Source: Aurantiochytrium sp. KH105
Taxonomy: Eukaryota > Sar > Bigyra > Thraustochytrida > Thraustochytriidae
NCBI GenBank assembly: GCA_003116975.1
Contig: BGKB01000047.1
Span: 310,001 to 374,000, forward strand
Length of the DNA: 64,000 nt
Direction of reading: 5' to 3'
The first letter of the stretch is position 1. Each line of letters opens with the position of its first letter. The notes under the pieces are model-generated. The model did no database searches, was not told the origin of the DNA, and worked only from the letters and a program-made list of their open reading frames with translations. Below are positions 1 through 64,000 of the stretch, one piece after another. The position numbers and the translations under genes are program-made.

Positions 1-194
1 CGTAGTGGACCATTTATTATCGTTGAAATCGAGCTCTTGTGCACATGTACATGATCATGGACTTGCCACGCAGGCGCATCGAAAACCTCATACAGCCCGA
101 AACCGTGCACTAGGCAGCCTTTCACACAAAGTCGTCGTCAAGCCCGACGTGCGCCAGGGTAAAAATGCATGTAAAATAAAAGCACAGATGATCT

Positions 195-2750
195 TTACTT
201 CATTTCTGCCATAGTCGAAGAGACAAAATCAAACTTGTCGGGCTGAGGCTTGCTTTGCTGCGAAGAAGACGAGGCTGCCGACACACTTCGGGTCATCGAA
301 GAAGGCATACCTGCACCACCTCCGGGCAGCCCGTGACCACCAGTCGGCATTCCCGACATGGTTTGCGTCATGTGCTGCATTTGCTGGGACGGCATAGCGC
401 CCTGATGTTGCAAAGGCATTTGCTGCATCTGACCTTGCTGCAGCATCGCCATGAGTTGCTGCTGCTGCTGCGGAGAGGGCGCCATGCCAATTTGCTGCTG
501 CATTTGCATCAACTGTTGGAACTGCTGGAATTGCTGGAACTGAAGCTGCTGTGGCGTGAGTCCTCCGGTCTGCGGCAAGTTGCCTTGCATTCCAGGCATG
601 CCTTGAATGCCGGATCCTGTCTGGCCCGCTTGCGCAGGTTGCGAGGGAGCCATCAAATCGTCAAATGGGCTGCTCTGAGCCTGCGATCCCGACGAGGTTG
701 TCGGCTTGAGAGTGTTGCCACTGCTGCTACTCGTCTGTGCAAAGGAGCTGCCCGGTCCGCTGCCACCCTGAATGAAGGAAAAACCCGTCTTGTCCCCGGC
801 TTGAGACTGCGAGGTTTCACTTTTGCCATGATTATTGTTGTTGCTGCTGCTGCTGCTGCCAGATGCCATGGAGAGCGCTTCAAGCTGGCTCGCCAGACTC
901 TTGGCCTTTGCTGCTCCGTCGTGAGCACGTTGAAAATCATTGCCAGCCCCGCCGAGATCGCCGCCCAACAAAGAGTCAAGGTCTGTCGATCCAGCTGCCG
1001 ATGCTGGTGCTGTTGGTGCTGGTGCTTCGTCTACTCCAGCCTGCGAGGTGTTCTGCTCCGCTTCACCATAAAACAAAAGATCATCATTGTTGTCCTCGCT
1101 CGCTGACACCTCATTCCGAGCTGCCGAGGGCGCTTGAGATGCAGACTTTACCTGAAGACTGCCAAACAAACTACCACCTCCATTGGACATTCCATTTCCA
1201 TTCGCAGAGGTAGCTGTGGTAGTCGATGCAGGCGCGGGCGCGGGCATGGACTCCGGTGCGGCCGCAGGCGCGTATCCAACGGCTTCCGTCGAACTCGCAA
1301 CCGCAGCGGCTGCATCGCCAAAATCAAGGAGGTCATCGTGTCCGTTCATCTGGGCAGGGGCCGCCGCGCTGGTGGAAGAGGACGCAGGCGCAGGAACATC
1401 CTCGCCAGCTTCGTCGCCATACAGGAGCTTCCATACGCTCTGCGTGCGGGTGCGCACATTCGCTTGCGTGGACCGCCGCAGGTCCTCCAGAATCTCGGCG
1501 TGTTCGTCCAAATAATCTACAAACGCCTCTAGATCTTCGGCCTGCACCAGAGCCTCGCAGACACAGAGCGCCTTGTGCTGCACCTTCCACTCGGCAGACG
1601 CTAGTTTTTCGTAAAGAATTGGCATTACCACTTGCGCGTCAAGTGTTTTGCAGGCTGTGAGGAAGGCGCTCAATTTTTCTCTCGATGGCACAGGTCGCAC
1701 GCCGCCACGTCCACACAGACCGTCCACAAGACTCCGCTCGTAACGACCATCCGAAACGGTGCCTGAGGCACCCCCACTGGACGTGTCTGTGCGTTGTTGG
1801 CTCGGCGAGTTTGTATGACCGCTCGACATGCTGTTGCCTCCCCAAGGCCCTGCGTGTCCTGCTGCCCCAAACGAGGAAGCTGTCTGCCCCGATCCGGCGA
1901 ACCCACCACTACTAGGACCCGTGTACGACCCAGTGTAGCTGCCAGCGCCGCCACCTGCCGAAGGACCGGCATACGATCCTGAGTCATGGCGCGGAGGAGT
2001 ACCTCGCTTGTCGGAACCAAGCCACTGCTGGATTCCGGCCGCGGCACCCGACTTGGAAGCCTTGTCCGAGTATTCTTCGATGCGGTCCTTGACACGGTCC
2101 ATAAAGCCCTTTGGCTCGTTGCGTGGATCCTTAAAGTTGGGATTTCCGATGCCCTGGTACTGCGGCCCCGAAGACGTCATGTTTACCATACCGCCATAGC
2201 CACCGCTACCGCCGGCCGTACTACCTCCGTTCGAGTATCTGGCGGCCGTGACACCATTGCTACGCGCGGCCACGTCGTAATGCGAGGAAGCATCCGATGA
2301 TCCGCCGCCGCTTGGTGCCGAGTTTGCGCCATAACCTTGAATCCGGCGAGCGAGCGCGCTATTGCTGGAGGTAATTTCGGTTGAGTTGTCAAAGATTGCT
2401 TCTAAAGCTTCCTTGGCCGCCTCGCGCACCGCTCGGTACGGTTGGTCGCCCTTGAGTGGGTCTGCCGGTCCGGTAAATTGCAAGCACGCCTTGACCTCGC
2501 CGATATTCGGTCCAGCCTGAATCGCTCTGCGGAACGAGCCGTCGCCGCGTCGACACACTTGCTTGATGATGAGCAGCACCTTGTGCTTGACCACGGGTTC
2601 CTTGCGTTTCAGCCGGTCCACCAGGTACTTGCAAACCTTGTTCGTCACGTCGGCGCCTTCAAAGGTCATCTTGGCCACCTCCCCGTATAGGTATCCTGGT
2701 GTCGGCGAATCCTCCGTTGAGGTCGCCTTGGCCAGCGTCGTGCGGTTCAT
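195..2750 (-). CDS. Tepsin/MTV1-like ENTH-VHS adaptor protein (AP-4 accessory)
   Basis: The 851-residue protein has an ENTH domain at about residues 15-125, which includes PTPGYLYGEVAKMTF and FTGPADPLKGDQPYRAVREA; both align by eye with human tepsin. A second VHS/ENTH-like helical domain lies at about 333-447. This two-domain order is that of tepsin and plant MTV1, clathrin-vesicle proteins that bind AP-4 at the trans-Golgi network. The rest is disordered and rich in Ser, Gly, Gln and Met. It carries acidic DLL motifs (DDLLDF at 472, DDLLFY at 556, LDSLL at 591) that may bind clathrin or adaptor ears, and two short segments resembling the AP-4 ear-binding motifs of tepsin (LFGSLQV at 528, GFSFIQG at 656). 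The ATG at 2750 has A at -3 and gives an ENTH start only about a dozen residues shorter than human tepsin. It is divergently transcribed from the next gene. The ENTH-VHS assignment is firm; the AP-4 role is inferred. Confidence 0.85.
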   Translation of the reverse strand: MNRTTLAKATSTEDSPTPGYLYGEVAKMTFEGADVTNKVCKYLVDRLKRKEPVVKHKVLLIIKQVCRRGDGSFRRAIQAGPNIGEVKACLQFTGPADPLKGDQPYRAVREAAKEALEAIFDNSTEITSSNSALARRIQGYGANSAPSGGGSSDASSHYDVAARSNGVTAARYSNGGSTAGGSGGYGGMVNMTSSGPQYQGIGNPNFKDPRNEPKGFMDRVKDRIEEYSDKASKSGAAAGIQQWLGSDKRGTPPRHDSGSYAGPSAGGGAGSYTGSYTGPSSGGFAGSGQTASSFGAAGHAGPWGGNSMSSGHTNSPSQQRTDTSSGGASGTVSDGRYERSLVDGLCGRGGVRPVPSREKLSAFLTACKTLDAQVVMPILYEKLASAEWKVQHKALCVCEALVQAEDLEAFVDYLDEHAEILEDLRRSTQANVRTRTQSVWKLLYGDEAGEDVPAPASSSTSAAAPAQMNGHDDLLDFGDAAAAVASSTEAVGYAPAAAPESMPAPAPASTTTATSANGNGMSNGGGSLFGSLQVKSASQAPSAARNEVSASEDNNDDLLFYGEAEQNTSQAGVDEAPAPTAPASAAGSTDLDSLLGGDLGGAGNDFQRAHDGAAKAKSLASQLEALSMASGSSSSSNNNNHGKSETSQSQAGDKTGFSFIQGGSGPGSSFAQTSSSSGNTLKPTTSSGSQAQSSPFDDLMAPSQPAQAGQTGSGIQGMPGMQGNLPQTGGLTPQQLQFQQFQQFQQLMQMQQQIGMAPSPQQQQQLMAMLQQGQMQQMPLQHQGAMPSQQMQHMTQTMSGMPTGGHGLPGGGAGMPSSMTRSVSAASSSSQQSKPQPDKFDFVSSTMAEMK

Positions 2751-2805
2751 CTTCGCGGGCCTCTTCTCCCCCAGCTCCTGCTGCGCGAGCTCCTGCCGCG
2801 CCTAC

Positions 2806-2806
<1 letters not shown>

Positions 2807-2854
<48 letters not shown>
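2807..2854. repeat. (CTG)16 trinucleotide repeat
   Basis: Sixteen perfect CTG units, read as CAG on the minus strand, lie 57 bases upstream of the minus-strand ATG at 2750. They probably sit in the 5' leader of the tepsin-like gene. Every frame is open through them, which explains the spurious poly-Ala, poly-Leu, poly-Ser and poly-Cys reading frames here. Confidence 0.95.
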
Positions 2855-2855
<1 letters not shown>

Positions 2856-3320
2856 GTCTCCCTGCGCGTCGTCGCCGTGGCCGTCGTCGCCGTGGCCGTC
2901 GTCTTCGTCCTCGGCCTCGTGCGATCTCCGGCAGACAGGCCGTCGCGGGCGGCGCGCGCGGAGGCCGCGTTCTCCGGCGCGGGCTGGGGCGGTCGCTGGC
3001 GCGGCGCGGCGCGGCGAGCCCGCGGGCGCGGCGGCGGTGCGCGTGCGAGGGCGTCGGAGGCCGCGGGACCTTGCTCGGCGGGTTTTGCTCTCCGGCTTCG
3101 CTCGGCTTGCTCTGCCTGCCTGGGTCTCTCCGCCTCGGATCCAACGCCAAGCGCGCAAGTCGACTATCGCGCCGCCCGAAAGTGGGCTATACGCCGCTCC
3201 AAGGGCCCCGCAGGGCCTATTCTGCACTTTCCCCGCGACTGGTCGTACAGTGAGTGCGCAGGGCGAGAGAGAGAGAGATCACGAGATCAAGTTCGACCAC
3301 GCAAAAGGTGGCCAAAGTCG

Positions 3321-3344
3321 ATCGCATCGCATCGCGTCGCATCG
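3321..3344 (+). repeat. 24-bp intergenic repeat, copy A
   Basis: A GCATC period-5 array interrupted by one GCGTC unit. The 24-base string is identical, including the interruption, to positions 7979-8002. It lies about 130 bases upstream of the ATG at 3475. Confidence 0.85.
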
Positions 3345-3474
3345 CATCACGAGCGAGCGAGCGAGGGAGGCTACGCGCGGATAGATCGTCTCGACGGCAT
3401 CTCGCGAAGAGTGGTCCCGAAGACTTTGGATTTTCTATAGTTTGATAGACAGGGTGACGAGGAAGGGCGAGCCG

Positions 3475-5235
3475 ATGGAGGAGTCTGGAAAGGTCGAAAA
3501 GCTCAAAGGCGACGACGCGACGAACGAGATCGATGACGAGGCCTTGAATGCACTCTTGGTTGCTTTGAACGGCGAAACAAATGAAGCTCTGAATGAGATG
3601 GAAACAGACGCGAACGTAGAGATCGCCGCCTCCTGTGTTGATCTGCCCGACGCACTTTGGGACTGCCTCGGCAACGTTCTTGACGCAACAGCGAGTGAAT
3701 CGGAAACTCGCGCGCAGACTGCAGAGGATATCGTGCGATGCATCGAGGAACGTGGAACTCCGCGAGAAGTGGTCATGATAGCAACTGCAAACGTAGGTCG
3801 CGGAAGTCCCAGTTTACCACAAGCCAAAGCGCGCCTGCAGCGCGTCCTGACCAAAGCATGCGCCAGAGTAGATCCCGGAGCTTCAGCGAAACGAACGAAA
3901 AAACTACTCACAGATTCATTATGGATTTTTGAGCGGTGTTTCCCTGCGTCTTCCGTCTTTGACGAGCGCGTGCTCGCTTTGAGCACCCTCGTCGAGTCTC
4001 TAGCGCAATTCTTTAGACGAGAGGACATGCAGCACTGCACCTGCGTAGCCGCAACACGCGCGCTTGGATCATGCGCAGATGCGCCTTCAGGAAACGACTT
4101 CTTCCATTCTGACCCAGCTCGCACAGTGCTAGATCTGCTCTACCAGTCGGGAATTGCAGCTACCTTAGGAGACCTTCATCGCATCCTCACAGAGCAACAG
4201 ACCAAACCTCCGCAGGACAACGAGCACGATACCTATAGCGGTGATGAAGGCATAGATTTTTCTCGCTGGGATGAACGTGGCCTAGCTTGCGTCGCGCTCG
4301 TAATCGTCGTCTCAGAGCAGGAGACTTGGGTTCCGGCAGTGTGGACAGTTGCTGAGAGAATTCGGCTCATTGAACCCTTTGCCCACCATTTTCTAGGTAT
4401 TCGTGATTCGCAGTTCACAGCCGAGCGTGGTATTCAACTCGCAAACTGGGGTTTGAGCATGGGCGAGAAAGGATCCCTTGCAAACATACGTAGCGATGGA
4501 ATTCACGAAAAGGCTCTTGCCAATCTCGCTGTCGCCTTGGCAAATTATGCTTCTTCGCATCCTGTCGCAGAACGCCGTGCCGATGCCGTCAAGTGTCTGA
4601 TTCGCGCCTTTGACCTTGTCTGCGGTCCAGCGGTTCCCGGGTCGTCCGGAGGACTTGCACTTCTCCGCAGCGTGTACGAACGCTGCCTCTTCGTGCCGCC
4701 CAAGGCGCTGGCAATTGACCACGTGCGACGCCATGTGGCATCAACCTGGAATAAAGACCTGTGCGAGACAGTGGCAAATTTCTCGGTTTCGCAACTCGAG
4801 GCTTTTGCAAGTGGGTCCTCAGGTGATTTGGAGATGCACGCAGATCTTGTCATATCCTTTTTGGTGTTGACACGACTGCTCGCTGCACGCCATCATTTCT
4901 CCGATTCAGACCTCTGCACACGAGCTGTCGCGGCCTGTAAAAACTTGGCGCGCAGCATTTCGCAGGCGCAATCGGAACTCTATACAGCTTCTGCAATGGG
5001 CACAAGTAACACGAGCGCTCCGCACGATGAGGCTTGTAAGGATTCTCATCAGCAGTGTCAGCATCCGCACAAGAACGCCGACGCTGTGCAGAGCAATGCG
5101 CTCGTTATTGAGGATGCTCCTTTTCGACCACCGCCACCTCCCACACGTAGCATTGCACAACGAGGAATGCACTTGGCTCTTCTCGATGATGCGAATAGTT
5201 TGGCACTAGCTGCAATGTCTCAATGTGAAAAGTAG
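3475..5235 (+). CDS. Probable glomulin/ALF4-like alpha-helical protein
   Basis: The 586-residue protein is almost entirely helical and has no catalytic motif. Length and several blocks match by eye the glomulin/ALF4 family (human glomulin, 594 residues): GTPREVVM resembles NPKELLLG, and LACVALVIVVSEQETWVPAVW followed by an Arg-Leu-Ile-Glu-Pro-Phe block resembles the glomulin stretch around LVFVQGIHIDQLPMV. A leucine-rich block near EMHADLVISFLVLTRLL also fits. Glomulin is a HEAT-like protein that binds RBX1 and blocks cullin-RING ligases, so a similar role is possible. The ATG at 3475 (GCCGATGG) is the first ATG of the frame; the frame upstream of it is open only to a TTG at 3442. A Pro-rich stretch (FRPPPPPT) precedes the C terminus. 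It could instead be an unrelated ARM/HEAT protein. Confidence 0.55.
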   Translation: MEESGKVEKLKGDDATNEIDDEALNALLVALNGETNEALNEMETDANVEIAASCVDLPDALWDCLGNVLDATASESETRAQTAEDIVRCIEERGTPREVVMIATANVGRGSPSLPQAKARLQRVLTKACARVDPGASAKRTKKLLTDSLWIFERCFPASSVFDERVLALSTLVESLAQFFRREDMQHCTCVAATRALGSCADAPSGNDFFHSDPARTVLDLLYQSGIAATLGDLHRILTEQQTKPPQDNEHDTYSGDEGIDFSRWDERGLACVALVIVVSEQETWVPAVWTVAERIRLIEPFAHHFLGIRDSQFTAERGIQLANWGLSMGEKGSLANIRSDGIHEKALANLAVALANYASSHPVAERRADAVKCLIRAFDLVCGPAVPGSSGGLALLRSVYERCLFVPPKALAIDHVRRHVASTWNKDLCETVANFSVSQLEAFASGSSGDLEMHADLVISFLVLTRLLAARHHFSDSDLCTRAVAACKNLARSISQAQSELYTASAMGTSNTSAPHDEACKDSHQQCQHPHKNADAVQSNALVIEDAPFRPPPPPTRSIAQRGMHLALLDDANSLALAAMSQCEK

Positions 5236-5320
5236 TTGGTACAAAATAGGTATGTATTTATTGACCGCTTAACACTTTGTGCAACCTTCTTGAAAAGCCA
5301 TCGGCAAGCATGCAGGATCT

Positions 5321-7087
5321 TTAGACGACTCCAAGCTGCTGCGTTCGCGAATCTGTCTCGTCATCGTCGTCGCCGCCGTCTACGCCACCAGACCTGTTGC
5401 CGGTAAGGGGTTCGGCGATAACACCCACAACATCGACATCAACAATAACAGCAGGCACAGAGTCTGAGGTAGTGATGTCAAAGCTGTCGTGAGATCGAGG
5501 CGACTGGCGACGAGGGGTATAGGACCCGCTGTTTCGCGTCGCCAGAAAGTCCTCGAGGAAATTAATCTGCATGTTCGCGTACACTTCTGCCTTGGCAACT
5601 TCGAAGAGCGATTTCGGCGCTCCCTTTGCATTGCAGAGCGCAGTGCGCGTCGATTGTCTGAGCTCAACGCTGTATGGCGCGTGCGGGGCGATAAAGCGTG
5701 CAATCATGTTGCGAGCCTCGCGCTGCCTCCAAAGGCGGTCTTCGCACGTCTCAAAGTGCTCAATGGACTCAAAGAGAAGCATGGGCTCGACCGTGCCCTT
5801 GCGCTCAAGGTAGGCTGAAAAATACTTGCGTTCCGTCGTGTCTGCAAGAATGTCCGACAATTGCACATGATGCGTCTCGTCATCTTGCTCGGGACAATCG
5901 ATATGAAGCGCCTTGCCCCTGGCACCATGCACCTTTCGCGGGCCGCCATTCGAGGAACCGTCGTCCGTGTGACAGCAGTTTCGTCGCCAGCACGACTCGC
6001 GGTGCTGGACCGTGACCGACGAGCGGAACTTGTAAACAATGCCGGCGAACAAAGCCACAGAGAATCCCAAAACGCAAAGCGGGATAATCGTGTTGAGGTC
6101 CATTTCGTTGTAAAGCTCGCGAACATCACCGTTGTTGTCCAGACACGCGCAGTCGTCACTTGAGCTATCGGAAGGATCGCATTCTGCGAAAGCCTTGCGG
6201 CCTTCGACGCAAGCGTAGTTCTGGGCGTCTTCTGATGCAGCGTCGCTGGCTCCAGAGACAGACTCAAAGGCGAGAACGAGACCCTCGAGCATCGCTTCCG
6301 AGTCCGAAAAGCTGTGACCACGAGCTTCAATCACATAGATTGTTGCCCCGTCGCTTCCCGTCGTCTTGACCGGAGTTACGTCGACGGCTTCCGACATGCA
6401 ATAGGTTCCGTTATCCACAGAAGCTGGCAGCGCCAGCTCAAGTTCGCTGTACAATCCGGACGAAACTTTAATCTCGGTGTCCTCTTGGCTGCTGAAGCGG
6501 AATTGCGCGGTGACCTTTTGCGTAACATCAACGACCTTGGAGTTGAGCACCCAGCGAGCAACATATTCGTCACTATCCCCCAAGAGCTCGACACTGCGCG
6601 ACACAAAAGGTCCTTCGCTTCCTAGTTCACACTGCGCCTCAAAGCCGCCACTCAGAGCGACAAATTCGTCATCATCATCCTCGTCATCGTCGTCATCGTC
6701 ATCATTGTCGTCTTCGTCGTCGTGCTCTAAATAAGGTTCATCATCTTCATAGTCATCGTCGTCGTCATCCTCCTCTTCCTCGTCGTCGCCGTCGTCGTCA
6801 TCGTCATCGTCATCGTCGTCATTAGCACCTTCCTCTTCCTCTGTATCGTCATCAGCAGACGCGCTCTCACGAACCTCGGTAATGCACATGTCATAGATGG
6901 TGGCGAGGAACGGAGCTGCATCTTCAACGCACAAACTCTGCGCGCTGCCTTCGAGGAGGCTTTGACACAACGTCGCGGACTCCTTGTCGGTCATGCTCTC
7001 ACTCGATGTTGCGCAGTTCCTGGCGCCCAGGACAAGAGACCAAAGACCAACAAAGGCCATGGCCGTCAGGCGAAGGTCAAAACCCAT
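5321..7087 (-). CDS. Single-pass membrane protein with acidic ectodomain and cytoplasmic RGS domain
   Basis: The 588-residue protein begins with a hydrophobic signal sequence (about 1-22), followed by a Cys-containing ectodomain. A run rich in Asp and Glu (about 80-143) is encoded by a GAC/GAT/GAG microsatellite. One transmembrane helix (about 331-355, IIPLCVLGFSVALFAGIVY) precedes a cytoplasmic RGS domain at about 410-515, recognised from LADTTERKYFSAYLERKG, MLLFESIEHFE, the Arg-rich helix and ANMQINFLEDFLATR. RGS domains speed GTP hydrolysis by G-alpha, so this is a candidate receptor-like regulator of heterotrimeric G proteins. The ATG at 7087 is chosen because it has A at -3 and opens directly into the signal sequence; the frame continues upstream without an ATG. 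The ectodomain family is not recognised. Its stop lies only 85 bp from the stop of the convergent gene. Confidence 0.8.
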   Translation of the reverse strand: MGFDLRLTAMAFVGLWSLVLGARNCATSSESMTDKESATLCQSLLEGSAQSLCVEDAAPFLATIYDMCITEVRESASADDDTEEEEGANDDDDDDDDDDGDDEEEEDDDDDDYEDDEPYLEHDDEDDNDDDDDDDEDDDDEFVALSGGFEAQCELGSEGPFVSRSVELLGDSDEYVARWVLNSKVVDVTQKVTAQFRFSSQEDTEIKVSSGLYSELELALPASVDNGTYCMSEAVDVTPVKTTGSDGATIYVIEARGHSFSDSEAMLEGLVLAFESVSGASDAASEDAQNYACVEGRKAFAECDPSDSSSDDCACLDNNGDVRELYNEMDLNTIIPLCVLGFSVALFAGIVYKFRSSVTVQHRESCWRRNCCHTDDGSSNGGPRKVHGARGKALHIDCPEQDDETHHVQLSDILADTTERKYFSAYLERKGTVEPMLLFESIEHFETCEDRLWRQREARNMIARFIAPHAPYSVELRQSTRTALCNAKGAPKSLFEVAKAEVYANMQINFLEDFLATRNSGSYTPRRQSPRSHDSFDITTSDSVPAVIVDVDVVGVIAEPLTGNRSGGVDGGDDDDETDSRTQQLGVV

Positions 7088-8515
7088 TGTATTTGCTTTG
7101 TTGTTCGGTCTCCGTTGCGAGCGCGCAAACTCAGAGGTCCCAGGCACAGCTCTCGCCACGTGCGAGCGAGCGCGCGCGCCCTGTCGTTCTGCGCAGCGAT
7201 GCCTACCGGCCAGCCACGACTCGCTCGAGCGAGCCAGGAGCAGCGGCCTTGCTCTCGCCGCAAACAATTCTGAGCGAGCTGCTCGGTTCTATGTCTGCTT
7301 GCTCGTCCAGCTCGAATGTCAGATAGGCTGGCGTGCTTGCTTGCTCCGCTTCCTTGCTCTGCTAGTCTGCCTTCATCGTACTTGCTTCCTTCTCCTCACA
7401 GTCTCAGTCTCGCAAAAAGGTGGATCCGGGCGTCGAGTCCACTCCACTCCAGCGGGACTGGCCTCGTCCAGGACGTGACCAGGATTCCAGTCTATAGTCC
7501 ATCATGCCTATGGCCGACAATTTCTTTTCCATTTCTTTCCTACCAGCACCGCTTGCATGTTTGGGCAAGCAAAGCCCGTTCTCATTCCGCGGCGCGTCGC
7601 AGGGCTTCCAACGAGCCGCATCGCGGTCTTTGCGAACGCCGCCAGGATAAAGCAGGAGGAAGCAGTACAAGAAAAAGAGGCCACGAACGAACGAGCACCA
7701 ACCAAAAAAAAATGGATTTCTTTTCGCCTTGCCTTGCTCGTCTTGGCCCATCCGTCCCTATCCCTTGCCCTGTCTTTCCTTGCCAAGAAAGACTTGGCAT
7801 CATCATTCTGGCATGGTGATCTCCATTTTTTCCTTTTCCCTGCAAAAGCATCGCAAAGAGAAGATGGAAGACTGTCTCTGCTGGCCGACCCGGATCGCGA
7901 GGATTCCGCGCGGCGCATTCTTCCAAGGTTTCTTTTTCAGTCTCCTTGTGCGTCATTTGCTTCGCTTTGTGGCGTCACATCGCATCGCATCGCGTCGCAT
8001 CGAATTGCCTTGCATTGCATAACATCACATTTATTTCCCGACACGAGCGGCGTCCGCACCGTGCCGTAAAGGTAAACGTCCGTCCCAGCGTCCTCTCACG
8101 CACGCGAGCGATGGACGGGGCGACGAACGCGCGCGCTGGGCCGCGTCGGTCGCAGAGCCGCGTCACAGTCAGTCGCAGAGCCGCCCTCCGCGCCACACCT
8201 GGCGGGCGCACACCCGCAGCTGCCGCGTACCGTTTTACTAACTAAGTGTGTGCGCTCGCGGGGACGCTTCCCCTTCTGAAAAAAAAAACGGTTTATTCGG
8301 TCGAGATAGACCGGATTCGCTTGCGCGCAAAGACAGACACAGCGCGAAGTCGGCGCGAAGCATCGTAAACGTGAAGCGAGCGCCCGCCGCCCCGCGCAGC
8401 GCAAGGGGTAGGCAAGGGCGAGGAGCAGCAGACGCGGAAGCAGGAAGAAGGAGAAGCCCGCTCATTCGTTTGTTCGTCCGTCGGTCTCGGCCGAGAAGAA
8501 AATATCCATCGTAAA
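7088..8515. promoter_or_regulatory. Divergent spacer between RGS and L2HGDH-like genes
   Basis: This 1.4-kb spacer separates head-to-head genes. Notable content is the second copy of the 24-bp GCATC repeat at 7979-8002, followed by drifting TTGCC/TTGCA period-5 sequence to about 8020, and an A-run at 8279-8288. Several short open frames occur on both strands, but none has recognisable domains or convincing codon bias, so I call no gene. Confidence 0.4.
7979..8002 (+). repeat. 24-bp intergenic repeat, copy B
   Basis: Identical over 24 bases to 3321-3344, including the single GCGTC interruption in the GCATC array, with different flanks. It lies about 510 bases upstream of the ATG at 8516. Confidence 0.85.
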
Positions 8516-9658
8516 ATGCAAAGGCGCAGCGCAGCCGTGATCGGCGCCGGCGTCGTGGGCCTTGCGACCGCTCGCGCGCTGGCCCAAAGAGGACTTGACG
8601 TCACCGTGCTCGAAAAAGGCGCGCAGGTGGCCAACGAGACCAGCGCAAGGAACAGCGGCGTCATCCATGGCGGAATGTACTATCCAGACGGGTCTCTCAA
8701 AGCCCGTGCCTGCGTTGCGGGTCGTCGGCTCCTCTACGAGTTCTGTGACGCCCATGCCGTGCCGTACCGTGTGCGGCAAAAACTCATTGTAGCCACCAGC
8801 GAGGACGAGCTCTCGACGCTGGACTCAATTTTGCAAAAGGCGCAAGCAGCTGGTCTCGACGAGGCTCATGGTGACGCGCTACGAAAGATTTCTGCCAAGG
8901 AGGCGAGCGAGCTCGAGCCTGAGCTGCAATGTACAGGAGCGCTCTTGAGCCCGCGTACTGGGGTCATTGACATTCATGCATACGTGCTTGCCTTACAGGG
9001 CGATGCGGAGGCCAATGGCGCAATGATAGCTTTTCAAACCTGGGTTGATCGCATCGAATCGCAGACCCAGGGAGGCTTTCTGGTCCAAACAAAGGAGAGC
9101 GGCGATTTTGAGTTTGATGTTGTAATTAATTGTGCTGGTCTAGGCGCCGTTGACGTGGCCAACGCACGGACAAGCCCGCCACCAGAGGCAATTCCTCGGG
9201 CGCGCTTTGCCAAAGGAAACTATTTTCGACTTGAAGGTTGCAAGACACCCTTTGAGAAGCTCATTTACCCAGTCCCCGAGGTGGGTGGCCTCGGCGTGCA
9301 CATTACCATCGACATCTCGGGGCAGGCTCGCTTTGGGCCCGATGTGCAATGGCTCGACGACAACCAGGACCCAAGTGCCATCGACTACACCGTCGACCCA
9401 TCGAGGGGAGAATCCTTTTATGCTTCAATTCGCAAGTATTGGCCAGGTCTTCCCGACGGCGCGCTGGCCCCAGATTTCTCTGGCGTTCGCCCGAAGTTAG
9501 ATGTGAGTGGCCCGCAGGACTTTACTATTCTTGGTCCAAGACAGCATGGTGCAAAAGGCCTTGTCCACTGCCTTGGCATCGAATCTCCAGGCCTCACATC
9601 CTCATTGGCATTGGCCAATCTTGTGGTAGATTGCGCTCTTGAAGACAGTAGTAGTTGA
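8516..9658 (+). CDS. L-2-hydroxyglutarate dehydrogenase-like FAD oxidoreductase
   Basis: The 380-residue protein of the DAO fold opens with the FAD-binding Rossmann motif VIGAGVVGLATARALAQRG ending in VLEK (residues 8-34). Next come ARNSGVIHGGMYY and SLKARACVAG, which match the L2HGDH/LhgO family. The C-terminal part has IYPVPEVGGLGVHIT and ARFGPDVQW, typical of the shorter bacterial-type members. The family oxidises L-2-hydroxyglutarate to 2-oxoglutarate and passes electrons to a quinone pool. The ATG at 8516 (GTAAAATGC) begins directly at the FAD motif. There is therefore no mitochondrial presequence, unlike the human enzyme (about 460 residues), which suggests a cytosolic enzyme or a broader 2-hydroxyacid substrate. 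Substrate identity is inferred. Confidence 0.8.
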   Translation: MQRRSAAVIGAGVVGLATARALAQRGLDVTVLEKGAQVANETSARNSGVIHGGMYYPDGSLKARACVAGRRLLYEFCDAHAVPYRVRQKLIVATSEDELSTLDSILQKAQAAGLDEAHGDALRKISAKEASELEPELQCTGALLSPRTGVIDIHAYVLALQGDAEANGAMIAFQTWVDRIESQTQGGFLVQTKESGDFEFDVVINCAGLGAVDVANARTSPPPEAIPRARFAKGNYFRLEGCKTPFEKLIYPVPEVGGLGVHITIDISGQARFGPDVQWLDDNQDPSAIDYTVDPSRGESFYASIRKYWPGLPDGALAPDFSGVRPKLDVSGPQDFTILGPRQHGAKGLVHCLGIESPGLTSSLALANLVVDCALEDSSS

Positions 9659-9857
9659 CGCACCTCCATTACAAAGTCTCGCAAAATCGTTTTCAATGAG
9701 AAGGTCGATCCAACTTTTCGGCTGACACGTTGGTCCAGCGTGCAAGCACATCCGGAGGAAAGTAGGACAGCTCAACCAAATCAAGTTGTGGGCTAGGGCT
9801 GGAGTATTATATCCTATTATGTTACGAGACTCGATCTTCGCAGTGCGCAAAGATATT

Positions 9858-12800
9858 TTATATAGCGTGACAACACTGCCTGAACTTGTCGCCAATGCAG
9901 TACCACGACGAGCGCCCGTCGCCGAAAACGATGCCCACGCTGAGTTCATCGGTTGAAAGGGTGGCACCTGCGATGCAAGAAGCGTCTGTGTCGCCTATCT
10001 CCTCGACAATCAATTCGATATCCAGGTCTTCCGTATTACGGATGCAAACACTGCGCGCAGATACAGTTAAACAGTGCCGGCCAGAAGACAGAAGACGCGT
10101 GTCTGTGACGACCTCATGAAGACGCACCTTGCCTAGTAGCTTGCCATTCACATGAGCCATCTGCAGCCAGAATTCACCCGAAACGCAATCGAGAACTTGC
10201 ACGAGGATTTTGCCGAGACGCGAAATGCAAAGTTGCGAAAGCGTGATGCGACCAGCCAGGTCGGGCGCCACGTCGATCGACCGCAAGAAGCGACCATCGC
10301 TCAGCGTATGAATGATCACATGACTGCTCATGACAGCACTCGAAGCGACCACATCGAGATCCGCATCGAGAGCAACGCCAGAAATCGGCGATGCTTGGAA
10401 ACCAACGAGCCAGTGCGCAGGCCCCTCAGCATCTGCCACAATCGGCTTCAAATCACGCTTTTTACCACGAAAGACAGCGAAGATGCGGTCCACAATGCCC
10501 GTCATAGAGCCGCTAGGCCCATCGCTGAGAGTGCGCATGTGCACTGGCGCCTGCTGCTCCTGAGTGCTCAATTCCCAAAGTTGCACGTCATCTTTTGCGC
10601 TTTCGTCGCTTGAACTGTTTGGTGTGCGCTCGCCAGGTTCCTTTGATCTTGACGCAGCATCAGATGCCGTACTTGTGGTTTGACTTTCGACCGGATTCGG
10701 ATCAGCGCGATTCTCAGCAAGCTCGCGAACCGTTGCCTCGGCATCCTTGGGTTCGACCAGCCTCCAGATAACCACAGAGCCATCCTGCGCGCCTGCTGCA
10801 AGCCAGCGCTGCCCGCGTCCCGTGCAAATGCACATGACAAGTCCGCTGCCGGCATGAAGACGTACACTCTGGAGAAGACGCCCATCCATTGCAGAGTGTA
10901 ACTTGATTGTATTGTCAGAATACCCACAGCAAGCCAGCGCGGTACCGTGTGCAAGGGCAACAGCAGCGGTGCTCCGAAGCGAAAGATCGCTCAAGCGCGG
11001 GTGAAACTGACGAAGAACGTAGGACGAGTCGTAAGAAGGGCACGGGAAACGCAAAGGGATCGACGCGCGTGGCTCGACCCGTATCTGCTGCTTGATATGT
11101 ATATCAGCGCCCTCCAGGCGGCCCTGACGTCCTTCGACCGTGAAAAGAACCTGCATGCTTTCCTGATACGATTGGGTGATGAACGACAAGTCCGTCGACT
11201 TCTTCATTTTGTTGCCCAAAGTTTGCAGCATTCCGCCACCCCCATTCAGTGAACGACGCGCGTCAGCATTCATTGCCAATGTCGGTGACGAGCCTGTATC
11301 TGTCGCTGTGTTGCTGACAACAGCACCAGCAGGTATTGCGAGATGCGGTGATGCTGAAGCGATGGTGCCATTGGCAAGAGGTAGACGTGGCGAGCCGACG
11401 CTCCTGCTTTTTGCAAGGTCGGTCGACGAGGCAATCAACGGGATCCTATCGCTCGGATCGGTTGCTGGACATGAAGTGGTTTGGGTCAAGGGCATCGGTT
11501 CCGCGGAGAGTGACATCGGAGATAGAGGCGAGCGGCCCGACTCGATGCGCTTGTCGGATATTGCAAAGAGGTACGAAGCCTTGGCACGTGAAGCCACCTG
11601 TTTGGCTGGTGGCGACAAAAACACCGCAATTGGCTCACTCGACCCAAGCCAGGACGCAGGACCAGTGACTTCTGTCTGCAGAATCACCCCCGGGTGAGCG
11701 CACTTTGGAAGAGGGCGAGGTTGTCGAGGAGGGTGCGGTTTCTTGAAGAGCTGCGATGGTGCGTGTCCAAAATTGGCGATCATGCCCTTCATCTCAGCCA
11801 CGGTGAGCTCCATCTCCATGTCATTATGGATTGCGTCCTCTAAAAAGTTTGACTGAAAGACATTGTGCACGCGTTCAGCCTCGGGGCCTCGCTGTTTATC
11901 GCCAAAAATGAGATCGATCCACTCGTGAATGTGCCTGCTCACATGTTCTCCTTCGAGCGCATCGCGATTCATGCGAACGAACTTCTCAGCCGACCCGTTG
12001 GCCCAGGGTGGAAGCACAACGTTGTCTACGCGATCGCCATTCTGCCGAACGCCCAAGTCGAGGTTGTTACGATTTTCGAAGAGTTCCGAAAAGTAATACC
12101 ACTCCGGGATCACCTCCTTGAAGTCCATGGGTGCAGTGAGGCAGTTGTTCCAGGTCTCCTGCACAGAGTGAAAGAGTCTTTCTGGATGGTCGATTTTGCC
12201 ACCTTGAAATTCCAGAAACTGAGCTGAAAAGGGTTCCACACGAAGCATGTAATACAAAACACTTGCCGAGGAGGAGTAGTGGCTTCGGTAAAGAAAGTGG
12301 GCCTCATTGCAGCCTTTTGCATCGCGACGTTGCTTCTGGAGCTCCTTTAGTCGCTTTTCGCCGAGTGCGCCGATAGGTTTGCTAAGATCGCGATAAACAG
12401 CCGGGTCTTCGAGGTCGAGAGTCGCCGATGTATAGTCTGCAAGGACCCAGGGGAAAACGGGGTACTGCGTCAAGTCGTTGTATGTCCGCCCCGCAGCCGT
12501 GTTCAGATGCATCAAGTACTCAAATGTCGACATTTCCCAGTTCACCCATTTGTCAGTCCATTCGCGAAGTTGTCCCAGCCTTTCGGGTGTAAATGCTTTG
12601 CGCTGAAGATTGGACTGCGCTAAACTGCTAGGTCCGCCAAGAGAGAGACGCGGAGGCTTTGCGCGAATAATATGCTGAAAGACGATGCGATTCTCTTCGG
12701 GTCCGCGAAAGTTGATCATGTAATTCTTTCGATTCACGAAGAAGAGCTCCAGCGCCGTTGGCAGCATGAGATACCTTCGCAGATTAATGTCCACGAGGTC

Positions 12801-15800
12801 TGACAATGCCCAGCAGCGCGGTCGTAGCCGATTTGCTTGTTCGTCTTCGTCATCATCGAGCCACCATTGACTTAGCTTCTGGGCTTGAAAAGGCGGCGAT
12901 GGCGCAACCGAGCGCCGGCGCCGGAACAGTTGACGCGGGTCCTTTGTTGCATCGCGACTGTTGCCACGCGCACGCGTGCGCCCACGCCCGCGTTCTCGGA
13001 CAGAAAACGGTTTGTAGGGCCGCTCGGTGTCAGCATCGGGAAACCCACCCTGCTGGGCCACAATGTCGCCGTAAAAGTAGAGATGGTGAGCCGTGAGATC
13101 AATGCGACCCCGCACGACACAGATGGGCAGAATCAGCTCGCACTCGACCGTTTCCTTGACCTCTTCGTTGCGCGCTCCGTAATGGACCGAGTTGTATTCG
13201 ACGACATCCCACTCTGATGAGGAAATCGCTGTTGACGTGTCTTGCGAGTCGCAACGACCCAAATCCTGTGCTGGTGGGAGAGTACGCGTCGGCCCAGGCG
13301 TCGTCGACGACGAAGATGAAGCAAGTGAGTCCTCGGTTGGCGTACTTGTCGGCAGTGGAGGATCCAAGATCGGGCTCTTCCCAGGGGACTGGGACGGACT
13401 ATCCCTCGGAGAACGTGGGAGGGCTGGCTCTGGGCCGGCTCGCGGAGATATCCCCTCGCAACGCATCGTTTCGGGGCGAACTGGGACGAGAGGCGGCGAG
13501 ACCGAGAGTGACGACGTTCGTCGAGAGCCCAATCCTGCAGACCCAAACGCGCGACGAAGGCGCAAGCGCATTCTCAAATCATTCTCGCGACGATCAAGTT
13601 TCCAGTATTCGTTGCCAGCAATCGGGACCAATGGAAAGCTTTGTGAGAGGATGCCTGGACTGACTGCTGCGGTCCGGAGCAAGGCCTTCCACTGTCGTCG
13701 CGCCTCACTATCCGTTTCGTGCAACGCACGCAGCACCGTGGACTTGCGGACTTCCTCTTCATAACTATCGAGACATTTCTGCTTTGCCTGCGTGTCGAGT
13801 TGCCTGGCAAGTTCCTTGCGCTTGCTCGAGAGCGTTTGCACGCCACGCTCGAGCCAATGCACGCGCGCTTCGCGATGCAAAAGGTGGAAGGAGTCAAAGA
13901 GATGTTCTTCATGCAGCAAGTGCGTTCTTAGGCGCTCAGTTTCAGCGCCTTCGATCCATGAAAGTGGGAAGAGGCTCTCCGAGGTTTCAGAGTATCCCCA
14001 GCCCAGATCATCTTGTTCTGGCAGCCAATCGCAGCGAATGAGTCGCACAATGTCGTTGGAAAAGGAAGTTTCACTGGAGTTGAGCTCGGCGCATACCTTT
14101 TTCACGCAAGTGCACAGAATCTCGACGAGATCGCCATGATCTTCGTTTGCGGCAAGCGTCTTGAGCGTGCAGCAGAGGTCAATGCAAAGTACAGTGAGGC
14201 GATCAATGTCTCCGCTCACGAGCGGCATCTCGGGTCCATCGACCAAAACAAAGTTGTCGCCGCCCCCAAATGAGGACTGTCGTTGCCGTTGCTGACGTTG
14301 TGGTGTTTGCGTCGCATTCTCGCCTCGACCGGTAGTGGAAGACTCCACGTCCCGCGCCGAAAGGTTGCTGTTTGATCGAAGATCTTGTGTGTCCGTCATG
14401 AATCCCGCGTGCTGGGTCTCGATTCGTCCCGGAAGAGAGAGAGGGGGCATCGGGGGCGCCGTTGGACTCCCACCCAGGGAGCTCGCCATCGTGAACGGAG
14501 ATCCGAGCATAGACGGGCGGTTCGCTCCCGGATTCAGAGGAGTGCGTGTGAGCGATGTGTGCGAAAGGGGGCTCGGGTTGCCGAAACTCCCCAGTTCCCG
14601 AGGACTCGAAAGGGCGCTGGACAGCGTACTGTTGTGACGACGCCGAAAGGGTGTTTGCAGCGACGCCGCAGGGTCCAAAATACCAAAGTGCTCCAAGACC
14701 CGGATCAGAAGTCGTGCGTTTGAGGCTGCTGACTCCCGAAGCATCGAAAGCGACGGCGGGCGCCCAACTCGGCGCGTGGGACCAGCATGTTCGCGAGACT
14801 CGCTCTTCATATCCTGATCTGGAGTCTCTGCTCCATCAATTTTGCGAACAAGCTGCTGAAGTTGACGAGCGATCATGCCCACAATCAGCCACGCTTCCCC
14901 TCCAGGCGCGCTTGGCGGCGAAGACGCTATATGTTGCAAGTCGCTATCGGTGAGCGCGGGAGGCGCGTGCGGCGAAAGTCGCGCTCTACATGCGTTGATC
15001 ATTTGCAGAGCCGCGTCGTCGAGAAGACCCGCCTCAAAAAAGGCTGGCTCCGCGCGGTGCAAGCGGGCGCCCCAGCGCTGATAGCTTGCCTCCTGTTGCA
15101 AATAGAGACTTGAACGCGCTTCTCGTTGGGTTTGCACCTCCTGGACGCTTTCGTGTTGAGGGAAAAGACGTTGTATCAGCAACGAGGTTTCATCTGCAAG
15201 ATCCATAAGCGCAGCTTTCGTCGACACTGACCTTGGGACGTCTGCTCTTGGTTCTTCGATTGAGTCCACGCTCGTTCGCGCACGTACGAGCTCGCCGCAC
15301 CCAACTTTGCAAAGCAAACGCAAGTGCTCGCGCGTACGCGATGCAACGTCCGACGCTGCGCGCATACTGGATTCGGGGTGATACAGGTGTTTGTTCGCGC
15401 GCTTGATGAGCATGTACAAGAGATGAGCTCGAAGAAGACTTGTTTGCTCCAAACCATGCGCACTGGCCTGGGCGTCAATAAATCCCAAGGCCTTCCACAG
15501 TGCACGAGGGCCATCCTCGTTGCTTTCGCCTCCTCCTCGACGTTCAAGGGCTTCGCCGGTGCTACGAGAGCGCTGTAGTCCAAGCAAGGGACCACTTCTG
15601 GCCTGCGGAGGTGCATGGGCGAAAATAAGATGCTGCTGCGATGGCTGCTGCTGATGCGATGGCTGCTGCTGCTGATGTTGATGGTGAAGGTGGTGTGCAT
15701 TGGTAGAAGAAATGTACGAGGTCCCTATCAAACGATGGAAGACGCAAGTGCTCATAATTTCAAGAGCAGCCTGCCGCACAGGCCCGCCACTTGCTTGAGA

Positions 15801-18800
15801 AACGCGACCAAGCGCCAGACGCAGCAACCATGTCTCCCATCCCTGCAATTGCGTGACGAGCGTCCGATTGTGTGCGCGCATACGGGGGTTAGACAGCACG
15901 AGCAGACGATTGACTCGTTTAAGTCCAGCCAACTGGACCTCTTCGGAAGTTTTGGGTGAAAGTAAAAGTCCAAAAACGACACGAAGAGCCAGCGGGTAAA
16001 CAACTTCTCCCTCAAATGAGAGATCTGAGCTTTCGAGTGACAACCCTGTGCACAATCCATCTGCATCAAAGTCGGCGCCAAGGGTAAATGCCAAGAGCGC
16101 GTCCACGACTTGAAGTGATGGTGACGCCGCAGAAGACTTTGTGAGGTAGTCCTGCATGAGTGAAGCGTGTTCAACGTCAAAGCAAAAGAAGCCCGTTGGA
16201 GCACCAATCGATCTACGGTCACTGAGACCCTTGGGTTCCAGTGAGCCCCCAGTACGAATTGCATAAACGTGGATAAGTTCAATCGCCAATATTTGCACCT
16301 CAGTAGACGGCGAGCGTAAAAGATCCCACAAGAAGAAAAGATTACCCTGTGCTTGCAGATGCCCGAGCAGATCAGGCAAGCGCTGCGCGCGTGCTCTGCT
16401 AATGAGTGAGACGAGCAGGCGCAATGGACCTTTGACCTGGTGAACGTTCTCCTTTTGAGCTTGGCAAAAATCAACAAGATGACCAATTTCGCTTTTTGCA
16501 ATGCCACTCCACGTACACCCGGGATGCTGCTGTCCTTCGGATGACTCCTGTGTGCAGCAAATGTTGCGAGCCTGTTGGTCCGCCAAGGGGCACAGAAGTG
16601 ATGGCGCAAGACGAAAACCATTGAAGCGCTGTCCTCCGCACATGGTTGCATCAACGAGTCCGAGGAGAGCTTTCCGGCATCGCACAACGTCCTCTCGTGT
16701 GAGCGCATGTTTGCTCTGTCGTCGAGAAATGTGGGGATGTGCAATTTCTTCGGGTAAGTAGTAGTGAAAGCAAAGTGCATCAAGAAGAGGACGCACCCCA
16801 ACGACTTTACGGACAAGGTCATAGCGCATTCCAAGATGGTGATGAAGAACTCGGAACAGATTGACCTGGACGTCGAGTGGTGCGCTGGCCCAGATTGCAA
16901 AGTCGAAAAGAAATCGCATCGAGGCGGTGAGCAAGCATCGCCCGGGAGGTGGGAGCGCAGTACGATAAATAGACGAAGAGGAAGCGGCGGCGCCTCGAAT
17001 CTGCGTCGCTGCGCTCATGTCTTGAGGTGTCGGTGCACTTTGGCGTGCTCTCGATACAGCCGCGGCTTGCAAACGTGAATCTCTGTTCCCTTTTTGATCT
17101 CGCCCTCCCTTTTGGTCTTGTGTTCGCTCATGCTGATCTCGTAGACCTTGTAACTCTCCATCAACTTCAAAGACGGGGCTTGCGCGGATATTCCCATTTC
17201 CATTTCCATACCCATTTCCATTCAAATAAGATGCAACGGGAGCTCCGCGATGAGGTGACGTGGAAGACTTTGACTGTGAGGTGGCAGCCGAGTCCAGAAC
17301 GACGTTGTTTGTCGATCTGCAGTAAAGGAGTGAGGTTGCGTCCACAAGGCTTGCGAGAGCCATCACCAGTTCAGAAACGAGAGCGTCAGCGCAACAGCTG
17401 ACAAGCACCGCGCGAAGTAGATTCAGCAGGTCCTCGCCTTGCACAATCCAAACGTGTCCAGCCCGACGTTGCGAGGTGCCAAGACAAAGCTCAAAAGAGA
17501 CCAGGTCAGCCAAGAGGGAGATGACGCGGGTCGCAAGGTCTGCGTCCACATCGCACGTCATTCGCACAGCGTGCGCGGCATCGTGCACGGTCTCGAGGAG
17601 CAGTGGAAAAAGGCTTCGCATGCCCCCTACGCTCGCCAAAACATCACTAAGAAGCCTTCGATGAACGACTCGCGCACAATCTTGCATAAAGACGCCCTTG
17701 TAACCGCTGGCGCTTAAATCTGTGCAATACACCATGCCTCGCATTGTGAGTGCGCGTCGCACATGCTTTGCGTCCCAAGAGAATACAGTGGCAGCATGAA
17801 GCGCGGGCGGAAGCCGGTGCCAGCGCTTGGCAGAAGTGTGTGTAACGAGCTGCTCCCGCGCATTCGTACGAATGGTATCCCATGTTTGCTGAAGCGAGCC
17901 AAAGGAGCCACTATACATGTCATAAGGCACTGACGTCGTCGCAGTAGGAAGATCGACGAGCGTGGTCGTGCCCGCTGAGGACAAGTCGCCTGATGACTCC
18001 GAAGGGTTAAAGGAGGAAGAGGCCCATGGCGCATTGGCAGCTGCAGCGGCGACTGCGTCGATCGGACCGAGTCCACCGGCGCCCATACCGGAAGGACTTT
18101 TTGCTTCTTCTTGAACTTCAAAAGGTTCCGAGGAGTCCAAAAGCCCTGCAGGGAACAGACCAGACCCGTCAGGGCGAGTGTGCAGATCGCAGAGATTACG
18201 AATATCGTCCTCAGAAAGAGCTTTTTTCAAAAGTATAGCGCGAGCCATTTGTCCGTAAAATGGCATGGCGTCTTCTGCAAAGGATTTGGCGCCAAGAGCA
18301 GAAGCGCACACGCTTGTTGAAAAGCATTCAATATTTTTGGAAAAATTCGGCAGTCCAATGCGCTCCGTACACACCCTTTTCGCGTCAACGTAGATGGAAA
18401 GACGGGGGTTGGAGAAGCTAAAGGACGGGGGGTCAAGAACGACACTAATCCAGTGCCATCCGCTCGACTTCTGTGCGCAGCTTGTGGTGAACAATTCGTT
18501 CTTCACCTTGACGATGTCGACAAGCTCGCCCTTTGCATTGTTGCCAGCTTTGAAGGCCTCGACAACAATGTTCCGGCAAAGTTTGATGATTCCATTCGCA
18601 TCGGCGCTCGTGACTCCTTTGTGTTCGAGCGAAACCTCGATACCTTCACCCGTTTGCTGATTGCGCATGCTCCAGAGGACCGTGCGACGAGGTGGGCAAG
18701 TCACGGCTGGTGTTTCGGAGTTCCGCCGCGGCCGCAAACCAGATACACCGTTGGTGCTCGTCATTCCGGGAACGGATGTGTCGCCACGAAGTTCTTGCAA

Positions 18801-20642
18801 GAAAATACTATCGAAGTCCAATGACGCGGGAGGCATTTCACGTTCACGTGGTGTATGTACAGAGGGCGGGGTGATGGACTCCCCGGGTGGAACGGTCGGG
18901 CCCTGCTCCCGAAACCACATTCCAAAGGTAAAGCCTTCGGCAGGCCACGATAGCAGGTCCTCCCCAAGCACTCCGAAATTCTGCGATTCTTGGGGCAGAG
19001 ACGCAGCATCAACTTCTGGAAAATGCAAATACTCTTGCGGCGTGTGCACCTGGGCAGATGTGAGCAGCACGGATCGCAAGATTTCCAGGGCAAAAATCCC
19101 ATTTTTGCGCTCCTTGTACGAAAGAGAGCCCCATCGGAAAAGAGGTGTCGAAACGATGGTGAATGCCGCGTGTGAATAGGTTTGCGTACCGAGAATGCAG
19201 AGAAACCGGAGGAGCTTGTCACGGACGATGCGCTCAAGGTCACGAAGGGCCCAGTCTGGGCTTGTACTAGACGCCAAATATCTGTCATCCCCGTTGGGAG
19301 CGCCGAAAAACGTAACGAGTGCACGCTCGAGAATGCTTTCTTGTAGACAGAGTGCGAGACTGGCTTCATTCCACGAAACTAGTTCGCATAGTCGATCAAG
19401 AAGGAGAACTTGGAGTGTGGGCATCTTTTGCAATTGGCGCAAGAGGCTAAAGAAGATAAAATTGAGCTGGCGAGGATTGCGTATGACGGGCAATGCGCGA
19501 CCCTCGCTGGGCACCGTGAAGAAGTTACTTTGAACGAGCATGTCAAAGTGCGAGTCCAATGCGCGACTGTGATCCTTGTTGCACAGTTGGTAAACGCGGT
19601 CATACCACCCCGATTTGTCCGCGTCGGCCTGCCATTCGCGCTCGCGCGTTCGGTCTTTCACATCATGCGCGCCTTCTACGTCATTAAGCGAGGAGGGGCT
19701 TACCGCGACGTCCACCTTCTTCGAAGGAGCACGGATACCCTGTCCATTGGTGAGCATATCCAGTACTAGACTTGGTGGAGCAGAAGGAGGAGGAGTAGAA
19801 GGAGGAGAAGGAGGAGCAAAAGTGACAGGACCAACGCTATTTGGTAATGAACTTGACGATCGGGCGTTGCTGGTTCCGGATTCGACGTGGAGGTTGTTTC
19901 CGTGCAAGTGCGCTCCGTTTGAGCTGTGGACATGGCCATTGTGTTGTCGTGGTTTGATCCCCTTTTTGTGGAATTCGCCATCTTGTTGCGCAGGATCGAA
20001 CGTTTTAAAGGGCTTGAACGGCTTGGGGAGAATGATCGAGCCTTTCGGCGGAAGCGAAGACCCAGAAATGCTGCTGTTGCTGCTGGTGCTGCCGCTGCCG
20101 CCGCCGAGACCTGGCATACTTGGTTCACTACCCCTAAGGCTCCGAGTCTTTGTGCTGTCTCGTTTTTGCGAAGGGGGTAATGCGAGGAGGTCACTGCTGC
20201 AGAAAGAAGACATACCCGGAACAGAAGAAGCTGTCAATGGTTTTCCAGATCCAGATTTTGGCGTGGGAAAGCCAACGCTTTCCCACTCATGGTCAGCGCT
20301 GCCCGTACTCCCACCTGGAGACATGCTTCGCAAAGTCTCGTGGGCGCTGCGCAGGGAAGAAGAAGATCCAGATTTGCGCAGGGGTCGCGCCGTCGCCCTG
20401 GCCTCTGCGAGAGTGGCGTCCCTTGCAGTTGGCACGAAGATTGTAGACGTTGACGTCGTTGCTCTCCGACTGCTTCCGCTGCTCGAGATACTCGGGCTGC
20501 TTGCCACGCTTCTCGAAGAGGAAAAGGACTCGCGACTTGCATCTCTATCACCAGCCGCAGCACTCGCATTCGCACGTGTTTCTACGCCCACATCCGAGCT
20601 TTGCGGAGGTCTAGCGACGACAGCAGTAGCGACGGCAGCGGT

Positions 20643-20678
<36 letters not shown>

Positions 20679-20888
20679 TGTGGCGGCAGGGTCGGCGGGC
20701 TCGGCCTGGTGCATGGCTGCGGTTCCAGGGTCTTTTTCGCGCCAGGAAACGTGCGCAGGCTGCTTCTTCGCGGCAGCCTGCGTGGCCCACGGCTCGCGCT
20801 GCTGCTCGGCTGTTCCTTCGTGCGACTGCTGGACCTCGTCGTCGTCGCCGAGGTTCTGCTCCAGGGCCGCGTCCCGCGGAGCGCGCAT
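9858..20888 (-). CDS. Giant BEACH-WD40 protein (neurobeachin/Lvs type)
   Basis: One uninterrupted frame encodes 3676 residues. The first 500 or so residues are low-complexity, with an Ala run encoded by an AGC/CAG repeat near 20643-20679. A concanavalin-like lectin region follows at about 645-905 (FTFGMWFREQG to MPFYGQMARAILLKKALSEDD). A long helical middle follows, with a Gln/His-rich patch near 1735-1760. Then come a PH-BEACH module (about 2575-2755, starting near CVVRGRIDLTAHHLYFYGD) and the BEACH domain at about 2772-3047 (WEMSTFEYLMHLNTAAGRTY, YPVFPWVLADY, LSKPIGAL, FDHP-like IDHPERLF, GDKQRGPEA, FGHAPSQLF). A few WD40 repeats (about 3293-3676) end the protein. BEACH proteins are scaffolds in vesicle, lysosome and autophagy trafficking. 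The order lectin/PH-BEACH/WD40 fits the neurobeachin-LRBA/Lvs group; exact subfamily is not resolved. The helix after RGPEA departs from the usual NVF-H-x3-YEG form. Confidence 0.93.
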
Positions 20889-21162
20889 CTAGTCTCGGGC
20901 GCGCGAGCGAGCGGGGGGTCGGCAAGTTCAAAAGCTCGCCGCGCCGCGCCCTTTCCGGGGCGGGCGGGCGAGCGGGCGGGCGGGGGGGGGGGGCGCGGGC
21001 GGAGGATCGAGCGCGGCTCGTTGCACCGCGCCGCGCTGCTACCGCTGCGTGCGCGCGCCGGGCCTGCGTCGCGCGGCTCGCACGCAGGCCTTTCGAGCGT
21101 GACGGCTGCGCGTTTTGCTTGCTTGCTTTCTTTGCGAATCCTGCGTGGCTTTCTTTCCCTTT

Positions 21163-21223
<61 letters not shown>

Positions 21224-22143
21224 ATTTCTTTCTTTAGGCTATTTCTTTCTCGCTTGGCTCCACTGTGCGCGCCCGCATTAACTATAAAATTAAAATTAAC
21301 TATTTCCACAGGCCCATTCTGCACTGTGCGAGCGTCTATTTTCCACTGTGATGCCTATACTCGTATTCCTCCTCCTGGCGAGGCGCCGGCCGGCCACATT
21401 TCCTCGCAGACGATGATTGGCCGCTCGCTCGCCGTGCAGCAAGGCCCAGGCTCTCTAGCCTGCCGGGCTAGACGCACGCGTTTCTGCCTTGGTATTCGCG
21501 ATGTCCCGACCCCGACTCCACCACTATTGCCTGCAAACCGGCCCTGTCTTCTGTTGTCGACTCCGTTCACCTCCTTCATCCTGCTCCATCATTCTCCATC
21601 TCCATCCTCGTCCTCCTCCATCATCATCTCCATCTCCCCGTGCAATCCGAGTGGCTCCGGCCGGGCAGCCCGAGAACGGTGGTCGCGCAAAGGAGGGCTC
21701 CGCAGGTGCCGCGGTGTGCAGCCAGGGTGACGCAAGGGCTCGGCGCAGCGCGGATGACGCAAGCCCTGTTGAGGTCATGACGTCCTCGGGACCAAACGAT
21801 GCACGCTCGCACGTGGAATGGCGTCCGGAGTCCGTCATTGGCGGCGATCCACACTCCGCCACAAAGAAAGGAGCGGACTCGACGCTGCGGAATCCAAACC
21901 TCGATCTCTGAGCATCCACGCGCCAGGGCAGGCGGCACTGGCGGGCGCGACGAGACGAGACGAGACGAGACGGAGAGACGCACGCGCGCGCGCCGCAAGA
22001 CGTGCACGTTGGGGCCACTGGACGGAAGGGCGAAGGAGGAGAGAGGAGACTGACCCCGCGTCGCAGAGTCCTGCGATCCATCCAAGTTTGCTTTGGATTG
22101 GAGCAACTTCGAGAAGACGAGCAGAGAAAGCAAGCTGCGGCGC
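20889..22143. promoter_or_regulatory. Divergent spacer between BEACH and BioF-like genes
   Basis: This 1.25-kb spacer contains a G-run near 20984-20992, a long (CTTT)n tract at about 21161-21234, an AT-rich island near 21281-21305, the motif GGCCCATTCTGCACT at 21311-21325 (one mismatch to 3214-3228), and an ACGAG period-5 array at about 21949-21972. Long frames on both strands here lack domains and reflect GC-rich sequence. No gene is called. Confidence 0.4.
21161..21234. repeat. (CTTT)n microsatellite
   Basis: An almost perfect CTTT tetranucleotide tract of about 74 bases, with one TTCA interruption near its end. It lies in the spacer between two divergent genes, about 270 bases upstream of the BEACH gene start. 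Confidence 0.95.
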
Positions 22144-23376
22144 ATGTTGCGCGGAGGCGCCACCGGCGGCCTCCTGGCGGCGCTGGAGGCGCCTCTGGAG
22201 CGACGACGAGGCGAAGGCTTGCTGCGCAAGCTGACGGGGCCCGACGCCACGGAAAAGGTCGGCCTCGTGGATTTCTCCAGCAATGACTACCTGAGCCTTG
22301 CCGCGAGCGAGACGCTTGCCAAGGAGGCCGACGCTGAATACGCACGGGCCCGGGAAACCTGGACAGGCACGCGGGTGGGCTCGACAGGATCAAGACTTTT
22401 GTCCGGAAACTCAAAGTATCACGAGGAAGCGGAAGCGATGTTGCAGACCTTTTACCAGGGCGAATCGGCGCTGCTTTTCAACTCGGGCTATGATCTCAAC
22501 CTTGGTCTCTTTGCATGCATGCCACAAAAGGGCGATGTAGTTATTTTTGACGAACTCATGCACAATTCCGTGCGCGAGGGTCTTCGCCTCTCACGCGGAG
22601 CCTCTCGGCCATTTAAGCACAATGATTGCGAGGATTTGCGCGCCGTTCTGGAGCAACTGCGCGGCGATGCCGAGGTCGGGAACATTATCGTCTCCGTTGA
22701 GTCCGTGTACTCGATGGATGGCCACTGCGCCCCACTTGAGAATCTCTGTGCGCTATGCAAGGAATTCGACGCCAATCTCGTCGTCGACGAGGCCCATGGA
22801 GTGGGTGTCTTCGGCAAGGGAGGACGTGGACTCGTGAGCAGTCTAGGACTCGACGAAGATATTCTCTGCAAGGTTTGCACGTTTGGCAAGGCGCCCGGCG
22901 TGCACGGCGCTGCTCTCATTGGACCATCAGTTTTACGCGAGTACATGATCAATTATTGCCGGCCGCTCATCTATTCAACGTCGCTGCCTGCGCACTCGGT
23001 AGCCTTTATCATGGCTGCGCATCGCGTCATGGAGCGCGAGGCGGAGGAGCGTCAGGCGAAACTGCAGGTGCTTATTGACGCCTTCCAGGAGGGCCTGGCG
23101 CAGGAACCGGAGCTGTCTCGCGCTGCCCTCGTGTCTCCTTCAGCGGTGCAAGGTATTCTCATTCCTGGCAACAAAGCGGTGATTCGGGCCTCGCAGGCAT
23201 TGGCGCGCTTCGGATTCGACGTCATGCCCATTCGCAGTCCCACAGTACCCAGAGGCGAGGAGAGACTTCGCGTCATCCTGCACAGTCACAACACGGTGGA
23301 CGAGGTTCGTGGCCTTTTGCGGTCCACGCTTGCAGCGCTGCGCGCATCTGCACCCGAGGAGGCGACGTCAGCATAG
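22144..23376 (+). CDS. Alpha-oxoamine synthase, BioF (8-amino-7-oxononanoate synthase)-like
   Basis: The 410-residue protein is a fold-type I PLP enzyme of the alpha-oxoamine synthase family. Visible motifs are FSSNDYLSLA, GSTGSRLLSGN, the acyl-CoA region HEEAEAML, FNSGYDLNLGLF, DELMHNSVREGLRLS, VESVYSMDG, DEAHGVGVFG and TFGKAPGVHGAA, where K249 is the expected Schiff-base lysine. BioF condenses pimeloyl-CoA with alanine in biotin synthesis. The LINYxRP-like MINYCRPLIYSTSLP segment and overall length fit BioF better than 5-aminolevulinate synthase or serine palmitoyltransferase, but 2-amino-3-ketobutyrate ligase-like activity is not excluded. The ATG at 22144 retains the family's N-terminal helix; 17 further open codons upstream contain no ATG. 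The usual TFGKA-L-G is TFGKA-P-G here. No targeting peptide is evident. Confidence 0.85.
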   Translation: MLRGGATGGLLAALEAPLERRRGEGLLRKLTGPDATEKVGLVDFSSNDYLSLAASETLAKEADAEYARARETWTGTRVGSTGSRLLSGNSKYHEEAEAMLQTFYQGESALLFNSGYDLNLGLFACMPQKGDVVIFDELMHNSVREGLRLSRGASRPFKHNDCEDLRAVLEQLRGDAEVGNIIVSVESVYSMDGHCAPLENLCALCKEFDANLVVDEAHGVGVFGKGGRGLVSSLGLDEDILCKVCTFGKAPGVHGAALIGPSVLREYMINYCRPLIYSTSLPAHSVAFIMAAHRVMEREAEERQAKLQVLIDAFQEGLAQEPELSRAALVSPSAVQGILIPGNKAVIRASQALARFGFDVMPIRSPTVPRGEERLRVILHSHNTVDEVRGLLRSTLAALRASAPEEATSA

Positions 23377-23526
23377 GTTTATGTTTTTACGTACGTACGA
23401 TGGAAAGCATCACCTCTTCAAGAGTAGAAAATAGGGATGGAAACAACGTAGGGTCTCAGGGCGACCAATTCCGAGCGGGAGTGGGGGTGCCTGCGTGATT
23501 ATACTTACATAAAGCTAAAAGAGCAA

Positions 23527-24933
23527 TTAAGCGATCGCAGTGTGCCCAAGAATATCCTGCCACGGGCTGAGAGCGCGAAACCGCAAAATGCCATCGCCCC
23601 CGAAGCCGTAATGGCGTTCCTCTAATAGGTAGAGCCGGCTCTGCGCAATATTACTGAATTTTTGTGTGAGAACGTCGCGAGACAAGAGGGGTCTCAGGAC
23701 CTGGTAAAACTCGTGCTTACCGTCGACGATCTTGCTAAACGACGGGTCAAAGACGAGGTGATAATGGACAAGAAAGAGCGGACCATCCTCCAAGGGCATC
23801 TCCACGGCACCCTCGAAGATGCGCGACATGGGATCGAAAGACTCGCGCATGAAGCGCACGTATCGCGGCATGCCCTGCGCAAGGAGCTCCCGCGATCGCG
23901 AAAAGTCGACGTACGATCCATGAGGCGAAAAGTGGAACGAGCCGAGGCCAATCGAGGCTGCGGGAACGCGAGTTTGCATGGTCTCAATCAGCGGCCCAAC
24001 CGGCATGCCGTATACCCACTCTGCCAAAACGCCGAGCAGAGAGGCGAATTGAGAAAGAATCCACGGGACTTGAAGTTCGAGATAGAATATGGAATCGTCT
24101 TCGTAAATGGTGTTTTTGATGCGCTGAAAGCGCAACATGCTTGATGCATTCACCTTGTACGCAGTCAGTTCGCTACCATTCGTGTCGAACCGCTTTACCT
24201 CGCCCTCTTGCACCGCGGCAAAGCTGTCCTGAAAAATGAGTTTGAAGCGTATCCGAGCTGCCTTGTTCAATTTGCACCCGTGACCAAAGTCGAGAGTGCC
24301 CTCGAATGTCCTCGTTTGTTCGTTATAGTACCAGTTTTCAAAGTACGTTCTGCTCGGGAGCGGCGTGCCGTCGTCAAACGAGAGCGTGCGCAATGGATCA
24401 CTAACCGAAAGATTCGACATGTAACTTCCGTTCTGGTCAAAGTGCAAATCACCAAGGACGCTGCACGGACTTGAGCGGTACGAGGTGCCGTATATGCTTG
24501 TCACTGCGCGTGTCTGGAGCGGCCGCCTCGCGTTGAGATGAATAATGCTGTACACGGAAATCTCGGCAAGACACGAGGGACACCGCGGCGACTCTCGCGA
24601 TCCTCGTTGCAACAAGTAGGCCACGACGCACTGGCGACAAAAGATGTGCCTACACATGGCAACACATGGGTCGACGGCTCGCCGCTGACAAATGACGCAC
24701 TCGAGCTCGCTGGTCACGACGTTGCCCACGTCACCCCGCCCTTGGTCGCCCATAGAGGCGGCGCCGGGCTCCCCGCCCTCTTGGTCGCCATCCTCGACGC
24801 GAACCGAGAGCGCCGCCGACACGGCTCGGCCGGAGATCGGCCCTGGCCCTGCGCCGGCGCCGGCGGCCGCGCCCGCGCCGGCAGCGGCCCTCTCGCCCGC
24901 GCCCGCGCCGGGCCCCGACCATGCCGCGCCCAT
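23527..24933 (-). CDS. RING-finger protein with tandem duplicated unknown domain
   Basis: The 468-residue protein (from the ATG at 24933) has a C3HC4 RING at 79-121, with ligands C79, C82, C94, H96, C99, C102, C118 and C121. This suggests an E3 ubiquitin ligase. The rest contains two related copies of an unrecognised beta-rich unit, about 160-247 and 330-406. They share the pattern L-G-x-[LF]-H-F-x3-G-S-Y, then a R-x-F-E-G turn, then a [LI]-x-F-x-x-S-F strand ending in G-[EK]. Between them is a hydrophobic stretch (VPWILSQFASLLGVLAEWVYG) that could be an amphipathic or membrane helix. The start is uncertain: the frame is open to an ATG at 25494, giving 655 residues with an unlikely low-complexity N terminus, and a third ATG at 24753 is closer to the RING. 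The stop is 150 bp from the convergent BioF-like gene. Confidence 0.8.
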   Translation of the reverse strand: MGAAWSGPGAGAGERAAAGAGAAAGAGAGPGPISGRAVSAALSVRVEDGDQEGGEPGAASMGDQGRGDVGNVVTSELECVICQRRAVDPCVAMCRHIFCRQCVVAYLLQRGSRESPRCPSCLAEISVYSIIHLNARRPLQTRAVTSIYGTSYRSSPCSVLGDLHFDQNGSYMSNLSVSDPLRTLSFDDGTPLPSRTYFENWYYNEQTRTFEGTLDFGHGCKLNKAARIRFKLIFQDSFAAVQEGEVKRFDTNGSELTAYKVNASSMLRFQRIKNTIYEDDSIFYLELQVPWILSQFASLLGVLAEWVYGMPVGPLIETMQTRVPAASIGLGSFHFSPHGSYVDFSRSRELLAQGMPRYVRFMRESFDPMSRIFEGAVEMPLEDGPLFLVHYHLVFDPSFSKIVDGKHEFYQVLRPLLSRDVLTQKFSNIAQSRLYLLEERHYGFGGDGILRFRALSPWQDILGHTAIA

Positions 24934-25847
24934 GCCGCGCGCCCCGTCCCGCGCGACCTGTGCAGGGCACGTGCACGTGCCGCCGCCTGTGAGCGGCCCG
25001 CCTACGCCTTGCGGGGGGCAGACGGCGCGGCGGGCGGCTGGGCGGACGGGCAGGCACGGTCCTGCGCGCGAGAGCGGGTCGCGCACCCCGCGGCGCCTGG
25101 CTGCTGGCGCGCGGCTTGGCTTGGCTTGGCTTGGCTTTGCCAGGACCAAAGAAGTGGGCCTAGTAGAAGGACGAGGAGGAAAGGCGGAGCACCATCGTCG
25201 CCACGCAGGTCGCACTGCACCGCACTGCACTGCACTGCACTGCAAGCGAACGGGAGCGGCGAGCGAGCAGCAGATCTCGCTTGCGGTGACGATCAGTGCC
25301 AGAGCGAGTGCGTCGAGCTCATCTGTGGGCAAACTCGCTCGTAGCTGTAGCTGCGCTGGCTCGCTCGACGATCGTGCGGGTGAATCTAACTTACAGACAG
25401 TCAGTAGAAGCTCGACACTCACCGTCAAGTTTGCCACATCACGGCAGCGGCGGGGCGGCCACAAAAACAACGTATGCGCGGTTGTGTTGTACATTCTTTG
25501 TCGGCTAGCTAGGCCTATAGCCAGCTATAGCTATGCAACAGTGCTGGACGCAACGAAACTTCACGCGCTCGAATGATAGATTTTGGGCGCACGCCCGCCT
25601 CTCGACTACCATATACCTTCTCCAAAGTCGAATTAGCTGGTCGATCGAAGACCTGAGTCGCTAGTGTACGGGCTGTCTGACAGCTGTCGCTGCTTGCTTG
25701 CCAAACCAACTCTCGCTGCTTGCTGCCAAACCAACTCTGCGCGCGATACTTGTATTACGACTACACGACTACACACCAATAACGGAAACGGCAAGCAAAA
25801 AGGTTGAGCGAATGCAAACCCGAAACGAGGGCCGACTTTGAGCAAAC
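24934..25847. promoter_or_regulatory. Divergent spacer with pentanucleotide repeats
   Basis: This region lies between the RING gene start and the small acylated-protein gene. It includes a GGCTT period-5 array at about 25112-25136 and a CACTG period-5 array at about 25211-25244, then a palindrome-rich AT-balanced stretch near 25500-25545. Part of it may be coding if the RING gene begins at 25494. I see no other gene. Confidence 0.4.
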
Positions 25848-26240
25848 ATGGGCTGCGTAGCTTCCGCTCCATCACCGGCGCCAGAGCGCCTCGTCGGAAT
25901 GTGGTTTGGTGGAGAAGATGTGAGCAGAGTCTTCAACCGCGAGGCAGCAAACGCCCAGTACAAGCTGAAAAAGTCGTACTCGAACACATACGGATCACAT
26001 AATGGCGTGCTCGTGGAAATCAGCCGCGACGGCTGGATGCGATACGTAAGGCAAGCAGGCAGGTCAATTGTGGTCTATAGCGGGCCCATTTCGGATTGGG
26101 GCGATGGTGAATATGCCGCAGGCTCCTGCTGCGGCAACAAGGCGCGTTTCACCTTTGGAGGCTTTCAGAACGATGGCGACTCCAAGTCGCTTGCCGGATT
26201 TTGCATCAACGACGAATACGTCGAACGCGTCCAGCTTTGA
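25848..26240 (+). CDS. Small putatively N-myristoylated/palmitoylated protein, unknown function
   Basis: The 130-residue protein begins MGCVASAP. Gly2 followed by Cys3 and a small residue at position 6 is the classic signal for N-myristoylation plus palmitoylation, so membrane attachment is likely. The remainder is compact, Gly- and aromatic-rich and has no transmembrane segment; ERLVGMWFGGEDVSRVF and FTFGGFQNDGDSKSLAGF suggest a small beta-rich domain. The ATG sits in a strong context (AAACATGG). I do not recognise a family. It lies between the divergent RING gene and MKS1, each with its own spacer. Confidence 0.7.
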   Translation: MGCVASAPSPAPERLVGMWFGGEDVSRVFNREAANAQYKLKKSYSNTYGSHNGVLVEISRDGWMRYVRQAGRSIVVYSGPISDWGDGEYAAGSCCGNKARFTFGGFQNDGDSKSLAGFCINDEYVERVQL

Positions 26241-26794
26241 GTTGCCTTCCTAGGTGTGAAAATATATCCATTTTGTCTGTGTATCCCATTGCTCCGCGAT
26301 TGACGCCATAGCTGACACCGTGACTGATTCTTTTCAAAATTCCGAGTCACTGCCTATCACGAGATCTGGCACTTGTTCTGTGCGTCTACGTACGCCAAGC
26401 CATTGCAGATAAAAGCGACACAAGCGTAAGAATAACGAGAATGATGAACCAACATCAGGCATAGGTTCTGATCGCCTTCATTCACTCGTGTGACACGACA
26501 AAGTTTGCTTGTCTGCCTTGTATAGGCTGCACTTGTCATGGGGTCCGTCCTCGCCACATCCCGCTCACGCCACCTCCCGTCGATCAAGCTTGACTTTTGG
26601 GCGAGGAAGCAAGGCCCAAAAGCTCTATTCCTAACAATAGGCCTATGTAGTAGTATACTACTTCTGTGACTACCCAACGGCCATGTGAGAGAAGAGACAA
26701 GCCCAAAAGCAGAAAGAAAAGCAAATCGCGATTCTTTGGGACGGTCCATTGAAAATCAAACGCATACGTGCGCGTGCGCGCGCGCGGTGGCACC
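26241..26794. other. Intergenic region upstream of MKS1
   Basis: About 550 bases hold the 3' flank of the small acylated-protein gene and the MKS1 promoter. A 130-codon open frame on the minus strand (26357-26749) has no domain or clear codon bias and was not accepted. Alternating CG/TG purine-pyrimidine sequence lies just before the MKS1 ATG (about 26761-26787). Confidence 0.4.
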
Positions 26795-29032
26795 ATGGAC
26801 GTGCCTGTGCACTACTGGACGAAAGACCCTATCCAGAACTTTCGCGTGCGCGTGGCGCTTCGCTGTGTCCAGGCGGGCGGCTTCGTGACGGGTCAGCACG
26901 AGGACGAGGACGTTGACGAGTTCGACAAAACCAACTTTGACAGTAAGAGCGACAACAGCCAAAGTGATGTAGAAAACGAAAATGGAGACAATGTCATGAG
27001 CGGCAGCAGCAATAGTAGCTCTGGGGACAGCAGCGATGAAGGAAATAGTAGCGATGACGACGAACAAGAAGAAAGTCTTCTCGGACGACAAAGGAAGAAG
27101 AACAAAAAGAAGCACAAAAAGAAAAAGAAAAAGACACAAAAGGAGGACGATGACAACATTATGACGTCTCAGCACAAACGTCAAGGTCGCAGCCGCAAAC
27201 GGGGTGCCGCGCAGCGAGAATGGAGCGAGACATTCACCTGGCAGGAAAAGAAATTTGGTCCTCGCGAACTCGTGCGATATCTTGGCAACGAGGACGAAGA
27301 AGGCAATGCCGGAATGGGCCGCACCGCAATCGAGGCAGAATACCTCGAGCAGATTGCCCGCCGAAGGCGATTTGGAGAGGACCTACTGCAAGACGCGGAA
27401 AGAGTCATGCTATTCACATACACGGACAAAGACGGATTCGTGCCCAAGAATGAAATGACCAAATTCGTCACAACCTCGGAAAACTTCTCCCTTAATCCTG
27501 TCGCTGAAAGCATTGTCACAATCCCCGGGACGGGCGGACGTGTCGCCGAAGGTCGTGAGCATGAGCGCGACGATGCCTTTGACGGCGCGGATGATGGAGA
27601 CTATGCGAGCCTCGAGCGCACGTCCGGAACAGGCGAAGTCAGCGCTGGTCAACGTGTCTTCCGCGAATCGCCTTTCAAAGTCTTTTACCTCATGGCTGCC
27701 GTTGATGTCGATGCCGCCAAGCTGCGCGCTCTGCGGAAAGAGGATGGCAAGTTTTACGAGGTCGTGCTTTGTACCGTCAAGGTGAAACGAGATGGAAGTC
27801 TCGTCGAGATGCAGCCCGGCTTCTCAGCTTCCCCATCGACCACGGCTGCTGTGCGTGCGCGGACGAACGACGAAGACTCTGGACCTCCGCCAACGACCTG
27901 GTACCGCTTTAAAACCCCATTTGGGAGTCTTTACGAGTATTCATTGATCAATGAGGCGGAATCACTCGATCCTCTTCTCGAGACGGAAATCAACACAATC
28001 CAGCGAGAAAATCTCGAAAAGGTCGCCGCTGCCTTGGAAGGCCGTGTTCCAAATGCGCTTCATGATGGACCGTCTGCGCCAAATCAAATCGTGCGTCGCG
28101 TCTTGGTCGAGCTTGTTTCCGCTTTTGATTTTGATGATGCCGCCAGCGACTACTTGTACGTCCAGTACGAGGTTCATTTGCCAACGAACGCCCGCTCCCC
28201 ATGGACCTGGCTCAATGGCTCACGAGAGCCGATCCGAGGTGTTACGCAGACGGCGCGGGCGCGCTTTTTGACGCGATTCGACAAAGTCGATGGCGACCAA
28301 GACACGGAGCGGCGTCGCAGACATACTGCACACTATTGTTTCCCGCTCGAGCTCTCCTTTTCGCAGACAGTCACCGACGTCCTGGACGAGATTGGTCACG
28401 AACAGCCCAAAATTTTTTTTCAAGTCAAGAGTCGGGACACCTGGGAACGACACCGTACCGAGGGCTATGCATCCGTATTGCTCCCCGGCGCTGCAGGAAC
28501 GTCTTTTCATCAAGTTCGCGCTTGGAAAGTCTCTGGATCGCTACGCCAGCAGGTCTCGGAGCACTTTGTCGGCGGCGCCCTCCACCTCGATTCTTCCATG
28601 TACTCGAGCTTTCCACAGACGCATCAGGGGCCGTTTCTCAATCGCTACGGCTTCAGCACGCAGACATCGGGAAGTCTTCATGTCAGAATTAACACAGTTG
28701 TGCATCGCCATGTTGGCATTGCTGACGCGGCAGCGCTCGATGCGCGCGACCGTGAGCTGCGGCGAACGCCGCTACAGCAAATGGCCGGAATTTCGCATCA
28801 CTCTGTGCAGTCTGCTTCAATGGGCGACATGAACACTTCGCAGGGACAGCAACGACGTCGGACCGTCGCAGACATTCTGCAAAGTCTCCGACTTGGGCGG
28901 GGGTTCGCCGGGTCCTCGGCCGCCGCGTCACGCACAGCGGCGGCTGCACGAACTGGCGCGGGTGCAGGCATTCTTGCAAGTCTCAACCGCGTACGGCAGC
29001 AGCAGCAGCAGCAGCAGCAGCAACAAGAGTAG
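26795..29032 (+). CDS. MKS1: Meckel syndrome type 1 (MKS1) B9-domain transition-zone protein
   Basis: The 745-residue protein matches MKS1 throughout. The N terminus VHYWTKDPIQNFRVRVALR corresponds to the conserved YRSRDPVRNLRLRV block. Next come FTWQEKKFGPREL, MLFTYTDKDGF, and the block from FYLMAAVDVDAAKL to EVVLCTVKVKRDGS. The C2-like B9 domain (about 430-637) runs from RRVLVELVSAFDF through GVTQTAR, RTEGYASVLLPG and FVGGALHLD to NRYGFSTQTSGSLHVRIN. MKS1 works with B9D1 and B9D2 at the ciliary transition zone, so this organism builds or descends from builders of flagella. It is longer than human MKS1 (559) because of an acidic then Lys-rich insert at about 35-140 and a polyGln tail. The ATG has an ideal context, CACCATGG; the frame upstream has no further ATG. 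Confidence 0.93.
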   Translation: MDVPVHYWTKDPIQNFRVRVALRCVQAGGFVTGQHEDEDVDEFDKTNFDSKSDNSQSDVENENGDNVMSGSSNSSSGDSSDEGNSSDDDEQEESLLGRQRKKNKKKHKKKKKKTQKEDDDNIMTSQHKRQGRSRKRGAAQREWSETFTWQEKKFGPRELVRYLGNEDEEGNAGMGRTAIEAEYLEQIARRRRFGEDLLQDAERVMLFTYTDKDGFVPKNEMTKFVTTSENFSLNPVAESIVTIPGTGGRVAEGREHERDDAFDGADDGDYASLERTSGTGEVSAGQRVFRESPFKVFYLMAAVDVDAAKLRALRKEDGKFYEVVLCTVKVKRDGSLVEMQPGFSASPSTTAAVRARTNDEDSGPPPTTWYRFKTPFGSLYEYSLINEAESLDPLLETEINTIQRENLEKVAAALEGRVPNALHDGPSAPNQIVRRVLVELVSAFDFDDAASDYLYVQYEVHLPTNARSPWTWLNGSREPIRGVTQTARARFLTRFDKVDGDQDTERRRRHTAHYCFPLELSFSQTVTDVLDEIGHEQPKIFFQVKSRDTWERHRTEGYASVLLPGAAGTSFHQVRAWKVSGSLRQQVSEHFVGGALHLDSSMYSSFPQTHQGPFLNRYGFSTQTSGSLHVRINTVVHRHVGIADAAALDARDRELRRTPLQQMAGISHHSVQSASMGDMNTSQGQQRRRTVADILQSLRLGRGFAGSSAAASRTAAAARTGAGAGILASLNRVRQQQQQQQQQQE

Positions 29033-29309
29033 ACAAGAGAGCTTGTAAAATGTTCGCTTTCCTTTTCCTTGCAAAGTCGACAAAGATACAACGCAATGCC
29101 TGCCAGCACGAGCGCTTTAGATTTGAGACTGTAGGTAAGGTTTAAGAAAAGGATAGCTTATCATCGAAAAGCACTTGATAGATGGCAAATTCATCCTGCA
29201 CAAGTCTGGGAATTTCAAGCTTGACCATGGTGGATGGTGTCCTTCCCAAATTCAAGGTTTTTTGGGTGTGCAAAGCAAACCACATCAAGGTCCACCACGT
29301 CTGTCCGTG

Positions 29310-30428
29310 ATGTCGCAGCGTCGGCGGCATCCGCCGCCACCTCCTCCTCCGCCGCCGCGGCAGCGAGAACTGAATGGCGAGGCGCTAGTTCCACCGGCGG
29401 CTGCTCGAGCAAACGAATACCAAGAGTCAAAGGCTTCGGACACTATTGTTGCAGCAGATGGTCTTGCGTCGGCAAGATCCAAAACAACTCCATCACCGCC
29501 ACCCTCTCCGTTGCCAACGCCGCCACCACGAGCCCAAGTAGCTGGAAGATCGAGCAGCGGCGATGCTACTGATCACGAGCACACAAGCAGCAATAGTAGT
29601 AGCAAAAGCAACAGGAAGAGCGTCAACAGCAAGACCAGCAGTGACAGTAAAAGCAGCAACGAAAGCAGTAGTAGCAGCAGCAGTGGAGATGACGATGATG
29701 ACGGAGCCGAGGCGATGGCCCGACTCACGCTCGTCTCACGCCGACGCACACAGCGCCAGCTTGCGAGACGAGGCATCAATGAGCGTGCAAAGGCAGTTTT
29801 GCAGTCTGAAGACGCAGATCTCATCACCTTTCGATTTTTTGCCGAAATTGCTGACGCTGTCCTCTCCCGAGTGCACGTCTTGCTTGCAGACTCACCAACA
29901 TGGCAAACAATCACAGGTAACAAAGGCTATGTGCCAGGCCTCTTGACCTCGACGGGGACCAGCGAAGAGCAGACGAGCTGGATGGACCTCTTTGTTCAGC
30001 TCTCGTGCGGATGGCCGAGCGCGAGTATAGCCTTTGGTCCTGTCACACTCCCTGCTTCGCATCCACTTGCCAAGCTCGCTGCAGAGTCCAACGAGGACAC
30101 CTCGTCGCAATCGTGCATAGGAACATTGAGCATTAAATCGTCTGGAGACACATTGCCGCCGAGCGAGCTGACGTCTGCCATTCTACGACTGCGTCAAGAA
30201 GCCGCACGATTTGTAGCTGCGCCGAATCGGCCCAATCCGATGCACGTGCTTCGCTTCGTCTCTTCCGTGAGCAGCGCTCTCAACGACATTGAGCGCGTCC
30301 TCGTCGGGGACGGCGGCACGCCAAAGCGGCCTACCGAGTTTCAGATGCAATTTATGCAGCGGCTCAATCTCGCCGCCTTGCAAGCGCTCAGCGCCTTTGC
30401 AGAGGCGCTGGCTGCCTTGACCCTGTAA
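29310..30428 (+). CDS. Unknown protein with Pro/Ser-rich N-terminal half and helical C-terminal half
   Basis: The 372-residue protein starts at an ATG at 29310 (G at -3), followed by a polyproline run and then Ser/Lys/Asn- and Asp-rich low complexity to about residue 140. The C-terminal part is ordered: SRRRTQRQLARRGINERAK, then FFAEIADAVLSRVHVLLADS and later helices ending FAEALAALTL. I recognise no family. Its stop lies 70 bp before the ATG of the next gene on the same strand, the tightest same-strand spacing here, so the downstream promoter may lie inside this gene. Codon bias in the C-terminal half supports coding. Upstream codons are open but lack an ATG. Confidence 0.65.
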   Translation: MSQRRRHPPPPPPPPPRQRELNGEALVPPAAARANEYQESKASDTIVAADGLASARSKTTPSPPPSPLPTPPPRAQVAGRSSSGDATDHEHTSSNSSSKSNRKSVNSKTSSDSKSSNESSSSSSSGDDDDDGAEAMARLTLVSRRRTQRQLARRGINERAKAVLQSEDADLITFRFFAEIADAVLSRVHVLLADSPTWQTITGNKGYVPGLLTSTGTSEEQTSWMDLFVQLSCGWPSASIAFGPVTLPASHPLAKLAAESNEDTSSQSCIGTLSIKSSGDTLPPSELTSAILRLRQEAARFVAAPNRPNPMHVLRFVSSVSSALNDIERVLVGDGGTPKRPTEFQMQFMQRLNLAALQALSAFAEALAALTL

Positions 30429-30498
30429 ACAAACTCCATTTTTCTCTGTTCTCTATCCTTCTGCCTCGCGAGCTCTCTGGACGGCTTGCCAAGGCAGC

Positions 30499-33400
30499 AT
30501 GGCGTCGCGCGCGGGCACAGACGTGCTCTCGTGGCCTGCAACCGCACCCACGCACGGGCCAACGTTGGCCTTTGCGACCGTGGTCACCGTCGCCATGCTT
30601 GGTGTCATGGCGGCAGCCCTCCGGGCTGAGCTCGTGCGTCAGCGCGTGCCGCTCGACGAAGTAGCTGCCCGGAAGCGAAAACGCGATGAGGAGCTGCGGA
30701 GAAGAGTCGCGGCCTGTGAGGCATCACGGCGCTCTCTTGATGCGAGTAGGAAAAAGACCACTGGCGATCGAGGGACCAAGAAAAGCGCGCTCGTGCTCGG
30801 GTTTCAGGAGATCTGCAAGGATGACGCAGATCTCGTGGGAGGCAAGGGCGCACATTTGGGCGAGCTAGCCTCGGCAGGGCTTCCCGTTCCAGCAGGATTT
30901 TGCGTGACCTCATCAGCCTTTGCAAGTGCTCATCAAGGCTCACAAGATCATCAAACACGAGTGCGTCAGGCCATCGAAGAGGCGTATAAAGCACTCGAGG
31001 GCGGCAACGCAGTCGTAGCGGTACGATCCAGCGCAACTTGCGAAGATGCAGAGGCTGCTTCTTTTGCGGGTCAGCTGGAATCGTACTTGGGACTGCGAGG
31101 AATGGACCAGATTTGGCCTGCCGTCCTCAAATGCTGGGATTCCCTCACGGCGCAACGTGTCGAGGCATATTCGCGCGCTCTGGGCTCTGCAAGTGGCAAT
31201 GGCACGATTGCCTGTTGCATTGTCATCCAGATCATGGTTGATGCCACGAGCGCAGGCGTGCTTTTTACGGCGAACCCAGTCACGGGAAGTCGCGATGAGG
31301 CCGTCGTTACGTCGAGCTGGGGCCTTGGCGAGGCTGTAGTTGGAGATCTTGTCACTCCCGACTCTTGGATTGTGGACCGAGCGTCGCTCGACGTCAAAAC
31401 GAGCGTCATTTCGACCGAAAAATCTCGCATGCATGTCATTGATCGTTCGAGCTACGCGGGTAGCAAGATTGTTGAGGTGCAGCCAATAGAGCGTCGAGGG
31501 GCGGCGAGTCTGAGCGAGGTGGATGTCCGCGAGCTTGTTCGTCTCGGCAATCGTGTACACGACTTGTACGATTCGCCTCGCGATATTGAATGGGCAATTC
31601 AGGAAACTCTTCAGGCCTCGTCATCTTCGTCACCATCATCATCGTCATCGTCATCCTCCAGTCGACTTTTCCTGTTGCAGGCGCGGCCCGTCACGACTTA
31701 CCTCCAGGGTGATGAAAAGGCCTCACAAGACGACGCACCGTCCATGAATGAATTCGACTCGACTTGCAGGTCGAGCGATTGGATCACTACCTGCAATGCC
31801 CGTGAAATGTTTCCTGGGGCAGGCACGCCCCTAAGTATTAGCACCTTTGGACGCGCGGCTAACTTTGCATTGCAGGCCATGCACTTCTCTTTCGGTGTGC
31901 GAGACAATATTGATGAAAAGGAAGGCGTCGTGGCATGGTTTCATGGTTGCCAGTTCTTAAACATGACCAATACGCTTCGGCGCATGTGCGGAGGCATGGT
32001 AGGAGCCTCTCTCGCCAAAGAGAATGGCGAAATGTCAATCCTCGGGCGCATTAATGCAAAATGCTCAGTCGAGGATATTGTCGCAGTCAATACGCCTCGC
32101 TACGCAAGCCTTGGACGTCAGCTCGTAAACGGCATGCGCTATGTAGCGACAAGTCTTCTCGCTGTTCCTCTGCGTGTGCCGAGGCTTCGAACGAGACTCG
32201 CCGAGGTTCGCGCGCGTCAACTCGGCGCCGACGATGTACACGAGACGAGTCCATTCCGTGACGACCCCGCTGCACTTTGGGCCGCAATTGACAGGGAGAT
32301 GCCCCAGTATCTTGCGCAGTGGGCAGACGGTGTCACCGTTTCTTCCGTGAGCGCCGCTTTTATGCTCGCCGTCATGAAACTTTTGTGTCTTGGAGCGCCA
32401 ACAATGACGGCCTGGAGCACTGAGGCGGTCGCAGAGGTGAGCTGTTTGATTGCGAGCGCAGGCAGTCAAGAGGATGTGGCGGAGAGCTGCGACGCCGTTC
32501 AATCGCTCGATGCAGTGGCCGATTTTCTCGTGAGTGACCCAGAGCTTGCTCGATCTTACATCGAGATGGACCCGCACGACCTGCTTGGACAACTCTGTGC
32601 TTCATGCGATCCATTTGTTCAGCTACTCGAGCGTCATGGCCATCGCTGTATCAAAGAAGCGGAGATGCGCACGCTCGAATGGGCTGAAGATCCATTACCG
32701 CTCGTACGCCAAATCCAAGCCAGCGTGCGAGCGCGACTTCAAGCTTCGTGTGTAGGTGATCCAACAATGATGAAGATGAAGGTTGCCCCTTCGGTGAACG
32801 AAGTCTTGGTGCGAAACAAACATCTCTGGGCACCGCAGCGATGGTTGCTTCGCCGGGCCGCAGCACTAGCGCGCGCTGGCGTCCGGAATCGTGAGCTTGG
32901 CAAATCTCTCTGCGTCGCGTTTCATACAGAGCTCAAACGAGGCTACCGTCGTCTCGGGAAGCAGTTGATGTCACGTGGCCGTCTGCCTGACGCTGATCTT
33001 GTCTTTTTCTTCACGCATGATGAGCTCGGCATTCTCGCACAATCACCTTGTGGAATGGAGGAAGAAATGGCTCGTATGCGATTGCGTGCTATCCAGCGAC
33101 GTCGCCTTCTTCCAGCACAAGAGCGTCTCACCTTTAAGGACTTGCACCAAGGCAAACCCGTGCCAGACGCCGATGCGGCCATTGGCGAGAGAGCTGGAGA
33201 CGAGGGTTCGGATACCGACATCAAGGCTCTCACGGGGACCCCAGTCTGCACGGGTATTGCGCAGGGCCCGGCCAGAGTCGTTCGAACGCTTGCGGAGGCA
33301 CAATCGATGCAGGCTGGTGAGATTCTCATTTGTCCGCAGACTGACGTGGGCTGGACACCGGTACGTTCGATTCTGCAGGGGAGGGGAAAGGGAGTTGCAA

Positions 33401-33651
33401 CAATTAAAGAAGAGAAGTGTATAAGGAATTCTAACCTGCGCCGTGACATGACACAGTTTTTCTCGCTAGCTGCTGGCCTCGTGACAGAGCTTGGGGGTCT
33501 TCTCTCACACGGTGCTGTTGTGGCGCGAGAATATGGACTCCCGTGCATTGTTAATGCACCACATGCAACTCGGACTTTCCAAACCGGCCAGATGCTGCGC
33601 ATGGATGGTGCCAAGGGCACTGTCGAGGTGGTAGATTATGCTGATACTTGA
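30499..33651 (+). CDS. Membrane-anchored PEP synthase/rifampin phosphotransferase-like protein (one intron)
   Basis: Unspliced, the frame encodes 1050 residues; removing an intron at 33361-33456 gives 1018. An N-terminal hydrophobic segment (about 22-44, TLAFATVVTVAMLGVMAAAL) could anchor the protein. An ATP-grasp domain of the PPDK/PEP-synthase N-terminal type follows: LVGGKGAHLGELASAGLPVP, VRSSATCEDA, FAGQLESYL, FTANPVTG, and a RLFLLQARPVT end preceded by a Ser microsatellite. A middle domain and a swivelling His domain with GGLLSHGAVVAREYG follow (His1004 unspliced, 972 spliced). The order ATP-grasp/middle/His is that of PEP synthase and rifampin phosphotransferase, which move phosphate from ATP through the histidine. 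The middle domain is not PPDK-like, so the substrate is unknown. The ATG at 30499 has G at -3. Confidence 0.82.
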   Translation: MASRAGTDVLSWPATAPTHGPTLAFATVVTVAMLGVMAAALRAELVRQRVPLDEVAARKRKRDEELRRRVAACEASRRSLDASRKKTTGDRGTKKSALVLGFQEICKDDADLVGGKGAHLGELASAGLPVPAGFCVTSSAFASAHQGSQDHQTRVRQAIEEAYKALEGGNAVVAVRSSATCEDAEAASFAGQLESYLGLRGMDQIWPAVLKCWDSLTAQRVEAYSRALGSASGNGTIACCIVIQIMVDATSAGVLFTANPVTGSRDEAVVTSSWGLGEAVVGDLVTPDSWIVDRASLDVKTSVISTEKSRMHVIDRSSYAGSKIVEVQPIERRGAASLSEVDVRELVRLGNRVHDLYDSPRDIEWAIQETLQASSSSSPSSSSSSSSSRLFLLQARPVTTYLQGDEKASQDDAPSMNEFDSTCRSSDWITTCNAREMFPGAGTPLSISTFGRAANFALQAMHFSFGVRDNIDEKEGVVAWFHGCQFLNMTNTLRRMCGGMVGASLAKENGEMSILGRINAKCSVEDIVAVNTPRYASLGRQLVNGMRYVATSLLAVPLRVPRLRTRLAEVRARQLGADDVHETSPFRDDPAALWAAIDREMPQYLAQWADGVTVSSVSAAFMLAVMKLLCLGAPTMTAWSTEAVAEVSCLIASAGSQEDVAESCDAVQSLDAVADFLVSDPELARSYIEMDPHDLLGQLCASCDPFVQLLERHGHRCIKEAEMRTLEWAEDPLPLVRQIQASVRARLQASCVGDPTMMKMKVAPSVNEVLVRNKHLWAPQRWLLRRAAALARAGVRNRELGKSLCVAFHTELKRGYRRLGKQLMSRGRLPDADLVFFFTHDELGILAQSPCGMEEEMARMRLRAIQRRRLLPAQERLTFKDLHQGKPVPDADAAIGERAGDEGSDTDIKALTGTPVCTGIAQGPARVVRTLAEAQSMQAGEILICPQTDVGWTPVRSILQGRGKGVATIKEEKCIRNSNLRRDMTQFFSLAAGLVTELGGLLSHGAVVAREYGLPCIVNAPHATRTFQTGQMLRMDGAKGTVEVVDYADT
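33361..33456 (+). other. Predicted 96-nt spliceosomal intron, in-frame and stop-free
   Basis: The donor is GTACGT immediately after the codon for Pro in GWTP. The branch-like CTAAC lies at 33431-33435 and the acceptor ACACAG ends at 33456. Splicing joins GWTP to FFSLAAGLVTE, restoring the family's usual GWTP-x-F-x-LAAGLVTE continuity. The intron is phase 0, a multiple of three, and contains no stop, so the unspliced message also stays open and would insert 32 residues just before the catalytic His segment. Confidence 0.85.
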
Positions 33652-33825
33652 GCCGGGCATTGCTTTCTTCATCCTCCGTAGTCTAATGATGAAAAAAGTA
33701 ATCACACCGCTTACAACCCACCCAATCGTTGCTTCTCAATTTCGAATAGCATACCGCAACCCCCCTCAATCATCTTGAAGCAACAAAAAAAAGGAAATAT
33801 CGTATAGGGCCAGGAGAAAAGTCGT

Positions 33826-34929
33826 TCAAAGGAGGAAGTACATTGGGAGTCGATGGTTGTCCGTGGATGGTACGACTGCAGATTGCGCGCCACCCCGACG
33901 GAGCGCGCGAAGCTTGGTAGCCACCAAGGACTCGTGGTCCTTGCGGAAAGATGCGTTCGCCCCATTCGACTCTGTGGAATGCAAATTTGCATTTGCGAAC
34001 AGCTTGCTCACGGCCACCACAGAGACCTTGGGCCGCTGGGGAAGAGTTTGGCGTTTGTTGCGACTTCCGTCTTGGCCATCGTCTCCTGGCGCACCTCCAA
34101 CGGCTCGCGAGCTGGCCTCGCTGCGCTTCAAATTTCCGCGCGAGCTCTCCGAAGGTCCAAGCATTGGGTTGTTGAGGTCGGAAAAACCAATGGAATTTGT
34201 AGACATGCCCATGATGCCCAGCAAGAAGGATCGACCGCTGCTCGAGAACGAGGTGTTTGCATCTGTACCTTGCGATGACAAAAGGCTTTCCTCTGATGTT
34301 TGCTCGGGCGCTTCGTCGCGCGCGGGAGGTTTATGGAGGCTTGCTCGCGGAGCTGAGCGGATATCATGCTGTGGCTCCTCTTGCTGAGCTGGGATCGCAG
34401 ACGGAGCAGATTGCCGGGCCTGGGCATCAGTGTTGGGTTCTGCCTCATCTTGATGTCGAAAGGGCTGCTGCACGACAAAATTTCCGACTTGACCGCCGCC
34501 TGATGCAATAAGCGTGAGAGCTTCGTTTGGAGACGAGGCGTGAAAAAGAACCCGAGCGTCAACTGCAGTCGAGAGGATGTTTGTATCCCGCATCTTACTT
34601 TCGGTTTGAGAGCCCATGCGGCGCCTTGCTTTCATCTTTGCTGCGGATTCCTTGGCGCTGTCCCACCAGCGTTGCGCTCGCTCTCGGGAAGCACGGGGGG
34701 TTGCGAGTTGCAGCTCAGCCAGGGAGCGTCGCGATAGCGAAGGCGTTCCAAAAAGGTCATCGACGTGCATAAACTCGCCATCGCTAAGAGCGCGCGGGCG
34801 ACCGGTACGTACGGAAAAGTTGCTCAACGCCGAGACTTGCTTAAGCAGAGGCAAATTTCGGACCTCGTTCGCATCCAGCATATGCTCGTCTTCGTCCTGC
34901 TGCTGCGAGCTCAGTTGCTGCTCGTCTTG

Positions 34930-34966
<37 letters not shown>

Positions 34967-35154
34967 AGGTTCTGCGTCTGAAAGAGTTCGTCCTCGTCGA
35001 GGCCAACGAGCGCCGGCACGCCAAGCGCCGTCAAGGAGCTGTGCTCCGCGGCAGGGTCCCAGGTCTCGTGTCCAAAGTCGAGGTCCCCCAGACTCAGCGA
35101 CCTCCCGTGCGCCGCCAGCATCCCGTCTGCGCCCGCCGCGCCGTCCTCGTCCAT
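33826..35154 (-). CDS. Unknown Ser/Gln-rich protein with polyQ tract
   Basis: The 442-residue protein starts at the ATG at 35154. It has a Gln run near residues 60-75 encoded by CAG repeats (plus strand about 34939-34974), an acidic patch, and several basophilic Ser motifs (GRSLSLGDL, RPRALSD, RRSLAEL) that look like phosphorylation sites. The segments RAQRWWDSAKESAAKMKARRR and DARVLFHASSPNEALTLIASG are the most protein-like. No domain is recognised. Codon choice in the C-terminal two thirds supports coding. Its stop lies 174 bp from the convergent PEP-synthase-like gene. Confidence 0.6.
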
Positions 35155-35874
35155 CGTCCCGCCGCGCCCGGCACCTGCACGCGCCGCCCTCGCGCCGCTC
35201 GAGCGGAGCAACGCGCGAGCCCGGGCTGGGCTTTTGATGGTTCGCGCACTTCGCTCGCTCGCCCGCCCGTCTCTGCGGGCGCCCCGCGCGAGTCGGGGCC
35301 GGCGAGGCCGCTGCGCCCGCTGCGCCCAGTCTCCGCCGCCCGCCGCGCCGCCCCCTCCGCCGCCGCGCTCGCGAGGGCGAGGAGCGCGGTCGAGACGCCT
35401 CGGGTTCGGGCTTTGCGCGCTGGGATCGGGCTGCTGCTCCCCGTCTCGATTGGGGAGGCGCTCGCATACTACACGGAGTACAGTGAAAAAGCCGCACGCG
35501 CCTGCATTCTTCACTTGCCGCCGCCATTCTTCGCTTGCTGCGCGCGGCCCCAAGTGAACTACGCGCGGGGCTTTTGTTTTGAGTATGCGAGGAGGGCGGG
35601 TTGATCGGGTGTTGCCTCAGTCCTTTTTTTCCCCGTCGAGGCCGCTCTCGGCTTCAAGCTGCGGACGGGGGAGAAGAAGAAACAAGGTAGTAATACAACA
35701 CGTACGCGCGCGAGGACGTCGAGGAAGACGTTCTAGTATGCAAGCTAAATAGTGCTGCGATCGATCGATCAATCAGACGCCGATTTTCAATACTGAGCAA
35801 GCTGTTGTGGTTGTTGTTGTAGTGTGGAATTTTCGTCGATGTAATACGAACATTTCCTTTCTTAACTATCCAGC
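35155..35874. other. Intergenic region between unknown polyQ gene and POLE
   Basis: This is the upstream region of the minus-strand polyQ gene and the 3' flank of POLE. The first 450 bases are very GC-rich (probable promoter and leader); the rest is AT-richer with GTTGTT and GATC-type short repeats near 35756-35820. No gene is seen. Confidence 0.4.
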
Positions 35875-38800
35875 CTATTTCCCACGACTTGCAGAGGCCG
35901 CGCGAACGTCGGTGATAGCGCTGACAACGGACTCGAGAAGCCATTCGAAGCCATAAAACTTGGCCACATTGTGAAGAGGTCTCAACGCAGTTTCCTGGTC
36001 CTTGGGCGAAATCGTGAGCACCCAGTCACCCGAGCATGTGCACGAAGCGCTGAGTACATCAGCACGAACTTGACCGCACTTAATGCATTCAAAGTCTTGC
36101 AACTCAAACGCTAGGACGAGATCTTCCACACGGCGGATGAGACGATGCTCGATGGACGCCATGTCAAAGGTCTCCGCGCATTCTGTGCAGTGCCATGGCT
36201 GCGTCCCGGCCTCCGGCCCGGCAGCGAGCTGGCCCTGCACGAGTGCGGTGTCTCGGCAAAGATCAAAGTCCACCGCAGCGTTGCAGTGCGAACACACTAC
36301 ATCACGCATGTGAATTGTCAGCGAAGGATTATGAAATTGCGCCTCGGGCGCAAACTCGCGCACATGCAAAAGACGAAGCAGCTGTTTCTTTGCCGTCTGC
36401 ACCTGGTGATGCACCTGGCCTTCAAGTGACAGCACCACGCACAGGGTCTTGACGAACTCCAGCGCCGGATCCTTGTACACGAGATGAGAGCCAGCAAGCT
36501 TTGGGAAACTCTCGGCGCCAAGACCTGACATGGTGATGCGGGGAATAAGCCGTAGCAATTCTGCGACGACTTCGTTCTTGAGAAGCTTGGTCACAAACTC
36601 CTTCTCCTCGACCTCCAGTTCGGCCTCGTTGACACGAAGCAGGGCGAGCTCGTCGAGCTCATTTCTGTTGCTGTCGTCCGCCTTGTCAGCGATACCCCTC
36701 GAAGGGTCCTTGGTCTCCTCGCGTTCAACGTGCATTTCAGCCCGTAGCTTTTCCTTTTGCGCACTCAACCACGATTCGCGGAACTCGACAGGTTTGAGCA
36801 AAAATGCACCCACGTAGAGCTCAAAGTATCTTTGCAGCTCCTCCGGGAGGTATTGGGCTACATCCCACTGCAAAATCAACGTATGCTTGAATGGAGGGCG
36901 CGCAGCCTCAAGCAGAGCTTCCTCGTCGGCATCTCTCGATGCTGCTGCCCCATAGAACGAATCTCCATCGTCATCGACCACGAAATCATCCATGTCTTCG
37001 GCCTCATTCAGCTCTTCCTCTCGTTCAATGATGCGATCTTCCCGCTTGTTACGTCCACGTTTCGGTCTGCGCGAGTCCGTCATCACACGTCGCTTGAGTC
37101 GGGTCAGGTTTCCATCAAACTCCTCATCATCGAGATCAGAGTCCGACGCCGAGTCTTCGTTCTCGACATAGCCGTCGGCGGCAGATACATCGTCGTCATC
37201 GTCGTTTCGAGCTTCTTTGTTCCGGTCCTTCTCCTCCTTGCCGTCCTCGGTCTCGTTCTCGCTCTCCTTGTCAGCCTTCGCGGTCTTGCGTACGACAGGA
37301 GAGACTTCCGCGTCGTCGTCATCTTGATTCTCCTCATCACTCGAGGCGTCCTCCGCGGGATCATCGTTCGCGTTCTTGCGAAGAAGGCGCCGCTTGCGTC
37401 TTGCGGTCGTCGACGAAGATGCTTTGCCTTCCGAAGAAGATGAAACCTTTTGAGTCGAGGTTTCGCGAGGAGCGTCCACCAGACTGCCGTCACGACGCGC
37501 CTGGCGTTCCCTTTCGATCTGCTTGCGCCGCGCTTGTCTTTTCTCGTACGCCTCGAGCTCCTCGTTGTACGTCGGGTTGTCCTGCACGGCACCGAAATTC
37601 GCATCGTCCATAAAGATGAGCGTCTTCCACGTGTCCGCAAGTTCGAGTTCAATATCTTCGAACAATGACTTGGACTGCACCGTGTTGATGACATGCTCCA
37701 CATACGCGGACGCCGAGGCAGCGTCGCGCTTGCCAGTGCAAATAATGATGCGCTGGAAATTGGCCGAAACAATCTTGGCACCCAGACGACGCAACTCCGC
37801 GACAAGTTGCAAAAATACCTTGGACATGAGCTGCTGCACGAAACGCAGGAGCGCAGGATCGTACATGAGACTCTTGGGAGAGCACAGCCAGCGATAAAAG
37901 TTGGTCAGCAGCGCCCAGCAGTAGTCCTCGTTCGTCTGGAGCGCCTCACGAAACATGCGGCGCACGAGCCCTCGTAAAATGTTGAATGCGCCAAGACACT
38001 CCGCAGCGGAACCGAGCACCCCGGTTGCCGCATGCACCTTGGCATGCACCACGGCGCCTTCGGCATCGAGCCGCTGCGTACCACCGTCCGGGGCGAGCGC
38101 CCCCATAGAGTGTTGCTCGAGCGCCAAAGAGCCCTCGGCACACTCAATGTCATGCACTTCGTCGGCGTGCAACATCGTGTTCACTGCCAAATGCTTGAGA
38201 GAGAAAACAGCACAGTACGAGCGATACGTTCCCGGTGAGGCGATTACAGGAAGCTCTTCGACGGCCAGTAGAGCACCATCCGCCGAATCAGACTCCATCC
38301 CACCCAGATCCGGTGTGCACGCTGGAGAGGCCCACGAGACATGCGAGTTGCGTGAAAGATTGCGCATGAACATCACGTCCATCATTGCGACCGCATAGTC
38401 GTCGCCAAGGTGTGCCACCGGGACCTGCGCATAGTGCGCACAGCGCATGCGCTCAAAGAGCCACAGCGAGTGCGCAAAATACTGCCTCACAGCCTCGTCA
38501 AAGAGATACTTTTGCCACTGGAGCGATGGCAGGGCGCGCGTGTCTTCGCGCGCCGTCATCCAAATGCATGGAAAGTGACCCAACTGCATCGATTTAGCCA
38601 ACAATTCTCGCGGGCTGAGGGCGCTATGCACCACAGCCGTCACAGCTCCACTCAGCTCGCGCGCCATCTTCACCAAGTGCTCGTTCACCTTGTGCCACAG
38701 AGCACCCTCAGTCGCAACGGTGGTGACCTCGGCATGCGCCACGCTCGAGCGCAGATTTTCTGCATGCGCTGTGCGTGACTCCTTGCTGCAATCGTCTAAA

Positions 38801-41800
38801 AAGGAACGCATTGCCTTGCGAAGACTCGGTCGCTCCGTACCACTACGCTCGTGACCTTCGATCCAAGCGTGGATCCGCACTTCTTGCGGCGCCAGGCTCA
38901 GCAAGGTGTCGACCTGGTCTGCGGCCTTATCACCACGCATGGCACTCCACGCGATCTTGGCGAGCTCATTTGAGGTTTGCGACACTTGGAAAATGACAAC
39001 AGCGCGTCGCTGTGGCCGTCCCCCGACAAAAAGGAAGAATCGTTGAAGGGTTGCCCCCGATCCGAGCAGATAGGGTGCACCGGCACGAGCAACTTTGCGA
39101 ATCTCAGCCATGGCAAATGGTCGACTGGCAGTGCCATCGCCCGACAGATTGCGTTGGTTCACAGAAATCATGCACCCGAGCTCACTCAAGATGCGCGACT
39201 CGGGCGAGGTTTGCAGCTCATACACGCCAGCCACGTTGGGCTGCTCCAAAATATCTGCCACGGTTTTGGCGTGCTTGCGCATATATTTCTCTGGCGCCTC
39301 GAGCTGGTACAGATGCTCCACAGCGTGCGCGTGGGGTAGCTTCCAGCGCGCTGCGTCGCGAAGCGCCAGCCAGGTGGGCGCCTCCTTCGGGTCGCAAGGT
39401 TCCCGTGAATTGAGAAAAAACTTTCGGTTCACCTTCATGTACATCGACCGGACCTCGTCGTTGTTCTCGGGGAGCACAAAAACGCGAAAGGTACCTGCGG
39501 AGTCCACAGGACGGACCTCGAGCACCTGCAGGTACCCAAAATCGCTAAGTGCCTCGCGACGCTGCACAAAGCCCTGGAGACCATTGCGCAGTGAGAACTT
39601 TGGAGCAGGTCCGCCCGCACCGCTTGAGATAAGCGCCTGCTGCTCCTTTTGCTGCGCCTTGTACAGCTCTTGGCGGCGCCGCCACATGGTTTTGCGCGCC
39701 GCGAGCCAGCCGTCAAAGTCCTGCGGGTCTCCAATCTCCGCATTGGCCTCATCCTCATTTTCATTTTCAATCTCGTCATCGTCGTCGCCCTTGGCATCTT
39801 CATCGAGATCCATGCTGTTCTCACCACTCCGAGCGGATTTGCCCTTGGGCTTAGCCCCCGAACTACTACTACCACCACTACCACCACCCAGCATGTCTTC
39901 AATGTCAGCCACGGCAGGAGCAGACGTCTTGAACGTCGACGACTTGGCCGAGGCTTGGAAGAGAGTGGAAAGCTTGCTCTGCTTGAAGCGCCCGTTCTTT
40001 TCCCGCACGTCCCGTAAAAGCCAAGCTGGATGCTCAATGCGCGGCACCGGATTTGCGACATTCTGAAGCGCCGCTGGAATCGTAATGATCTTTTGCACCG
40101 CCTTGCCGAGACGGTCAATGTAGTAGTCCCAGTCGACGATGGAGCGCACGTCAAAGTCTGTGATTGAGTTGTCGCGCAGCCAACGACGCAAAGCTTGGCG
40201 TTTTGCATCCTCTCCAAGTGAAAAGATGACTGCAGGGATTGCCCGAGCCGTCGTCATCTCGCCCACAGGTTTGCGTGCAATAAGCAGCTTGCAGTTGAGA
40301 CCAGCATCGCGAATCATTTCGGCGCCAAAAATCTCAGAGAGTCTTCGCGCTGTCGTCATTGCAACGGACTTGCGATCGCCGTACTCTTCAACCTTGCGGC
40401 TCATGGAACGGTTCTCGCTAATGAGCTCAATGAGCTCTTCGTCACTCAGGTCCTTGCCGCGAGTAAAGAGCACATCCAGCCAGTAGTTTGCAATCTCTGC
40501 CACAGCAGCGTAACATTCGGGAAGCGAGCCGCCGAGAAGAAACTTCTCAAAGACCTGCGACTGAAAGATCTTGATGATCTTGAGCTCACCGCGCCGCTTC
40601 AATTCGAAGCCCTTGAGCTCGGCGAGCGTGCCATCGTGGTTGAAGACGGCGTAGCGCTTCTTCAACAGTTTGCCCTCTTCTTGAGAGGCCGGAAGCACCA
40701 TGCACCGGTACGGCCCGTCGACCTCAAAGTAGATACTGCACTCACTACGTGTGTCGTACTGCAAGTGCTTGGGATCCACCAGCGACTGGTACTGGTGATT
40801 CGTAAAGTGCGCATGCACGTCGGCGTTGAGCATCACACAGGGGTACGAGATGGGAATTTTGCGACCCGCACCCGTTTTTAGTGCAAAGTTCTCGGGAAAA
40901 CTTGCCGGGAGAATGCACCAAATGCCGTCCGTGTCGAGCTCCAGGGGACGTCCGATTCGCTCCACAAGTTTTCGCGCCTGCTTAATGATGTTACCACCGG
41001 TGTGGGTGACAATACCAGCCATCTCCATCGAGTGCCATCGAGCACCCTTGCGCATCACATAGCCATAGAAGGAGTTGAGAATGCACTTGTGCGCAAGCTG
41101 CAAAGAGTCGTAGAGGAGGACCTTATTTCGCGCCTCATCCAAGGCAAGCGGGTCAGCACTGGCGGATCCAGTTTCCAGACGCTTTTCGACGGTCGACTTT
41201 TCCTTGGCCCATTTCTTGGTAAGACGCTTGTATTCGTAGCGACGATCGCGAAAGGCCTTGATCGTATCGACGTAGAACGAGTTCTCTCGCTGACAAATTG
41301 TCGCCGACTTCTTGGTAATCTCCGTGTCCTTGACGCGTCTGTAGACTGTCTGCGAGTAGGTTTTCACGCGTTGCCGCAGCATTCGATTTCTGTCTCCACG
41401 AGGGAGTTCGTGATATGGTACCCCGTCAACCTGTTCGTATTCGAGCTGCGTCTTGATGGCCTGATACTCGGATCGCTTCGCTGGATAAAACTCACCGCGC
41501 CATACCCAGTCCATGGGCCGCTTACAGGCAGCGTCTGGGCCTGTGTTGAAAGAGCATGATGCGCAGTCCGTCTCGTCGACGATAGCGCTAGGCTGGAGCC
41601 GGTTGGTGAGAATGATGTTAGGGTACATGGCGGCCACATCAAGATGATAAATCGTCGGCGTTTCAAGGCGGACTGGAGTGTCGCGGAGCATTTCCAATGC
41701 CTCTACAATTTCGCTGCGCACAGCCGCGTAATTGACCACTTCGCGGCGCGGTATGCCGGCCTCAATCTCAATTGCAAAGGTCAGGTCACGGTCGATATTG

Positions 41801-43581
41801 GCGATGAGCTCATCAAAGGCCAACGGATCAAGGCGAAACTTTTCGGGAAGATCGTCGCGGTAGACGCCCGTTTCGAGACACTCGACGTGGCCTCCAATGT
41901 ATGTATCTTGCTCGAGCAACTGGCCTTTATCGGTAAACTTTTGCGCAGGGTCGACTTGCTTGTTCGGGCAGAGAATGTTACCTCGGCGAGCTTCCACCAT
42001 GAGCAGCATCTCGCAAAGAGTTCCAGAACCCTTGCGCAACACGTCATCCGGCGGGAGCGGAATGATCGTGCAGAGCGAGAAGATAAAGAGGTTGATGTAC
42101 TTGTCAAAGAGGTAGTATGTAGCAACGGCATCGGACACCGAGTACGAGGCCATGTGATGAGGACGTTCCCGTGCAAAGCGTACCATATCCTCCGGATCGA
42201 CTTCGACGGGGTCGTAGCCTAGTTTCGCCTTGGTCACCGCCTTGAGACCTCGCGAGCCTGCGGGAAGGTATGAGTCACGTTTGACCCAGTAAAGGCAGTC
42301 CATGTGGACCGAGCATCGTCCACGGTATTCCGTGCCTTCCTTGTTTGGGCCAACGCCTACCTCGGTACGAAGGTCCATGTCATACGTCGCCGCGCGTTTT
42401 TCGATAAACGGCCAATCGAAAAAGTCGCCGTTGTATGTGACCCAGACATTGGGGCGCAATTCGCGGCAATGCTCAAAGAATTTTCGAAGAGTCGACTCTT
42501 CGTCAGCCTCGTTGAAGACCTCAAAGGGTCCAGGGTACTCGGGTTTAGGCGTGTACTCGAAATCTTCAATGTCCTCGGTGACCACCTCGCGGTTGATGAT
42601 GAGATAGCCTTGGCCGTCAAACATGTAGGAGATCATGAAGACCTGGTCAAAGGCAGCATCCGGAAACTTGTGCGGCTGCTTGGTACACTCAATATCAAAA
42701 GCGAGAATGCGCGGTTCCGCCTTTTCCAGGAGGTCTAGCTTTTTCAAATCGACGCCGAGGCCTTCTGCCCCAGTGCCGTCTGAAAATCGCGTGCTCACCT
42801 CGTACCAGCTGCCGACGTTGACGTCGAGGTCGATGGAAACGCGCGTTTGGTATTGTACATCGTACTCTCGGAGGTCTACAATAGCCTCCATGAGATCGTC
42901 TGGGAGTTCCGTGCTGCCACTTGCGTCGTGACCGGTAAAGTTGTATGCGTCTGCCGCTTTGGATCGCGACTTATTCACGCGTACAGCCTCCTGGACCTCG
43001 AGGCGGACGTTCATGAGATCGTTGACGTTGCGGAAGAAGAGCTGCAGCAGCACACGGTGTTTGCCGGCAAGATGGTCAGCCATGTCGAGGTCCTCGCGAT
43101 CGACCATGGCTACCTCGGCTACGTCGCTGGCAAAGCGGCGCTCCAGCATGGCCTTTGTCTCTTTGAGGAATTCCTCCTTGACGAGAACGTAAAAGTATGG
43201 CCGGTGAAGGATTTTGGCCTTGAACGTGTTGCCGTCCTGCTGCAGGAAGTAGAGCTCAAGCGCAGACAGTTCGACGGGCTTTTCCAGCGTGGGGTCAACG
43301 AAGTTTACCGTGCAGGGCAGCATGTTGAGGAGCCAGCCGACGCGTGCGGGTCCTTCGGTAAAGTCGTCAAAGCCGTACATTTCGTCGACACGTTCGCTCT
43401 GCTCACGAAGCGCGTCGCGAAAGTCTTGGCTCGCTTTGGTGCGTGGCCTCTGGCGTTGCGGCGGGGGCGCGACACCTCGAGCCCCGCGCTTCTTGAAGCC
43501 CTGACCACCCTGGCGGCGCCCAGACCAGCCCATGCGTTTCCCTCCTCCGCCGCCGCCGCGGCGTCCATTTCCTCGCATCAT
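35875..43581 (-). CDS. POLE: DNA polymerase epsilon catalytic subunit A
   Basis: The 2568-residue protein is the leading-strand replicative polymerase. The 3'-5' exonuclease is intact at its first motif (FDIECTKQPHKFPD, D296 and E298) and has VTYNGDFFDWPF and YSVSDAVATYY. Polymerase motifs include LDVAAMYPNIILTNRLQPSA (about 640-660) and DTDGIW (D883, D885). KKRYAVFN and the P-domain region follow. The inactive C-terminal B-family half ends in two Cys clusters, CSHC...CTEC (from about 2425) and CIKCGQV...CTC (about 2498-2520), which bind metal and the B subunit. It is about 300 residues longer than human POLE, mainly from a highly charged insert at about 1995-2230 and a Ser/acidic linker near 1230-1300. 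The ATG at 43581 leads into a Gly/Arg-rich tail before the conserved YGFDDFTEG block. Confidence 0.97.
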   Translation of the reverse strand: MMRGNGRRGGGGGGKRMGWSGRRQGGQGFKKRGARGVAPPPQRQRPRTKASQDFRDALREQSERVDEMYGFDDFTEGPARVGWLLNMLPCTVNFVDPTLEKPVELSALELYFLQQDGNTFKAKILHRPYFYVLVKEEFLKETKAMLERRFASDVAEVAMVDREDLDMADHLAGKHRVLLQLFFRNVNDLMNVRLEVQEAVRVNKSRSKAADAYNFTGHDASGSTELPDDLMEAIVDLREYDVQYQTRVSIDLDVNVGSWYEVSTRFSDGTGAEGLGVDLKKLDLLEKAEPRILAFDIECTKQPHKFPDAAFDQVFMISYMFDGQGYLIINREVVTEDIEDFEYTPKPEYPGPFEVFNEADEESTLRKFFEHCRELRPNVWVTYNGDFFDWPFIEKRAATYDMDLRTEVGVGPNKEGTEYRGRCSVHMDCLYWVKRDSYLPAGSRGLKAVTKAKLGYDPVEVDPEDMVRFARERPHHMASYSVSDAVATYYLFDKYINLFIFSLCTIIPLPPDDVLRKGSGTLCEMLLMVEARRGNILCPNKQVDPAQKFTDKGQLLEQDTYIGGHVECLETGVYRDDLPEKFRLDPLAFDELIANIDRDLTFAIEIEAGIPRREVVNYAAVRSEIVEALEMLRDTPVRLETPTIYHLDVAAMYPNIILTNRLQPSAIVDETDCASCSFNTGPDAACKRPMDWVWRGEFYPAKRSEYQAIKTQLEYEQVDGVPYHELPRGDRNRMLRQRVKTYSQTVYRRVKDTEITKKSATICQRENSFYVDTIKAFRDRRYEYKRLTKKWAKEKSTVEKRLETGSASADPLALDEARNKVLLYDSLQLAHKCILNSFYGYVMRKGARWHSMEMAGIVTHTGGNIIKQARKLVERIGRPLELDTDGIWCILPASFPENFALKTGAGRKIPISYPCVMLNADVHAHFTNHQYQSLVDPKHLQYDTRSECSIYFEVDGPYRCMVLPASQEEGKLLKKRYAVFNHDGTLAELKGFELKRRGELKIIKIFQSQVFEKFLLGGSLPECYAAVAEIANYWLDVLFTRGKDLSDEELIELISENRSMSRKVEEYGDRKSVAMTTARRLSEIFGAEMIRDAGLNCKLLIARKPVGEMTTARAIPAVIFSLGEDAKRQALRRWLRDNSITDFDVRSIVDWDYYIDRLGKAVQKIITIPAALQNVANPVPRIEHPAWLLRDVREKNGRFKQSKLSTLFQASAKSSTFKTSAPAVADIEDMLGGGSGGSSSSGAKPKGKSARSGENSMDLDEDAKGDDDDEIENENEDEANAEIGDPQDFDGWLAARKTMWRRRQELYKAQQKEQQALISSGAGGPAPKFSLRNGLQGFVQRREALSDFGYLQVLEVRPVDSAGTFRVFVLPENNDEVRSMYMKVNRKFFLNSREPCDPKEAPTWLALRDAARWKLPHAHAVEHLYQLEAPEKYMRKHAKTVADILEQPNVAGVYELQTSPESRILSELGCMISVNQRNLSGDGTASRPFAMAEIRKVARAGAPYLLGSGATLQRFFLFVGGRPQRRAVVIFQVSQTSNELAKIAWSAMRGDKAADQVDTLLSLAPQEVRIHAWIEGHERSGTERPSLRKAMRSFLDDCSKESRTAHAENLRSSVAHAEVTTVATEGALWHKVNEHLVKMARELSGAVTAVVHSALSPRELLAKSMQLGHFPCIWMTAREDTRALPSLQWQKYLFDEAVRQYFAHSLWLFERMRCAHYAQVPVAHLGDDYAVAMMDVMFMRNLSRNSHVSWASPACTPDLGGMESDSADGALLAVEELPVIASPGTYRSYCAVFSLKHLAVNTMLHADEVHDIECAEGSLALEQHSMGALAPDGGTQRLDAEGAVVHAKVHAATGVLGSAAECLGAFNILRGLVRRMFREALQTNEDYCWALLTNFYRWLCSPKSLMYDPALLRFVQQLMSKVFLQLVAELRRLGAKIVSANFQRIIICTGKRDAASASAYVEHVINTVQSKSLFEDIELELADTWKTLIFMDDANFGAVQDNPTYNEELEAYEKRQARRKQIERERQARRDGSLVDAPRETSTQKVSSSSEGKASSSTTARRKRRLLRKNANDDPAEDASSDEENQDDDDAEVSPVVRKTAKADKESENETEDGKEEKDRNKEARNDDDDDVSAADGYVENEDSASDSDLDDEEFDGNLTRLKRRVMTDSRRPKRGRNKREDRIIEREEELNEAEDMDDFVVDDDGDSFYGAAASRDADEEALLEAARPPFKHTLILQWDVAQYLPEELQRYFELYVGAFLLKPVEFRESWLSAQKEKLRAEMHVEREETKDPSRGIADKADDSNRNELDELALLRVNEAELEVEEKEFVTKLLKNEVVAELLRLIPRITMSGLGAESFPKLAGSHLVYKDPALEFVKTLCVVLSLEGQVHHQVQTAKKQLLRLLHVREFAPEAQFHNPSLTIHMRDVVCSHCNAAVDFDLCRDTALVQGQLAAGPEAGTQPWHCTECAETFDMASIEHRLIRRVEDLVLAFELQDFECIKCGQVRADVLSASCTCSGDWVLTISPKDQETALRPLHNVAKFYGFEWLLESVVSAITDVRAASASRGK

Positions 43582-43885
43582 CTTTGGTCAATCTTGTGCG
43601 ACCTCGTCCTCCTCGTTGTCGTTGTTGTTGTTGTTTTGCTTCGCACCCCCAAAGAAGTTGAGAGATGAAAGGAGCTCGCTCGCTCGCTGGCTCGGCGTTT
43701 CTAGTCACGTGGCGTCGAGCCTCTGGGCGGCACCGGCCCGTGCCTGACTGCCGCGCTCGCTCGCGGCCCCGACGTCCGCGCGTGCGCTCGAGTACTCGCT
43801 CGCTCGCTCGCTCGCTGGGGTCTGCGCGCCGGAGACGACGATCGAAGTGATCGTGGCGCCGCCTAACGGCGACCTAACCACCGCC

Positions 43886-43919
<34 letters not shown>

Positions 43920-43932
43920 GTTTGTCTGTCTG
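43886..43932. repeat. (GTCT)n microsatellite
   Basis: A GTCT tetranucleotide array of about 34 bases, briefly interrupted by TGTTT and then resumed. It lies 300 bases upstream of the POLE ATG, in the divergent spacer. Confidence 0.9.
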
Positions 43933-44304
43933 CCCAACCGCTGCCCACGGCTGTGCCCCTTGTTATTTTACAGTTGCGGTCGATTCATTCAAACCTCATC
44001 AACTCGAGGGTCAACATCACCGAGGTCATGTGGACAATCGAGTGGAGATGAAGGAGGAGCGAAAGCACGAAGAAAGTGGAATGATTGAGCTCGAGACTGA
44101 CAGATTTCGGGACCGACGGCGAGGTTTGGTCAGACATGCACGCACGCGCAATCGAACATCCGTTCGCTGATGGGGATGGGTTTCTTCGCCATCATTTGGA
44201 ATTTTCTTCTCTACCATGGAATGAGTTCCTATGTCGTCACATGAGTCACGACGTCGCCTTGAGCTGCGTCTACGGCTCATGATAGTGATAGCAGGCGACA
44301 GCTG

Positions 44305-44475
44305 ATGCTGGTTCTTGGGCGTGTCAAGTTCGCGGACGACTTGGACCGGACATTGAGTGACCGAGACACGGATCTGCACACGCACTTGCTTCGTATCGTA
44401 CATAAGCGCACCATTTTGGCCGACATCAAGGCCGGCAAGGTCAAGGACGAGGCTGTGCCCGCCTCCGAGCTCTGA
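44305..44475 (+). CDS. Candidate small gene or terminal exon, unknown
   Basis: An open segment (frame open from 44263, first ATG 44305) encodes MLVLGRVKFADDLDRTLSDR and continues to HKRTILADIKAGKVKDEAVP before a stop at 44473-44475. All Lys codons are AAG and five of six Asp codons before the stop are GAC-type, with strongly GC-ending third positions like the neighbouring genes, which the antisense frame does not explain. The peptide is amphipathic and charged, as in real proteins. Upstream sequence (about 44030-44262) has fragments that could be earlier exons, but no splice arrangement is clearly best. It may be the last exon of a short intron-containing gene. No family is recognised. Confidence 0.35.
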   Translation: MLVLGRVKFADDLDRTLSDRDTDLHTHLLRIVHKRTILADIKAGKVKDEAVPASEL

Positions 44476-45523
44476 TTGATTTTCATCATTTCTGTACCCC
44501 CAATCTTGCATTTATCTCTCTCGATTCTGATGGTGCGCCCGTCACGTTCGATTCCTCGCTCTCCTGGTCAACCGGCTTGTTTGCTCATTTTGCTTTTAAA
44601 TGCCTACTACAGACCTACTTTACTTTCTTCTTCGATCATCCTCACACAGTCAAGGCTGGCATGGCAGCGAGCACGAGGGCAGCGTGCAGGAGGGCGCAGA
44701 AGGTATTTCTTTTGGTTGCTTCTCTCACACAGGATCACCTCTTCTCATCGTCAAGCCATCCACCCTTTCCATGCTTGCTGTTCACGCGAGCGAGCGAGCG
44801 AGCAATCGACAGCGACATGAAGGCCGCAGCCGTGCCGCTCCCACCTATCCTAGCACGCGTCGCTGTCGCAATCTGGCCAGTTTCAGTCTCCGTCCGTTGT
44901 GGTCCGAAAACAAGCCGCCCTGCAGTTTCGATCGCCTCCTCTTCACCTCGCTCCTAGCGGAGTCCAGGCCAGGCCAGGCCAGGCCAGGCCAGGCCAAGCC
45001 GGGCCGAGCGAGCGCCTGCCGGCCGGCGCCTCGCGCCTGCGTCTGCGCTGCGTCGGCCCGGCGTTCGTCGCCGCGGAGCCCCGGGGGGCGGGCAGGGCCT
45101 CGTTCGGCGCGCGCACACTCCGCTCCACTTGCGAGTTCACAGGTCCCGTCCAGCGGACCCAACCGGACGCAGACGGGATACTGCTGGCGCGGCCGGGAGC
45201 CCTGCGCAGGCAGCGCGGCGCGGCGGGGGCGCGGCGGCGGGACGCGGCGGCGCGGAGCTCGGAGGGCGCGCGCAGCAGCAGCAGCAGCAGCAGCCAGCGC
45301 GGCAGGAGCGCGCGCGCGCGATCGATTCTGGCGCGATTTGAGGAGGGCGGGGAGGCGCGGCGAGCTGGCACAGCACAGCACGCGGGCCGAGGAAGCCCGT
45401 GGGCAGGCGCGAGAAGGACGCGGGCGCGAGCGCGCAGGCGGCCGGGCGAGCTGGGAGACGTGCAAATCGCGCGGGGTTGGGGTTGGGGGCAGCCGCGCGT
45501 CCACGAGGAGAAAGGCGCGGACG

Positions 45524-48500
45524 ATGTCGATGGGGACGCTGTTCGAGATTATCGCGGAGGGCGACCTGCGAAGCCTGAAGCGTGCGATCGAGCATGATCC
45601 GAGCAAACTCAACCAGCAAACATCGCCGCTGACGCTGCTCATGTGGTCTGTGTATCCGCGCAGCGGAGGACATCCGAAAATAGCAAAGTGGCTCGTTGCA
45701 CAGGGCGCCAAGATGGACCTTCAAGAGATGGGGCACGGGAGGACAGCGCTGATGATTGCCTGCGGCTACGACCAGCCAGAGGCAGCCGAGATGCTCATCA
45801 AGAGCGGCGCAAATCTCGACATTCAAGCCACAACCGGGTACACGGCGCTCATGTTCGCTTGCCAAAACAAACAGCCTCGCCTCGCACGGATGATCATCAA
45901 ACGAGGCGCCGCCTTGGATCTTGCAAACACCGATGGCTGGACAGCGCTTATGACGGCTGCCTGCCACGGTGAGCCAGACACAGTCGGACTTCTTGCCGAC
46001 TACGGGGCCAGCTTGGACCTCCAGAACAAGACTGGCATGACCGCGCTTCTGGGCGCCATCGAGCACGGCAAGGAGGAAAATGCGTTGCTTCTCATCGAGC
46101 GCGGCGCAGCGGTCAACATTGTTAATCGGGATGGCTACAGCGCTCTCATGACCGCGTGCAGTCTGCAACTCCCACGTGTCGCGAGCGTGCTTCTCGATCG
46201 AGGCGCAGACCCTACGATTGTGGCCGAGTCCGGATGGACAGCGCTCATGCTCGCCGCCCGTCACGGCATGACAGACACTGTACAGCTCTTGATTCAGCGC
46301 GGCGCTCCAATTCATGTGCGCGACCCAGAGGGCTGGACGCCTTACCAGCTAGCGCGGCTCTGCGGCTCCAAGGAGACCATCGAGGTCCTCGTCAAGTTTG
46401 GCGCAGACTTAGCGTGCGCGCTTTCGCCGAGCCGGACTGCTCTTCTTCTCGCTTGCCGTAATGATGACCACGGGGCGGTCCGGCGTCTCCTCGCCGAAGG
46501 CGCAGACCCCAATACCGCAGATGAAAAGGACGTATCCTCGCTTATGGACGCCTGCCGCCACGGTCGCAAGGAGATCGCATTCCTTCTGATCCAGAGCGGC
46601 GCTGATATTAATGCGCGGGCACTCAATGGCTGGACAGCGCTCATGATGGCCTGCCGCAATAACCAGCCTGAGATCGCAAGACATCTCGTGGACCTGAATG
46701 CCTCTCTTGATGATCAAAGCAATGTCGGCTGGACCGCCCTTTCGCTCGCCTGTTGTTACCGTCTCCCAGAAATTGCGCGCCTGCTCATTGCAGCTGGCGC
46801 AAACCTCAATCTTCGCAAAACGGACGGGTGGTCCGCTCTCATGTATGCCTGCGGCTATGGGCAGCCCGAGACAGCTCGGGCTCTCATCCTTAATGGCGCG
46901 AATCTCGACTTTGAAGACACGCATGGCTCGACGGCGCTTGTTCTCGCTCGATTCAACAAAATGGACGAGATCGCCGACATGCTCATCAAACACGGAGCCT
47001 CTGACGAATTCGGTTCGCCCTATGCGAACAATGCTTCCGCTCAGGACTTCCCTGCAGGCTCGCACTCCCCCTCTCCCTCTGATCCACAAATGCACGAAGC
47101 AAGTGTTGTATTGTCGGAAGAGGCGTATTCGAAAAGAATCGATGGCCTGGAAATATCAAAGGCCCTTCTCGAGGCGTGCCGGAGCGATGAGGCGAAAAGA
47201 GCTCAGGATCTTATCGAAGCGGGCGCCGACCTCGATTTTCAAGACGCAGAGGGCTGGACGCCCCTCATATGCGCGGCCGTGAACGGAATGGACTCCATCG
47301 TCCACTTTCTCGTCGACTATGGTGCTGCTCTCGATCTGAAAAAAAGAAAAGACCAGTTTACAGCGCTCATGCATGCATGCAAAAGCGGGGATTTCGGAAT
47401 CGTGCAAATACTGGTGGAGCGAGGCGCGGACCTTGAGATCCAAAACTCGAATGGCGGAACAGCGCTCATCCTCGCTTGTCATTACGAGTTTCCGAATATC
47501 GCAAATTACCTCATTGAGCAGGGCGCCGACGTGACCGTTTGCGACAACCACAAACAAACTGCGCTTTTCTTTGCAGAGCGCAACAGTCTCTCCAAGACGA
47601 GTTCACTCCTCAAAAAATACGGGGCTGTCGAATCGTCGCACCATTCCCACTCGTCCGAAGACTTGCATGCAAGACCTCGGCCACATCAAGCGACTGCTCT
47701 CTTGAACGCCTGCCGCAACGGACGTGGTGATGATGCTCGAGCACTGATCGGCAGTGGATTTGAGATCGACACGCAAGATGTTCGAGGCTGGACCGCCGTC
47801 ATGCTCGCATGCAGTAATGGCCTTCCTGAGATCGCGGAACTTCTCATTGCAAAAGGCGCCAATGTGAACGCTCAAAAGCAAGACGGATGGACCGCTCTCA
47901 TGTTTGCCTGTCGACATAAGCAAGAACGAGTCGCTCAGCTCCTCATGGAAGGCGGCGCCGATATCAATATGCAGAATTGTAATGGGTGGACCGCACTAAT
48001 TGTCTCCTCGCGCTACAGAGTCACCGAGACAGCCCAGGAACTTATACTCCGAGGTGCTGACCTTGATAAAAAGGATACGAAGGGGCGGACTGCGCTCGTT
48101 TTTGCTTGTGTATACGCCGATGCAAAGCTCGTGCAAGCCTTATTGGCCGCTGGTGCTGCAGCTGACGTGCGCGACGAGAGAGACAGGTCTTTAATCTCCA
48201 TTGCCAAGGCTCTCGGGAAAAGGGATATTGTGCGACTACTTCAAAATGCAAAGACAGGTCTCGCGAAGATGAATCGCCATACAGCGCCCACAGAATGCGA
48301 AGAGGACCGTCTTGCACAAACGGATCATGACATTCTCTCCTATGAGCTCATTCGGGCATGCCGCGAAGGCCGCATGGCTGAGGCACGGGCGATAGTTCTG
48401 GAAGGCGCTCCCCTTGACGTATCTGACTCGTCAGGATGGACTCCTCTCATGTACGCGTGTCGGTGCGAGGACACAAGCCTAGCTGAATTGCTTGTCAAAC

Positions 48501-51500
48501 GCGGTGCCAAACTCGACTCACAAAACAGCGACGGGTGGTCAGCCCTCATGCTAGCGTGCAGGCTCGAGCGTCGCCACCTTGTCGACATACTTTTGTGTTA
48601 CGGAGCCAAGGTCGATCTGAGGGCGGATCAGGGCTGGACAGCTCTAATGCTCTCTTGCTTTGACCTCGACGTCGAGGTGCTGCCTGCGGATCAAACGGTG
48701 AATGTATCATGCGCGCAGTTATGTTGGACTGCCGGCGCCAGCCTTCACTGGTCCTCCGTTGATGGGCAAACTGCACTGGCGATCGCAAAGTCCACCTCAA
48801 ATCGCAAGGACGTTGAGATTTTTCTAGACTTTGTCGGCGAGTCTGACCTTGCGGCATATCTTCTCGACGACCAACAATTGCCTCGATCGACTGTGCTAAG
48901 CTTCTTTCAGAAGAACATTCTCACCTTTCAAGACGTCGCAAAACTCGATGAGAGTGCTCTTGTGTGTCTGGGCGTCAATAACAATGCTCAGGCCACGGAG
49001 ATACTCCGCGCGGCCGCAAAGCGGAGCCTTGCCGTCTCTTATCCTCTGGACCCTGCGCAGCAACATCAGACAATGATCGACATCCATCGCCTTGTCGCCG
49101 AGGTGGCTCGTGCGCGTGAAGAGGCACCCGAGGATTTGCATGGAGTTCTTCTGCACGAAAGAATTCGCCAAGCCCTCACGGATTTCGACGCATTCGCCGA
49201 TCCCTTTTCAAGCCTGACTGAGCTTGTCAAAAGAATGGATAATATTGATGTGCAAATGGCAGTCTTTGACGATCTCCAGGCAGAGGTGGCGCGCGACTCT
49301 TCTCGAAGCGCCGAAAGGGATCGAGCTCGCGAGGAGCTAGTGCAATTAATTTCGTCTGCATTCGAAGATGGCCAGGGTGAGCAGACTCTGACAAATTGGC
49401 AGACAGATGCAGGCATCCGTCGGATGCTGGAGGTTTGCGAGTCAGCATGGTGCGAGGCCGGCTTTGGTGAGATTCCCCTTTTGTCCTCTGACGCGTCCAT
49501 AGACTTTGCCGTCATGAAAACTGGAATTGAAGAAGTCCATGATTTGGAGCGAAGCTTCGTTTCTCACGCCAATCTGATCAAATCCAGATACCTTCAGACG
49601 TGCGATGCTTTACGTGCCCTCAGTAAGCGATCCGAGGAGCTCGTGCCCGATCGGAGCACTCTGTTTTTTTCCATCGAGCATCCCGAAGTGACTTACAAGT
49701 TGACCGAGGAGATCAAGCAGGTGGAAAACGCCTTGCTTGAAGAGCTCAATGCTCTTCGCGCGGAATTACCGTCCATGAGAAGGCTCGTTTTTGCAAGTCA
49801 AAACTTTCTCATGAGCGCAATTATTTACTTCCGCAACACGTTGCCTGAGGAGCTTGGCGATCTTGTGAACAGGATTAAAAGCGTCAAGGCTCTCAAAGCC
49901 TATCTGGAGCAAGGCAGCAAGCCACCCGATACAAGACCCATTGTGGTCTTGCGCAAAGAGCTCTTTGACCTCAGAAGGAGCAGAGCTCACGCCGTCCAAG
50001 AGCTCGAATACGCCAGGGAGGCGCGCGAAGCATTATGTGCAGAAAATGACGAGGAGATTGCTCAACTGGAAGAGCAGGTATCAGCCATCAATTTATACGA
50101 TACTTGCCGTGACGTGTGTCGGCAGCGCGCGGACATCCTTGCTCATGCAGAGCAACACCATCCGGAGCTTTTGCACGACTCTGCATGGCTTCGCACTCTT
50201 GGTATTGTGGACGTGGAGCAGGTCGAAATTAGCAAGCTTGGACTTTGGTGGGATGGTGTCTCCCTGCAAGACTTCACCATCGTCAGTCGTCTCAGTTCGA
50301 CTCCCGGCAAGGAGGTACTTCACGTGTGTGACCTGGATGGCCAAGATTTGGTACTCCGGGAATTTCACCTCATTGAAGCCGGTCGAAGTAAACACTTCTT
50401 CGCTCACGTGACGACGCTCGCCAAGATTCAATCGCCGCACCTTGTTCACGTGGAGGCCATTTTCATGAAGTCTCCCCAAACCGGATACTTGGTCTCTCCT
50501 CTTTACACGGGTGGGGATCTCGCGTCATTCATTCGCAATGATACAAAAACAAATGTCAAGGAGCGCCGATTTATTGCTGTCGGTATCCTCGAGGGTCTCT
50601 GCGACCTGCATGATTGTGGCTTTGTGCATTTCTTCCTCGAGCCTAAAAATGTCTTTTTGACCTCCACGCTCGAACCAGTGCTTCAACCCTTTGACGGCGA
50701 GCTCTCGTCTGAAAAAAGCATGTCCAACCTCATGCAAAGGTGCGACTCGTATCTCGCGCCTGAGACTCACGAAGGCAGGCATGAAGCCGTCAACACTTCG
50801 GTGGACGTTTTTGCTGCTGGGGTCATTTTCAAGGAGCTCTTTCCCCACTGCTCAAGTGCCATGTGCGAATTGATCGCGGCCATGTGTTCGGCAGACCCTG
50901 AAGCTCGCCCCACGGCTCGGGAAGCTCTACATCACGTTGCGCTGGCGCCGACGCTTGACGAAAGTTCTGACACTTTCCATGATCGTGATAATGATGACGA
51001 TATCGAGAACGAGAACGAGAACGAGAACGAGAATGATGATGATGATTATGAGCAGGAGGAGGAGGAGAGAGAGGAATCTCACCCTACTGTCCTCAGTCTG
51101 ATGGAAGCCGCACGAAATAGTCCATCGATCACAAATCGCACAGAGCAACTTTCTCAATCGCCGGAGACTTCGGCATTGGTCACGGGATCGCTCGAGTTTA
51201 TCTCTGCAATTTCTGCTGGCACGGCGTCTTCCAATCTCGGATCTTCCCAAGGCCCACTGAAACCTAGTCCGTCTTCATCTTCTGGTTTCATGGAGGACCA
51301 GGGAGTCTCCACTCGATCATCGTCTAACACGGTCCAGCACAAGGTTACGGAAAGCGATGAATGTGCCTCGGACGCGACGGAAGGGCCAGCAGTTAACTCC
51401 GCACGAGGTGTGATTGCTTCTTGGGAAATGGGATCCTCATCAATGGGAAGAGCAAGAACAGAGAACGAGTCGTGGGGCCGCAATGCGCCGAGTTCTCCGA

Positions 51501-52003
51501 GTCCCACCGGGTTTTCGTACCCAGAAAGCCCAATTTCGACGCATTCGCGAAAACTCTCGGACGGCTTCGCAAGTGATTTCGGAGAGTGTTTTTTGGACTC
51601 ATCGAGCCACGTGAAGATGATTCAAGACTACATTCTGTGCACGTGCTGTCCGGCATGTACGACGGCATTTTTCGACTTTGACGGATGTTGCGCAATCAAG
51701 TGCAGCAACCCCAACTGTTCTTATTTTTGTTGCGCGTGGTGTTTGACGTCTTGTTCGACGGATGCAAACGAGTGTCAGATGCACGTGCAGAAGTGTCCGG
51801 AAAAGCCTCCTGGTGAAGATGGACTCTTTGCGGACCTCCATGTCGTTCACGAGGCTTGGGCAAAGCTGCGCTCCAAGCGCGTGAATGCGTATTTGCGGTA
51901 CCAAATCTCGAACGAAGCCATGCGGGCAATTGTTCGCAGCGAGATTGAGCCGTATTTGACTCACGACATTTACGAGTCAACGTCGAGTCCGGGTTTCACC
52001 TAA
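45524..52003 (+). CDS. Giant ankyrin-SAM-pseudokinase protein with C-terminal Rcat-like zinc module
   Basis: The 2159-residue protein starts at ATG 45524. It begins with about 29 ankyrin repeats in four blocks (to about 1085) with consensus DGWTALMxAC-x(4)-PExAxxLIxxGA-x-LDxQ. A SAM domain follows (about 1112-1168, VLSFFQKNILTFQDVAKLDE), then a helical/coiled-coil region (VQELEYAREAREAL). A kinase-like domain (about 1570-1813) lacks catalytic residues: the VAIK Lys is R1612, the HxD Asp is F1704, and the DFG position reads PFD at 1722-1724. An acidic stretch and a Ser-rich linker lead to a Cys-rich end at 2039-2091. Its Cys spacing C2042-x2-C2045-x9-C2055-x4-C2060-x4-C2065-x4-C2070-x2-C2073 copies parkin RING2, with C2055 at the catalytic position. 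A scaffold or ubiquitin role is inferred. The frame is open upstream but this ATG directly precedes the first repeat. Confidence 0.85.
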   Translation: MSMGTLFEIIAEGDLRSLKRAIEHDPSKLNQQTSPLTLLMWSVYPRSGGHPKIAKWLVAQGAKMDLQEMGHGRTALMIACGYDQPEAAEMLIKSGANLDIQATTGYTALMFACQNKQPRLARMIIKRGAALDLANTDGWTALMTAACHGEPDTVGLLADYGASLDLQNKTGMTALLGAIEHGKEENALLLIERGAAVNIVNRDGYSALMTACSLQLPRVASVLLDRGADPTIVAESGWTALMLAARHGMTDTVQLLIQRGAPIHVRDPEGWTPYQLARLCGSKETIEVLVKFGADLACALSPSRTALLLACRNDDHGAVRRLLAEGADPNTADEKDVSSLMDACRHGRKEIAFLLIQSGADINARALNGWTALMMACRNNQPEIARHLVDLNASLDDQSNVGWTALSLACCYRLPEIARLLIAAGANLNLRKTDGWSALMYACGYGQPETARALILNGANLDFEDTHGSTALVLARFNKMDEIADMLIKHGASDEFGSPYANNASAQDFPAGSHSPSPSDPQMHEASVVLSEEAYSKRIDGLEISKALLEACRSDEAKRAQDLIEAGADLDFQDAEGWTPLICAAVNGMDSIVHFLVDYGAALDLKKRKDQFTALMHACKSGDFGIVQILVERGADLEIQNSNGGTALILACHYEFPNIANYLIEQGADVTVCDNHKQTALFFAERNSLSKTSSLLKKYGAVESSHHSHSSEDLHARPRPHQATALLNACRNGRGDDARALIGSGFEIDTQDVRGWTAVMLACSNGLPEIAELLIAKGANVNAQKQDGWTALMFACRHKQERVAQLLMEGGADINMQNCNGWTALIVSSRYRVTETAQELILRGADLDKKDTKGRTALVFACVYADAKLVQALLAAGAAADVRDERDRSLISIAKALGKRDIVRLLQNAKTGLAKMNRHTAPTECEEDRLAQTDHDILSYELIRACREGRMAEARAIVLEGAPLDVSDSSGWTPLMYACRCEDTSLAELLVKRGAKLDSQNSDGWSALMLACRLERRHLVDILLCYGAKVDLRADQGWTALMLSCFDLDVEVLPADQTVNVSCAQLCWTAGASLHWSSVDGQTALAIAKSTSNRKDVEIFLDFVGESDLAAYLLDDQQLPRSTVLSFFQKNILTFQDVAKLDESALVCLGVNNNAQATEILRAAAKRSLAVSYPLDPAQQHQTMIDIHRLVAEVARAREEAPEDLHGVLLHERIRQALTDFDAFADPFSSLTELVKRMDNIDVQMAVFDDLQAEVARDSSRSAERDRAREELVQLISSAFEDGQGEQTLTNWQTDAGIRRMLEVCESAWCEAGFGEIPLLSSDASIDFAVMKTGIEEVHDLERSFVSHANLIKSRYLQTCDALRALSKRSEELVPDRSTLFFSIEHPEVTYKLTEEIKQVENALLEELNALRAELPSMRRLVFASQNFLMSAIIYFRNTLPEELGDLVNRIKSVKALKAYLEQGSKPPDTRPIVVLRKELFDLRRSRAHAVQELEYAREAREALCAENDEEIAQLEEQVSAINLYDTCRDVCRQRADILAHAEQHHPELLHDSAWLRTLGIVDVEQVEISKLGLWWDGVSLQDFTIVSRLSSTPGKEVLHVCDLDGQDLVLREFHLIEAGRSKHFFAHVTTLAKIQSPHLVHVEAIFMKSPQTGYLVSPLYTGGDLASFIRNDTKTNVKERRFIAVGILEGLCDLHDCGFVHFFLEPKNVFLTSTLEPVLQPFDGELSSEKSMSNLMQRCDSYLAPETHEGRHEAVNTSVDVFAAGVIFKELFPHCSSAMCELIAAMCSADPEARPTAREALHHVALAPTLDESSDTFHDRDNDDDIENENENENENDDDDYEQEEEEREESHPTVLSLMEAARNSPSITNRTEQLSQSPETSALVTGSLEFISAISAGTASSNLGSSQGPLKPSPSSSSGFMEDQGVSTRSSSNTVQHKVTESDECASDATEGPAVNSARGVIASWEMGSSSMGRARTENESWGRNAPSSPSPTGFSYPESPISTHSRKLSDGFASDFGECFLDSSSHVKMIQDYILCTCCPACTTAFFDFDGCCAIKCSNPNCSYFCCAWCLTSCSTDANECQMHVQKCPEKPPGEDGLFADLHVVHEAWAKLRSKRVNAYLRYQISNEAMRAIVRSEIEPYLTHDIYESTSSPGFT

Positions 52004-52383
52004 ACCAGGGGAGCTCCACCTAAAAAAATCCCATTTTCTGATATAGGCCTACCTCGCGTTCATGCTTTGAATAGTAGGCATTGGCCTACGTTATCGCCAA
52101 GGCTTGCCTTCATCTACGCAAGAAATAGAAGCGAGAATGAATGACGACTTTCTGGCTCAGCAAAGAAATACTCAGATTCGTTTGCCCAACTTTAAAAGAC
52201 CGAAAGACACAGGTGTGGAAGGGGAGAAGAGGAATGCTCTCGTTGTTTTTTTATTATCTCAATCCCTTTACTTTATTACAGCTCCAATTCGTTCTGAAAG
52301 AATCGCATTAAGCCACCGTGGATACTCGGCGCGCGTCCCCTCGGCGCGCATTCCCTCATTCGCTCGCTCGTTCGTTTGCTCAT
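52004..52383. other. Convergent 3' spacer
   Basis: 380 bases between the stops of the ankyrin giant and tRNase Z. It is AT-richer than the genes and carries the two 3' ends. A 102-codon plus frame (52104-52412) has no domain and is not called. Confidence 0.4.
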
Positions 52384-54726
52384 TTACGTGGCCTTGCTAT
52401 TTGGATAGATGATGCGCGCACCAAATAATCGTTTCCTACGCAGGACCTTCTCGTAAGGCTTCACAGCCTCCTTGGCAGCCGCAGAGGCTTCAGATCGCGA
52501 CAAGGGTCTGTTCTCGCAGGAGCCATCTTGAAACAAGTCTGAAGTCTCGTCGAGGTCCGAGGCATCCTCTGTGTGCTCACCACCATCACCTCCAGCCTCG
52601 GTATCGTCCCCAGAGTCGTCATCGAGGTCCCCGTCATCAAGATCTCCATCGTCGAAGTCACGAGGCGCGGAGGCGTCCTTCTCGGACGTCGCGGCCATGT
52701 CAGCAATGTCTCCTTCACTTTCTTGATCGTTGTTTTCGAGATCTTCCATCTCCTCATCGTCCTCCTCATCCTCGTCCATCTCAAATTCCTCGCTGTAGTG
52801 CGGGCCATTCGAGAACTTTTCAGTGGACACGAAACTAGGAGGCATGACCTTGGAAGCGCAGGAGTAGGCATTGCGCATATCGTTGTAGCTCGGGCGATAC
52901 CCCTGCGGCTGCAGTGTGAAGTCAACGATTTGTTCGTCCGTGGACGCAAAGATCTTTCGCGCAGTCCGAAGAAATCCACGGTATGAAGACTTGATGACCT
53001 TGGTCGAGTCCTTTACACGACTTTCGTGCCAGCAGCCAAGCACTGAAAAAACCTCTTGGTCGTTTGCCAGGTAAGCATCCCCCGACTTGAACGTCTCGAG
53101 CGCAGCATTGCGTATCGCATCGTAGACCTCGACCATTTCACGGGTAACTTTTAGACGATCCGGAATTATGCCTGGGTAACGCGAACTAAAATGCGTCATG
53201 ACGAGACTCTTGGCGCCAATAGCTTGGGCAAATTTACCAGCCATTTGCGGGGTTGAATGGCCGTGTTGAAGAGTGCGCAGGATCGTTTGCCACTCATCGA
53301 CCGAGTCGAGCAGACCATTCAACCCGAGCTCTGGAAGATATGCATTGGTGGCCTCGTGCAAAATTATGTCCGCATTGGCGGCGATGCCCGCAATATTGGT
53401 TGCATCGCACGTGTCGCCGAGAATGACGATTTTGCGACCTGGCTTGTCAGGACCAACCACATCACTGGGCCGCAAAATCCCTGTAGGGAGCTTGAGCTCA
53501 AAGCCTCCTTTGAGGTACCGCAAAGAGCGAAGCGGTTCGCGGACGCCAATACCTCTGAGGTACTCTAGATTCTCTGGCTGACGGAGGATCTCCTTGGCAC
53601 GTTGTCCATCAAGAGAACCACTGTATGACTTTTCTTCGACGACGTAGCCGATGCACGTTACGTTGCAGGAGTGGCGAATCATGGCTGCCTTGACGGTTGC
53701 AACAGCGCTCACGTCCTTGGGGTGTGGCGTGCAATGTGTCGGCACGGACTCCCAGACAAAGTTATCATTGCTGGTCAGATTCTTGCCCAGTATCTCGCTC
53801 GGATGCAAAACACCATTGACCAGGTCACTTGCAGGACTCGGCGTTTTAGCACCCTTTGGGTGCAGCTCCGTGACAACGTAGCGAAAAGGTAGCACGACTC
53901 CTGAAGCGAGGAGCATGGTGCGCAGCGCGAGACGTAGGTTCGGCGGGCCGAAAATTTCGATTGGGACATCTTTGTCCTTTTCGCGTGATAATTTCAACTT
54001 TTGAGCATCGGAAGGGGCTTTGACTTCGCTTATAGCGCAAAGAATAGAGGGTAGTCCGAAGAAGTGATCACCGTGCAAATGTGTAATGTAGATGCGAGTC
54101 ACACCTGCGAGACGCACTGAGGATCCCTTGCGAATCTGGGATTGCGTTTCCTCGCCACAGTCAAAGAGCCATGTCCATCCGCTGAACATAAGCGCAGAGG
54201 AGGAAACTCCTCTTGTCTTCGTTGGCATCATGCTTCCGGTGCCAAGTGTAACGAGCATTATGTTTGGTGCCGCCATGTTTAAGACCTGTTTTGACGCATC
54301 GAAAAGCTTTGGGTCGGGCTTTCCCACCACCGTCTGAACGAGAATATCCTCACCATCAGTTAGACGTTCGCCATGCACGAAGCCTGGAGTCGCCCTCACC
54401 CTGCTTGACGTTGGCCTGTACCGCCCGTCCACTTGCTGCTCGTTTTCTTTAACGTCATTGTTGCCGCCGCTTTTCAAAAGCGGGCTGTCAGTGTTTCTGC
54501 CAAACGTGGACCGTTTTCGTCGCCGTTTCCATTTTTTGTTTGGACTGCTGCTGCTCTCGGATCCGCAAGGAGGTTTGGCGGAGGACGCTGCGCGGGACAA
54601 CCAAGGAAGAAGCGAAGCGTTTTCATTGGATCTGTACGCGCTGTTGTGCTTAATAAACAACAATCGACGCTCGAGCCCCCCTTGAGCAAGCAAAAAGCTA
54701 ACTCTCCGACTGGCGGTAGGCATCAT
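52384..54726 (-). CDS. tRNase Z (tRNA 3'-processing endonuclease)
   Basis: The 780-residue protein has one complete metallo-beta-lactamase core of tRNase Z type: LVTLGTGSMMPTKTRGVSSS, WLFDCGEETQSQI, the metal-binding ITHLHGDHFFGLPS (about residue 215), ILGDTCDA, ILHEATN, HGHSTPQMAG and VMTHFSSRY (about 512). The enzyme cuts the 3' trailer from precursor tRNA. The core resembles the short form (ElaC/ELAC1-like) but carries a basic N-terminal extension of about 160 residues and a C-terminal tail with a strongly acidic region (about 650-745). Starting at the paired ATGs at 54724-54726, the N terminus (MMPTASRRVSFLLAQ) is basic and hydroxylated, so it may be a mitochondrial presequence. Upstream codons are open but contain no ATG. 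Confidence 0.92.
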   Translation of the reverse strand: MMPTASRRVSFLLAQGGLERRLLFIKHNSAYRSNENASLLPWLSRAASSAKPPCGSESSSSPNKKWKRRRKRSTFGRNTDSPLLKSGGNNDVKENEQQVDGRYRPTSSRVRATPGFVHGERLTDGEDILVQTVVGKPDPKLFDASKQVLNMAAPNIMLVTLGTGSMMPTKTRGVSSSALMFSGWTWLFDCGEETQSQIRKGSSVRLAGVTRIYITHLHGDHFFGLPSILCAISEVKAPSDAQKLKLSREKDKDVPIEIFGPPNLRLALRTMLLASGVVLPFRYVVTELHPKGAKTPSPASDLVNGVLHPSEILGKNLTSNDNFVWESVPTHCTPHPKDVSAVATVKAAMIRHSCNVTCIGYVVEEKSYSGSLDGQRAKEILRQPENLEYLRGIGVREPLRSLRYLKGGFELKLPTGILRPSDVVGPDKPGRKIVILGDTCDATNIAGIAANADIILHEATNAYLPELGLNGLLDSVDEWQTILRTLQHGHSTPQMAGKFAQAIGAKSLVMTHFSSRYPGIIPDRLKVTREMVEVYDAIRNAALETFKSGDAYLANDQEVFSVLGCWHESRVKDSTKVIKSSYRGFLRTARKIFASTDEQIVDFTLQPQGYRPSYNDMRNAYSCASKVMPPSFVSTEKFSNGPHYSEEFEMDEDEEDDEEMEDLENNDQESEGDIADMAATSEKDASAPRDFDDGDLDDGDLDDDSGDDTEAGGDGGEHTEDASDLDETSDLFQDGSCENRPLSRSEASAAAKEAVKPYEKVLRRKRLFGARIIYPNSKAT

Positions 54727-55755
54727 TGTGGGGTCGCGAAAAGGATGTCTTGACTTCGCGTACACCCGCGCGGCGAGGCCTCGCAGCGCAGCGCGCCTGG
54801 TGGCCTGCAGCTCACAGTGACCGTGAAGAATCAGCTTGATCTTCGGCGTAAAGTTATTTTTTCCTGGAGCCTTTGGACGGACCACTTAGGAGCGCTAACG
54901 GTGCCCGCTGCAGACCGGCGACACTACCCCTGCGCTCCCCGCGATACCTTGCTGCGCGCGCGCGGGCGCCGCGAACTGGGCTTGCCCGCCACCACCGGCA
55001 GAGGCGACTGGCTAAATGCAAAGTTTACAATCAGCCCCCTTTGCGCACTCTTGTAACATTAAAGTTCACAATGTGAAGGGGGGTATAATAGGAGAGCTAT
55101 ATCGTTGCTGTCCATCATAACTAGTTGCCTTGCCTTGCCTTGCCTTGCAATGTAATGTAATGTGCAGCAAGACTATCTGAGTGAACGATTCCCCGCCCTC
55201 GACGTGCAGGCGCGCGTGCAAGTAGAAAAAGCGCATGAGAGTCTCTAGCAGGCATCATGCCGTGGGAAGGCGGACCCAGCGGCACGAGATGGTGAAGAAC
55301 AATGTCATTGAGTGTGAACGTGCGGAACATGGCATCGGCATAATTTGACTTTTTCTTTCTCTGCGCGTCGGCGCGGGAATGACCGCCCTAGCTAAGTGCA
55401 CTTGAATTTTACCCGACGCTTTCCAAGAAAGTAGGCGATGGGGGGGAGAACTAAATCGATCTACATAAACATCATTGCGTGCAGGAAGTAGAACTCTCAT
55501 GACAGTTTTCCCGCTTGTGCAAGCTTTCGCTTGTGCAAGCTTTCGCTTGTGCAAGCTTTCGCTTGTGCAAGCTTCTTGGTCTGGCGGGGGAGCTCACAGA
55601 TGTTCAAAACCCGAATAGGCAGGCGAACAAGAGTCTGCATCAACCGCGCGTGAAGGCGTGAAAGCGAGTCGAAGCTGGTCGAGCCATCCTTTTCTTTCCT
55701 AGGCTCGTTGCAAAGCGTACATTTGTTGCGTTGACTCCAGCCAAACCTTGCGAGA
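54727..55755. promoter_or_regulatory. Divergent spacer between tRNase Z and coiled-coil gene
   Basis: About 1 kb between head-to-head genes. It contains a TTGCC period-5 array at about 55125-55149 running into AATGT repeats to about 55163, and a four-copy 16-bp tandem repeat at 55513-55576. A minus-strand frame at 55121-55330 begins with coding-like codons (MFRTFTLNDIVLHHLVPLG) but runs into the pentamer repeat; it may be an exon fragment, and I do not call it. Confidence 0.4.
55513..55576. repeat. Four-copy 16-bp tandem repeat with internal palindromes
   Basis: The unit GCTTGTGCAAGCTTTC occurs three times exactly (55513, 55529, 55545), and a fourth copy at 55561 matches in its first 14 bases. 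Each unit carries a GCTTG-TG-CAAGC inverted repeat and an AAGCTT palindrome. It ends about 180 bases upstream of the ATG at 55756. Confidence 0.95.
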
Positions 55756-57132
55756 ATGACGGTCAAAGTCCCTGCGAACGTGGAGCTACGCGTCGTTGGA
55801 ATTCCCCAGCACGTATGGCATGTACACAGCGAGGTTCTGGAAAAGGCAGCTAGACAAAGCCCTCTGGATGAGCGTACAACTCCACCCGACGCGGCGCATT
55901 CGCCCGCAGGGGGAGGCGCGAAGCACAAAGTCTGTCCCAGTATCGTATGCGTGGAGGTGGATTGGGATGAGATCTTCGATAATCCTTTTGCGACACCTGA
56001 AAGCACAATTTGTGCGATTCTGGTGCTCGCGTATCATCGCGGTGGCAGCAGTACGACGGCTGCATGGAGTCACCCGCTCGCAGTAACAGATGCGCTGCGA
56101 ACGCTCATCACGTGTCGTGCAGCTCCACACCTCGTCGTTGAAACGTTTTTGCAAAACGCTCTTTCTAGCCTGGAAAAAGTTCGTTCTGCTTCGAGGCGGC
56201 GCTGGAGTCATCCTCTGGTCCGAACTTCATCGCGCGTGGCGCTCTTTGAGCTTCTCGGGAAGGCCATTGATCTCTGCAGTCAAGCATTGTCGACCTCATC
56301 GCATGCGCAGCGCGGTCAAGAGGATAATCCTGCAAGCACGAAAGGTCAAGCGACGGGGGATCGTGAGAGCAAGAAACAAGAACAAGAACAAGAACAAGAT
56401 CAGCATCAACAACAAGATCCTTGTCCTCCAGCAAGTCCGCACACTTGTCTTTCGCCTGAACGAGAGACATTGCGCCAACGTCTCTCCAGTGCGCATCGCA
56501 AGATTGCTCGTTTGAGTCGACTTCTTGAGGTCAAACTTGAGGATAACACCAAACTATGCCAACATCTCGAGCGTGTTGAGGCGCATAATCGACGACTCGT
56601 GGAAGAGCAGCAGCAGCAGCAGCAGCAACAAAAGCAGGAGACCGAAAAGGAGCTGAAGAGGCCCGTCGACCACACGAAAGACAAACAACGTCGAGAACAA
56701 GAGCTACATCATCTTCATCCTCATCCTTGTCCTCATCAACAGCATCAGCCGCAGCCGCAGCAGCAAATTTGCGAGCCCACGCAGCCGCAAGCTTTGCCCA
56801 AGCACGCACAAGTCTCTCCAAAAGCACCTCTGCCGCCAACCGTCTCGAGCGGAGCACCTCGCCGCGCTCTCCTTGCACGCCCTGCTGCCTCGTGCGGAGG
56901 ACCTTCTGTCCGCCCAAGCCCCTCCCGCCCCGGCGGCTCCCGCCCGAGCTCGAGGCGCTCCAGCGGGCCCCGAAGCGGACCCCGCCGCAGGTCTTGCGCC
57001 GCCGCGGGGCCCTCCTCGCCCTCGCCCTCGCCCTCCGCGGGCCCTCTTTCCGCGGCTGCGCACGGGCCCGCGCACGTGCGCGCGCAGGAGCGGCCTCGGC
57101 GCCTGCGGCGGCCTCGGCCGTTTCTGCCCTAA
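55756..57132 (+). CDS. Coiled-coil, polyQ protein with possible BTB-like N terminus
   Basis: The 458-residue protein starts at ATG 55756 (A at -2, G at -3 in CGAGAATGA). Residues 1-150 look ordered: VELRVVGIPQHVWHVHSEVLEKA followed by a strand-rich part and FLQNALSSLEK vaguely resembles a BTB/POZ fold (a motif with H, then L-x(3)-S). That is a weak guess. Residues about 235-300 form a coiled coil (RETLRQRLSSAHRKIARLSR, RLVEEQQQQ) with a CAG-encoded Gln run. The last 90 residues are Pro/Ser/Arg-rich in extremely GC-rich DNA and may be only partly real. No family is assigned. Confidence 0.55.
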   Translation: MTVKVPANVELRVVGIPQHVWHVHSEVLEKAARQSPLDERTTPPDAAHSPAGGGAKHKVCPSIVCVEVDWDEIFDNPFATPESTICAILVLAYHRGGSSTTAAWSHPLAVTDALRTLITCRAAPHLVVETFLQNALSSLEKVRSASRRRWSHPLVRTSSRVALFELLGKAIDLCSQALSTSSHAQRGQEDNPASTKGQATGDRESKKQEQEQEQDQHQQQDPCPPASPHTCLSPERETLRQRLSSAHRKIARLSRLLEVKLEDNTKLCQHLERVEAHNRRLVEEQQQQQQQQKQETEKELKRPVDHTKDKQRREQELHHLHPHPCPHQQHQPQPQQQICEPTQPQALPKHAQVSPKAPLPPTVSSGAPRRALLARPAASCGGPSVRPSPSRPGGSRPSSRRSSGPRSGPRRRSCAAAGPSSPSPSPSAGPLSAAAHGPAHVRAQERPRRLRRPRPFLP

Positions 57133-58093
57133 CGGTCCTGCGCGGCCTCCTTAGCCCACTTAGTCCGGCGAAACTGATATTACCCCGCTACCCTAACCCC
57201 CTCGCATCCTGTCTCCCCTCCGCGCGGCGGCTGTCTGTGCAGAGGGGGGCACGATGGCACCTCTGTGCGGGGGCCTGCCGGCGTCGGCGGCGCGGCAAGG
57301 CGCGCGAGCAGGACGCCCAGGTTTCCCCGACGCGGGGCCGGAATCGCCGACGGCCGCTGCCACTGAGCAAGCAGACGACGATCCTGCTTGCTTGCCTGCT
57401 TGCTTGCCTGCTTGCTTGCCTGCTTGCTTGCCTGCTTGCTTGCTCGCTCGCTCGCTCGCTCGCTCGCTCCCGCACCCGGACGCCGCGCCGCGCCCCCGCG
57501 CCCGCCCGCGCCGTCCTTCCCCTCCCGCGCCGGGCCGCAGGAGGAGAGGGCTCTCTGCCGAGCGGGCTGCTAGCTTGCCGCCTGCTTGCTGCGAAAGGCT
57601 CGCGAAGCGCGCCTCGCAGCCAAACCCCGAGCCTGCCCGCCGGGAGCCCGCCGCTCGTGTCAGTCCCCGCCCGCCGGCGAGGCCCTCGCGCGCGCCGCTC
57701 CCTGCGCGCGGACCGCCCGCCCGCCCGCCCGCCCGCCCGCCCGCCCGCCGCGGCGCGAGTCGCGCAGCCCGACGGCGCCGCGCCGTGCGAGCGAGCGAGC
57801 AACGGCACGCACACAGGCAGGCGGCTTGGATACGCGCCCCGCCAGCCAGGCAGGCAGGCCGCGCGCAGCAGACAGGCAAGGAAGGGCGAGCAGGACCTTG
57901 CACGGTCTGCGGCCGAGGACCTCGCGCTCGTGCGCCCCGCGCTCGACGTTGCTCCTCGCGCGACCGCGCGCTCTCAACGCGTGCGCGTGGTTTCTTTCGC
58001 GCACAAAAGATATTTTCGTTGCAGCAAGCAGCAGCAGCGGCAGCGGCGAATTTGCCTTGGAGCAGTAGTCAGTCCTGCGCCAAAAGAGCAACG
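57133..58093. promoter_or_regulatory. GC-rich leader/promoter region of YTH gene
   Basis: Extremely GC-rich sequence with a 12-bp CTGCTTGCTTGC array (about 57384-57442) running into (GCTC)n to about 57469, and a (CCCG)n array at about 57713-57748. The YTH frame is open to an ATG at 57254, which would add 280 residues made of repeat translation; I treat this as a 5' leader. Confidence 0.45.
57384..57469. repeat. 12-bp CTGCTTGCTTGC array fused to (GCTC)n
   Basis: About five copies of a 12-base CTGCTTGCTTGC unit, then seven GCTC units. Because 12 is a multiple of three, the array reads as repeated four-residue peptides in every frame, which keeps spurious frames open. Confidence 0.9.
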
Positions 58094-60454
58094 ATGGCGG
58101 ATCACGCAGACAACGCGCCGCAGATGGCGCATCAAGACCATCAGCACGGCGTAGGCCCACAAGGGGGTCAACCGCACCCCCAGCAGCAGCAGCAGCAGCA
58201 TATAATGGGTGGCCCCGGAGGCCCCGTGAGCGGCGGCCAAGGCTACCCCGCCCCGCCTCCGCCCGGTGCGTACGGACAACCAATGTATGATCCGTACGGC
58301 CAGGCTTATCCTCCTGGCATGCACGGTTACCCCATGCCGCCAATGATGTACCCGCCGCAGATGATGTATCATCCACCAATGCCCATGGGATCCGGCGGCA
58401 ACAGCGGACCTCCTGGGGGCCCGCCGCCTGCAGAAGCCAACAACGCTGCTGGCGCTGGCGCCGGCGCCGCCCCTCCTCAATCCGAGTCTGCGCCAGCCCC
58501 GGTGGAGAAGGCAAAGGCCCCGGAAGGCGCAGACAAGGACGTGACTGAAGCCTCGGAGGCCGTTGCCAGCATGAACGTCGGTGAAAAGACCTCTGGTGGG
58601 CAGATGAGCTGGGCACAGATTGCTCGCGACCAGAACATGCCCGAGCAGCAAGCTCTCGAAGCTGGCGCAGAAGGTAGCTCTGGTGCGCAAGACGAGTCTG
58701 CAACGCAGCAGCAGCAGCAGCAGCCGTCGTCATCCCCCGCCCCGGCGCAGCAGCAACAGCAGCAGCAGCAGGCTCGTAGCAGCAGCAATGGCGATCATCA
58801 TCAGCAGCAGCATCGTGGATCGCGCGGTCCGTCCAACACTGGCCCGAACAGGAATTGGAGCGCCGAAGTAAAGACGAGCGCACGGCAGTTTGCCGAGGCG
58901 CAGCGCGTCTTTGTTTGGGCAAACCACTTTCAGATGAACCCCTTTGCTATGGTCTGCGCCAATCTGGACCCGAGTTATCACAATATGGTACTTACAGGCC
59001 AGCAGCTGCCGCCGGGAATGGAACAGATTGACTTGATGTGCAAGCACCTGCGCACCATCTGCGCCTTTGGCTTCCTCGCCTTTGTGAACTCGGAAGAGGT
59101 GCCCGCATCGCAGAACGGCCGTCGGTACTTTGTTGTGGAATGCGCCAACGAAATGGAAGTGTATTACGCCATCAAGCGAATGGCCTGGGTCCCAGACAGT
59201 CCAGAGACCGAGGCCAAGCTCAACAGTGCCTACGCTGAGACCGTTGGCGTTGGAGCCCTTATCGTCTTCTTCAAGATCCCCAGTCTGCGCAAGTTGGTTG
59301 GTGTGGCTCAGGTGCTCTCTCCCGTGATCAAGGGTGAAGGCTCCGGCGAGCACTTTGTGCAACTTCGCTGGATCTACGTTCGTGACATTCCCATTCACAA
59401 CCTCAAGACCATCAACTTCCTCAACAACCCCGATTTTCCGTCCGAATCCCGCTTGCAACGCCGGAACTCATCGTCCCAGATTGCTGCTCCCTCGTCGGCC
59501 GCTCCTGCTGGCGATGGCAAGAGTGAAGCGTCTGCTGACCAGGCGGCCAAGGCCGGTGCCGAGGAGTCTGCTGCAGCGCCTGCGAATGGCGTCGACCCCG
59601 CCTCGACGGAGTCTGCGGCCGGTGCGGACAAGCCCGCAGATGGTGAGAACGGCGATGCCGCTGGCTCCGCCCCGTCGGACAAGCAGGATGCCGCGCAGGC
59701 GCCAGCTGTCGATACACCCAAGGTCTATGCAGTGTCCTCGCAGCAGGGCAACTTTGCCTTCGACACCATGGGCAGGTTCAAGTTTAACGGCGGTATTCTT
59801 CTTGATTTTCAGGAGTACATGATGGCGGAGCAGATGGGAAAGCCTCCTCGTCAGTCGATGCTCATGTGCGGTGGACCGCGGCCCCGTACGGCAAACGGCT
59901 CCACTCGTGGCCGTGGACGCGGCATGCGCTACAGCTCGGGCGGCCGCGGCCGTGGCGGTCAGCGGGGCCAGGGTGGCCAGGGTGGTTCGCGCGGCGCCGA
60001 CTCGACCGCAGTCCCGTCGGCGTCCTCGAACACGAACTCGAACTCGAACACGAATAACCAGTCGCACGAATCGAAGCCCCGAGGCGGTCGGGGTAGGGGC
60101 CGTGGCGGCGGACGTAGCTCGCGCGGCATGGACGAGCGCCGGGGCGGCGGTCGTGGCCGAGAAGGCGGCGCCAACCGTGAAGGCGGCCGCGGTCCTCGTG
60201 ACCGGGACCGCGAGGGCGGATCTCGCTCCGGAGGCGCCGGTGGACGGGCCACCGGCGACGACACGGCCCGCTCTCGTGCCTCGCGCAAGGTCGAGGGTAG
60301 TGATGGAGCTCAGACTCTTCGCTCCCAGTACCAATTTGACATTCAAGTCAAGAAGGGCAAGGCTCCCAAAAAGGTGGCTGCGCCTGGATCAAAGCCCACG
60401 GCTGACGGCGCAGCAGCACCTGCTGATGCTCCGGCTCCTGCTGCGGAAGAGTGA
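58094..60454 (+). CDS. YTH-domain RNA-binding protein with RGG tail
   Basis: The 786-residue protein starts at ATG 58094. The N-terminal region is Gln/Pro/Gly/Tyr-rich with several CAG-encoded Gln runs. A folded segment (about 254-340, ARQFAEAQRVFVWANHFQMN) precedes a YTH domain at about 343-446: RRYFVVECANEMEVYYAIKR, AW (W365), LNSAYAE, LIVFFKIPSLRKLVGVAQV, LRWIYVRDIPIHNL and NFLNNPDFP. YTH domains bind N6-methyladenosine in a cage of aromatic residues. Only the first Trp (W365) is evident; the usual W-x(4)-W segment reads VIKGEGSGEHF. The C-terminal part has Ala-rich linkers and an RGG-rich stretch (about 603-716) typical of RNA binding. The domain call is by eye; m6A reading is uncertain. 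Confidence 0.8.
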   Translation: MADHADNAPQMAHQDHQHGVGPQGGQPHPQQQQQQHIMGGPGGPVSGGQGYPAPPPPGAYGQPMYDPYGQAYPPGMHGYPMPPMMYPPQMMYHPPMPMGSGGNSGPPGGPPPAEANNAAGAGAGAAPPQSESAPAPVEKAKAPEGADKDVTEASEAVASMNVGEKTSGGQMSWAQIARDQNMPEQQALEAGAEGSSGAQDESATQQQQQQPSSSPAPAQQQQQQQQARSSSNGDHHQQQHRGSRGPSNTGPNRNWSAEVKTSARQFAEAQRVFVWANHFQMNPFAMVCANLDPSYHNMVLTGQQLPPGMEQIDLMCKHLRTICAFGFLAFVNSEEVPASQNGRRYFVVECANEMEVYYAIKRMAWVPDSPETEAKLNSAYAETVGVGALIVFFKIPSLRKLVGVAQVLSPVIKGEGSGEHFVQLRWIYVRDIPIHNLKTINFLNNPDFPSESRLQRRNSSSQIAAPSSAAPAGDGKSEASADQAAKAGAEESAAAPANGVDPASTESAAGADKPADGENGDAAGSAPSDKQDAAQAPAVDTPKVYAVSSQQGNFAFDTMGRFKFNGGILLDFQEYMMAEQMGKPPRQSMLMCGGPRPRTANGSTRGRGRGMRYSSGGRGRGGQRGQGGQGGSRGADSTAVPSASSNTNSNSNTNNQSHESKPRGGRGRGRGGGRSSRGMDERRGGGRGREGGANREGGRGPRDRDREGGSRSGGAGGRATGDDTARSRASRKVEGSDGAQTLRSQYQFDIQVKKGKAPKKVAAPGSKPTADGAAAPADAPAPAAEE

Positions 60455-60966
60455 TTGCGTTTCTCTACGGATTCTTTTCTCTCTCTTTCACTGACTTTAT
60501 CCACTCCTCTATCTCTCTCTCTCTTTCTCCTGCTCGGCCTAGCGGTAAACTCAAGATGGGTTTATGATTGGTGATGATGAATCATTATGAACAATGCCCA
60601 GAACGAGAATCTTCGCCCCCAACGCTATTTCTGGCCAAACCGGGCCAGTCTTCTTTTCTTCCTTCCTGTGCGACAGGCGATGGATCGCGCGAGCCGTTTG
60701 TCGCCCGGCAAAACGAGCTCATCATACTAGTCCTCCTTTTCTTGAAAACCGATACGGGCCTCTTTTCTCTCCTTTACTCTCTTTCTCTTTAGGCATTGGG
60801 GACAGCAACTTTGGCGGAGCCCCAGAATGTGGCAACATCATTGGACAGCTGTCCGGTTTGAACCTGAGTTTGGTCCTTCCAGGATACAGCATTCGCTTGA
60901 ATCTGTTCTTACATTTCCAGGTGACCTGAATGGAACTGGCTGAATCTCTCGTCTTGCCTTTTACTT
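60455..60966. other. Convergent 3' spacer with possible 3' UTR intron
   Basis: 512 bases between convergent stops. Pyrimidine-rich CT tracts occur at 60478-60535 and 60766-60792. A GTAAAC at 60545 and a strong polypyrimidine-AG ending at 60792 could bound a 248-nt intron in the 3' UTR of the YTH gene. Short open frames after 60792 are not supported as a gene. Confidence 0.35.
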
Positions 60967-63900
60967 TTACCTTTCTACGAAACCCTCTGTGTCGAGGTTA
61001 GCGATGGGGATGTCGAGCAGTCCAAGGCCCAAGGGCTTATGCCACTGACACTTGCCTGTGAATTTGTTTTGGTAAAAACAAGCTTGACGCGAAGGCTCGT
61101 ACACTTTTTCAAAGGACTCCATGACTCGCTGGACGTATCGCTTTCTTTCGGCGCGTGCTCGCACTATGCTCTGAATGAGCGTGGCGGCCTCAGCCTTGGT
61201 CCACTCGTAACCTAAAGGCCGTTTGGTACGTTTTCCATACGGAATGTACCAGTCTGCAATTGGTTCGGGCGGCGCCCACGCTACCTTACCCCCTGCCCAC
61301 ACGTAATAGTATCGACACGAAATAACGTCGTAATACTTGGCCGTGCTGGCAAAAAGCGCTTTTTTGAATTTCTTGTAGGCCTTGAACTTGCGGTATGCAA
61401 GCTGCACACGTATTACGGCCTCAATCAGCAGCCGCTTGCGACACAAGAAACCACGCACGTGGCGCTGGATCGTTGTTGCCGCCTCGTGCCTTCTCGCTTC
61501 TTTGGCGCCAAAGGGGTCACCAGCGCGTTTTAATGCCGGCGCGAGAACTCGGTTGTGAAAGCGCTGCTTTCGATTCACATACAAAACGTACGATCTTTGC
61601 AAACCTTCTTGCGGCGCTTTGGCGATCCTTTCGAGTCTACTTTTCGGGGCGTGGTTGGCCACTTGCGCTTCCGTGTTGCTATCATCTTGTGGGTCAGCCT
61701 GCTGACGCCTTCGCTGCGCCTCCTCGGGGCCGACCACCTCGGCCCATTCGCTGCAGAGGTCCGCGAGGTACTCGACGTCCTGCGCGCATGAATGTATTGC
61801 GCGATCCAAATTCATCTTTCCATCCGCAAACTCTTCTGGGACACTGTATTCTGAGTCGCTGTCAGAATCCGACAGCGCCCCGCTCTCACCGCTACCACGC
61901 AGGCTGCGTCGGCGGCCATGCTCGAGCTTAACCTCGTCTTTGAGTGTAAATAGTCGGTGTCTGATTTCTGGATAGTGGAACTCAAAGGCGGACTGCAAAT
62001 CTGCCAGCAAGAAACGCCCGGTACGAAGTCTTTTCCCAATGCGGATGCATTGATCTTCGAGCTGGTCAAAGTCTCCCGCTGCAACCGCGCCAAGTATCTC
62101 ACGAGCGCGTTGCGAGGCGATGAAAATCTGGCGGGCTTCAAAACTAGTCTTTTGCGCTTTATTTGCGCACGTCTCCACAATAATGAGGAAGCGACGGATG
62201 CGTCGCGAGAGGTCAAACATGTCCGCCAGGTCCTGAATCTCACTCTCGAGCTCCGCAGCAATCTCTTCCTTCGTGCGCGGTCTGTTTTGACGCTGGTATT
62301 CCTCATAGGCCTCAACTGCGGCGCGTTCCTCGTCGATGAGCATCCGCGCATCTTCCTCCGCTTGATGCACTTTTTCGTATCGCTCTCGATGTGTTTGTAG
62401 CTCCATTTCAGCGTCCTCGATTTCTTGAAGCCAACGCTCGCGCGCCGCGTTCAAATCTTCGTCCATTCTGTGCATCTTCTCTTTGACAGTGCGCTTTCTT
62501 GCATCGATGCGATCAGTGAAGGATAGCAAAGCTCCACTGACGACTTCCATGTGGGAGGCCTGTAGATTAATTGTGCGGTCTAGAGCGCCTGCGTTGACGC
62601 GGACGCTCTCAATCTTGACTCGAGCAGTCATCATTGTCTCTGTAAGAGCAACTTGTGCGTGAGCACGATCAGGCAGGCTACGGCAAAGATAGCTTGCCAC
62701 GTACACACTCATATACTCGACGCATGCGCGATACGTTTCGAGCGCTTCCTGAAGGTCTTCGTTTTCCCCGTCAAAAAGTCCATTTCTCTTTTGACGCGCA
62801 GCTGCCAAAAGATTCAAGATACCACGTTTTGATTGTTTGAAACGAGCTCGCTGGTCTTCAAAGTCTTCCAGCAGCTGCACGATACAATCTGCTGACTCTT
62901 GTCGAGCGTTAAGAATGGTCTTCGTTGCAAGTATCTTGCGTTCCAAGTAGGCCTTCTCGTACTGCTGGTAGTCAGCCAGAGCGGGGTCCTCCTGGGGGTC
63001 TGCTGCGTGCGTCTCCTCGAGATCACGCAGCGACTGCTCCCAACGTTTCATATCCTCTGAGAGCTCGATCTCGATACTCTTGAGCTGGGCGAACGAGATT
63101 TCTAGATCGCGTAAAGGATCCCGAAAGTGCCCGAGCTCGGCCTCGTCTGAGACTGCCTTGATGATAAGGACTTCTACATCGTCTAGGTCTTGGATAGCCA
63201 GCATTCGACGATCCGAGGCGTCATCTGAGCAATACTGCTCAAGATCAAAGCCAAAGAGAGACGCTGGATGGTAGGACTCTACCTTCTGCATGGCTTCGCC
63301 ATCTTTGTCTTTCGGGGTACCAGCGCAACGGCAGACGCTGGCACTGTCTTTAGCGCTAATATCTCTGTCAAAAATAGGTTGCAGCGTCGAAAAAAGCGTG
63401 GTGTGTTCTGCCGCAACTGCATCCCAGTCTTGGGGCAGCCGCTGGACTATCCCGTTCTCAAGTTCGCGCATGAATCGCTGAAGACGTGCTTCGCGCTTTA
63501 AAGTGTCCGAAAGGGGGACACGTGCCACGACCTTTTTCTTTTGAGCGAGTACATTCCACACTCTGCGAGCAATTTCAGTGCGATAGTTCTCTCCCCAAAG
63601 GGGTCCACTTTCAAGAAGGGCGCGATTTGATATTGAGCAGCTGTTTACTTGCACACCATCGAACATTTCCACGCGTAAATTCAACACCTCGTCTATTGTA
63701 GAGATTTTCAGAAACTGAGCTTTTCCATTGGAGATACGAAGCGCTCCATGGAATAATAAGAAATTTGGCCGCCTCCAAGAATGTGCTACCTTATGTCGAC
63801 CTTGGACAAGATTCTTCCAGAACCAGTACGCTCGAAAAGCCCGTTGAATGCACGCTGCAGCACGTGCTTGTCGCGCTTCGGACAACAGCTGAGCCAGGTG

Positions 63901-64000
63901 CTTGGCCTCGATTTTGCGCCAGAACGTTTGAAGCACCAATATTGCATGCGACATATCCAACCATCGGTGCATTTGCGAAATGGCGCGGCACCACGTCTGG
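60967..64000 (-). CDS. IQ-motif coiled-coil protein, partial at window end
   Basis: The frame stays open through the window edge upstream of the ATG at 63972 (upstream codons read QTWCRAISQ), so the N terminus is probably missing. At least 1001 residues remain. IQ motifs, which bind calmodulin or EF-hand light chains, occur near the start (ACIQRAFRAYWFWKN) and toward the end (TTIQRHVRGFLCRKR, VIRVQLAYRKFKAYK, TLIQSIVRARAERKRY). Between them are long coiled coils (MDEDLNAARERWLQEIEDAE and others) and a short Ser/Asp acidic patch. The C terminus has two half-WW-like motifs, YYYVWAGGKVAWAPP and CFYQNKFTGKCQWHKP. Such IQ/coiled-coil proteins are often cytoskeletal or axonemal, but no specific family is recognised. 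Confidence 0.8.
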   Translation of the reverse strand, partial: QTWCRAISQMHRWLDMSHAILVLQTFWRKIEAKHLAQLLSEARQARAAACIQRAFRAYWFWKNLVQGRHKVAHSWRRPNFLLFHGALRISNGKAQFLKISTIDEVLNLRVEMFDGVQVNSCSISNRALLESGPLWGENYRTEIARRVWNVLAQKKKVVARVPLSDTLKREARLQRFMRELENGIVQRLPQDWDAVAAEHTTLFSTLQPIFDRDISAKDSASVCRCAGTPKDKDGEAMQKVESYHPASLFGFDLEQYCSDDASDRRMLAIQDLDDVEVLIIKAVSDEAELGHFRDPLRDLEISFAQLKSIEIELSEDMKRWEQSLRDLEETHAADPQEDPALADYQQYEKAYLERKILATKTILNARQESADCIVQLLEDFEDQRARFKQSKRGILNLLAAARQKRNGLFDGENEDLQEALETYRACVEYMSVYVASYLCRSLPDRAHAQVALTETMMTARVKIESVRVNAGALDRTINLQASHMEVVSGALLSFTDRIDARKRTVKEKMHRMDEDLNAARERWLQEIEDAEMELQTHRERYEKVHQAEEDARMLIDEERAAVEAYEEYQRQNRPRTKEEIAAELESEIQDLADMFDLSRRIRRFLIIVETCANKAQKTSFEARQIFIASQRAREILGAVAAGDFDQLEDQCIRIGKRLRTGRFLLADLQSAFEFHYPEIRHRLFTLKDEVKLEHGRRRSLRGSGESGALSDSDSDSEYSVPEEFADGKMNLDRAIHSCAQDVEYLADLCSEWAEVVGPEEAQRRRQQADPQDDSNTEAQVANHAPKSRLERIAKAPQEGLQRSYVLYVNRKQRFHNRVLAPALKRAGDPFGAKEARRHEAATTIQRHVRGFLCRKRLLIEAVIRVQLAYRKFKAYKKFKKALFASTAKYYDVISCRYYYVWAGGKVAWAPPEPIADWYIPYGKRTKRPLGYEWTKAEAATLIQSIVRARAERKRYVQRVMESFEKVYEPSRQACFYQNKFTGKCQWHKPLGLGLLDIPIANLDTEGFVER

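Follow-up and report, generated by a model that had tools for sequence, protein, structure and literature searches.

The gene at 45524..52003 of the window, the 64,000-nucleotide stretch of Aurantiochytrium sp. KH105 DNA analysed here, was shown by sequence comparison to be a divergent member of a large expanded family, with a single locus in each haplotype. What is new is the family, which joins a kinase to an IBR-less RING1-Rcat-like unit within a single chain; in the open-licence PubMed Central literature searched, neither a description of a protein carrying both a kinase and an RBR nor a report of ankyrin or kinase expansions in thraustochytrids was found. A preliminary description of the gene named no characterised protein with its domain order. 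The gene does not stand alone: at 62 of the 109 places in the genome where the zinc module occurs, a helical region, a kinase and a RING1 lie upstream on the same strand. In the typical paralog, ankyrin repeats and a SAM-like segment are followed by a helical region and a kinase, and these by RING1, a helical linker and an Rcat-like finger. Among the paralogs of the one genome tested, the order is conserved. Nineteen other loci are 31-41% identical to the window protein over parts of residues 1061-1810, and 17 of these are also 40-47% identical over the last finger; homology of the window protein to the family is collinear over the helical region, the kinase and the last finger. No relatives were found in the genome contigs database with alignment A1, or in viral contigs with alignments A1 and A2. 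The family is rich in fragments, some with stops, and is enriched near contig ends.

The coding frame (45524..52003, + strand, like all features below) encodes 2159 amino acids plus a stop and is kept in the syntenic second haplotype. The open frame runs from 44600 to its stop at 52003, giving 2467 codons when counted from the first ATG and 2159 from the ATG at 45524. The latter is the likely translation start, since the upstream extension of the window frame is absent from the second haplotype, where the open frame starts 78 codons ahead of the same MSMGTLFE start. The preliminary claim that one frame joins ankyrin repeats, a SAM-like segment, a helical region, a kinase fold and a zinc module was borne out. 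A chance open frame was rejected on account of the 2467 codons, the homology to the paralogs and the collinear second haplotype. The mis-reading of separate genes as a fusion was also rejected, as paralog L026 has its ankyrin repeats and the rest within one frame of 1371 codons, like the window gene. Several paralogs have one open frame for the ankyrin part and another for the remainder, linked across a short GT..AG gap; of 19 loci put through a simple splice finder, L013 and L026 yielded no junction, and some others yielded a doubtful acceptor or a very short first exon.

The ankyrin region (45671..48658) consists of tandem 33-residue repeats (Pfam Ank_2, E 1.7e-159), of which 28, some non-contiguous, were detected with a profile made from repeats of the protein itself, close to the approximately 29 claimed before. 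Repeats within one protein are alike (mean pairwise identity 0.36 in the window protein and 0.35-0.63 in nine paralogs); a role as hypervariable sensors was considered. The SAM-like segment that follows (48800..49042) was delimited by alignment with 19 paralog rows and by the SAM matches of that alignment, in which the rows of the window and of paralog L016 share 18% identity. SAM_2 was matched by 16 of the 20 aligned rows (19 paralogs and the window) at E up to 1 (best 2.8e-4), a count whose output does not tell whether the window row is included. When this alignment was compared with PDB profiles, the first ten matches were all SAM-domain chains (best E 0.007), including ARAP and aveugle chains, which we take to be SAM-domain chains; the others go by molecule name. 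The structure model has low confidence here, and the window segment taken alone gives no Pfam match. The SAM domain of the preliminary description is thus retained as a weak assignment, favoured by the paralog alignment but not by the window segment itself. The helical or coiled-coil region (49043..50218) is common to the paralogs, and the long helices predicted by the structure model at about residues 1166-1565 agree with the coiled coil proposed earlier.

The kinase fold (50219..50983) was recognised by Pfam (Pkinase, E 1.7e-18), by paralog comparison and by a structure model that matches PDB kinases, the best being the Jak1 pseudokinase (E 1.1e-10). Profile search therefore recovers the fold that had been described as catalytically void, and the catalytic positions agree with that description. 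The beta-3 lysine, present in 37 of 37 paralogs, is Arg1612 (50357..50359); the HxD aspartate (Asp in 32 and Asn in 5 of the 37) is Phe1704 (50633..50635); and the DFG aspartate (37/37) is Pro1722 (50687..50689). The same three residues, R, F and P, are found in the second haplotype (C33). All three catalytic residues are present in 32 of the 37 sampled paralogs and in neither window haplotype. The paralog kinases themselves carry Gln at the alpha-C Glu position and Asp at the DFG Gly position (37/37).

At the place of the paralogs' RING1, the window protein has an acidic, Ser-rich low-complexity linker (50984..51637), delimited by alignment, Cys count and haplotype indels. Alignment to the paralog core skips core residues 800-901, residues 1821-2020 contain a single Cys, and no RING1 match was obtained in the window protein. 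Because the eight RING1 ligand positions are invariant in 30 of 30 aligned paralog rows (alignment A1), including L059 and L060, which have the RING1 pattern but no kinase in the stretches examined, RING1 has probably been lost in the window lineage. Without RING1, the window protein lacks the element expected to dock E2~ubiquitin, and the "self-contained" ubiquitin transfer put forward previously is not supported.

The C-terminal zinc module (residues 2042-2091; 51647..51796) was identified by Cys/His spacing and by homology to the paralogs' last finger (best paralog 46% identity, E 8.5e-36); no Pfam family matched it. Its spacing is Rcat-like, as in 28 of the 30 rows of alignment A1, and points to C2042, C2045, C2060, C2065, C2070, C2073, H2087 and C2091 as candidate zinc ligands. 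In an alignment with RNF216, Cys2055 (51686..51688) lines up with the catalytic cysteine of Rcat, and this position is Cys in 23 of 23 rows (alignment A4). The tail (51797..52000) is mostly common to the paralogs. Two residues beyond the candidate cysteine, all 23 rows have Ala, whereas classical RBRs have His; RNF216 has Arg there in the sequence alignment, so this feature is not universal. In a PDB profile search with the finger, the RNF4 RING ranks first, above Rcat domains. The last finger is thus no more than a candidate Rcat, fold search favouring RBR and profile search the RNF4 RING; of the Rcat/RING2-like module described earlier, the spacing and the cysteine stand, while the profile ranking and the missing His speak against it.

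The stretch that separates RING1 from the second finger in the paralogs is helical and contains no conserved Cys. IBR_1 was matched by only one of 30 paralog rows (E 0.021), and Pfam found no IBR domain in the window protein. In a fold search, a model of the paralog RING1-linker-finger matched the RBR of RNF216 (E 4e-4), followed by ARIH2, HOIL-1, HHARI and parkin (E 0.016-0.1). Giant-virus RBR-like proteins also match by fold: viral models reaching E 0.001 or better number 12, and 5 of them bear the names RNF216, triad3 or RBR-type. TM-scores are low in both sets of matches, at about 0.3. By sequence, RNF216 matches RING1 only (profile E 4e-5), the second finger scoring below zero. Among the closest known systems are the RBR ligases, RNF216/TRIAD3 being the nearest of them; these resemble the paralogs in RING1, in the Rcat spacing and cysteine of the second finger, and as best structural matches. 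The paralogs differ in having no IBR/BRcat between the fingers, a kinase in front and no triad His; the window protein differs further in that RING1 is absent as well.

To our knowledge, the human RBR ligase ANKIB1 has neither a kinase nor a SAM domain. Like the family, it combines ankyrin repeats with an RBR unit in a single chain, but with two repeats and an Ariadne domain (PMC3940038, in part). Arabidopsis KEG also combines a ubiquitin ligase, a kinase and ankyrin repeats, in the different order RING, kinase, ankyrin, HERC2-like repeats, and the part of PMC11020294 consulted mentions no SAM or Rcat. An ankyrin array ahead of a kinase is found in oomycetes, where PITG_06288 has 15 repeats N-terminal to a TKL kinase and the TKL family has the largest number of inactive members; the accessory-domain table in the consulted part of PMC3019232 lists no RING-type domain.

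We suggest, with about even confidence, that the window protein assembles with catalytic paralogs and acts as a pseudoenzyme scaffold or regulator. Its long ankyrin array would bind a partner, while the SAM-like and helical regions would permit oligomerisation with itself or with catalytic paralogs, and the pseudokinase and lone Rcat-like finger might serve as docking or autoinhibitory surfaces. Kinase/ubiquitin signalling by the paralogs would thereby be nucleated, gated or dampened. The signalling scaffold of the preliminary description is thus kept as regards the joined modules, the pseudokinase and the Rcat/RING2-like module, but not the self-contained transfer. A precedent is the pseudokinase IRAK2, still able to induce TRAF6 oligomerisation and activation according to the part of PMC7132539 consulted. 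The likeness is that of an inactive kinase beside an active paralog in a signalling complex, and only the kinase fold is claimed to be homologous. In the paralogs, ankyrin sensing would probably lead to SAM/coil clustering and kinase switching, and ubiquitin would pass from a RING1-bound E2 via the Rcat-like cysteine. A more far-reaching version, which we advance tentatively and with more doubt than belief, is that the paralogs form a large family of single-chain receptors equivalent to a PINK1-plus-parkin or IRAK-plus-ligase signalosome, with ankyrin sensing and SAM/coil clustering tied to a kinase plus an IBR-less RING1-Rcat transthiolation ligase; the window protein would be a conserved, catalytically dead member that gates or nucleates the active paralogs.

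Comparison of the haplotypes bears on the alternatives. The gene is open in both over more than 2100 codons (95% identical), and the sole indels, two in number and both in frame, fall in the low-complexity linker. Overall dN/dS is 0.31, with domain values, from few changes, of 0.07 for the SAM-like segment (4 synonymous, 1 non-synonymous), 0.22 for the zinc module (2.5 and 2.5), 0.23 for the ankyrin region and 0.70 for the pseudokinase; the median for paralog kinase pairs is 0.163. The pseudokinase differs from the rest at Fisher p 0.016 or 0.043, depending on the rounding of half counts (seven regions, uncorrected), and its fast evolution fits decay of that domain as well. In the tree the window pair is on a long branch, the midpoint root giving no timing of its split. 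The candidate cysteine and all candidate ligand positions are present in both haplotypes, which, with the low dN/dS of the module, would fit a split ligase, in which the window finger is active and takes ubiquitin from a paralog's RING1-bound E2 as a substrate-specific transfer subunit. We regard this as unlikely, given that the protein has no RING1 of its own, that the His of the Cys-His-Glu/Gln triad of parkin, HHARI and HOIP (PMC3940038, in part) is Ala, and that no RING1-less Rcat protein was found in the portions of the literature examined. A structural scaffold unrelated to ubiquitin, with working ankyrin and helical parts and a C-terminal half that is a fold-only relic, would be consistent with dN/dS being lowest on the SAM-like part and highest on the pseudokinase; it too seems improbable, as the module, although in other respects only 40-52% identical to that of the paralogs, shares their zinc ligand positions and candidate cysteine. 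That the gene is decaying, like the many family fragments, is very doubtful: the fragments, the fast pseudokinase and the LALE of C33 against LAPE in the window would suit it, but both frames are open, the indels are in frame and dN/dS is 0.31.

Its size, its enrichment near contig ends and its many fragments make the family look like receptors of a microbial eukaryote that evolve by birth and death. Should the paralogs be active, they would unite a kinase with a cysteine-relay ubiquitin ligase in one chain, so that phospho-control of an RBR-like ligase could be tested in a single protein, and the ligase would be RBR-like yet work without an IBR domain. The window gene would then be a built-in natural null, with the same scaffold, the kinase residues changed and RING1 gone.

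The gene at 45524-52003 on the forward strand lies between DNA polymerase epsilon on one side and a metallo-beta-lactamase-fold gene, which we take to be RNase Z-like, on the other. The single long frame of the preliminary description was borne out, as 44600..52003 is free of stops; the start is likely 45524, giving a protein of 2159 aa, and the part upstream of it is absent from the other haplotype. The proposed module order also held for the ankyrin repeats (28, counted with a profile made from the protein's own repeats), the kinase fold (Pfam E 1.7e-18) and the Cys-rich module (residues 2042-2091), the last finger having zero matches in a Pfam search. The SAM-like segment is weak on its own, the window segment alone having zero Pfam matches, and its assignment comes from the aligned family segment. 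In the family alignment, 16 of 20 rows (19 paralogs plus the window protein) match SAM_2, with a best E of 2.8e-4, and the top ten PDB matches are SAM-domain chains (best E 0.007), some of them presumed to be such.

The gene belongs to a family in its own genome (76.0 Mb in 367 contigs). A second full-length copy, 95% identical, is found on contig C33 (491775-498161). This contig is most likely, judging by sequence, the homologous haplotype, since the flanking genes, one tested per side, also have exactly one further genome match each, on C33, at 96% and 97%. The haplotypes are approximately 8% apart at synonymous sites and the assembly appears to hold both at this locus; gene counts taken from it can therefore be doubled, and the haploid family count may be about half.

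Beyond C33, the helical region and kinase are matched in part, at 31-41% identity, by at least 19 other loci (22 of 1158 candidates scored), 17 of which also match the last finger, at 40-47%. The last finger alone gives 109 genome matches including fragments (113 of 113 candidates scored). Paralog cores of about 1050 aa comprise, in order, the last ankyrin repeats, a SAM-like segment, a helical region, a kinase, RING1, a helical linker and an Rcat-like finger. At 62 of the 109 finger places (finger match at least 300 bases in 60, shorter in 2) the helical region, kinase and RING1 lie upstream on the same strand. This count depends on the choice of matches and is probably a lower bound, because it used subsets, mostly the stronger ones: 83 of 151 kinase, 85 of 108 RING1 and 72 of 97 helical matches, the kinase total itself being at least 151 (150 of 488 candidates scored). 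The window and C33 copies have the helical region and kinase upstream of the finger and no RING1. Three further places share this arrangement, one with a short finger match and two on contig C303, where stops interrupt the kinase and helical matches and a weak partial RING1 match went uncounted. The remaining finger places have incomplete sets of modules, and a downstream finger is missing at 5 kinase places.

Pfam matches to the paralog RING1-to-end region are RING-type and weak. All 30 rows of an alignment of this region (28 of 38 paralog segments plus loci L059 and L060) carry an eight-ligand RING1 pattern. An AlphaFold2 model of the RING1-linker-finger unit of one paralog, L016 (mean pLDDT 80.5, pTM 0.55), matches the RNF216 RBR best (E 4e-4, the sole PDB match below 0.001), followed by ARIH2, HOIL-1, HHARI and parkin with weaker E and low TM-scores. 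Twelve viral models match at E <=0.001, 5 of them named RNF216, triad3 or RBR-type; the best is an uncharacterised protein of Pyramimonas orientalis virus (BFVD A0A7M3UPC4; E 2.3e-9 and TM-score 0.37, with 23% identity across 249 columns). The family sequence profile finds RNF216 RING1 (E 4e-5) and gives no match to its second finger. The last finger is spaced C-x2-C-x9-C-x4-C-x2..5-C-x4-C-x2-C-x8..13-H-x3-C in the window protein and 28 of the 30 rows; in L059 and L060 the first pair is C-x4-H, not C-x2-C. Its third Cys is a candidate catalytic residue, consistent with RNF216 having Ala at this position in a transthiolation-complex chain and Cys in another chain. The finger is termed Rcat-like because its profile ranks the RNF4 RING first in the PDB (E 5.4e-7 for a two-copy chain, 0.0013 for one copy), above Cullin-9 (0.009), ARIH2 and HOIP, and because the residue at +2 from the candidate Cys is Ala. 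An IBR between RING1 and the last finger was looked for in the paralogs and is absent.

Among the paralog kinases, 37 segments that span 90% or more of the query were compared; every one keeps the beta-3 Lys and DFG Asp, and 32 keep the HxD Asp. Catalytic activity is thus plausible but not certain, since all 37 have Gln at the alpha-C Glu position and Asp at the DFG Gly position. In the other five (L025, L033, L038, L039, L048) Asn replaces the HxD Asp, so kinase residues have been lost inside the family too. The kinase module appears removable, as three members with open frames of 989, 985 and 912 aa (C44:16015, C122:202558 and C348:19760, the last being L040) carry the helical region, RING1 and Rcat-like finger without a kinase match.

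In the window protein the beta-3 Lys, HxD Asp and DFG Asp sites are occupied by R, F and P, respectively, and its model (mean pLDDT 75.4) retains the kinase fold. Its alignment with the paralog core omits core residues 800-901, where RING1 is located; an acidic, Ser-rich linker takes this place, with one Cys within residues 1821-2020. The simpler reading of these sequences is that RING1 and the catalytic residues were lost in the window lineage, as the paralogs have RING1, as do L059 and L060, which showed no kinase in the stretches retrieved around them, and the catalytic residues are ancestral to kinases. The RING1-Rcat unit of L059 (C184:82900-85900) follows a PDZ-like match (E 1.6e-4, marginally below the Pfam threshold), and that of L060 (C44:575100-578100) follows helical sequence.

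The two haplotype copies differ by 114 synonymous and 121 non-synonymous changes (dN/dS 0.31). Values are 0.23 for the ankyrin, 0.37 for the helical, 0.70 for the pseudokinase and 0.46 for the linker regions, and 0.07, 0.22 and 0.27 for the SAM-like, zinc and tail regions, with at most 5 changes behind each of these three. Indels (17 and 13 codons) are confined to the linker. Constraint on the pseudokinase is weaker than elsewhere in the gene (Fisher p 0.016 or 0.043 by rounding of half counts, uncorrected). Between paralogs (29 segments for each region) the median is 0.163 in the kinase, over the 227 of 406 pairs whose dS falls at 0.05-1, and 0.202 in RING1-Rcat, over 368 of 406; the comparison is rough because most of these pairs probably predate the divergence of the haplotypes. 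A gene in decay is an unlikely rival reading; the loose pseudokinase would fit it, and the frame, open in both haplotypes, speaks against it.

The window gene lies about 72 kb, and the C33 copy about 62 kb, from the nearer contig end. Among 28 of 41 paralog loci of known contig size (contigs of at least 100 kb; 13 on smaller contigs excluded), 18 lie less than 30 kb from an end, a number reached in 0 of 20000 simulations and to be compared with 6.5 expected; assembly breaks at repeats may also contribute to this enrichment. Fragments are abundant, some with stops, and often several lie on one contig strand (C57, C128, C44, C303). Together, end enrichment, fragments and clustering suggest birth-and-death evolution of the family.

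The nearest known systems are RBR ligases, ANKIB1, KEG, oomycete ankyrin-kinases and IRAK2. The window protein has neither the RING1 nor the IBR that define an RBR ligase, and the paralogs lack the IBR; searches of open-licence literature brought up no description of a single chain that combines a kinase with an RBR-like unit. With its finger kept and RING1 gone, the window protein could, as one rival reading, be part of a split ligase acting in trans, or, as a second rival, its binding modules could form a scaffold independent of ubiquitin. The data show that the protein belongs to the family, that the kinase residues and RING1 are missing and that the gene is conserved; from this we infer that it is most likely a pseudoenzyme scaffold or regulator. 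The ankyrin array would be its private surface, with 28 repeats versus 6-13 in nine paralogs with a recovered putative first exon, a count that favours the window protein, whose own repeats made the profile, and that includes at least one incomplete first exon. The SAM-like and helical parts would be the surfaces through which this pseudoenzyme assembles together with its catalytic paralogs.
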